Below are positions 1 to 33,920 of a DNA stretch of 33,920 nucleotides, one piece after another (positions within the stretch are counted from its first letter, which is position 1; each line of letters starts with the position of its first letter). Source of the DNA: Clostridia bacterium. Lineage in GTDB: Bacteria; Bacillota; Clostridia; Christensenellales; Aristaeellaceae. A program made the position numbers and the translations under genes. The stretch covers positions 1 to 33,920 of the forward strand of contig JAFUGS010000050.1 of assembly GCA_017469265.1 (NCBI GenBank), read 5' to 3'. A model generated the notes under the pieces. The model was given only the letters and a program-made list of their open reading frames with translations. It did no database searches and was not told where the DNA came from.

Positions 1-173
1 AGCTCCGCCTGGGCCGCCGGCGTGAAGTTGGCGAAGGTCAGCCCGTTCATGGCCTCGTTCAGCTGCTCGCTCATCTGCGCCAGGTACCTGTACAGCTGAT
101 CCATCTGGTTCTGCCCGTCCCCCGTCAGGGCGGGCGGTGTGTCAAACAGGTTAGCCATCATAAAGCCGTTCAT
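1..173 (-). CDS. Phage-type structural-like protein, N-terminal fragment (continues past left edge)
   Basis: Partial minus-strand frame of 57 visible residues, open at the window edge. It reads MNGFMMANLFDTPPALTGDG and then an amphipathic, Gln/Leu-rich stretch. From memory, the MANLFDTPP...LTGD opening recurs in small proteins of Clostridia prophages near tail genes; I could not search for this. The start is uncertain: ATG at 173 has AGGGAAG directly against it, while ATGs at 161 and 158 would give the more family-like MANLF start but have no well-spaced ribosome site. It overlaps the end of the upstream 55-residue gene, which suggests translational coupling within one phage-element transcript. 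Confidence 0.6.
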   Translation of the reverse strand, partial: MNGFMMANLFDTPPALTGDGQNQMDQLYRYLAQMSEQLNEAMNGLTFANFTPAAQAE

Positions 174-318
174 CTTCCCTGATTACAGCGTCATGAAACT
201 CGCTGCTGATTAATCCGAGATTCCACAGCACCCTGATGGCCTCCCACAGATCCGCATAGCTGCTTTCATCCTTCTGATACAGTCTGTCCATAACCAGCTT
301 CACTTTATCGAATGTCAT
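151..318 (-). CDS. Small hypothetical protein of the integrated element (55 aa)
   Basis: Starts MTFDKVKLVMDRLYQKD and ends ERLYDG. The ATG at 318 is preceded by AAAGGAG at an 8-base gap, a strong ribosome site, so the longer in-frame extension upstream (which would run antisense through the Cro-like gene region) is not used. The product is predicted helical and charged, with no signal peptide or membrane segment. I do not recognise a family. It lies downstream of the Cro-like gene on the same strand, with a 15-bp operator-like palindrome in the gap, and overlaps the next element gene by 23 bases. It probably belongs to the early transcript of the element. Confidence 0.65.
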   Translation of the reverse strand: MTFDKVKLVMDRLYQKDESSYADLWEAIRVLWNLGLISSEFHDAVIREDERLYDG

Positions 319-334
319 GTGTGCAGCTCCTTTC

Positions 335-349
335 TCCGTTTTAAACGGA
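335..349. promoter_or_regulatory. Operator-like palindrome, copy 2
   Basis: The 15-bp sequence TCCGTTTTAAACGGA is a perfect palindrome about its central base. It is identical to the copy at 581-595 in the regulator promoter. It lies at the 3' end of the Cro-like gene, just upstream of the ribosome site of the 55-aa gene. No good -10 box is seen in the same register as copy 1, so its effect on transcription is unclear. Confidence 0.65.
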
Positions 350-553
350 CTTCTTGCCGAAAAAAATATACTGCGTCGGAAAGTTGTAGATGTCGCCCAT
401 TTTCTCGGCAACATCCCAATCCGGCACAGTATCTCCCTTTTCATATTTGATTAAGGTACCACGATTGATGCCTATTTTCTTGCTCGCCTGCTCCAGCGTC
501 ATTCCGGCGTTTACACGTGCCGCTCTGGCAGAAATCCTCGGATACTCGCTCAC
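341..553 (-). CDS. Cro-like XRE-family regulator of the element (70 aa)
   Basis: A single helix-turn-helix domain fills the protein: RVNAGMTLEQASKKIGINRG (recognition region) followed by TLIKYEKGDTVPDW, the classic XRE pattern. The chosen start is the GTG at 553, which has AGGAGG eight bases upstream; an in-frame GTG at 562 overlaps that site. It is transcribed from a consensus promoter (574-602) divergently from a second XRE regulator, an arrangement typical of the CI/Cro switch of temperate phages. By size and position it is the Cro-like partner, and its own promoter contains the palindromic operator. Which of the two regulators binds that operator cannot be told from sequence. Confidence 0.85.
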   Translation of the reverse strand: MSEYPRISARAARVNAGMTLEQASKKIGINRGTLIKYEKGDTVPDWDVAEKMGDIYNFPTQYIFFGKKSV

Positions 554-573
554 TAATCTCACCTCCTGAATGC

Positions 574-602
574 ATTTTACTCCGTTTTAAACGGATTGTC
601 AA
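574..602 (-). promoter_or_regulatory. Promoter of the Cro-like gene
   Basis: On the minus strand there is TTGACA (602-597), a 17-base spacer and TAAAAT (579-574). The spacer is almost entirely the 15-bp palindrome at 581-595, so a bound repressor would occlude RNA polymerase. Confidence 0.85.
581..595. promoter_or_regulatory. Operator palindrome, copy 1
   Basis: TCCGTTTTAAACGGA sits between the -35 and -10 boxes of the minus-strand promoter. It matches the copy at 335-349 exactly. Position and symmetry indicate the binding site of an XRE dimer. Confidence 0.75.
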
Positions 603-605
603 TAC

Positions 606-630
606 AAAAGTTCGGTTTAAGCAAACTTTT
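606..630. promoter_or_regulatory. Imperfect inverted repeat upstream of the CI-like gene promoter
   Basis: Arms AAAAGTT (606-612) and AACTTTT (624-630) flank a partly symmetric centre containing GTTTAA. The repeat ends two bases before the -35 box of the plus-strand promoter. Its sequence differs from the 15-bp palindrome except for the shared GTTTAA core, so it may be a second, weaker operator for either regulator. Confidence 0.45.
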
Positions 631-632
631 TG

Positions 633-662
633 TTGACAAGGCGCAACCTCTTTATTTATAAT
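633..662 (+). promoter_or_regulatory. Promoter of the CI-like regulator and recombinase
   Basis: TTGACA at 633-638, 18-base spacer, TATAAT at 657-662: both boxes match consensus. It lies downstream of the upstream in-frame TTG at 630, which rules that codon out as the start. Confidence 0.85.
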
Positions 663-689
663 AGTTCTTGCAGAACGGAGGTGTTGAAA

Positions 690-1172
690 TTGCCCGAAGA
701 TTCAAGAAGAATTTTTCAAGAGAATCTGAAATACTATATGTCCAGTCTCAACATTACCCAGCAGGACATCGTCAATGCGCTCGGAGTATCTAAGTCCACC
801 GTTTCCGATTGGTGTCACGGAAAGAATTATCCTCGAATTGATGTTATGCAAAGACTGGCTGATTTTCTCGGAGTTGTTATGAACAAGCTTACTATTTCTA
901 ATGACCACTCCGATGAGTATTCTCCTGAAGAAAAGCAGCTTATTTCCAACTATCGAAACTCTTCTAATCGTGTTCGTGCCTCCTTGATGGATATACTCGG
1001 GAATCCGCATAACAAAGAAGTATACTCTCTCACCCCCGACGAATCCCTCCTGATCGAAGGCTACCGTGCCCTCCCCGATCAGGGAAAGCAGTACATGCTC
1101 CAGCAGCTGACGGCTGCAAACGCTATCTATGGGGGAAAGGATCGTTCGTCTGAAGATTCAAGTGTAGGTTGA
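690..1172 (+). CDS. CI-like XRE-family repressor (160 aa)
   Basis: The N-terminal XRE helix-turn-helix is clear: NITQQDIVNALGVSKSTVSD followed by WCHGKNYPRIDVMQRLADFL, residues about 5-65. The C-terminal half has two tandem copies of a short helical motif, SPEEKQLISNYRNSSNRV and TPDESLLIEGYRALPDQG, of the kind seen at the C-terminus of many Firmicutes phage repressors and probably used in oligomerisation. There is no visible LexA-type peptidase domain. The start is TTG at 690, with GGAGG eight bases upstream; the longer reading begins before the promoter. It overlaps the upstream-extended recombinase frame, and the recombinase ATG follows 11 bases after its stop, so the two genes are probably cotranscribed. 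Base composition is more AT-rich than the recombinase. Confidence 0.85.
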   Translation: MPEDSRRIFQENLKYYMSSLNITQQDIVNALGVSKSTVSDWCHGKNYPRIDVMQRLADFLGVVMNKLTISNDHSDEYSPEEKQLISNYRNSSNRVRASLMDILGNPHNKEVYSLTPDESLLIEGYRALPDQGKQYMLQQLTAANAIYGGKDRSSEDSSVG

Positions 1173-1183
1173 TTGGAGGTAAT

Positions 1184-2755
1184 ATGTTGCTGTTCGGTTA
1201 TTGCAGGGTGTCCTCTGAGGAGCAGGCCCAGCACGGGATCTCCATCTCCGCCCAGAAGGACATCCTTTCCGGCTATGCCGCCATGTCCCAGGCGCCCATC
1301 CGCGTCTATGAGGATGCCGGCTTCTCCGGAAAGAACATGGAGCGTCCCGCCCTCCGCCAGATGCTGGCGGATCTGAAATCCGGCGAGGACGCCTCCGCCA
1401 TCGTCGTCTGGAAGCTGGACCGGCTTTCCCGTTCCCTGCGGGATACCCTCACCATGATCGAGGATCTGTTCCAGCCCCGCGGCATCCGCCTGGTGTCCAT
1501 CACGGAGTCCATCGACACCTCAACCCCCTCCGGCCGCATGATGCTGAACATGATGGCCTCCTTCGCCCAGCTGGAGCGGGAGCAGGATTCGGACCGGGTG
1601 GTCATGGCACACAAGCACCTGGCCCGGGATTGCAAGTACCTGGGCGGCCACATTCCCATCGGCTATGTCGTAGATGAAACCCGCCATTTCGCCCTGGATC
1701 CGGTCGCGGCCCCCGTCATCCGCCGCGTCTTTGAGATGTACCTGGCCCATGAGGGTTACTCGAAGATCCTGGCCTTCCTGAACAGCGAGCTTCCCGGCCA
1801 CCCGTCCAGGAAGACCCCCTTCAAAAAGCCGGATCTGAAATATCTCCTGCATAACGAGTTCTATGCAGGCGTCTACATCCGCCGCATGGGCATGTCCAAA
1901 GGTTCCCGCGTCACGTCCCCGGAGCTGATCCGGGTCCCCGGCGGCGTTCCCGCCATTATTACTTCCGATGAATGGAGGCTTGTAGAGATGATCCGGGATG
2001 AGAACAAGAACAACCACACCACCGCCCTGTACAGAGCCCAGCGGGTTTATCCCCTGGCCGGTCTGGTGTACTGCGCCGTCTGCGGCAAGCCCATGTACCT
2101 GAACCACGGCGGAAAGGACCGCAACGGTACGGTGCAGCGGTATTACGAATGCCGGTCGGGCTGCGTCCGGCCTTCCCGCCTGGAGAAAACGGAAGCCTCC
2201 GTCTACGAGGCCATCGACTACCTGCTTTCCAATGAGGATTCCCTGATCCGCTCCTGCGAAATCGCCAACGGTTATTCCTCTGCCGCTGAGGAGGACAAGG
2301 CCGCCGACGCCCTCCGCATCGAGGAACAGAAGCAGCGCGTCAAGGACGAAACCGCCCGCCTCATCGGCTTCATCAAGGAGCAGGGGGAAGACGCCCCCGC
2401 CTCCATCCTCAGCGAGCTGAAGGCCCTGGACAAGCAGTCTGAAGACCTGGACGCCCAGCTGGCCGCCCTGGCCCGCCCCGTCTGCTTCTACGACGCCCAG
2501 GCCACCATCGCCCTCCTCCGCGCCGCCCAGCAGTCCAAAAACAAAACGCCTGAAGAGCAAAAGCAAGCCCTCCAGGCGGCCGTCCACCGGGTCCTGATCT
2601 CCGACACCGAAATCCAGATCCAACCCGCATGGACAGGGGTTAGTGGAGATGAGGGGAATCGAACCCCTGTCCGAAGATCCGTTAACAAAAACTTCTCCGA
2701 GCGCAGTCCGTGCTTTGGATTCCCCGTTCAGACCGTCCGCGGACAGGCTGTCTGA
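1184..2755 (+). CDS. Large serine recombinase (integrase) of the ssrA-inserted element
   Basis: Catalyses site-specific integration and excision through a serine-DNA linkage. The resolvase catalytic domain spans about residues 1-150: GYCRVSSEEQ with the catalytic Ser at about 10, SISAQ, YEDAGFSGKNMERP and WKLDRLSRSLRD. The recombinase DNA-binding domain follows at about 155-270, then a zinc ribbon with Cys297, Cys300, Cys323 and Cys327, then a charged coiled coil at about 370-435. The ATG at 1184 has TTGGAGG upstream; an in-frame start at 1169 is less well placed. The last 36 codons (from base 2645) are antisense to the mature tmRNA gene, so the C-terminus is supplied by host DNA after integration. 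The excised form would have a different tail. Total length of 523 residues is normal for the family. Confidence 0.93.
   Translation: MLLFGYCRVSSEEQAQHGISISAQKDILSGYAAMSQAPIRVYEDAGFSGKNMERPALRQMLADLKSGEDASAIVVWKLDRLSRSLRDTLTMIEDLFQPRGIRLVSITESIDTSTPSGRMMLNMMASFAQLEREQDSDRVVMAHKHLARDCKYLGGHIPIGYVVDETRHFALDPVAAPVIRRVFEMYLAHEGYSKILAFLNSELPGHPSRKTPFKKPDLKYLLHNEFYAGVYIRRMGMSKGSRVTSPELIRVPGGVPAIITSDEWRLVEMIRDENKNNHTTALYRAQRVYPLAGLVYCAVCGKPMYLNHGGKDRNGTVQRYYECRSGCVRPSRLEKTEASVYEAIDYLLSNEDSLIRSCEIANGYSSAAEEDKAADALRIEEQKQRVKDETARLIGFIKEQGEDAPASILSELKALDKQSEDLDAQLAALARPVCFYDAQATIALLRAAQQSKNKTPEEQKQALQAAVHRVLISDTEIQIQPAWTGVSGDEGNRTPVRRSVNKNFSERSPCFGFPVQTVRGQAV
2636..2660. mobile_element. Element-chromosome junction (att site) at the 3' end of ssrA
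   Basis: The tmRNA acceptor stem ends at base 2645 with discriminator at 2644; element sequence lies to the left. The tmRNA T-arm and acceptor stem are intact, so the gene is rebuilt across the junction. The exact crossover dinucleotide cannot be set because the other end of the element lies outside the window. The recombinase gene reads straight across the junction. Confidence 0.6.
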
Positions 2756-2985
2756 CAGGTAGCTTCATCATTACGGACACTGCCGCAAAGCTTAGGCAGC
2801 GCTCGTTCCCTGCGAAAATGACGCCGGAAACCTGACCCGCAGGCGGTCAGGGCCGACGCGCGGCATTAAGCCGCGAAAGCGTAATTGCTATTGTCAGTTA
2901 TTGTTTTTCCCCGTTGTTACGCGGTACAGGGGCCGCGGCTCGCTTATTCTGCCTTCGATATCCCCGTCGAAACCAGATCATCCCC
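2644..2985 (-). ncRNA. ssrA: Transfer-messenger RNA (tmRNA)
   Basis: Rescues stalled ribosomes together with SmpB. On the minus strand the 5' end reads GGGGATGATCTGGTTTCGAC, the hallmark tmRNA start, and its first seven bases pair with CATCTCC at the 3' end (one G-U pair). The T-arm GGGGTTCGATTCCCC is present. The tag frame ends GAC AAT AGC AAT TAC GCT TTC GCG GCT TAA, encoding DNSNYAFAA; the resume codon is probably ACT at 2898, giving a tag of (A)TDNSNYAFAA, but one or two codons earlier is possible. After discriminator A the genome reads CTA, not CCA, so CCA must be added enzymatically or the end was altered by the insertion. smpB lies 51 bases upstream on the same strand. No terminator follows before the recombinase gene. 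Confidence 0.95.
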
Positions 2986-3036
2986 ATGATAAATGGAGAA
3001 TCCGCTGTTGAAAAGGAATCTCCCTAAAAGGAAGCA

Positions 3037-3504
3037 TTATTTCTGCCGATTGCGCAATGCGCGCTGAATCTCCCTGTCTGAATCCCGCTTGGCCATGCTG
3101 TCCCGTTTGTCATGCAGCTGTTTTCCCTTGCACAGGCCCAACTGAACCTTCATCCGGCCATCCTTCAGGTATATCTCCAGCGGAACCAGCGTATATCCCT
3201 GACGCATCACAAGACCGTCCAGCTTCCGGATTTCCTTTTTGTGCAGCAGCAATTTCTTGGGCCGCAAAGGATCCCGGTTGAAGATATTTCCCTGCTCATA
3301 AGGACTGATGTGCATTCCTTCCACCCAGACTTCACCTTTGCGTACCTGTGCCCAGCTCTCTTTCAGGTTCACCTTCCCGAGCCGGACACTTTTCACTTCT
3401 GTTCCAAAAAGTGCCACACCGCATTCGTAACGTTCTTCCACAAAGTAATCATGAAAAGCCTTTTTGTTTGTGGCGATTACTTTGATCCCCTGCTGATGCG
3501 GCAT
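3037..3504 (-). CDS. smpB: tmRNA-binding protein SmpB
   Basis: Binds tmRNA and delivers it to the empty A site of stalled ribosomes. The 155-residue product has the SmpB beta-barrel: [40 protein letters not shown], the ISPYEQGN segment and a basic C-terminal tail [20 protein letters not shown]. The ATG at 3504 is used, since GGAGG lies ten bases upstream; a GTG four codons earlier lies against that site. It precedes ssrA on the same strand, the usual Firmicutes arrangement, and has a good promoter at 3533-3561. Confidence 0.97.
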
Positions 3505-3532
3505 CGAACTGCGCACCTCCTTCCTGTATGTA

Positions 3533-3561
3533 ATTATATCAAAAGATCACAGCCTTTTCAA
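3533..3561 (-). promoter_or_regulatory. smpB promoter
   Basis: On the minus strand TTGAAA (3561-3556), a 17-base spacer and TATAAT (3538-3533). The -35 box overlaps that of the divergent proA promoter. Confidence 0.8.
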
Positions 3562-3583
3562 TCCCCTGAAAATTTGGTATACT
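3555..3583 (+). promoter_or_regulatory. proA promoter
   Basis: TTTTCA (3555-3560), 17-base spacer, TATACT (3578-3583), 62 bases before the proA ATG. It is back to back with the smpB promoter, sharing five -35 bases, so the two polymerases would compete. Confidence 0.65.
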
Positions 3584-3644
3584 ATCATGTCCCTGCTCTT
3601 TTTGCACCGATGAATTGTACAGGGCGGAAAGGAGCCTCGTTTCC

Positions 3645-4940
3645 ATGAATCTTACCGAAATGGCCCAGCGCGCGAAACGTGCTTTTTATGAGCTGTCCGA
3701 ATCTCCGCTGTCCGTGCGGAATCAGGCTTTGATCCGGATGGCGGAATCGCTGATCCAGGATCAGGACATGATCTTCTCTGCCAATCTTGCGGATCTGGCA
3801 CAGGCTCGGGAAGAAGGGTTGGCCGCTCCCCTGCTCCAGCGTCTTCGTTTTGATCAGGCAAAGCTGCAACAGGTCACTTCGGGGCTTCATGCGCTGGCCG
3901 GCTTGCCGGATCCGATCGGGAAAACGGTTTTCTGCCATGAAATTACAGAAGGCCTCAAGCTGTACCGTGTAACCTGCCCCATCGGTGTGATCGGCGTCAT
4001 TTTTGAAAGCCGCCCGGATGCGCTGGTCCAGATAGCCTCGCTGGCCCTGAAGAGCGGAAACGCCGCGCTGCTGAAAGGCGGACGGGAAGCCTTGCGGACC
4101 AACCAGGCGCTGATTTCCTCCATCCGGAAAGCGTTATCCGCTTCCTCGCTGCCGCTGGATGCCGCGCAGCTGATGGAAACCAGGGAAGATGTCGCCGCCA
4201 TGCTGAAGGAGGATACCCTGATTGATCTGATCATTCCCCGTGGCAGCAACGCGTTTGTCCGGTACATTATGGATAACAGCCGGATTCCAGTCCTGGGGCA
4301 CGCGGATGGTGTATGCCATGTATATGTAGACCGGGACGCTGACCTGGAAACCGCATGGAAAGTGGCACTGGACAGCAAGATACAGAATCTTTCTGTCTGT
4401 AACGCGGAGGAAACCCTGCTTGTTCACGCTGAAATCGCGGATGCCTTTCTGCCCCGCTTCGCGGAGCTTCTGCAGGCAAATGGCGTGGAAATCCGCGGGG
4501 ATGAGGAGGTTCAAAAAATGATTCCCTGTCTCCCCGCCACGGAATCGGACTGGTCCACGGAGTATCTGGACGCCATCCTTTCCATTCGGATCGTATCCTC
4601 GCTGCAGGAAGCTGTCACACATATCAACCATTACGGTTCCCATCACACGGACTGCATCGTGACTGAAAACCGTTCTGCCGCCTCCACCTTCATGACCCGG
4701 GTGGACAGCGCGGGAGTGTATCTGAATGTTTCCACCCGTTTCGCGGACGGCTATGTGTATGGACTGGGCGCGGAAGTCGGCATCGCCACAGGCAAGCTGC
4801 ATTCCCGTGGTCCCATGGGACTGGATGGCCTGACCACCTATAAATATAAGCTCATCGGGCACGGACAAACCATGGCGGAGATGAAGCGGGGCGAACGTGT
4901 GTACACGCATCAGGTGCTGGACGAAAAATGTCCGCTGTAA
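3645..4940 (+). CDS. proA: Glutamate-5-semialdehyde dehydrogenase (gamma-glutamyl phosphate reductase)
   Basis: Reduces gamma-glutamyl phosphate to glutamate-5-semialdehyde with NADPH, the second step of proline synthesis. The 431-residue product is full length. Visible family blocks are PIGVIGVIFESRPDALVQIA, LKSGNAALLKGGREA, and the active-site segment NLSVCNAEETLLVH with the nucleophile Cys at residue 252. The C-terminal TRFADGYVYGLGAEVGI and SRGPMGLDGLTTYKY match ProA. The ATG at 3645 has AAAGGAG ten bases upstream. No proB (glutamate kinase) or proC is adjacent, so the rest of the pathway must be encoded elsewhere. A pseudouridine synthase gene follows after 35 bases. Confidence 0.96.
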   Translation: MNLTEMAQRAKRAFYELSESPLSVRNQALIRMAESLIQDQDMIFSANLADLAQAREEGLAAPLLQRLRFDQAKLQQVTSGLHALAGLPDPIGKTVFCHEITEGLKLYRVTCPIGVIGVIFESRPDALVQIASLALKSGNAALLKGGREALRTNQALISSIRKALSASSLPLDAAQLMETREDVAAMLKEDTLIDLIIPRGSNAFVRYIMDNSRIPVLGHADGVCHVYVDRDADLETAWKVALDSKIQNLSVCNAEETLLVHAEIADAFLPRFAELLQANGVEIRGDEEVQKMIPCLPATESDWSTEYLDAILSIRIVSSLQEAVTHINHYGSHHTDCIVTENRSAASTFMTRVDSAGVYLNVSTRFADGYVYGLGAEVGIATGKLHSRGPMGLDGLTTYKYKLIGHGQTMAEMKRGERVYTHQVLDEKCPL

Positions 4941-4975
4941 AGATGGCCTGATCGCACAGAAAGAGGGAAAGAAAC

Positions 4976-5686
4976 ATGATGCGGCTGCAGAAATATCTTG
5001 CGCTTTGCGGCGTTGCTTCCAGACGTCACGCGGAGCAGATGATCCTGGACGGAAAAGTTCAGGTCAACGGTATCACCGTACGGGAGATGGGTGTGCAGGT
5101 GGACGAAGCGGCGGATCTGGTGTCCGTGGAGGGCCAGCCAATTCATCCGGAAGCGGAAAAACACTATCTTGCATATTATAAGCCAATCGGTGAAGTAACA
5201 ACGGTTTCTGATCCGGAAGGGCGCCCCACTGTCTTGGATAAATTCCGTGACTATCCGGTTCGCCTTTTCCCGGTAGGGCGTCTGGATTATGACAGCGAAG
5301 GTCTTTTGCTTCTGACCAATGACGGAGAAGCAATGAACCATCTTCTGCACCCCAGCCGTGAGGTTCAGAAGAAGTATCTGATTAAAGCTTCCAATCAGGT
5401 CAGTGACGGGGAGATGCAGCAGCTTCGTCGGGGCGTGATGATCGAAGGCAAGCTGACATCCCCCGCGGAGGTACGGCTGATTCGCCGGGAAACCTTTGAT
5501 ACCGTGCTGCTGATATCCATTCACGAGGGCCGGAACCGGCAGGTTCGAAAAATGCTGGAGGCCATCGGCCATCAGGTCGTCAGCCTGCGCAGGGTAGCGT
5601 TTGGTCCCATCGCCCTGGGTGATCTGCCCCGGGGCCAATGGCGCCGTCTGACCCCGCAGGAAGTATCCAAACTGAAGGCACTCTGA
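4976..5686 (+). CDS. rluB: rRNA pseudouridine synthase, RsuA/RluB family
   Basis: Converts a specific uridine of ribosomal RNA to pseudouridine; by family the target would be in 23S rRNA (RluB type) or 16S rRNA (RsuA type), and the sequence alone does not decide. An N-terminal S4 RNA-binding domain (MRLQKYLALCGVASRRHAEQ, then VQVNG) precedes the catalytic domain with GRLDYDSEGLLLLTNDG, where Asp104 is the catalytic residue, and EGRNRQVRKMLEAIGHQV. At 236 residues it has the usual length. Two adjacent ATG codons (4976, 4979) are possible starts behind GAGGG. It is 35 bases downstream of proA and probably shares its transcript. Confidence 0.92.
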   Translation: MMRLQKYLALCGVASRRHAEQMILDGKVQVNGITVREMGVQVDEAADLVSVEGQPIHPEAEKHYLAYYKPIGEVTTVSDPEGRPTVLDKFRDYPVRLFPVGRLDYDSEGLLLLTNDGEAMNHLLHPSREVQKKYLIKASNQVSDGEMQQLRRGVMIEGKLTSPAEVRLIRRETFDTVLLISIHEGRNRQVRKMLEAIGHQVVSLRRVAFGPIALGDLPRGQWRRLTPQEVSKLKAL

Positions 5687-5724
5687 GATGGGTCTTTCCA
5701 TGCGTTTTATGAAATGATATTTTC

Positions 5725-5753
5725 TTTTCATCTGCGGTCTTTGGTGCTACAAT
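5725..5753 (+). promoter_or_regulatory. trkA-trkH promoter
   Basis: TTTTCA (5725-5730), 17-base spacer, TACAAT (5748-5753), 38 bases before the trkA ATG. The -10 is good and the -35 weak. Confidence 0.6.
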
Positions 5754-5790
5754 ATTTTCACAGTGAAACCATTGGGAGGATTTGAGAGGA

Positions 5791-7155
5791 ATGCGGATTA
5801 TTCTGATCGGTGCCGGAAAAGTGGGCCACATCCTGGCGGATCGGCTCACGGCCGAAGAGCATGACGTTACGGTCATCGATCGCAGCGAGGAAGTGATCAA
5901 TCGCTGTCAGGATTCGCTGGATGTCATGTGCATCCGCGGGAACGGAGCCAACGCAAAGACGCTTGTAGAAGCCGGCGTTGACCGCGCGGATATTGTTATC
6001 GCCACTACCGCCGGGGACGAAACCAATATGTTGTGCTGTCTGATCGCCCGCCGCCTCGGAGCCAAGTATACCATCGCCCGGATCCGGGATCCGGAGTTTA
6101 ATGAAAGCCAGATGCTCCTGCAAAACGAGATGGGCATTGATGTAGCCATCAATCCGGAGCGCGCGACGGCGCTGGAAATCAGCAAGCTGCTTCGCTATCC
6201 CTTCGCAGGCTCCATCGAATCCTTTGCCCGCGGACAAGTAGAGATGGTGGAATTCCGGGCACAGCAGGATGATATTATTGTCGGCGTGCCCATGAAAAAT
6301 CTTTCCACCAGCATCCCGAACATTCCGCATGTGTTGTATACCATGGTGGAACGGGACGGCGAGGTTATTATTCCAAGCGGTGATTTTTTCATTGAAGCCG
6401 GGGATAAAGTCTATATCTCAGGAAACATCATCAATATTACCAACTATTTCCGTTTCCTTGGGCGAAACACCCTGAAGGTTCGCAGTGTTATGGTGCTTGG
6501 CGGCGGAAAGATCACCTATTATCTGGCCAGAATGATCATCCCTGTGGGAATCCATATGACCATCTTCGAGCTGGATCCACAGAAGGCGCGAACCTTGAGC
6601 GAGCAGTTCCCCAAGGCGGATGTCATTCTCGGGGATGGAACAGATCAGGATCTGCTGGAAGAGCAGGGACTGGCCCAGATGGACGCATATATTTCTCTCA
6701 GCAACCGTGATGAGGAAAACCTCATGACAGGGATGTACGCCTCTCGCTGCGGCGTGCCCAAGGTGATCGCGAAAAACACCCGGACCACATACGCGGATAT
6801 ATTGAACCGGCTGGGGCTGGATTCCATTCTCAGCCCTCAATCCATTACCTGCTCAACCATTCTGCGCTACGTACGTGCCCGTGAGCACAGCAAGGGGACA
6901 GAAATCGAGCGTCTGTACCGGCTGGCTGAAGGCAAGGCGGAAGCCATTGAATTCATCGCCCGGAAAGGCGACCCCTATATCGGAATTCCCCTGAAGGATC
7001 TCACCATGCGCAGCGGCAGTCTGGTGGCTGTTATTGTGCATCAGGGAAAGGTCATTGTTCCCTTCGGCAATGATAAAATAGACGCCGGAGATCACGTCGT
7101 GATCATTTCCCGGGAAAGCGGCATCGGTGATCTGAACGAGGTAATTTATCGATGA
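5791..7155 (+). CDS. trkA: Trk potassium uptake regulator TrkA
   Basis: Cytoplasmic ring-forming subunit that gates the TrkH potassium channel in response to bound nucleotide. The 454-residue protein is two tandem RCK modules. The first Rossmann fold opens MRIILIGAGKVGHILADRL (GxGxxG at 7-12) and the second VMVLGGGKITYYLAR at about 233-245. Each is followed by a TrkA-C domain, the first around KNLSTSIPNIPHVLYTMVER and the second around GIPLKDLTMRSGSLVAVIVH. This double form is typical of TrkA, as opposed to the single-RCK KtrA. The ATG at 5791 is chosen, with GGGAGG twelve bases upstream; a TTG nine bases earlier lies too close to that site. Its stop overlaps the trkH ATG. Confidence 0.95.
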   Translation: MRIILIGAGKVGHILADRLTAEEHDVTVIDRSEEVINRCQDSLDVMCIRGNGANAKTLVEAGVDRADIVIATTAGDETNMLCCLIARRLGAKYTIARIRDPEFNESQMLLQNEMGIDVAINPERATALEISKLLRYPFAGSIESFARGQVEMVEFRAQQDDIIVGVPMKNLSTSIPNIPHVLYTMVERDGEVIIPSGDFFIEAGDKVYISGNIINITNYFRFLGRNTLKVRSVMVLGGGKITYYLARMIIPVGIHMTIFELDPQKARTLSEQFPKADVILGDGTDQDLLEEQGLAQMDAYISLSNRDEENLMTGMYASRCGVPKVIAKNTRTTYADILNRLGLDSILSPQSITCSTILRYVRAREHSKGTEIERLYRLAEGKAEAIEFIARKGDPYIGIPLKDLTMRSGSLVAVIVHQGKVIVPFGNDKIDAGDHVVIISRESGIGDLNEVIYR

Positions 7156-8612
7156 ACAGAAAACTGATAATCCGGCTGCTGGGCGCGATTCTCAGCATCG
7201 TTGCCGCGGCCATGATTCCTGCCTTCCTGCTTTCCCTCCGTTTTCAGGATGGGGACAGTCTGGTCTTAGGCATCTGTATCTGTGAGCTTATGCTGCCCGG
7301 GCTGCTGATCTGGTTTCTGGTGCGTCCTAAGCAGGGAAGCCATCTCCGCCTGCGGGAGGGCTTCCTGGTGGTGGCGCTTGGCTGGCTGGTGCTGAGCGTG
7401 GGCGGGGCACTCCCCTTTTTCTTCTCCGGTCTGTATCCCCGCTTTGAGGATGCGCTGTTTGAATCCGTTTCCGGTTTCACAACCACAGGGGCTACGGTGC
7501 TGACGCAGTTTGAAGGCTTTCCGCGGGGAATCATGTTCTGGCGCGCAACGACCCACTGGGTCGGCGGCATGGGTGTGCTGGTGCTGACGCTTGCGCTGCT
7601 CCCACGGCTTACAGGGCGTACATCCCATCTGGTTCGGGCGGAAAGCCCCGGTCCTTCCCTGAGCAAGCTGGTGCCTCATACCGGAACCACCGCCAAAATA
7701 CTGTACCGGATATATATTCTCCTGACACTGATGGAGTTCCTCGCGCTGATACTCTGCGGCCTCAATACCTATGACGCCGCGCTTCACGCACTTTCCACCG
7801 CGGGGACGGGCGGCTTCAGTAATTATGGAGACAGCGTTGGCGGTTTTCACAATCCGGCCGCGGAAGCGGTCATTACCGCCTTCATGTTTCTTTTCGGTGT
7901 CAATTTCGCGCTGTATTATCATTTTCTGATCGCTGGTCCCAGGGAGAAAATCGGTTCTTTTTTCCGTGATGAGGAGTTTCGCTGGTACTTCGGTATCGTT
8001 GGCACATTCGTGCTGCTGCTGACCGGGTTGAATCTTCCCTTCTATGGTCAGGATCTTCTCCGTTCCTTCCGCTACAGCGCTTTTCAGCTTTGCTCCATCA
8101 TGTCCACAACCGGATTTGTTACGGCGAATTTCAATGACTGGTCCGTTTCCGCCCAGATGCTGGTCTTTTTTGCCATGTTTATCGGAGCCTGCGCAGGTTC
8201 CACAGCCGGCGGTATTAAAATCATCCGGGTTGTACTGGCTGGAAAGCAGGCCCGGCGCGCCATTCATTCCGTGGATCATCCCAAAAAGGTTCAGGTGGTC
8301 CGCCTGGATGGAAAAGCGGTGGATGAAAGCATGATCTCCCAGATCATGGTTTTTATCTTTCTTTATTTTTTCCTGGTTGTCTTTGGTGGGCTGCTCCTAT
8401 CTTTGGAAGGAAAATTCACTCCGATGGACAATCTGTCCGCGGCCCTGACCTGTGTCAGCAATGTTGGGCCGGCCTTTGGCGCGCTGGCCAGCGATTTTTC
8501 CGGCTACGGACTCTGGGGAAAGCTGCTCTGTTCCTTCCTGATGCTGGCGGGGCGGCTGGAAGTCTTCCCGATGCTGATTCTCTGTACCCGTTCCGCCTGG
8601 AAATCCCATTGA
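7152..8612 (+). CDS. trkH: Trk potassium transporter subunit TrkH
   Basis: Integral membrane channel for potassium uptake, partner of TrkA. The 486-residue protein has about ten hydrophobic segments and four pore-loop signatures: SGFTTTGATVL, STAGTGGFSNYGD, MSTTGFVTANFNDW and CVSNVGPAFG. The segment GACAGSTAGGIKIIRVV is the conserved region after the third pore loop. It begins within the trkA stop (ATGA overlap), so the two subunits are translationally coupled. The C-terminus LEVFPMLILCTR is typical of the family. Confidence 0.95.
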   Translation: MNRKLIIRLLGAILSIVAAAMIPAFLLSLRFQDGDSLVLGICICELMLPGLLIWFLVRPKQGSHLRLREGFLVVALGWLVLSVGGALPFFFSGLYPRFEDALFESVSGFTTTGATVLTQFEGFPRGIMFWRATTHWVGGMGVLVLTLALLPRLTGRTSHLVRAESPGPSLSKLVPHTGTTAKILYRIYILLTLMEFLALILCGLNTYDAALHALSTAGTGGFSNYGDSVGGFHNPAAEAVITAFMFLFGVNFALYYHFLIAGPREKIGSFFRDEEFRWYFGIVGTFVLLLTGLNLPFYGQDLLRSFRYSAFQLCSIMSTTGFVTANFNDWSVSAQMLVFFAMFIGACAGSTAGGIKIIRVVLAGKQARRAIHSVDHPKKVQVVRLDGKAVDESMISQIMVFIFLYFFLVVFGGLLLSLEGKFTPMDNLSAALTCVSNVGPAFGALASDFSGYGLWGKLLCSFLMLAGRLEVFPMLILCTRSAWKSH

Positions 8613-8634
8613 TCCTTCAAAAGGAGGTCTTTCA

Positions 8635-10221
8635 TTGGCTTCTGATACTGGTAAGTCCATCGCCAAAGGTGTATCCATTTTGAGTGTGGCAGGCATTCTC
8701 TGCAAGCTGCTGGGACTGCTGTTCACGGTTCCCCTCACCCGGACCATCGGTTCCGAAGGTCTGGGGATCTATCAATCCGTTTACCCAACCTACAATCTTC
8801 TTCTGACCCTTTCCTCCGCCGGTCTGCCTGTCGCGGTATCCCGCATGGTATCCGCCTATCTGGCCAAAGAAGATCCGCGGAATGCACATCGGGTTTTTAA
8901 AACCGCCATCTGGCTCCTGACGGGCATCGGCTGCGTCTGCATGCTGTTCATGCTGGCCGGAAACGGACTGCTGACCGCGTGGGTTCAGGAGCCCCGGGCT
9001 GCTCTCGGCTTTCGGGCCATCGCGCCATGTCTTGCAATTGTCTGCGCGCTCAGCGCGTTTCGCGGTTTTATGCAGGGCCAGCAGAACATGCATCCTACCG
9101 CGCTTTCTCAGATTGTGGAACAGCTTGGCAAGTTGGCTTTCTCCCTTCCATTGGCCATCTGGGGCACAAAGCACAGTCTGGCGCTTGGAGCGGCTGGTGC
9201 GCTTCTGGGGATTACGCTGAGTGAGGCCTGCGCCACGCTGGTCGTAGCTGTTTTCTATTTTCGCCGCAGAAGTGTTTTTGCCGCGATTCCGCAGCTTTCG
9301 GACGCTCCCGCCGCCACCCCTCGTGCACTGGCGGGCCAGCTGTTCCTGATCTCCGTGCCGATTACCATCAGTGCCTGTATCGTACCTTTAGCGCAATTTG
9401 TGGATTCCGTGATGATGGTTCCCCGGATGATGGCCTCCGGACTGACCAACGAAGTGGCCCGCTCGCTCTACGGCGTTTTTTCCGGCCTGGTCATCCGGCT
9501 GATCAATATGCCTACCGCACTGGCGCTGGCCGTGGCAATGAGTCTGGTACCCGCGGTTTCCGCGGCTCAGGCCGTGCGTGATAAGGCAGCCATGCAAAAA
9601 GCCTGCGATCAAGGGCTTCGTCTTGCCTTTCTGATCGGCTTCCCATGTTCAGTCGGGATGAGCGTTCTCGCACGGCAGGTCTTCGGTTTTCTCTATTATG
9701 AGAGTCTCGCGCCGGACCAGTTTCAGACCGGCTGGGAACTGTTGACGGTCTCCAGTCTTACGGTTGTTCTCTTTACCGCTGTACAGGCAACCAGCGCCAT
9801 CCTGCAGGGACTGGGGAAACAGAAGATACCGATGTACACACTGATCGCGGGTGTCAGCTGCAAAATTCTGATGAACTATATTCTTGTTGGCATTCCGGGC
9901 GTCAATATTCATGGCGGACCATTTGCCTCCATCGTCTGCTATACCGTATCCCTTGTACCTAATCTGTACTTTGTCTGTAAATATGCGGAAATCCGTTTCA
10001 ACGCCAAAGAATGGATTCTGAAGCCCGCCTTTTCCGCGTTGATAATGGCAGTCGTGGTCTGGGGACTGCGTTCGCTTCTGCCTTTTCATCGCCTTACCAC
10101 CATCCTGGAGGTAGCTGTCGGCGTTGGTGTATATCTTCTGGCAGCCATCCGGATCAAGGCGATGAACACCGCGGATCTGGCGGTTTTCACCCGGCGTCTG
10201 CAGCGGAAAAGGAGGAAGTAA
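8635..10221 (+). CDS. Multidrug/oligosaccharidyl-lipid flippase family protein, SpoVB/YabM type
   Basis: A polytopic membrane protein (528 aa, about 14 hydrophobic segments) of the MOP flippase superfamily, which includes SpoVB, MurJ and polysaccharide exporters. It probably moves a lipid-linked saccharide across the membrane. Family traits are GVSILSVAGILCKLLGLLFT at the start, RTIGSEGLGIYQSVYPTYNL, and FRGFMQGQQNMHPTALSQIV. The start is a TTG at 8635 with AAAGGAGG seven bases upstream; no ATG fits. In Bacillus subtilis the homologous order is yabM-yabN-yabO, as here with mazG and rqcP downstream, supporting a YabM/SpoVB-like call. Whether it acts in spore cortex or vegetative wall synthesis cannot be told. 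Confidence 0.88.
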   Translation: MASDTGKSIAKGVSILSVAGILCKLLGLLFTVPLTRTIGSEGLGIYQSVYPTYNLLLTLSSAGLPVAVSRMVSAYLAKEDPRNAHRVFKTAIWLLTGIGCVCMLFMLAGNGLLTAWVQEPRAALGFRAIAPCLAIVCALSAFRGFMQGQQNMHPTALSQIVEQLGKLAFSLPLAIWGTKHSLALGAAGALLGITLSEACATLVVAVFYFRRRSVFAAIPQLSDAPAATPRALAGQLFLISVPITISACIVPLAQFVDSVMMVPRMMASGLTNEVARSLYGVFSGLVIRLINMPTALALAVAMSLVPAVSAAQAVRDKAAMQKACDQGLRLAFLIGFPCSVGMSVLARQVFGFLYYESLAPDQFQTGWELLTVSSLTVVLFTAVQATSAILQGLGKQKIPMYTLIAGVSCKILMNYILVGIPGVNIHGGPFASIVCYTVSLVPNLYFVCKYAEIRFNAKEWILKPAFSALIMAVVVWGLRSLLPFHRLTTILEVAVGVGVYLLAAIRIKAMNTADLAVFTRRLQRKRRK

Positions 10222-10227
10222 GCAGCA

Positions 10228-11673
10228 TTGAAACCCAAAATTATCGTTTTGTCCCTGGGACCCGGCGCTCCGGAGCTGATGACCCTCCAAACCGTTCAGG
10301 CGCTGAAAGAAGCCCGGAAGCTGGTTCTTCGGACACGGCGGCATCCCGTGGCTGCCTGGCTGACAGAACAGGGGCTCTCTTTCTCCTCCCTGGATGATTT
10401 TTATGACCGTTACGAAGATTTTGACTCGATGCATGCGGCCATGGCTGACTGGCTTTGGGACGCCGCTGGCCACAGCCCGCTCTGCTATGGCGTCATGAAT
10501 CCGGCTCAGGACGGATCTGTCCGCGCGCTAAAGGCCTCCAGGCCCGAATCCGGCGAGCTGATCCAGCTGCCGGGGCTTTCCGTTCTCAACGGCTGTGAAG
10601 CGGCCCTTCCGCCTGAAACGGTCCTCTCCGGTAATGTCCGGGTCTTTTCCGCCACGGATTATCTTTCCAGCCCACAGGAGCCAATGATCGACCTTTGGAT
10701 TACGGAGCTGGATTCAACGCTGCTGGCAGGCGATGTAAAGCTGAAGCTGAATGAAGTATATGCGGATAACGCGCCTGTATTCTTTTTTCCACCGTCTGAA
10801 AAAGCCCGGCGAAAAGGGAAATGGATCTCGCTCTGTCAGCTGGACGGTCAGAAAGCCTACGATCATACCACTGCTTTTTTTCTGGCCGGTTCCAGCTTTC
10901 TGCAGCGAGACCGCTTTTCCTTTGAGGATCTTCGGGCGATTACAGCCCGGCTTCGGGCACCGGATGGCTGCCCATGGGATCGGGTGCAGACCCACGCATC
11001 CCTGACGCCGTACATGGTGGAAGAGGCCTGGGAAGCCGTCAGTGCCATCGAGGAAGACGATATGGATCACCTGGCGGATGAACTGGGGGATGTGCTTTTC
11101 CAGGTGTTTATTCATGCTTCTATTGCGGATTCCTTCGGTGAGTTTACCATGACGGATGTACTGACCCATATCTGCCAGAAGATGATTCAGCGTCATCCCC
11201 ATGTTTTTCGGCAGGCCCACGCTGAAACAGCTGAGGAAATCGCGTTCGGCTGGGAAGCGATCAAGCGGGAGGAAACCGGCAGCAAAACGGTTGGTGAGAC
11301 GCTGAATGATGTCTCCGCTTCCCTGCCATCGCTGAAGTATTCGATCAAAATGTTTAAAAAGCTTGCCCAGCTTCCAGCCCTGCGAAGGGATCCGGAAACC
11401 ATTGCGGAAGAAATCCGTACGCTTTCCACTTTCCTTCTGGAGAAGGGAACCCTTCAGGAGGAAGTCATGGCCTCCCTGCTCATGAAATGCACAGAGCTAT
11501 GCTACCGGCAGAATCAGGACGCAGAAATCCTGCTGCACAGGGCAGTAGACAGAATGAAAGGAAAATATCAGCGGGCGGAGAACATGATTTTTATGGATGA
11601 AAAGTCACCCGAAAGCTTGACATTTCAACAACTCCGTGTATACTTAGAGGCAGTTGAGAGAGAAAGTGAATAG
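10228..11673 (+). CDS. mazG: Nucleoside triphosphate pyrophosphohydrolase MazG with methylase-like N-domain (YabN type)
   Basis: Hydrolyses (d)NTPs to the monophosphate and pyrophosphate, a house-cleaning role. Residues about 1-220 resemble a tetrapyrrole methylase fold (KIIVLSLGPGAPELMTLQTV, CYGVMNPAQDGSV), as in B. subtilis YabN, and are probably not active as a methylase. The MazG domain follows, with CPWDRVQTHASLTPYMVEEA and the metal-binding EExxE...ExxD pattern in EEAWEAVSAIEEDDMDHLAD and ELGDVLFQV at about 263-295. A second, degraded MazG repeat occupies the C-terminus. The start is TTG at 10228 with AAAGGAGG upstream, just past the flippase stop. A promoter for the next gene lies inside its 3' end. 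Confidence 0.92.
   Translation: MKPKIIVLSLGPGAPELMTLQTVQALKEARKLVLRTRRHPVAAWLTEQGLSFSSLDDFYDRYEDFDSMHAAMADWLWDAAGHSPLCYGVMNPAQDGSVRALKASRPESGELIQLPGLSVLNGCEAALPPETVLSGNVRVFSATDYLSSPQEPMIDLWITELDSTLLAGDVKLKLNEVYADNAPVFFFPPSEKARRKGKWISLCQLDGQKAYDHTTAFFLAGSSFLQRDRFSFEDLRAITARLRAPDGCPWDRVQTHASLTPYMVEEAWEAVSAIEEDDMDHLADELGDVLFQVFIHASIADSFGEFTMTDVLTHICQKMIQRHPHVFRQAHAETAEEIAFGWEAIKREETGSKTVGETLNDVSASLPSLKYSIKMFKKLAQLPALRRDPETIAEEIRTLSTFLLEKGTLQEEVMASLLMKCTELCYRQNQDAEILLHRAVDRMKGKYQRAENMIFMDEKSPESLTFQQLRVYLEAVERESE
11617..11644 (+). promoter_or_regulatory. hup promoter inside the 3' end of mazG
   Basis: TTGACA (11617-11622), 16-base spacer, TATACT (11639-11644). It gives the HU gene its own strong transcription within the operon. 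Confidence 0.8.
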
Positions 11674-11731
11674 TTTCTTCTCTCTTCCATTATTGTCCAT
11701 CCTGGATGGACCAATTCGAGGAGGTTTTGTA

Positions 11732-12031
11732 ATGAATAAGACGGAACTGGTTGCTGCGCTGGTCGAAAAGACTGAGATGCCCAAGAAAAGTGCAGAAAAG
11801 GCTGTCAATGCTTTCGTCGATGTGGTCAGCGAAACGTTGGTTCAGGGAGACAAGCTGCAGCTCATCGGCTTTGGCACCTTCTCCGTGAAGGATCGTCCGG
11901 CCCGGGCCGCCCGGAATCCGCGGACCGGTGAGGAAATCAAGATTGCCGCTTCCAAGGCTCCTGTTTTCAAGCCCGGCAAGGCACTGAAGGATAAGGTCAA
12001 TACCCCCGCCAAGAAAAAGGGCAAGAAGTAA
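11732..12031 (+). CDS. hup: HU family DNA-binding protein
   Basis: Nucleoid protein that bends and compacts DNA. The 99-residue product is a complete HU: MNKTELVAALVEKTEMPKKS, LQLIGFGTFSVKDRPARAAR, NPRTGEEIKIAASKAPVFKP, with the conserved Arg-Asn-Pro of the beta arm, and a short basic Lys-rich tail. The ATG at 11732 follows GAGGAGG. It has its own promoter and is followed by a strong intrinsic terminator, so it is expressed as a monocistron as well as by read-through. It stands between mazG and rqcP, as is common in clostridia. Confidence 0.97.
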   Translation: MNKTELVAALVEKTEMPKKSAEKAVNAFVDVVSETLVQGDKLQLIGFGTFSVKDRPARAARNPRTGEEIKIAASKAPVFKPGKALKDKVNTPAKKKGKK

Positions 12032-12039
12032 TTCACTTG

Positions 12040-12075
12040 ACTCCCACGGGGCTTTCCCTCGTGGGAGTTCTTTTG
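12040..12075 (+). terminator. Intrinsic terminator after hup
   Basis: Stem ACTCCCACG (12040-12048) with CGTGGGAGT (12060-12068), extended by inner G-C pairs, followed by TCTTTTG. It limits read-through into rqcP. Confidence 0.9.
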
Positions 12076-12105
12076 TGAAAACCTTGGAAAGGAATGATCG
12101 TACCC

Positions 12106-12378
12106 GTGCGTCTGGATAAGTTTTTGAAGGTATCCCGGATCATCAAGCGCCGTACCGTTGCCAATGAGGCCTGTGCCGGTGGTCGGGTTGAGATTAACGG
12201 CCGGGTGGCGAAGCCCGGCGCGGACATCAAGCCTGGGGACAGGCTGACCATACGTTTCGGAGAACATATTGGCGTCTACGAAGTTCTCTCGATCCAGGAA
12301 ACCGTACGTAAGGAGGAGGCGGAGCATCTCTACCGCATTTTGGAGGAGGACGCCGCCGCGGCGCAGGAAAGAGCATGA
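12106..12378 (+). CDS. rqcP: RqcP, S4-domain RNA-binding protein of ribosome quality control
   Basis: Binds stalled 50S subunits carrying peptidyl-tRNA and works with RqcH to add poly-alanine tails. The 90-residue S4 protein reads [48 protein letters not shown], closely resembling B. subtilis YabO/RqcP. The GTG at 12106 is preferred because it yields the family start [11 protein letters not shown] and has AAAGGA 12 bases upstream. An in-frame ATG at 12094 lies directly against that site. Its stop overlaps the ispDF start. Confidence 0.9.
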
Positions 12379-13562
12379 ACAGCAAACCGATTGATCTCAT
12401 TTTGCTGGCCGGGGGAAGCGGTTCCCGAATGGGCGCAGGAATGAATAAGGTGCTTCTCCCTGTGAGAGGGATCCCCTGCATCGTTCGCAGCGCGATGGCG
12501 TTTGAAGGAGTCGCTTCCCGGATGGTGGCTGTCTGTCGTCCGGAAGATCTGTCCGAGATTCAGGCGCTGCTGGAAGGGGCTGGCCTTCCCTTTCCGACGA
12601 CCTTTGTCACCGGTGGCGAAACCCGCCAGCAATCTGTGGCCCGGGGGCTGTCCGCTTTGCCGGAAGAGGATGCGTACGTTCTGGTGCATGATGCCGCCCG
12701 ATGCCTGGTGGATGGAGGTACGATCGCCCGCGTCCTGGCGGATCTGAATGTTTTTGGTTCCGGCGTAGCCTCTGTCCCAGTGACGGATACAGTAAAGCGC
12801 GTCAATGCGGCAGGGTTTGTGCTGGATACGCTGCCAAGATCCATGCTGCGGGCCATGCAGACGCCCCAGGGATTTTCCCTCCCGGAGCTTCGAAAGGCAC
12901 ACGCCCTGGCCGCACGCGATCATTATGAAGGGACGGATGATGCTTCGCTGATGGAGCACGCGGGCTATCCGGTGCATCTGTCCGAAGGGGATCCCCGCAA
13001 TCTGAAACTGACCACACGGGAGGATTTATTAATGGCAGAAACCTTTCTACATACGGAGGACGCGTTTCCTGCGTTCCGCGTCGGACAGGGATATGATGTA
13101 CACCAGTTAACGGAAGGGCGAAAGCTGATCCTCTGCGGGGTGGAAATACCTCATACGCATGGTCTGCTGGGCCACAGCGATGCAGATGTAGCCCTGCATG
13201 CGCTGATGGACGCCCTTCTCGGTGCCGCAGGGCTCTGGGACATCGGGCATCATTTTCCCGACACGGATCCGCAGTATAAGGGAATCTCCTCGATGAAGCT
13301 GCTGGAAAAAGTAATCGCGGAACTGAAAACCCATGGCTTCCGTCCCGCCAATGTGGATGTCACCATCGTCGCGCAGCAGCCAAAGCTTTCCCCCTTCATT
13401 CCTGCCATGGTCAGGAATCTGGCCGCCGCACTTTCCCTGCCTGAAAGCCGGATCAACGTCAAGGCGACCACGACGGAACGCCTGGGATTCGAGGGCCGGA
13501 AAGAAGGCATCTCCGCGCAGGCGATTTGTCTGATTCAGGAGATTCCCGCGGGAACCAACTAA
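12375..13562 (+). CDS. ispDF: Bifunctional IspD/IspF enzyme of the MEP isoprenoid pathway
   Basis: The N-terminal domain (about 1-230) is IspD, which joins CTP and methylerythritol 4-phosphate: [20 protein letters not shown] and [12 protein letters not shown]. The C-terminal domain (about 236-395) is IspF, which forms the cyclic diphosphate: [41 protein letters not shown] with metal ligands Asp and His, and [17 protein letters not shown]. The two steps are separated in the pathway by IspE, which is not nearby. The fusion occurs in several proteobacteria and some Firmicutes. It overlaps rqcP by four bases (ATGA) and is closed by a strong terminator. Confidence 0.96.
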
Positions 13563-13571
13563 AAGCGATTG

Positions 13572-13614
13572 AAAAAGTCCTCCGGTTCATTCCGCGTGAA
13601 CCGGAGGACTTTTT
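13572..13614. terminator. Bidirectional terminator between ispDF and the secreted orphan
   Basis: A 14-bp perfect stem, AGTCCTCCGGTTCA (13576-13589) with TGAACCGGAGGACT (13597-13610), flanked by A-run on the left and T-run on the right, serves the two convergent genes. Confidence 0.92.
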
Positions 13615-13622
13615 ATATGGTT

Positions 13623-15239
13623 TTATGCCGCGTCCGTCGCGTCATCAGCTTCCGGAACATCATGATCCGGGACTTCATCCGTATCTTCCGCTTCAGCGGG
13701 AGCTGTTTCCGTTTTTCCGTCGTTCTCGGCTGGCTCTGCCGCCTGGCTGAGTCCGACATCTGCTTCCGAATCGGCTGCTTCCGGCTGCTCCCCGCCATGT
13801 GTCAGCTGCTCTCCCGCTGCGGTAAGCCATTCTGCCAGCAACAGGGTCCGCTCTGTGTCGGTCATTTCCGTCAGATCCTTTGCGCCCGTCACGTCAAAGG
13901 GAGAAAAAGCCCAGGGAGAAGCCGTTTTGAAACTTCCACGGAGGGAAAGAGCGAAATGCTCTTTCTCCAGCAGCGCTTCCAGCTCCAGGGTGGTCGGGCT
14001 GGACTGGGAATACCGGCTGAAATAATGCAGCTGAAGCTCTGCTGTCCATGGCGTCTCTTCCGGATATGCCGCGGCTTCTTCTCCCTCCGGCAGATGAGTC
14101 AGGTCGCGAACAGCCTGTACGGACCAGCTTTCCCGCAGATGGTCACGGCTCTCCTCATCGCTGGAGAGCTCACTGCTGTGGCTGACGCTGATACGAAGCG
14201 CGTGCGAAACCGCTTCCTGTTCCTCATCCCCATTCGTGCGGCTGTACAGCCAGCAGTTGAAGGAATCAATTTCAGACAGATCCGTCTTTTCCGGCAGCAT
14301 CAGCGTCAGGTACTGATCCTCACCCCGAAGCGTAAAGGTTTGCAGTCCCCCATGCTCCTCCGTGCTCAGGAACTGATAGCCGGTGCTCTTTTCATCCAGC
14401 GGCAGGTCCAGGCTGCTGGAAATCGGCTGGCCAAGGGTAGAGATGGTACGGGTATACGTGATATCATAATCATTTTGAAGTGAATCCAGGGCCTGCTCAT
14501 AGAAATAATCCAGGTTTGCGTTCGCATAGCGTTCCTGCTGTGCTTCGGTAAGCACGCTCTGCACCAGCGCCGCTCCATCCGGATCCTGGAGCATCTGTCG
14601 AAGCAGCAGAACAAGTTCCTTCCGGATTTCCGCCATGGGAATCGTATAGGTCAGATCCACGGCGGATGTGCCGTTTTCAAGGGTTCGGACCTCCGAAACC
14701 CCCGCGAAGCCGGCCAGCCAGGTTTCCAGGGCCTGCGTCATTTTGTCCGTCACAGGGGTCAGCAGCGCCTGCCGTTTTGCCTCAGGAAGCTGGCTCCATC
14801 GAACCAGCGCGGAAGCGAAGGAAGGATTTCCGCCCTCCGGCGCGTGCAGCCAGTCCGCTATCGCTGTCATGGGCGGAAGCATAATCACCTGATCCGGCAG
14901 CAAGTCACTGCGGAAGAACCAGCTTTCTCCCTGCTGGTATGCTTCTGTCAGCCCATTTTTCGATCCATCCGTATTTTCCTGATAGATCTCGTAGAGTCCG
15001 TCTCCACCCACACCGGAGCGCAGGCTGCGCACCTGAAGCTCCACATCCTGAAACGGCATGAGGGACAGAATCAGCGGATCCGTTCCTTCCAGATGCATGG
15101 TGAAACTGCCTTTCAGCCCGCTGCCAATCGTCAGTTGTCTGTTCATCTTTTCTGGCAGCGTATAGCTGCTTTCCCCCAGTCCCATGCCGCTGACCATCAG
15201 CATCATCAGGCTTATCATCAGGCAAACGAGTTTTTTCAT
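13623..15239 (-). CDS. Secreted protein of unknown function (538 aa)
   Basis: I recognise no family. It opens MKKLVCLMISLMMLMVSGMG and has a typical signal peptide, with cleavage probably near Gly-Glu at about 18-20; there is no good lipobox. The mature part has no membrane segment and contains regularly spaced predicted beta strands. The last 60 residues or so are highly acidic and low in complexity (repeated Glu, Asp, Ala, Pro), like a surface-exposed tail. The ATG at 15239 has AAGGAGG eight bases upstream. It starts 16 bases after the dusB stop and is probably cotranscribed with it, but the pairing suggests no function. Confidence 0.85.
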   Translation of the reverse strand: MKKLVCLMISLMMLMVSGMGLGESSYTLPEKMNRQLTIGSGLKGSFTMHLEGTDPLILSLMPFQDVELQVRSLRSGVGGDGLYEIYQENTDGSKNGLTEAYQQGESWFFRSDLLPDQVIMLPPMTAIADWLHAPEGGNPSFASALVRWSQLPEAKRQALLTPVTDKMTQALETWLAGFAGVSEVRTLENGTSAVDLTYTIPMAEIRKELVLLLRQMLQDPDGAALVQSVLTEAQQERYANANLDYFYEQALDSLQNDYDITYTRTISTLGQPISSSLDLPLDEKSTGYQFLSTEEHGGLQTFTLRGEDQYLTLMLPEKTDLSEIDSFNCWLYSRTNGDEEQEAVSHALRISVSHSSELSSDEESRDHLRESWSVQAVRDLTHLPEGEEAAAYPEETPWTAELQLHYFSRYSQSSPTTLELEALLEKEHFALSLRGSFKTASPWAFSPFDVTGAKDLTEMTDTERTLLLAEWLTAAGEQLTHGGEQPEAADSEADVGLSQAAEPAENDGKTETAPAEAEDTDEVPDHDVPEADDATDAA

Positions 15240-15255
15240 CAATGGTTCCTCCTTG

Positions 15256-16233
15256 TCAGGACACATGATCCTGCTGTTCCGCTTCTTCCCGGAGCTGTTT
15301 TAAGATCCGCAGCGCTTCTTCCGGCGTCCGTGCGTGGTTTATTTCCGCTCTTGCCCTGGCGGCTCCCCGCAGGCCATGCAGATACCATCCGATATGCTTC
15401 CGCATTTCACGAACCGCAATTGGCTCCGGCTTCCAGGAAAGCATCCGGGTATAATGGGTTTCGATCATCTGAAACCGTTCCGCAAGGGTGACCTGTGCGG
15501 GCTTCAGCCCCTGGTTCAGCTGCGTGATCTCCCGAAAGATCCATGGGTTTCCCATCGCGCCGCGGCCAATGACCACGCCGGCTACGCCGCAGGATTCTAC
15601 CCGAGCCCGGGCCAGGCAGCCGTTCCAGATATCTCCGTTGCCCCAGACCGGAATGGATACGCTTTCAGCAACGCGGGCAATCGCTTCCCAATCCGCTTCT
15701 CCGCTGTACTGCTGTTCCCGGGTTCGGCCATGTACTGTAACCTCCTGGATGCCAGCGTCCTGCGCCCGCCGGGCCAGCTCCACCGCGTTCAGATGATCAC
15801 GATCCCAGCCCAGGCGCATCTTAACCGATACCGGCAATGAAACGGCCCGCACTGTTTTTCGCATCATGGCTTCCGCCACGTCCGGCGTCCGCATCAGGCC
15901 GCATCCCTCTCCGGATGGCGCGATCTTACGCGCCGGGCAGCCCATGTTCAGGTCGATTCCATCATACCGCCCAAGCGTTTCCATTCGCGCAGCCGCTTCC
16001 GCTACGGTGTCCGGATCCCTTCCGAAAAGCTGGAGGGTCAGCCTGCGTTCCTCTTTCCCGCGAATCATCAATTCCTGGGTCGCGCGCTGCTGCGGCGCGC
16101 ACAGATATCCCATGGCGCTGACCATTTCCGTGCAGGCGGCTTCACACCCCTGCGCGAAGCACAGCTCCCGAAAAACATAATCCGTTACGCCGCAAAGCGG
16201 CGCCAGCCTGGCATGAATCATGGGCCTCTCCAT
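15256..16233 (-). CDS. dusB: tRNA-dihydrouridine synthase (DusB-like)
   Basis: FMN enzyme that reduces uridine to dihydrouridine in the tRNA D-loop. It has the TIM-barrel blocks ARLAPLCGVTDYVFRELC, TLQLFGRDPDTVAEAA, GIDLNMGCPARKIAPSGEGC (catalytic Cys at about 99), VSVKMRLGWD, EVTVHGRTREQQYSGEADW and GVVIGRGAMGNPWIF. The 325 residues suit the family. The GAGCAL-like segment after the active site is replaced by SGEGCGLM, a small departure from the usual GSALL. ATG at 16233 or the MIHARLAP ATG four codons later are both possible; the second has GGAGAGG at a short gap. Confidence 0.93.
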   Translation of the reverse strand: MERPMIHARLAPLCGVTDYVFRELCFAQGCEAACTEMVSAMGYLCAPQQRATQELMIRGKEERRLTLQLFGRDPDTVAEAAARMETLGRYDGIDLNMGCPARKIAPSGEGCGLMRTPDVAEAMMRKTVRAVSLPVSVKMRLGWDRDHLNAVELARRAQDAGIQEVTVHGRTREQQYSGEADWEAIARVAESVSIPVWGNGDIWNGCLARARVESCGVAGVVIGRGAMGNPWIFREITQLNQGLKPAQVTLAERFQMIETHYTRMLSWKPEPIAVREMRKHIGWYLHGLRGAARARAEINHARTPEEALRILKQLREEAEQQDHVS

Positions 16234-16267
16234 CCGGGCCTTTCCCGCGGCCCTGCTTTACCGCTGT

Positions 16268-16296
16268 ATTATAAACCAAAGCAGGGGGATTATCAA
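16268..16296 (-). promoter_or_regulatory. dusB promoter
   Basis: Minus strand TTGATA (16296-16291), 17-base spacer, TATAAT (16273-16268). Confidence 0.85.
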
Positions 16297-16332
16297 GGAC
16301 ATGCATTGCCACCGGCCGGAGTGAAAATGCAC

Positions 16333-16368
16333 AAAAAAGCCTTCCTCCCGCGAAGCGCGGGGGAAGGC
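16333..16368 (-). terminator. Intrinsic terminator after upp
   Basis: On the minus strand, a GC-rich stem from 16368 to 16339 (GCCTTCC...GGAAGGC outer, CCCGC/GCGGG inner) is followed by a run of six T (16338-16333). Confidence 0.92.
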
Positions 16369-16391
16369 GGTCATGTTGTCTGCAACAGGGA

Positions 16392-17207
<816 letters not shown>

Positions 17208-19226
17208 TCAGATCTTCTTCAGTACCAGGGCTGTACGGGCCGGCGCATAAATATAGAATCCCACACCCCGGTTCGGCATCATCTCCGTCCGATAGACATA
17301 ATCATGGCTCACCAGCCCGGGCCCACCAAAGCGGAATTCATCCGTGCTGAGGATCACCCGATAGCTTCCCTCACCCGTGGTGTGGCAGGGCAGGAAGAAA
17401 TGCTGCTCACTGTAGCTGCCATGGAAATCGAACAGGAAGAGCAGCCCGCCCCGGCTGAAGGCAATAATTTTTCTCTCCTCGTCCACCCAGAGGCTGACCG
17501 CCTGTGGATCCTCAAGCAGCCGGTGCTCCCGGGCCAGCTGAATCATGGTCGTGTCAAACGTGTTCAGCCATTCGTATTTCAGCGCGTCATTGTCCACCAG
17601 GTTCCACTGCCTGCGGCAGTACTTGTAGCTCCATCCATTTCCTTCCCGGGGGAAGTCAATCCATTCGGGATGGCCGAACTCATTCCCCATAAAGTTCAGG
17701 TAACCGTTGCCGCCGCAGGACATGGTCAGCAGGCGGATCATTTTATGCAGTTCGATAGCCCGGTCCATAGTCAGGCTGTGATAGTCCTTGTTCATGCCGG
17801 TATACATTTCCGCGTCCGCCATGCGGAATATCAGGGTTTTGTCCCCCACCAGCGCCTGGTCATGGCTTTCACAGTAGCCGATCACCTTTTCCTGCGGTCT
17901 GCGGGTGGTCATCTCGTACCACAGGCCACCCATGGACCAGTCCTCATCCCTGGTGTCCTTCAGCAGCTTGATCCAGTAATCCGGTTCCCCCATGCCCAGC
18001 CGGTAATCAAAGCCGATACCCCCCTGCTCAATGGGCAGGCACATGCCGGGCATGCCGCTCATGTCCTCCGCTACGCTGGTGGCGTTGGGATTTACCTCGT
18101 GGATCAGCTCGTTGGCCAGCTGGAGGTAGTTGATGGCGTCCAGGTCCGTGTTCATATTAAAGTACATATGGTAATCCGTAAAAGCGGAGCCCAGGCCATG
18201 GTCGTGGTAGATCATGCTGGTGACCCCGTCAAACCGGAAGCCGTCGAAATGATACGTATCCATCCAGAATTTCAGGTTGCTCAGCAGGAAATGCAGCACT
18301 TCCGGCCTGCGATAATTAAACAGCCTCGTGCCCCAGGCAGGATGTCTGCCTTCGCCGCCCTCCAGGAAATACTGTCCGTCCGTTCCATCCTGGAATTGCA
18401 GCCCCTCGCCCACGTTGGGGCAGGCATGGCTGTGCACCACGTCCAGCAGCACCCGCAGCCCCATGCCGTGGGCTTTATTGATCAGGTACTTCAGCCCTTC
18501 CGGTTCGCCATACCAGGAGCTGGCGGCAAAGAAATTGGACACCTGGTACCCGAAGGAACCGTAATAAGGATGTTCCTGGATGGCCATCAGCTGTACGGTG
18601 TTGTATCCCAGCGCCTGGATCCGCGGCAGCACGTTGTCCGCGAATTCCTGATAGGTGCCGACTTTTTCCTCCGCCGTAGCCATGCCGATGTGCGCCTCGT
18701 AAATCAGCGGCGCCGGCGCCTTCCCCGAGCGGTATTCCTGATCCGTCCACGCAAAGGGATCGGGATCCCACACCTGGGCACAGAGAATATGTGTACTGGG
18801 ATTGGCCGAGACCCGTGTCGCATAGGCCGGCAGCCGTTCAAATCCCTTTCCGTCCTTCTCTACCCACAGCTTGATATACTGCCCGTGCCGGAGAGCATCC
18901 GCCCCGGGCAGAAGAATCTCCCAGACCCCATTCTCCAGCCGGGTCATAGGATGGGTATCATGGCTCCACCCGTTAAAATCTCCGGTCAGATAGGCGGCGT
19001 CCGCGCCTGGCAGCCATTCCCGAACCGCCCAGCCTTCCGCCGTCCGATGAATGCCAAAGTACAGGTAGCCATCGGCGAAATCCGACAAGGTACGGGCGCC
19101 CTGTACCAGTTGGGCCTTTCTTTCCTTGAAGCGGTCCATCCGCAGGTCAATCTCCCCGCTGTACGGTGCCAGCCAGGGATCGATTTTTGTGATCTCATAG
19201 GGGCCTACCAGTTTCCGAACATCCAT
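17208..19226 (-). CDS. glgB: 1,4-alpha-glucan branching enzyme, eukaryote-like GH13_8 type
   Basis: Cleaves alpha-1,4 chains and re-attaches them by alpha-1,6 links in glycogen. An N-terminal CBM48-like domain (REWLPGADAAYLTGDFNGWS) precedes the GH13 barrel: YEAHIGMATAEEKVGTYQEF, LLDVVHSHACPNV, FDGFRFDGVTSM with the nucleophile Asp at about 333, ATSVAEDMSGMP with the acid Glu, and YCESHDQALVGDKT with the third Asp. The YEAHIGMA and GVTSMIYHDHG segments are typical of the GBE1-like subfamily found in eukaryotes and some bacteria. The ATG at 19226 (MDVRKLVG) is preferred for its AAAGGA eight bases upstream; an ATG at 19235 lies against that site. No other glycogen synthesis gene is adjacent. 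Confidence 0.94.
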   Translation of the reverse strand: MDVRKLVGPYEITKIDPWLAPYSGEIDLRMDRFKERKAQLVQGARTLSDFADGYLYFGIHRTAEGWAVREWLPGADAAYLTGDFNGWSHDTHPMTRLENGVWEILLPGADALRHGQYIKLWVEKDGKGFERLPAYATRVSANPSTHILCAQVWDPDPFAWTDQEYRSGKAPAPLIYEAHIGMATAEEKVGTYQEFADNVLPRIQALGYNTVQLMAIQEHPYYGSFGYQVSNFFAASSWYGEPEGLKYLINKAHGMGLRVLLDVVHSHACPNVGEGLQFQDGTDGQYFLEGGEGRHPAWGTRLFNYRRPEVLHFLLSNLKFWMDTYHFDGFRFDGVTSMIYHDHGLGSAFTDYHMYFNMNTDLDAINYLQLANELIHEVNPNATSVAEDMSGMPGMCLPIEQGGIGFDYRLGMGEPDYWIKLLKDTRDEDWSMGGLWYEMTTRRPQEKVIGYCESHDQALVGDKTLIFRMADAEMYTGMNKDYHSLTMDRAIELHKMIRLLTMSCGGNGYLNFMGNEFGHPEWIDFPREGNGWSYKYCRRQWNLVDNDALKYEWLNTFDTTMIQLAREHRLLEDPQAVSLWVDEERKIIAFSRGGLLFLFDFHGSYSEQHFFLPCHTTGEGSYRVILSTDEFRFGGPGLVSHDYVYRTEMMPNRGVGFYIYAPARTALVLKKI

Positions 19227-19313
19227 GCCGCTCATCCTTTCATCCGTTTCTGTTTGGGAATCCAGGGCTTTCTGATCCGTTCATCCCGTTTCGCAGCCCC
19301 GGGTCTGTTCCGT

Positions 19314-20525
19314 TTATTCCGCCTGAATCAGCGTACCGTTCAGGTCATAGTATTCCTTCCGGATAACCTGACGCGCTTCGTCATACAGGTAGCGGATTTC
19401 ACAGTATCCCTCGTTTCCGTTGGCCTTTTTTCCGTCCACCCCCAGATAGTCCCGCTCCAGCAGGAAGCCATCCGCGTCCAGCGTCTCCGTATATCCTGCA
19501 ATGCCATGGACATTCAGCATGCCTTCTCCCTGGTCGTTGACATACAGCACCTGGAAAAGCCGCCCCTCCGTGTCGTAGGCATAGGCGCGGCCCGTAACGC
19601 CCTCCGCGTCCTCGCAGGGCTGACCGGCGGCATCCAGGCAGGTCTCCCGGATCAGCTGCCCGTCCTTATTGTATTCACGCTTCACCTGGACACAGCCTTC
19701 CCAAAATGGTATCCGCTGGCCCTGGGCATCATAGCGCACCGCAACACAGACCTGGTCACTGCTCCAGCTTTTCTCCTCGTAAGCGTAGTCACCGCCCATG
19801 GAAATCAGGGTTCCGGACAGGTCATAGTACTTCACGCTGACCTCCCGGTTCTTTTTGTCCAGCTCCCGCTTGCAGCTGGCCCACCCTTCCAGGCACACGG
19901 CGGCGCTGCCATCCGCGTGCTCAAAACGGATACCGGTCACCTTGTTACTCTTGTTCACGCTTTGAATCAGCACCGCGTAACCCAGAGGCGTATCCACGGG
20001 ATTCTTCTTTTCGTCCAGATAGGTGGTCCTGGTCAGGGCGGTTCCACGGTATTCATTCCGCAGCGCGGCGTATCCAAGATCCGGCACCATCACCAGGTCA
20101 TTGGCCTGATCGAAATAATTGGTCAGCCGGATCTTGCCGGAGGAGTTGTAAAGCATGGTCACCCGGGCGTATCCGGCAGTACATTCCGCCTTCTGGCCTT
20201 TGGCGTTCAGGTATACAATCTCCTCCAGCCGGTGCTTATTCCCGTAGGTCAGCATCTGCCCGAAATATCCGCCAATGGCCTCCTTTGGATTTCCGGCTGC
20301 GTCATAGTACTTTTCCGTCACCGTGGTGCCGCTGTAGCTTCGCGTCGCGTATGCATATCCCTCCGGGCCTTCCGTCAGAGCGCCGCCTTCGTCAAGCCAC
20401 TCCACGCGCACCACCTTGCCGCCCTTGGTGGTCTCCTTCCGGGTCGCCTCCGCTCCCGCTTGGAAGCCAGCCAGCACGATCAGCAGCCACATCAGCAGCG
20501 CAGCCATTTTCCTGATTCGAATCAT
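19314..20525 (-). CDS. Secreted protein of about eleven tandem 32-residue repeats
   Basis: A signal peptide (MIRIRKMAALLMWLLIVLAG, cleavage near AGAEA) is followed by a mature protein that divides into about 11 tandem units of 31-32 residues plus a half unit. Each unit has the pattern x4-Tyr-x-Asp-x2-Gly-x6-Gly-Tyr-x6-Tyr-x3-Gly. Examples are EKYYDAAGNPKEAIGGYFGQ, RETCLDAAGQPCEDAEGVTG and ERDYLGVDGKKANGNEGYCE. The spacing recalls MORN/YwqK-like or YD/WG-type beta repeats, but I do not match it to a named family. A regular beta structure is likely; a role in binding at the cell surface is a guess. It has its own promoter and lies upstream of glgB on the same strand (87-base gap), possibly cotranscribed. 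Confidence 0.88.
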   Translation of the reverse strand: MIRIRKMAALLMWLLIVLAGFQAGAEATRKETTKGGKVVRVEWLDEGGALTEGPEGYAYATRSYSGTTVTEKYYDAAGNPKEAIGGYFGQMLTYGNKHRLEEIVYLNAKGQKAECTAGYARVTMLYNSSGKIRLTNYFDQANDLVMVPDLGYAALRNEYRGTALTRTTYLDEKKNPVDTPLGYAVLIQSVNKSNKVTGIRFEHADGSAAVCLEGWASCKRELDKKNREVSVKYYDLSGTLISMGGDYAYEEKSWSSDQVCVAVRYDAQGQRIPFWEGCVQVKREYNKDGQLIRETCLDAAGQPCEDAEGVTGRAYAYDTEGRLFQVLYVNDQGEGMLNVHGIAGYTETLDADGFLLERDYLGVDGKKANGNEGYCEIRYLYDEARQVIRKEYYDLNGTLIQAE

Positions 20526-20564
20526 TTTTCTGTTTCCATCCTTATCTCCATGTTTTCCGGCTGC

Positions 20565-20593
20565 AGTATAGCAAACTTGTCCGGTTTTATCAA
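20565..20593 (-). promoter_or_regulatory. Promoter of the 32-residue-repeat protein
   Basis: Minus strand TTGATA (20593-20588), 17-base spacer, TATACT (20570-20565). It overlaps the stop codon of the upstream ATPase gene. Confidence 0.85.
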
Positions 20594-22986
20594 GCAGTCG
20601 GTGCCGCCGCTTCCTTCGCCTTTTTCTGTTTTCTATCCATCCACATGGTCAGCAGATAGATTCCGCTTCCAAGCAGGATCAGGCCTGACAGCGCCAGCCA
20701 CTCCGTTCCCCGCAGCCGCGTGAGGAAAAACACATGTTCCATCAGCGTAGCCAGCAGCACGAAGAGCGCCGCGGATCCACCCAGTACCAGCGCCCTTGCG
20801 CGGCCGATGGGCCAGCAGGCCCGTGCCAGGGCAATGACCCCCATGGTGCCGGCCACCCAGGTAGCCAGGGTAGAGCAGGTTTCCCCGCTCCAGCCAGCCA
20901 GGGTCAGCAGCATGGCCAGCGTCGCGCACAGTGCGACAGCCACTCCTCCGGGCAGCGCTCTGCGGATCACGGAGGACAGGAAGGATCCCTGCACCCGGTC
21001 CCCGCTTTTTTCCATGGCCAGGAAGAAGCCGGGTATTCCCACCGTACAGGCACTGACCAGGCTCATCTGAATGGGCTGGAAGGGATACATACCCGGCATC
21101 GCCAGCGTAATCAGGCTCAGCAGAAAGCTGAAGATCGTCTTTGTCAGGAAAAGAGTCGCGGACCGGAACATATTGTTAATGACCCGACGCCCTTCCAGTA
21201 CGATTCCCGGCACCACGCCAAAGTCACTTTCCAGCAGGGTAATCTGCGCCGTGTGACGGGCCGCGCTGGCGCCTTCCTCCATAGCAATGGAGCAGTCCGC
21301 CGCCCGCATGGCCGGAATATCGTTCACGCCGTCCCCGGTCATGGCCACGGTATGCCCCGCAGCCCTCATCGCTTCCACCAGCTGCTTTTTCTGCTCCGGG
21401 CTGACCCGTCCGAACACCGTGTACCGCCCGCAGGCCTCCCGGATGTCCTGCTCTGTTCTGACGGTGCGCATGTCGATTGTCTTTTCCGCGTCAGGCACGC
21501 CGGCCTGTTTCGCGATCCGGGAAACGGTGACGGGATCATCCCCGCTGATAACCCGGATCGATACGCCCTCCTCGTGGAAATAACGGATGGTCTCCTCCAC
21601 ATGAGGCCGCATCTCATCCGTCAGGCTGCAAAGCGCCAGCGGTCTTGTCACAGCGGGCAGCGTTCCACCCTCAATCCGGCCTTCCGCTTCCGCCAGCAGC
21701 AGCACGCGTTTTCCCTCGCCGGTTCGTTCCGCGATCATCTTTCGGATGTTTTCCGGCAGATGCTCCCCATCCTGTTCGTCTTCCCGCATGACGAAGGCCG
21801 GCGCCCCGAGGATCAGCGTTTTCCCGTCCCTGAAGCAGGCAGCGGATTTTTTTCGCCGGGAGGAAAAGGGCTGTACAGCCAGCGGTTCCTCCAGACCCGG
21901 GGCCACAGCTTCTCGCAGGGCCCTCAGGGTCGGGCTGTCCTCGTCAAAGGCGCCAAGCAGCCGGCTCAGCGCTTGTCTGGCCTCCGCTTCCGTTCCCGTC
22001 AGGGGAAGCAGTTCCGCCATCTTCATGTGTCCGCTGGTCAGGGTACCGGTCTTGTCCAGGCACACGATATCAACCCGGGCCAGTCCCTCAATCCCGTCCA
22101 GCTCCTGCACCAGCACCTGCCGTCTGGCCAGCCGGAGCACGCCTGCGGCCATGGCGATGCTGGTCAGCAGCATCAGCCCTTCCGGGATCATGCCCAGCAT
22201 GGCGGCCACCGTCGGAGGCACCGCATCCCGCATCGGCAGCTGCTGCCAAACGACCTGCTTCAGAAACAGGGCCAGCCCCAGGGGCAGCAGCGCGATGGCA
22301 TCCCAGCGGATCAGCCGCTTCAGCTCCTTCATCAGGCCCGCTTCCTTTTTACGGGGCTGTTTCGCTTCCCTGCTCAGGCGCCCCACATAGCTTTCGGACC
22401 CCACGTAAACCACCTGGCAGAGGATTTTTCCTTCATTCAGATAGGATCCGGAGTAAACCCAGTCCCCCTTCTGCTTGGGAATGCCGTCGCTTTCCCCGGT
22501 CAGCAGGCTTTCCATAGCCCGCCCCCCGCCGGAAACCACCACACTGTCCGCAATAACCTGGTCGCCGCTCCGCAGTACCAGGATATCTCCTTCCACCACG
22601 TCCTCGCTGGCGATTTCCGTTTCCCGCCCGTCCCGGATCACCCTGGCCCGGGGCGCATGCAGCAGCTTCAGCTGACGGATGGTGTTCCGGGCCTTCAGCT
22701 CCTGATAAATGGCGATGCCCGTGTTGCTGACCACCACCCCCAGAAACAGCAGATTCCGCCAACTGCCCACCAGGATGAGAGCAAGCCCAAGCAACAGGTT
22801 CAGACCGTTAAAGAGGGTGCAGACGTTCTCCGTCACGATCCGAAAGGTGGATTTCCCGTCGTCCGGGGGCATTTTGTTGGCCCGTCCGTCCTTTTTCCGT
22901 TTTTCCGCTTCCGCCCCGGTCAGGCCGGAGGCGTCGGTATATGTAAATCCCGTTGGAAGCGCGTCTGGCAGCTTCAGTTCGTTCAT
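20590..22986 (-). CDS. Cation-transporting P-type ATPase, CtpE-like
   Basis: Membrane pump of the HAD P-type ATPase superfamily, 798 residues. It has the actuator motif LLTGESDGIPKQKGDWVYSG, the membrane motif MLGMIPEGLMLLTSIAMA, the phosphorylation site CLDKTGTLTSGHMK with Asp311, and the hinge VAMTGDGVNDIPAMRAADCS. About eight to ten membrane helices flank these. There is no heavy-metal-binding domain, and PEGL followed by Met differs from the PEGLP of SERCA and PMCA pumps. The IPEGLxLLTS form recalls mycobacterial CtpE, described as a calcium uptake ATPase, so calcium is a plausible but unproven substrate. It has a consensus promoter divergent from that of the amylase gene. Confidence 0.9.
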   Translation of the reverse strand: MNELKLPDALPTGFTYTDASGLTGAEAEKRKKDGRANKMPPDDGKSTFRIVTENVCTLFNGLNLLLGLALILVGSWRNLLFLGVVVSNTGIAIYQELKARNTIRQLKLLHAPRARVIRDGRETEIASEDVVEGDILVLRSGDQVIADSVVVSGGGRAMESLLTGESDGIPKQKGDWVYSGSYLNEGKILCQVVYVGSESYVGRLSREAKQPRKKEAGLMKELKRLIRWDAIALLPLGLALFLKQVVWQQLPMRDAVPPTVAAMLGMIPEGLMLLTSIAMAAGVLRLARRQVLVQELDGIEGLARVDIVCLDKTGTLTSGHMKMAELLPLTGTEAEARQALSRLLGAFDEDSPTLRALREAVAPGLEEPLAVQPFSSRRKKSAACFRDGKTLILGAPAFVMREDEQDGEHLPENIRKMIAERTGEGKRVLLLAEAEGRIEGGTLPAVTRPLALCSLTDEMRPHVEETIRYFHEEGVSIRVISGDDPVTVSRIAKQAGVPDAEKTIDMRTVRTEQDIREACGRYTVFGRVSPEQKKQLVEAMRAAGHTVAMTGDGVNDIPAMRAADCSIAMEEGASAARHTAQITLLESDFGVVPGIVLEGRRVINNMFRSATLFLTKTIFSFLLSLITLAMPGMYPFQPIQMSLVSACTVGIPGFFLAMEKSGDRVQGSFLSSVIRRALPGGVAVALCATLAMLLTLAGWSGETCSTLATWVAGTMGVIALARACWPIGRARALVLGGSAALFVLLATLMEHVFFLTRLRGTEWLALSGLILLGSGIYLLTMWMDRKQKKAKEAAAPTA

Positions 22987-23010
22987 CGGCGTTCTTCTCC
23001 TTTGTCACCC

Positions 23011-23039
23011 ATTATAGGAGGAAAGCCCCTGCTTTGCAA
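23011..23039 (-). promoter_or_regulatory. P-type ATPase promoter
   Basis: Minus strand TTGCAA (23039-23034), 17-base spacer, TATAAT (23016-23011), 25 bases before the ATG. Confidence 0.85.
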
Positions 23040-23041
23040 GC

Positions 23042-23070
23042 TTGCGCCGCTCCTCTTTTTGCGATATACT
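23042..23070 (+). promoter_or_regulatory. Amylase gene promoter
   Basis: TTGCGC (23042-23047), 17-base spacer, TATACT (23065-23070). It is back to back with the ATPase promoter, with the -35 boxes three bases apart. Confidence 0.65.
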
Positions 23071-23157
23071 TTTTCAGATGCACTTTTTGTACTCCGAGGC
23101 CCTGGTATACACCCTCGATCGCCGCATCAGCTTTTATTTTCGCGAGGAGGTTTCCCC

Positions 23158-25299
23158 ATGTCCGTTCCCGCCTATATTCTCTCCGCTGTTTTCAGCGACG
23201 AGTCCCCCACCTACCGTTTTCCCTCCGAGCCGGATCCCGGCGATTCCGTGACCATCCGTCTGCGGGTCGCGAAGGACAGCGCCCGCCGGGTCGTGCTGCT
23301 GCTGGAATCGCTGGAAGTCGGTACCCTGATGGTCAAAACCCGTTCCGATGATTTTTTTGACTATTATGAGGCGGGCATCGTCTGCGATGATACCCAGGTG
23401 CTGTACCGTTTTCTGGTGGAGGGGCAGAACAATCTTCGGATCGCCTTCGATAAAAACGGTGCCCGGGCCACGGAGGACGGCTCCATGCCCGAGTATAACA
23501 CGGTGTACGCCTTCCGTTTTCAGCCCGGTTTTCATGTCCCCGCCTGGGCCAAGGGCGCGGTACAGTACCAGATTTTTACCGACAGGTTTTACAACGGCGA
23601 TCCCTCCAACGACGTGACGGACAATGAGTATTATTACACCGTTGGCCACTCCAAGCACGTGGCGGACTGGGACGCCCTGCCCACGGACACCGACTTCCGC
23701 TGTTTCTACGGCGGTGACCTGCAGGGCATTATCGACAAGCTGGATTACCTGCAGGGGCTCGGCGTCCAGGTGCTGTACCTGAACCCGATCTTTGTCTCCC
23801 CTTCCTCCCATAAGTATGACACCCAGGACTATGAGCATGTGGATCCTCATTTTGGCGTCATTACCGATGACGTGCTCCACGCCATGCAATCCTGGGAAAA
23901 GCATAACGGTTACGCCCCCCGCTATATTCGCCGGGTTACCTCCATGGAAAACCTGGAGAAAAGCGATGACCTTTTCGCCACCCTCTGCCGGAAGCTTCAT
24001 GCCCGTGGCATGCGCATTATTCTGGACGGCGTATTCAATCACTGCGGGTCCTTCAACAAATGGATGGATTACGAGGGAATCTATCTGGGCAAAGCGGGCT
24101 TCCAGCCCGGCGCTTTCCAGAGCGTACACAGCCCCTACCGTTCCTTCTTCCACTTTAACAATTCCGGCAACGGCCGCAGCCCGGCCTATGAAGGCTGGTG
24201 GGGGTACGCTACCCTGCCCAAGCTGAATTACGAGGCTTCTCCCGCCCTGTGTGAAAAGATTTATCGAATCGCGGAAAAGTGGGTCTCCCCGCCCTATCGT
24301 GTGGACGGCTGGCGGCTGGATGTGGCCGCGGATCTGGGCCATTCCGCCGACTTTAACCATTCCTTCTGGCGCACCTTCCGCCAGCGGGTGAAGGCCGTGA
24401 ACCCGGACTGCCTTATCATCGCGGAGCATTACGGCGATCCATCCTCCTGGCTGGAGGGGGATCAGTGGGATTCCGTCATGAACTACGACGCTTTCATGGA
24501 ACCGGTCACCTGGTTTCTTACTGGCATGGAGAAGCATTCCGACGCCACCCGGGATGACCTGTATCAGAACGGCACCGCCTTCTTCGACATCATGCGGGAT
24601 AAAATGGCCCGGCTGACCTATCCCTCTCTGATGTGCGCCATGAACGAGCTGAGCAATCATGACCATTCCAGGTTCCTGACCCGTACCAACCGAATGGTTG
24701 GCCGCTGCACCACCGTGGGCTCCGAGGCCGCCTCCGTCGGCATCAACAAGGGTGTCTTCCGGGAGGCGGTGGTTCTGCAGATGTCCTGGCCCGGCGCACC
24801 AACGGTGTACTATGCTGACGAGGCGGGTCAGGTAGGCTGGACGGATCCGGACAACCGGCGCACCTATCCCTGGGGGCATGAGGATACATCCCTGATCCTG
24901 CTGCATAAGGATCTGATCCGGCTCCGCCAGGCGCTGCCCGCAATGGTCAGCGGCTGTCTGAAACCGCTGCTGGCGGATTACGGGCGGATTGCCTATGCCC
25001 GTTTCACCGATCAGCAGCGCCTCGTGGTCGCCATGAACAACACTTCCGGCTGGACTTCCTTCCGGCTCTATGTCCGGGATGCCGGCGCGCCGGAGGAGGA
25101 ACTTTTCTTCCGCCGCGTCCTGACCGGCGCGGACGGCCATACCCTGAAGCCGGAGGTCTGCGCCCCCGTGACCGACGGGTACATTTCCTTTGACCTTCCA
25201 CCTTTCTCCGCCGTCATTCTGGCCAATGAACCCCCGGTGAGCACCCCGGTTCAACCGGACCCGGCCGCTTCAAAGCCCGCCAAGCCGGAGAAACGTTAA
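23158..25299 (+). CDS. GH13 alpha-amylase / neopullulanase-like enzyme, cytoplasmic
   Basis: Hydrolyses alpha-glucans such as maltodextrins or cyclodextrins. The 713-residue protein has no signal peptide. An N-terminal beta domain (residues about 1-125, CBM34-like) leads to the barrel, which opens WAKGAVQYQIFTDRFYNGDP. The four GH13 regions are GVFNHCG, YRVDGWRLDVAADLGHSADF (nucleophile Asp388), IIAEHYGDPSSWL (acid Glu423) and ELSNHDHSRFLTRTNR (Asp502). An insertion near residue 245-275 and a Pro/Lys-rich C-terminal tail are unusual details. The ATG at 23158 has GAGGAGG seven bases upstream; the frame stays open far upstream, but antisense to the ATPase gene. Confidence 0.94.
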   Translation: MSVPAYILSAVFSDESPTYRFPSEPDPGDSVTIRLRVAKDSARRVVLLLESLEVGTLMVKTRSDDFFDYYEAGIVCDDTQVLYRFLVEGQNNLRIAFDKNGARATEDGSMPEYNTVYAFRFQPGFHVPAWAKGAVQYQIFTDRFYNGDPSNDVTDNEYYYTVGHSKHVADWDALPTDTDFRCFYGGDLQGIIDKLDYLQGLGVQVLYLNPIFVSPSSHKYDTQDYEHVDPHFGVITDDVLHAMQSWEKHNGYAPRYIRRVTSMENLEKSDDLFATLCRKLHARGMRIILDGVFNHCGSFNKWMDYEGIYLGKAGFQPGAFQSVHSPYRSFFHFNNSGNGRSPAYEGWWGYATLPKLNYEASPALCEKIYRIAEKWVSPPYRVDGWRLDVAADLGHSADFNHSFWRTFRQRVKAVNPDCLIIAEHYGDPSSWLEGDQWDSVMNYDAFMEPVTWFLTGMEKHSDATRDDLYQNGTAFFDIMRDKMARLTYPSLMCAMNELSNHDHSRFLTRTNRMVGRCTTVGSEAASVGINKGVFREAVVLQMSWPGAPTVYYADEAGQVGWTDPDNRRTYPWGHEDTSLILLHKDLIRLRQALPAMVSGCLKPLLADYGRIAYARFTDQQRLVVAMNNTSGWTSFRLYVRDAGAPEEELFFRRVLTGADGHTLKPEVCAPVTDGYISFDLPPFSAVILANEPPVSTPVQPDPAASKPAKPEKR

Positions 25300-25404
25300 G
25301 AAAGCGCTGACCAAAGCGCCCCATGAAGCCCGAACCGCTTCGTCCACGCGAATGCGGTTCTGGCCCTGATAAAGCACGCTGCGCGCAGAACCGATTCAGC
25401 TGGC

Positions 25405-25440
25405 GCAAGAAAAGCCCGGGACTTCTGCCCCGGGCTTTTC
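25405..25440. terminator. Bidirectional terminator between amylase and six-HTH gene
   Basis: Stem AAGAAAAGCCCGGG (25405-25418) with CCCGGGCTTTTCTT (25427-25440). A-rich and T-rich arms make it work in both directions for the convergent genes. The rest of the 25300-25535 gap shows a weaker AACCGC/GCGGTT inverted repeat and no gene. Confidence 0.9.
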
Positions 25441-25535
25441 TTGTGCCTCTTTTCTCTGTCTTCTCCCGAGATTTCTCCCTTGAGGTTCTGATTCCTGCTT
25501 TTCCGGCTTCACCCCGTGCTTCCCGCGGTTTTTGC

Positions 25536-26837
25536 TTACGCTTCTATGGTCTCCGCCTCGTCCTTTGCTTCCTCACGCCGGACCATTTCATCCGCGATGG
25601 CCTGCAATATTTCGCTCCGGGTGGCTTCGTCCACCTGTCCCTTTTCGATCAGGCTGATGCGGCTCTGGGGGAAGCCCACCAGGTCTCCCACCTGCTTCTG
25701 GCTCAGTCCGGCGTTTTCCCGGGCTTCGCGGATCTCCCGCCCAAGCAGCACCTGAGTCGTCTTTTTGACCCGGCGCCCCAGGCCGCCGCTGTGCCGCGGC
25801 GCGCCGTGAATCCGGCGGATAATTTCCTCTGCCCGTTTTTCCGTCACGTTTCCCAGCTCCATCCGGCCCACAGCGCTCTCCGGAACCCGCAGAATCACTC
25901 CCAGCTCCTTCTGGGTCATGCCGGCGTTTTTCCGTTCCTCACGGATCCGGAGCCCCGCCTCCTTGCTGAAGGTTTCCTCATTCTCCGGCAGTTTGACGGT
26001 TTTCTGCATCATCGCGATCATTTCCTTCGCCCGGCTGACGGATATATGTCCACATTCCATGGCTGCCAGCGTCCCGGGCGCAACCCCTGCCAGCTCCGCC
26101 GCCTCCTTCAGCTTCAGGCCGGCATTCTTCCGGGCCTCCCGCACCTGCAGCCCCCAGTCCTTCCCGGTCATCTGGGGCCGCATCAGGCGGATCAGGGCCT
26201 CCGCCTTCTCCGGCTTGATGTATCCGCTCTCAATCTGGGCGATGCGGCTGACGGATACGCCGGCCATCTGCGCCAGCTCGTCCCGGCTGACACCCGCTTC
26301 CTTCCTGGCTTCCTTGACCCGGAGCCCGGCTTCCCGGTTTGGCGCGTATCTCGTCGAGGCGGATTCCTCCGTCTCACCTTCCCCGCGGCGCCGTCTGCCT
26401 TCCTTTTCCGGTTTCAGGATACAGATTCCCTTGTTCCGGCCGTCACCGTACATCAGCCACTTCCGGTTCATGCCCACGGTTTTTTCGATCTTGACGCCCA
26501 GGGCCCGGGTAATCTTTCCGCTTCTTTCCAGCTCCGTCAACTGCGCGGGCTCCATCTCCAGCGCGGCAGCCATCCGCTCCAGGGACAGCCCCTGGCTGGC
26601 CCGCCATTCCTCCGCCCGCTCCCGGACGGTATTCTGCACATAGCTGTCCAGAAACGGGTCTATATCCGGATCCGTCATAATGGCAGGATTAATCGGAAAT
26701 GCCGCGATGAAAGGCTGAAGCAGATAGGTGGATCCTGTCTCCTCGCTGTCCAGCACATCTTGCTTAGGTACGCCAAGCTCTTCAGCGACCTGCGCTACGG
26801 TCAGCCCCATTACTTCCCGCAGATCTGTTAAATTCAT
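25536..26837 (-). CDS. Regulator with six XRE-type helix-turn-helix units
   Basis: A 433-residue soluble protein made almost only of helix-turn-helix units. Units 3 to 6 are clear: about 169-220 (AGLRVKEARKEAGVSRDELA), 227-277 (WGLQVREARKNAGLKLKEAA), 293-343 (AGLRIREERKNAGMTQKELG) and 364-416 (LGREIREARENAGLSQKQVG), each followed by a recognition helix and an IExG-like end. Unit 1 (1-46, MNLTDLREVMGLTVAQVAEE) and unit 2 (70-130, ERAEEWRASQGLSLERMAAA) are more divergent. A basic linker (about 138-165) separates units 2 and 3. There is no ligand, peptidase or membrane domain. The ATG at 26837 has AAAGGA seven bases upstream. I know of no characterised regulator of this make-up; DNA binding at several adjacent sites is inferred. 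Confidence 0.9.
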   Translation of the reverse strand: MNLTDLREVMGLTVAQVAEELGVPKQDVLDSEETGSTYLLQPFIAAFPINPAIMTDPDIDPFLDSYVQNTVRERAEEWRASQGLSLERMAAALEMEPAQLTELERSGKITRALGVKIEKTVGMNRKWLMYGDGRNKGICILKPEKEGRRRRGEGETEESASTRYAPNREAGLRVKEARKEAGVSRDELAQMAGVSVSRIAQIESGYIKPEKAEALIRLMRPQMTGKDWGLQVREARKNAGLKLKEAAELAGVAPGTLAAMECGHISVSRAKEMIAMMQKTVKLPENEETFSKEAGLRIREERKNAGMTQKELGVILRVPESAVGRMELGNVTEKRAEEIIRRIHGAPRHSGGLGRRVKKTTQVLLGREIREARENAGLSQKQVGDLVGFPQSRISLIEKGQVDEATRSEILQAIADEMVRREEAKDEAETIEA

Positions 26838-26949
26838 TTTATTTCCTTTCATCAAAACAATGATCGGTATGGATAAAGGCGCCCCTCGATTATGAAAGAA
26901 AAATACATAATCCCCCAGACGTCGAAATACGGTCCGCTCAACCATTTCT

Positions 26950-26979
26950 ATTATACACAGGTATTCGCCGTCTTGACAA
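26950..26979 (-). promoter_or_regulatory. Promoter of the six-HTH regulator
   Basis: Minus strand TTGTCA (26979-26974), 18-base spacer, TATAAT (26955-26950), leaving a leader of about 105 bases before the ATG. Its -35 box lies on the same bases as that of the divergent tadA promoter. Confidence 0.7.
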
Positions 26980-27001
26980 GTCTTTTTTCCAAGTATATAT
27001 T
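26973..27001 (+). promoter_or_regulatory. tadA promoter
   Basis: TTGACA (26973-26978), 17-base spacer, TATATT (26996-27001), about 50 bases before the tadA ATG. Confidence 0.8.
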
Positions 27002-27053
27002 TGAAGTTGTTTTCATTGGATTACGCATTTCTTGCGTTCAGGAGGCCGGAAGC

Positions 27054-27530
27054 ATGACAGGAATGGCCGTGGCGCTGCGGGAAGCGGAAAAGGCCCTCGC
27101 GGAGGGTGAGGTGCCCGTTGGCGCCGCGCTGATGCGGGGTCAGGAGCTGCTCTGGGCGGATCATAACCGCCGGGAACAGCTGCATGATCCCACCGCTCAC
27201 GCGGAGATGCTCTGTCTTCGGCACGGGGCCGAAAAAGCAGGAAACTGGCGCCTGGCGGACTGCACCCTGTATGTCACTCTGGAGCCCTGCCCCATGTGTG
27301 CGGGTGCCCTGGTCATGAGCCGCGTCGGCAAGGTCGTTTACGGGGCGTCCGATCCTGAGAAAGGCTGCTGCGGCAGCGTATACGACTTCCCGGGGGATCC
27401 CGCCCTTTCCGCAGGTACCCGCTGGCAGGCCGGCGAGTGCGCTTCCGCCTGCGGACAGCTGCTCTCCTCCTTCTTCCGCGCCACCCGCGAAACCAGGGCC
27501 GGTGTCCCGGCCGGAAAGGAAACAGAATGA
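27054..27530 (+). CDS. tadA: tRNA-specific adenosine deaminase
   Basis: Deaminates adenosine 34 to inosine in the anticodon of tRNA-Arg, allowing reading of CGU, CGC and CGA. The zinc site is complete: DPTAHAEMLCLRHGAEKAGN (His and catalytic Glu) and YVTLEPCPMCAGALVMSRVG (two Cys). The segment VVYGASDPEKGCCGSVYDF is typical of TadA. At 158 residues it is full length. The ATG at 27054 has AGGAGG eight bases upstream; the upstream in-frame extension passes through the promoter. Its stop overlaps the start of the next gene (ATGA). Confidence 0.95.
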   Translation: MTGMAVALREAEKALAEGEVPVGAALMRGQELLWADHNRREQLHDPTAHAEMLCLRHGAEKAGNWRLADCTLYVTLEPCPMCAGALVMSRVGKVVYGASDPEKGCCGSVYDFPGDPALSAGTRWQAGECASACGQLLSSFFRATRETRAGVPAGKETE

Positions 27531-28417
27531 AAAAGGCATTATCCCTGCTGGCGGCGGTTCTCGCAGCCCTGCAGCTTGGCGGCATACCTTCCGCCCGGGC
27601 GGAATCCCTGTCCCTCTTCGTCTTTAATGTGGGCAAGGCGGACTGTCTTCTTCTGCGCAGCGGTGAAACCGCCTACCTGATCGACACCGGCCGAGGCCGT
27701 ACCTTTGATCTGGTGGAAAAGGGCCTGGCGGACCTGGGCGTCACCCATCTGGACGGTGTGCTGATCACCCATACGGATTCCGACCATGTGGGTGGCCTGA
27801 AAAAACTGCTGAAATCGGACATCACGGTGGATCGGGTTTATGCTTCCGCCTTCTACCTTCCGGAAAAGGACGATGAAAAAAACCCGGTCCTGAAAGCGGC
27901 TGACAAGCAGGAAATCTCCGTCCGGTTTCTCCAGGGCGGTGACTCGCTGCCTCTCTCCGGCGGCTCCCTGGAGGTGCTGGGGCCCCTGCGTGCCGCGGCG
28001 GATAAGGAGGATAGCAATTCTCTGGTGCTTCTGGCCCGGACGGCCAGCGGCTCCATGCTGCTGGCCGGGGATATGGAGTTCCCGGAGGAGTCGGACCTGC
28101 TCACCGCCGGCGTGCTGACCCGGGCGGACGTGCTGAAGGTGGGCAACCACGGGGATGATGACGCCACCAGCGAAGCCCTGCTCAGCGCGGTGCAACCGCA
28201 GGTCGCCATTATTTCCACCAGCACCGAGGAGAAGTCCAGCACCCCCGCGGCGCGGGTGCTCCGTCTGCTGGAGAAATGGCAGATTCCGGTTTTCCAGACC
28301 CAGGAAACCGAATCCGGTGTACTGGTGATCCTGCAGGACGGAACCGGCCGGGTCTACGCGTCCCCGTCGGCGGAAAGCGGGGATCCCCTGTATACCTTTT
28401 CCCTCTCCGCGCAGTAA
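27527..28417 (+). CDS. Secreted metallo-beta-lactamase-fold hydrolase, ComEC C-terminal-like
   Basis: A signal peptide (MKKALSLLAAVLAALQLGGI, cleavage near ARAES) leads to a metallo-beta-lactamase fold: LFVFNVGKADCLLLRSG, YLIDTG, the metal motif THTDSDHVGGLKKLL (His82, Asp84, Asp86, His87; the HxDxDH form of ComEC), SNSLVLLARTASGSMLLAGD and KVGNHGDDDATSEALL. It resembles the extracellular C-terminal domain of the DNA-uptake protein ComEC but lacks its channel domain, so it is a stand-alone secreted enzyme, perhaps a nuclease or phosphodiesterase. The substrate is unknown. It is translationally coupled to tadA, with no obvious functional link. Confidence 0.88.
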   Translation: MKKALSLLAAVLAALQLGGIPSARAESLSLFVFNVGKADCLLLRSGETAYLIDTGRGRTFDLVEKGLADLGVTHLDGVLITHTDSDHVGGLKKLLKSDITVDRVYASAFYLPEKDDEKNPVLKAADKQEISVRFLQGGDSLPLSGGSLEVLGPLRAAADKEDSNSLVLLARTASGSMLLAGDMEFPEESDLLTAGVLTRADVLKVGNHGDDDATSEALLSAVQPQVAIISTSTEEKSSTPAARVLRLLEKWQIPVFQTQETESGVLVILQDGTGRVYASPSAESGDPLYTFSLSAQ

Positions 28418-28443
28418 AAAAGCCCTTCCGATCTCGGAAGAGC
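28416..28443 (-). terminator. Intrinsic terminator of rnpB
   Basis: On the minus strand a nine-pair stem, GCTCTTCCG (28443-28435) with CGGAAGGGC (28430-28422), encloses loop AGAT and is followed by TTTTTT (28421-28416). It overlaps the stop codon of the convergent hydrolase gene. Confidence 0.9.
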
Positions 28444-28452
28444 ACAGGCACA

Positions 28453-28806
28453 AAGCCGCGCGAGCGTGACCATAAGCCGGGTTCTGTATTGGGCGGTCAT
28501 CTATCCAGGCCATCCGTCACCGGATGGCTCCAGCGATCCCGGGGGACTGCGGCGAGCAGCCGTCTGGCCCCCTGCATCTTGCACCGGGTGGGGTTTACAG
28601 CGCGGGAAAGTTACCAGTCCCGCGGGTGAGCTCTTACCTCGCCTTTCCATCCTTACCTGGCTCCGTGAAGGAAGCCTGGCGGTTTCTTTCTGTTGCACTC
28701 TCCCTGGAGTCGCCTCCGCCGGCCGTTAGCCGGCACCCTTGCTCTGTGGTGCCCGGACTTTCCTCATGGCTCGCGCCACGCAACCGCCTGTTCACCTCGC
28801 GCGTCC
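28453..28806 (-). ncRNA. rnpB: RNase P RNA, class A
   Basis: Catalytic RNA that matures the 5' ends of tRNAs. The minus strand shows GAGGAAAGTCC (28765-28755), part of the conserved core, and ACAGAA (28487-28482) near the 3' end. The 5' segment CGCGCGAG-GTGA pairs with 3' TCAC-CTCGCGCG to form helix P1. The domain layout is class A rather than the Bacillus class B. It has a consensus promoter and terminator. Ends are good to a few bases. Confidence 0.95.
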
Positions 28807-28809
28807 CGT

Positions 28810-28838
28810 ATTTTATCCCGAAGAAAGGGGTTTGTCAA
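28810..28838 (-). promoter_or_regulatory. rnpB promoter
   Basis: Minus strand TTGACA (28838-28833), 17-base spacer, TAAAAT (28815-28810). The -35 box abuts the start codon of the divergent TraX-family gene and shares its first base. Confidence 0.92.
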
Positions 28839-29644
28839 TGATGGATGCTCCCGCAGCCGCTGTTTCTCCCCGCGCTCTTTCTCCCGCCGGCAATCATGCC
28901 ACGGCGACCCTGAAGCTGATTGCCCTCTTTTTTATGCTGATTGATCATCTCGGCGCCGTGGTTTTTCCTTCCCTGCGGGAGATGCGCATTCTGGGGCGTA
29001 TCGCCTTCCCCATTTACTGCTGGTGTCTGGTGGTCGGGTTTCATTACACCCGTTCTGTCCCGAAGTATCTCCTGCGCATCCTGCTGACCGGCGTGCTGGT
29101 TCAGCCTCTCTACGCCATCGTGATGAATCATCAGACGGCGGATAAAAACCTGCTTCTTTCCTTTTATCTGGCGAAACCAAACATTTTTCTCACCCTGTTC
29201 CTCGGTCTGCTGACCATTTGGGCCGTCCGGGAGCGGAAATATGGCAGCCACCTCTGGGGCCCTGTGATCACCATTGCCCTGGCCACCCTCCTGCGGGTGG
29301 ATTACGGCTGGCGCGGCGTGCTGTTCATCCTGCTGCTTTACGCCTGCAGGTCCTCCCGCCCAGCCATTGCCGCCATGATGGTCGCTTATTTCCTTTTCTG
29401 GGGCACCGGCTACAGCGTGACAACGAGCCTCTTCGGTGTACCGCTGAATCTGAAGCAGCTGCCCGACTGGCTTTCCCAGCCTCTGAGCGCCTTCCTGCGC
29501 ATGGAAACCTATGGGCTCATGGCCCTGCCCTTTATTCTGATTCCCTTCCGCCGCAACGCGCGCATGCCTCTCTGGCTCAGCTACGGCATCTACCCGGCAC
29601 ATCTGCTGCTGGTCTGGCTGGCCAAGGCGCTGATCCTGCGCTGA
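28838..29644 (+). CDS. TraX-family membrane protein
   Basis: A polytopic membrane protein (268 aa, about eight hydrophobic segments) of the TraX family, named for the F-plasmid pilin N-acetylase. Family traits are LKLIALFFMLIDHLGAVVFP, ILGRIAFPIYCWCLVVGFHY and MALPFILIPFRRNARMPLWL near the end. Chromosomal TraX-like genes are common in clostridia and need not relate to conjugation; acyl transfer to a surface component is a reasonable guess. The start is ATG 28838 or 28841, behind AAAGGGG. The frame stays open upstream through rnpB, but that part is not used. It has no clear promoter of its own upstream, because the region is occupied by rnpB. Confidence 0.88.
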   Translation: MMDAPAAAVSPRALSPAGNHATATLKLIALFFMLIDHLGAVVFPSLREMRILGRIAFPIYCWCLVVGFHYTRSVPKYLLRILLTGVLVQPLYAIVMNHQTADKNLLLSFYLAKPNIFLTLFLGLLTIWAVRERKYGSHLWGPVITIALATLLRVDYGWRGVLFILLLYACRSSRPAIAAMMVAYFLFWGTGYSVTTSLFGVPLNLKQLPDWLSQPLSAFLRMETYGLMALPFILIPFRRNARMPLWLSYGIYPAHLLLVWLAKALILR

Positions 29645-29665
29645 CCGTATCCCGCCGGAAGCATG

Positions 29666-29700
29666 AACCTGGTCCATCCCTTCATGGATCAGGTTTTTCT
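29666..29700 (+). terminator. Intrinsic terminator after the TraX-family gene
   Basis: A 12-pair stem, AACCTGGTCCAT (29666-29677) with ATGGATCAGGTT (29684-29695, one G-U), is followed by a T run. Its right arm contains the last codons and stop of the convergent tcdA. Confidence 0.88.
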
Positions 29701-30509
29701 TCGCGTGCTTTTGTTCCCGCTTCCCACGGAGCTTCCCCGCTGGCTTCGTCCGGGATTTCTCGGATCAGATCCCGGATGATCTCTCCCGCCATGATCAGCC
29801 CAGCCACGGAGGGCACAAAGGCCGCGCTGCCGGGGATGGCCCGGCGCTGAGTGCATTTTCGCTGTGTTCCGGGTGGGCACACGCAGTGCTGTCGGCAGGA
29901 GATTTCCGGATCGTCCAGCGGGGTCAGGGGCTCTTCCTCGCTGTAGACCACCTTGAGTTTTCTGATGCCCCGTTTTTTCAGTTCCCGTCGCATCACCCGG
30001 GCCAGCGGACACACCCTGGTCTCGTAAATATCCGCCACCCGGAAGCGGGTCGGATCCAGCTTATTTCCCGCCCCCATGCAGCTGATGACCGGGATGCCTT
30101 TTTCCTCCGCCCTCTGAATCAGCGCCAGCTTCGCCGCCACCGTGTCCACCGCGTCCACCACATAGTCGTATTCCGAGAAGGGAAAACTCTCCACGTTCTC
30201 CGGCAGCACGAAGCAGGCATGGGTTTCCACCTTTGCCTCCGGGTTGATGGAAAGAATCCGTTCCCGCATCACGTCAACCTTCTTCCGGCCGATGGTTTCC
30301 CGGGTCGCGATGATCTGCCGGTTCAGGTTGGTGAGACAGACCCTGTCGTCATCGATCAGATCCATGGCTCCGATGCCGCTCCGGGCCAGGGCCTCGCAGA
30401 CATAACCACCCACGCCACCGATGCCGAAAACCGCCACCCGGGCATCTCTCAGTTTTTCCATGCCCTCCGCGCCGATCAGCAGCTGCGTCCGGGAAAAAGC
30501 ATTCTGCAT
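29682..30509 (-). CDS. tcdA: tRNA threonylcarbamoyladenosine dehydratase
   Basis: ATP-dependent enzyme that cyclises t6A37 of tRNA to ct6A. It belongs to the ThiF/MoeB/E1 family: VAVFGIGGVGGYVCEALARS (GxGxxG at 29-34), DLIDDDRVCLTNLNRQIIAT (adenylation site), DYVVDAVDTVAAKLALI and GAGNKLDPTRFRVADIYET. The C-terminus keeps CVCPPGTQRKC and PGSAAFVPSVAGLIMAG. The 275-residue length and the family blocks point to TcdA (CsdL/YgdL) rather than MoeB or ThiF. The ATG at 30509 has AAAGGAG upstream. It is divergent from the thioesterase gene. Confidence 0.94.
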   Translation of the reverse strand: MQNAFSRTQLLIGAEGMEKLRDARVAVFGIGGVGGYVCEALARSGIGAMDLIDDDRVCLTNLNRQIIATRETIGRKKVDVMRERILSINPEAKVETHACFVLPENVESFPFSEYDYVVDAVDTVAAKLALIQRAEEKGIPVISCMGAGNKLDPTRFRVADIYETRVCPLARVMRRELKKRGIRKLKVVYSEEEPLTPLDDPEISCRQHCVCPPGTQRKCTQRRAIPGSAAFVPSVAGLIMAGEIIRDLIREIPDEASGEAPWEAGTKAREEKPDP

Positions 30510-30598
30510 CCGTCTTTGCTCCTTTTATCGAAATCCATTTTCTTTTGCCCGCTCCTGTGGTATCATAAAGCGAATTTTTCCCTCATGGAGGTATTTTC

Positions 30599-31330
30599 AT
30601 GAAGTCCCTTTCCCATACCTTTACCCTGCGCGTCAGCGAATGTGACGCTTCCAACACCTGGCGTCCCGGCGCCATCCTGACGGAACTGCAGGAGACCGCC
30701 GGACATCATTCGGCCATGATCGGCTGCGGCCGCGAGGAACTGCTGCGGATCCGCGCCGCTTGGGTCGTGGTCCGGATGCATCTGGAGATGTTCCGCTACC
30801 CCGTCTCCGGAGAGAAAATCACCATTCAGACTTTTCATCGGCCCACCCGGCACCGCTTTTTCCCTCGCTTTTTTGCCATCACGGATGAAGCCGGCCAGGC
30901 CATCGGTCAGGCTTCCAGCCTTTGGCTGCTGATGGATCTGGATACCCGTCAGAGCCTGTCGGCGGACCGGCTGCCGACTCCGCTGCCGGACAACAGCGAC
31001 ATGCCGGAGCCCCTGCCCCTGCCCGGAAACGTTTCCCCTGTCGGGGGATCTGAGCAGTGTCTGCCCTGCCTCCCCCTGTACACGGATCTGGACCCGAACG
31101 GCCATGTAAACAACACCAAGTACGCGGACTGGCTTTGCAACACCCTTGGGATCGAAACCATGTCCGCCTTTCAGCTGCGCTCCCTGCTGATTCATTTCAA
31201 CACGGAGGTGCGCCCCGGGCAGCAGCTCAGTCTGCTTCTTCGCCGGGAGGAAGACTGCGTCCAGCTGCTGGGCATGCACGAGGACAAAGCCGCCTTCGAA
31301 ATTGGCGCCCTGCTGCAGCCCCGACCCTGA
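30599..31330 (+). CDS. Acyl-ACP thioesterase
   Basis: Releases fatty acids from acyl carrier protein. The 243-residue protein is a double hot-dog of the FatA/FatB-like family (acyl-ACP thioesterase): HTFTLRVSECDASNTWRPGA, then LQETAGHHSAMIGCGREELL, AWVVVRMHLEMFRYPVSGEK and, in the second half, YTDLDPNGHVNNTKYADWLC, which contains the Asn-His pair expected in the active site. The ATG at 30599 follows ATGGAGG. Bacterial copies of this mainly plant family are frequent in gut Firmicutes; roles proposed include free fatty acid release, but the use here is not known. Confidence 0.92.
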   Translation: MKSLSHTFTLRVSECDASNTWRPGAILTELQETAGHHSAMIGCGREELLRIRAAWVVVRMHLEMFRYPVSGEKITIQTFHRPTRHRFFPRFFAITDEAGQAIGQASSLWLLMDLDTRQSLSADRLPTPLPDNSDMPEPLPLPGNVSPVGGSEQCLPCLPLYTDLDPNGHVNNTKYADWLCNTLGIETMSAFQLRSLLIHFNTEVRPGQQLSLLLRREEDCVQLLGMHEDKAAFEIGALLQPRP

Positions 31331-31370
31331 CCCGCGGATTCTCGATATGCCGGAAGGTGCGCGCAGTTCA

Positions 31371-31400
31371 AAAAACGGACCGTATCAGCGGTCCGCTTTT
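31371..31400. terminator. Bidirectional terminator between thioesterase gene and metA
   Basis: Stem CGGACCG (31376-31382) with CGGTCCG (31389-31395), flanked by AAAAAA on the left and CTTTTT on the right. The metA stop codon lies in the loop (31385-31387). Confidence 0.88.
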
Positions 31401-32329
31401 TCTTTTTCCGCCGCGTTCAGCGCCGACAGGTCGTAGGGCGTGGTCTGATAGACCAGGTAGTTCAGCCAGTTGGCGTACAGCAAATGGGCATGCCCCCGCC
31501 AGGTCACCTGCGGCGGCTTCGTGTCATCGTCCCCGGGATAATAGTTTTTCGGCACCGCGATGGGCAGACCGGCCGCTTTGTCCCGCCGGTATTCTCTTTC
31601 CAGCGTCCATGGATCGTACTCGCTGTGCCCGGTGATAAACACCTTTTTCCCGTTCTCTGTCGCCATGGCGTAGATGCCCGCCTCTTCGGAGCTGGCCAGA
31701 ATCTTCAGCTCGGGATGCTTCTCCACCTCAGCCCGGTCAATGGTGGTATGTCTGGAATGCGGCACCATGAAGACATCATCAAACCCACGCAGCAGGATGT
31801 AGTGCTCCCGTTCCGCCCGGTGCGGAAACACGCCGAAAAGCTTCTCTGCCAGGGGCTTCTTGGGAATTCCAAAATGGTAGTACAGCGCCGCCTGCGCCGC
31901 CCAGCAGATGTGGAACGTGGAGTGTACATGCTGCTTGGACCATTCCATGATCTCGCACAGCTCCTCCCAGTACTCCACCTCTTCAAAGGGCAGCTGTTCC
32001 ACCGGCGCGCCGGTGATGATCATGCCGTCGAAGTTCCGGTTCCGGATGGCATCGAAGGTCTGGTAAAAGGATTCAAGATGCTCCCGGCTCGTGTTCCGGG
32101 ATTCATGGCTGGCCATGGCAATCAGCTGCGCCTCCACCTGCAGTGGGGTATTCCCCAACAGCCTGAGCAGCTGCGTCTCCGTATCCACCTTGGTAGGCAT
32201 CAGGTTCACAATAGCGATCTGCAGCGGCCGGATATCCTGGGTCAGCGCCCGGGTTTCCGTCATGACGAAAATGTTTTCCTCCGTCAGGGTTTTATAGGCC
32301 GGCAGCTCGTTTGGCAGCTTAATGGGCAT
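31385..32329 (-). CDS. metA: Homoserine O-acetyltransferase, MetA family
   Basis: Acylates homoserine in methionine synthesis. The 314-residue product opens [20 protein letters not shown] and has [40 protein letters not shown], the nucleophile Cys142 in [17 protein letters not shown] and the [14 protein letters not shown] block. Residue 111 is Glu (in GAPVEQL). Published work on this family showed that Glu111 favours acetyl-CoA and Gly111 succinyl-CoA, so this should be an acetyltransferase despite the MetA fold. The start ATG follows GGGGGATAAGGA. A promoter is present at 32361-32389; I see no S-box or T-box leader. No other methionine gene is adjacent. Confidence 0.95.
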
Positions 32330-32360
32330 TCCTTATCCCCCTTTCCTGCGCATGACAGAT

Positions 32361-32389
32361 ATTCTACCAAAGGGGTAGGATTTCGGCAA
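32361..32389 (-). promoter_or_regulatory. metA promoter with internal inverted repeat
   Basis: Minus strand TTGCCG (32389-32384), 17-base spacer, TAGAAT (32366-32361). An inverted repeat, CTACC (32364-32368) and GGTAG (32374-32378), overlaps the -10 box and could be an operator. Confidence 0.6.
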
Positions 32390-32511
32390 CCTTTTTCCTG
32401 TTTTTCTTTTGGGCTCTTTTCGGTCATTCTTTCGCCGCGGTATTTCCGGTTTTCTTGCTCCGGCTCCCTGCGCCGACCGAATGCGTCTCTCCTTTTCTTC
32501 CGCGGAAGGGA

Positions 32512-32540
32512 TTGTCTTTTCACCGGAAATGGCATACAAT
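32512..32540 (+). promoter_or_regulatory. Promoter of the YitT-family gene
   Basis: TTGTCT (32512-32517), 17-base spacer, TACAAT (32535-32540), about 42 bases before the ATG. Confidence 0.75.
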
Positions 32541-32581
32541 GCACCAGTATCCCTTTGAGAATCATCGTTGGAGGCGCGAAA

Positions 32582-33442
32582 ATGCAGCGAAGCAAATGGA
32601 ACGCTCTGCGGGAATGGGCACTGATCACGCTGGGCGTACTGATCATGTCCGTAGGAATCTATTTTTTCAAATTTCCCAATCATTTTTCCACCGGCGGCGT
32701 CACGGGCGTAGCCATTGTGCTGGCTCGTTATTTTTCCTGGATCACGCCGGGAACCTTCGTTTCCATCTTCAACGTCGGACTTCTGCTGCTGGGCTTTCTC
32801 GTACTGGGAAAAAGCTTTGGCGCGCGTACCGCGTACGCCTCCCTGCTGATGTCCGGTCTCCTGCAGCTGATGGAGGTCCTCTTTCCCCTCGACCATCCCC
32901 TCACCTCCCAGCCCCTGATGGAGCTGCTTTTCGCCGTGGGGCTGCCCGCGGTAGGCTCCGCCCTGCTGTTCAATCTGGACGCTTCCAGCGGCGGCACGGA
33001 TATTGTGGCCATGATTCTGCGAAAGTATACCTCCCTGAACATCGGTATTGCCCTCCTGTGCAGCGATACAATCATCACCCTGGCCGCCTGCGTAGCCTTC
33101 GGCATGGAAACCGGTCTGTTTTCCCTCCTGGGGCTGATCGTCAAATCACTTTTCATTGACGTGGTAACGGATAACCTGCGCATTCAGAAGTGTTTTCACA
33201 TCATTACATCTCACCCGGAGCATATCGAGCAGTATATTACGAATACCCTGGGCCGCGGAGCCACCCGCCTGCATGGCGAAGGCGTCTACACCCACGACGG
33301 CAAAACCATCCTGCTGACCGTGGTGTCCCGTCACCAGGCCATGCTCCTGCGGAACTACATTCACACCGAGGATCCCACCGCCTTCCTGATCATCACCACC
33401 AGCACCGAGATCATCGGCAAGGGCTTCCGCGGGGTAAACTGA
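32582..33442 (+). CDS. YitT-family membrane protein (DUF161 plus DUF2179)
   Basis: A conserved Firmicutes membrane protein of unknown function, 286 residues. Five or six membrane segments fill residues about 10-175: ALITLGVLIMSVGIYFFKFP, NHFSTGGVTGVAIVLARYF, NLDASSGGTDIVAMILRKYT. The cytoplasmic C-terminal DUF2179 domain follows: CFHIITSHPEHIEQYITNTL, GRGATRLHGEGVYTHDGKTI, LLTVVSRHQAMLLRNYIHTE. Transport has been proposed but not shown for the family. The ATG at 32582 has GGAGG seven bases upstream. It is a single gene with its own promoter; no strong terminator is seen right after it. Confidence 0.92.
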   Translation: MQRSKWNALREWALITLGVLIMSVGIYFFKFPNHFSTGGVTGVAIVLARYFSWITPGTFVSIFNVGLLLLGFLVLGKSFGARTAYASLLMSGLLQLMEVLFPLDHPLTSQPLMELLFAVGLPAVGSALLFNLDASSGGTDIVAMILRKYTSLNIGIALLCSDTIITLAACVAFGMETGLFSLLGLIVKSLFIDVVTDNLRIQKCFHIITSHPEHIEQYITNTLGRGATRLHGEGVYTHDGKTILLTVVSRHQAMLLRNYIHTEDPTAFLIITTSTEIIGKGFRGVN

Positions 33443-33569
33443 ACTGACCCGAACAGGATCCGATTATCCTTGTGGGCGTGGTGTTTTTCGTTTCCGACTT
33501 AAAGGCTCCTGACCAGTAAACAGCAAAATAAACGGCAGCGTGTAAAAAAACCTGGCGCCGGAATGCAAG

Positions 33570-33605
33570 AAAAAGCCCTGCAGGCATTGATCCTGCAGGG
33601 TTTCT
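33570..33605 (-). terminator. Intrinsic terminator of the tRNA cluster
   Basis: Nine-pair stem CCCTGCAGG (33576-33584 on plus) with CCTGCAGGG (33592-33600). On the minus strand it is followed by GCTTTTTCTT. The other side is T-rich too, so it may also stop plus-strand transcripts. Confidence 0.88.
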
Positions 33606-33608
33606 TCA

Positions 33609-33683
33609 TGGAGGTGCCATCCAGATTCGAACTGGAGAATAAAGGTTTTGCAGACCTTCGCCTTACCACTTGGCTATGGCACC
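33609..33683 (-). tRNA. tRNA-Cys (anticodon GCA)
   Basis: Minus strand begins GGTGCCATAGCCAAGTGGTA; anticodon loop CTGCAAA; T-arm TCCAG-TTCGAAT-CTGGA; acceptor end TGGCACC with discriminator U, as expected for Cys, and encoded CCA. Confidence 0.96.
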
Positions 33684-33691
33684 ATAAAAAA

Positions 33692-33767
33692 TGGAGCGGT
33701 AGACGAGGCTCGGACTCGCGACCTCCACCTTGGCAAGGTGGCGCTCTACCAACTGAGCTACTACCGC
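33692..33767 (-). tRNA. tRNA-Gly (anticodon GCC)
   Basis: Minus strand begins GCGGTAGTAGCTCAGTTGGT; anticodon stem-loop CCACC-TTGCCAA-GGTGG; acceptor end CTACCGC, discriminator U, encoded CCA. Confidence 0.96.
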
Positions 33768-33780
33768 ATGAAAGAAAGCG

Positions 33781-33853
33781 TGCCTTGGGGCGGAATCGAA
33801 CCACCGACACTGTGATTTTCAGTCACATGCTCTACCGACTGAGCTACCAAGGC
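33781..33853 (-). tRNA. tRNA-Phe (anticodon GAA)
   Basis: Minus strand begins GCCTTGGTAGCTCAGTCGGT; anticodon stem-loop TGTGA-CTGAAAA-TCACA; acceptor end CCAAGGC with discriminator A. The genome reads CGC next, so CCA is not encoded. Confidence 0.95.
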
Positions 33854-33858
33854 AAACG

Positions 33859-33920
33859 CGACCCGGAAGGGGCTCGAACCCTCGACCTCCAGCGTGACAG
33901 GCTGGCGCTCTAACCAACTG
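33859..33920 (-). tRNA. tRNA-Asp (anticodon GTC), partial
   Basis: The window ends inside the D-arm. Visible are CAGTTGGTTAGAGCG, anticodon loop TGTCACG, a T-arm with TTCGAGC, acceptor strand CCGGGTC and discriminator G, as expected for Asp. CCA is not encoded. Confidence 0.92.

Follow-up and report, generated by a model that had tools for sequence, protein, structure and literature searches.

Bacterial XRE-type helix-turn-helix (HTH) regulators are usually pictured as dimers whose chains carry one or two HTH units each, and regulators of the C.BclI, C.AhdI, HipB and SinR type have one HTH per chain and bind DNA as dimers. The protein described here has the same fold as these regulators (HTH_3, PF01381; HTH_31, PF13560), with its units 3–6 over the HTH_3 cut-off, but whereas XRE regulators such as C.BclI and HipB have one HTH per chain, six or seven are found here. 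More than one XRE HTH per chain is also a feature of Wmk from the Wolbachia prophage WO, for which two predicted HTH domains are described (PMC8555981), compared with six here; the window protein scored only 26.7 bits against the Wmk model NF047948, for which the cut-off is 300. A literature search, from which subscription journals were mostly absent, showed among the papers listed none on chains with at least three XRE units. The XRE fold itself is an established one, of which the six- and seven-unit family represents a new form.

The gene was found in a stretch of 33 920 nucleotides of Clostridia bacterium contig JAFUGS010000050.1 (the window), for which a first-pass annotation had placed a protein with six tandem HTH units at 25536..26837 without giving a strand. 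The coordinates hold and the strand is minus: the ATG lies at 26837, the stop codon ends at 25536 and the product has 433 aa. The G+C content of the gene is 61.7 %, and a frame of 502 aa on the plus strand of the same DNA is likewise open. The minus frame is the real gene, because it has XRE matches and orthologs and because the differences between orthologs fall mostly at third codon positions. Differences at codon positions 1, 2 and 3 were 0.22–0.29, 0.17–0.22 and 0.46–0.52, respectively, in seven pairs of orthologs (all within-clade), and 0.25, 0.20 and 0.50 between the window and genome G027 over 433 codons. The gene is under purifying constraint.

An AlphaFold2 model of the window protein, built on an alignment of nine sequences, has six helical bundles connected by flexible linkers (mean pLDDT 76.4, pTM 0.33), with helices within residues 3–54, 71–130, 168–219, 225–279, 292–345 and 359–432, and with pLDDT below 50 at residues 43–57, 59–67, 145–163 and 348–357. 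Units 3–6 are modelled with only four helices each, and a long C-terminal helix follows unit 6, up to residue 432. The model of a seven-unit ortholog has seven bundles (pLDDT 78.3, pTM 0.25), and in view of the low pTM of both models no fixed packing among the units is predicted. The top matches of the window model in a Foldseek search of the PDB were mostly single XRE-domain proteins (C.BclI, HipB and C.AhdI); none reached E 0.001 (best E 0.12), because only one unit of the 433-aa chain was aligned. The only PDB sequence match of the profile at E 0.001 was the designed HTH DNA binder DBP48 (PDB 8tac; E 6.2e-6, to the unit 3 region), which is a single-domain protein of 70 residues, unlike the multi-unit natural chain.

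Scanned singly against Pfam HTH_3 (PF01381; curated cut-off 23 bits), units 3, 4, 5 and 6 scored 42.6, 27.8, 27.3 and 37.4 bits, each exceeding the cut-off, whereas units 1 and 2 of the window protein, with 12.9 and 17.9 bits, remained under it. In the ortholog from G032, unit 1 passed HTH_3 (24.1 bits), while unit 2 was under the cut-off of both HTH_3 (16.3 bits) and HTH_19 (24.3 bits, cut-off 30.2). Four units (3–6) are therefore certain XRE units and units 1 and 2 are probable ones; the six HTH stretches of the initial whole-chain Pfam scan were those passing a permissive E-value of 10. The six units reported in the first-pass annotation are thus borne out near the places named, with six bundles in the model that are XRE-like also for units 1 and 2 (unit 1 at modest confidence), whilst profile scans of the separate segments support units 3–6 but, in the window protein, not units 1 and 2. 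The R-E-A-R-K-x-A-G core ascribed to the last four units was recovered as KEARKEAG, REARKNAG, REERKNAG and REARENAG in units 3–6, and neither the Pfam and NCBIfam scans nor the model revealed any domain besides HTH, in agreement with the reported lack of a ligand-binding or enzymatic domain. The description of the chain as HTH units and almost nothing else was nearly right, except that two linkers are strongly conserved over the eight orthologs compared, with nine of 21 residues invariant at 48–68 and 14 of 16 at 122–137, the latter stretch including NRKWLMYGDGR. Within its own genome this is the sole frame with more than one HTH_3 match, and it carries four of the 32 matches found at E 0.01.

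Along the minus strand, unit 1 (residues 1–46; 26700..26837) is acidic and XRE-like, with helices at residues 3–10, 14–21, 25–34 and 40–46; it is the least certain part of the model, with a block pLDDT of about 55–72 over residues 1–40 and lower values beyond. It is followed by linker 1 (residues 47–69; 26631..26699), which carries the conserved pattern AFPINP...DPFL...Q and was modelled mostly at low confidence. Unit 2 (residues 70–130; 26448..26630) is weak in sequence, and its five helices form an XRE-like block with a pLDDT of 85–91. It is closed by the motif NRKWLMYGDGRxKG (residues 124–137; 26427..26468), which is rich in invariant positions in the ortholog alignment and has the counterpart HRKWLMYGDTRDKG in the three-unit relative L047. 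Unit 3 (residues 168–220; 26178..26336) has the recognition helix SVSRIAQIES, which is conserved between clades, and unit 4 (residues 226–279; 26001..26162) and unit 5 (residues 292–345; 25803..25964) have recognition helices that depend on the clade. Unit 6 (residues 359–416; 25590..25763) also matches HTH_31 (44.0 bits).

A protein search of 61 genomes gave matches in 14 at E 0.001, eight of them long (own genome included), and a profile search of the bacterial family gave matches in 11 of 308 genomes at E 1e-15. The architecture is present in related genomes, with three, six or seven units. Six-unit orthologs were found in three of the 11 genomes (G000, G014 and G027) and seven-unit orthologs in six (G007, G018, G019, G026, G032 and, cut by a contig end, G064); the match in G069 is a contig-edge fragment, and G274, which belongs to another genus, has an open frame of 228 aa holding units 1–3 only. 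The three-unit relative L047 is shorter but truly homologous to units 1–3 (35–43 % identity). The unit count is constant inside each of the six- and seven-unit clades. A scan of named genomes yielded eight loci, all from Clostridia or Clostridiales metagenome-assembled genomes (the own record possibly being left out), and part of the gut of a goat, sheep or roe deer is mentioned in four of the eight titles. At the order level three of 396 genomes matched, all from the same genus, and at the class level four of 391 did, namely the own genome and three with partial matches (133, 53 and 66 residues); neither search gave a full-length match outside the family. No match to the six-unit chain was present in the viral contigs, phages and plasmids searched, so that a mobile-element origin of the gene has no support.

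In order to follow the history of the units, a tree was reconstructed from 50-residue units and 20 other XRE segments; unit 2 was left out, as it could not be aligned without gaps. Every unit position tested (1 and 3–7) was monophyletic over the orthologs (support 0.79–0.99), and the duplications thus appear to be old, in keeping with the earlier view that the units had diverged rather than been duplicated recently. Units 3–7 and the third unit of the G274 protein formed one clade (0.86), within which unit 6 paired with unit 7 (0.72), and unit 1 grouped with G274 unit 1 (0.90). The third unit of G274 nested beside units 3 and 4 (0.79), not at the base of the clade; since it falls inside the clade of units 3–7, the G274 chain may have arisen through shortening of a longer one, or it may be a relic of a three-unit ancestor, a choice that 50 columns cannot decide. 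The seventh unit could represent either a gain in one clade or a loss in the other. Identity among units 3–7 within a chain was 0.33–0.40, compared with 0.24–0.28 to 12 other XRE domains, but these 12 domains are 0.33 identical among themselves, so that the common origin of units 3–7 rests on the tree and not on identity.

The units also differ in charge and conservation. Across the eight orthologs, unit 1 has a net charge of −6 to −7 in every case, with acidic residues within its recognition helix and with D30, E32 and E33 invariant; unit 2 ranges from 0 to −4, and units 3–7 from 0 to +5 in 36 of 37 cases, the exception being unit 6 of the window protein (−1). Mean identity is highest for unit 1 (0.76, compared with 0.47–0.66 for units 2–7) and lowest for unit 2 (0.47), although the motif that closes unit 2 is nearly invariant. 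Six of the eight orthologs are basic (pI 8.6–9.5), whereas the window protein has 70 K+R and 70 D+E (pI 6.9) and the G027 protein has a pI of 5.25.

Recognition helices of different units within one chain are only 0.28 identical. Between the clades (three six-unit chains against five seven-unit chains; P values from column shuffles over eight related sequences, uncorrected for several tests), the recognition helix of unit 3 was conserved at 0.86 against 0.51 for the rest of the unit (P 0.002) and that of unit 6 at 0.76 against 0.55 (P 0.08), while those of units 4 and 5 reached only 0.41 and 0.37. Within the six- and seven-unit clades, respectively, the recognition helix of unit 4 was conserved at 0.90 and 0.92, and that of unit 5 at 0.80 and 0.68 (rest of unit 5, 0.78 and 0.73). 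In each of these two units the recognition helix had changed between the clades by more than the rest of the unit, and its surplus of between-clade change over change within a clade had, by the same uncorrected shuffles, a P of about 0.01. Among units 3–6, then, the recognition helix of two units holds and that of two changes, and when the four are pooled the recognition helix does not stand out in conservation from other blocks of 10 residues (rank 20 of 41). The change in units 4 and 5 fits the pattern expected of an altered binding site. As far as sequence comparison goes, the helix statistics fit a DNA specificity particular to each unit, and they would fit protein contacts particular to each unit as well.

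The gene appears to have a sigma-70-like promoter (TTGTCA, spacer of 18, TATAAT; 26950..26979, minus strand) by consensus scan, one of three promoter-like sites found in 25200–27100 where 0.3 would be expected, and similar hexamers were seen by eye upstream of the other six-unit orthologs. Among ten genes inspected by eye, the first hexamer is TTGTCA in the three six-unit genes (TTGCCA in G014) and TAGACA in five of six seven-unit genes, being absent in G019; the second is TATAAT or TATACT. Upstream of the window gene lies a divergent deaminase gene (Pfam), which may be read as tadA-like, and its promoter has TTGACA at 26973 on the plus strand, so that the −35 hexamers of the two promoters overlap (26973–26979). 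The overlapping −35-like hexamers form the near-palindrome CTTGACAAG at 26972–26980, and because of this overlap one site could control both the tadA-like and the six-unit genes. By eye, no repeated operator was apparent in the 320 bp upstream of ten genes, and the 216-bp upstream region contained no direct repeats and only two imperfect inverted pairs of 10–11 bp as possible DNA sites. Downstream, toward a convergent alpha-amylase-family gene (Pfam), a strong hairpin of 19 pairs with a T-rich tail (25402..25447; one of four found by consensus scan, against 2.2 expected) is a possible shared terminator.

Near the copies in relatives, genes for DegV, seryl-tRNA synthetase, RpiB, HI0933-like and MIP proteins were recognized (Pfam); the neighbours that were identified have housekeeping or metabolic roles. 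The flanks vary from one relative to another, and the neighbours scanned included no constant partner gene. Ten tadA loci from nine of ten genomes, covering about 1.5 kb per side where the contig allows, held no piece of the six-unit gene, and a piece of the alpha-amylase-family gene was present in only one of them (L087, on the far side); on these grounds no ancestral empty site could be named among the ten.

Two other features of the window may be mentioned. Two XRE frames (365–526, minus strand, and 630–1172, plus strand) lie in the region 365–2755, which includes a large serine recombinase with Resolvase and Recombinase domains (Pfam) and is perhaps the edge of an integrated element. At 19314–20525 on the minus strand, beside a P-type ATPase gene, a 403-aa protein shows by eye many repeats of the form GYA....Y..........YLD..G; it had no Pfam match at E 1e-4.

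We consider it somewhat more probable than otherwise that the six-unit protein is a poly-HTH regulator, for which DNA binding is predicted. Units 3–6 (3–7 in the seven-unit form) would bind DNA, each contacting a separate half-site, and the complete chain might thereby recognize with high affinity either one long composite site or a cluster of sites, without the usual dimer. Units 1 and 2, with their acidic to neutral charge and the strongly conserved linkers attached to them, would not read DNA and would instead make protein contacts, whether by self-association or with RNA polymerase or other XRE proteins. The outcome would likely be repression or architectural control at a few loci, one candidate target being the promoter of the gene itself, which lies back to back with the tadA promoter. 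The idea of six DNA-reading units therefore needs qualification: six HTH-like units are present, but with unit 1 acidic, unit 2 neutral to acidic and both linker-tied, these two seem to be of a different kind, and four readers (five in the seven-unit form) is probably the better count. Against the regulator reading, a recognition helix could also serve as a protein contact face, and the identified neighbours, being housekeeping or metabolic, name no target. A more specific proposal, to which we give a tentative place as a minority possibility, is that of a modular reader made up of four or five related XRE units with a half-site for each, in the manner of poly-zinc-finger proteins, and in which specificity evolves unit by unit; the occurrence of close relatives with seven or three copies suggests such a predicted modular DNA reader. 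If it is correct, the sub-sites read by units 3 and 6 would be common to the two clades, whereas those read by units 4 and 5 would not.

Other explanations account for parts of these data. The chain could be a scaffold or titrator: its units would form pairs with XRE regulators of the single-domain kind, which dimerize by way of this fold and would thus be held or sequestered, and the acidic unit 1 would be a DNA mimic. The acidity of unit 1, its three invariant acidic residues and its rank as the most conserved unit are as expected from this, and the 28 other HTH_3 matches in the own genome are possible partners, but units 3–7 stay neutral to basic, the recognition helix of unit 3 is strongly kept and unit 2 is the least conserved of all. 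XRE proteins usually dimerize via helix 5 or the C-terminal part, and the prediction of only four helices in units 3–6 would also disfavour pairing; overall we regard a scaffold as unlikely. An architectural, nucleoid-type protein, in which low-specificity units on a long flexible chain bridge or compact distant DNA, is similarly improbable. It would agree with the beads-on-a-string models and their low pTM, with the variation in unit number among relatives, with an apparent own promoter in the absence of a constant partner gene among the neighbours identified and with the basic pI of most orthologs, yet unit-specific recognition helices, chiefly that of unit 3, would be needless for low-specificity binding, only 11 of 308 family genomes have the gene, and neither the balanced charge of the window protein nor the acidic pI of the G027 protein is what such a role would lead one to expect. 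Automatic annotation would suggest an ordinary antitoxin or phage-type repressor with extra units arising from neutral duplication, given summed scores of 88.1 bits for TIGR03070 (Y4mF/HipB-like antitoxin; cut-off 71.65) and 80.1 bits for TIGR03830 (MqsA-like antitoxin; cut-off 61.8), together with PHROG matches to phage repressors. These two scores are, however, sums of five and four partial stretches, respectively. For TIGR03070 there was no whole-length match and the best stretch covered positions 3–39 of 58; for TIGR03830 it covered only 58–119 of 127, without the CxxCG part, and no CxxCG motif of the MqsA family was seen by eye in the window protein. The NCBIfam antitoxin label was accordingly rejected, its matches being partial and added up over units. 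The strongest PADLOC and PHROG matches (HTH_VI, 78.6 bits; capH, 77.3; phrog_8, 132.3), whose best stretches cover parts of the chain, look like generic HTH matches. With no toxins among the identified neighbours (part of the neighbours scanned), no match in the viral contigs, phages and plasmids, and a constant unit count within each of the two clades, we consider this last explanation very improbable.

Multi-XRE chains also occur more widely in the lineage. A looser search with units 1–3 gave matches in 19 of 308 family genomes, including other multi-XRE chains in sister genera: L058, L059, L063 and L067 with about three XRE units each, L062 (443 aa) with about five by eye and with four HTH_3 stretches that pass 0.01, and L077 (420 aa) with three HTH_3 matches and at least three units. 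Three-unit chains are not confined to the family, as the source of the 133-residue match at the class level is a 263-aa frame from another family (L084 1270–2058, minus strand) with three XRE units by eye. These chains follow the same principle as the window protein, L047 being the true homolog among them; L058 and L067 are probably separate chains, as their units are only 0.22–0.23 identical to units 3–7, less than single XRE domains (0.24–0.28). Three genomes were searched whole for frames with more than one HTH_3 match, which numbered three in G273 and two in G278, while none of the 37 HTH_3 matches in G002, a near-complete genome that belongs to the genus of the window and lacks the gene, shares a frame with another. 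With multi-XRE chains in sister genera and in another family, long XRE chains either arose repeatedly or are an ancient trait. In G278, a row of six short frames of 121–156 aa, each with an HTH_3 match, stands at an end of contig C50 (about 24494–27381, within L078), adjoining a frame that by eye resembles a serine recombinase; such an array of single XRE genes is a possible source for fused chains. After two three-unit XRE genes of sister genera there is a small gene of similar sequence (..LALLAVCEDR..; L058 1599–1994 and L080 5813–6115), which is a possible partner gene of those chains; the L058 copy had no Pfam match.

For annotation, these chains are a case in which summed HMM scores can mislabel multi-XRE proteins as antitoxins. 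A lineage with chains of three to seven distinct XRE units would be the prokaryotic equivalent of poly-finger readers, and such chains would provide a direct test case for specificity that evolves one module at a time.
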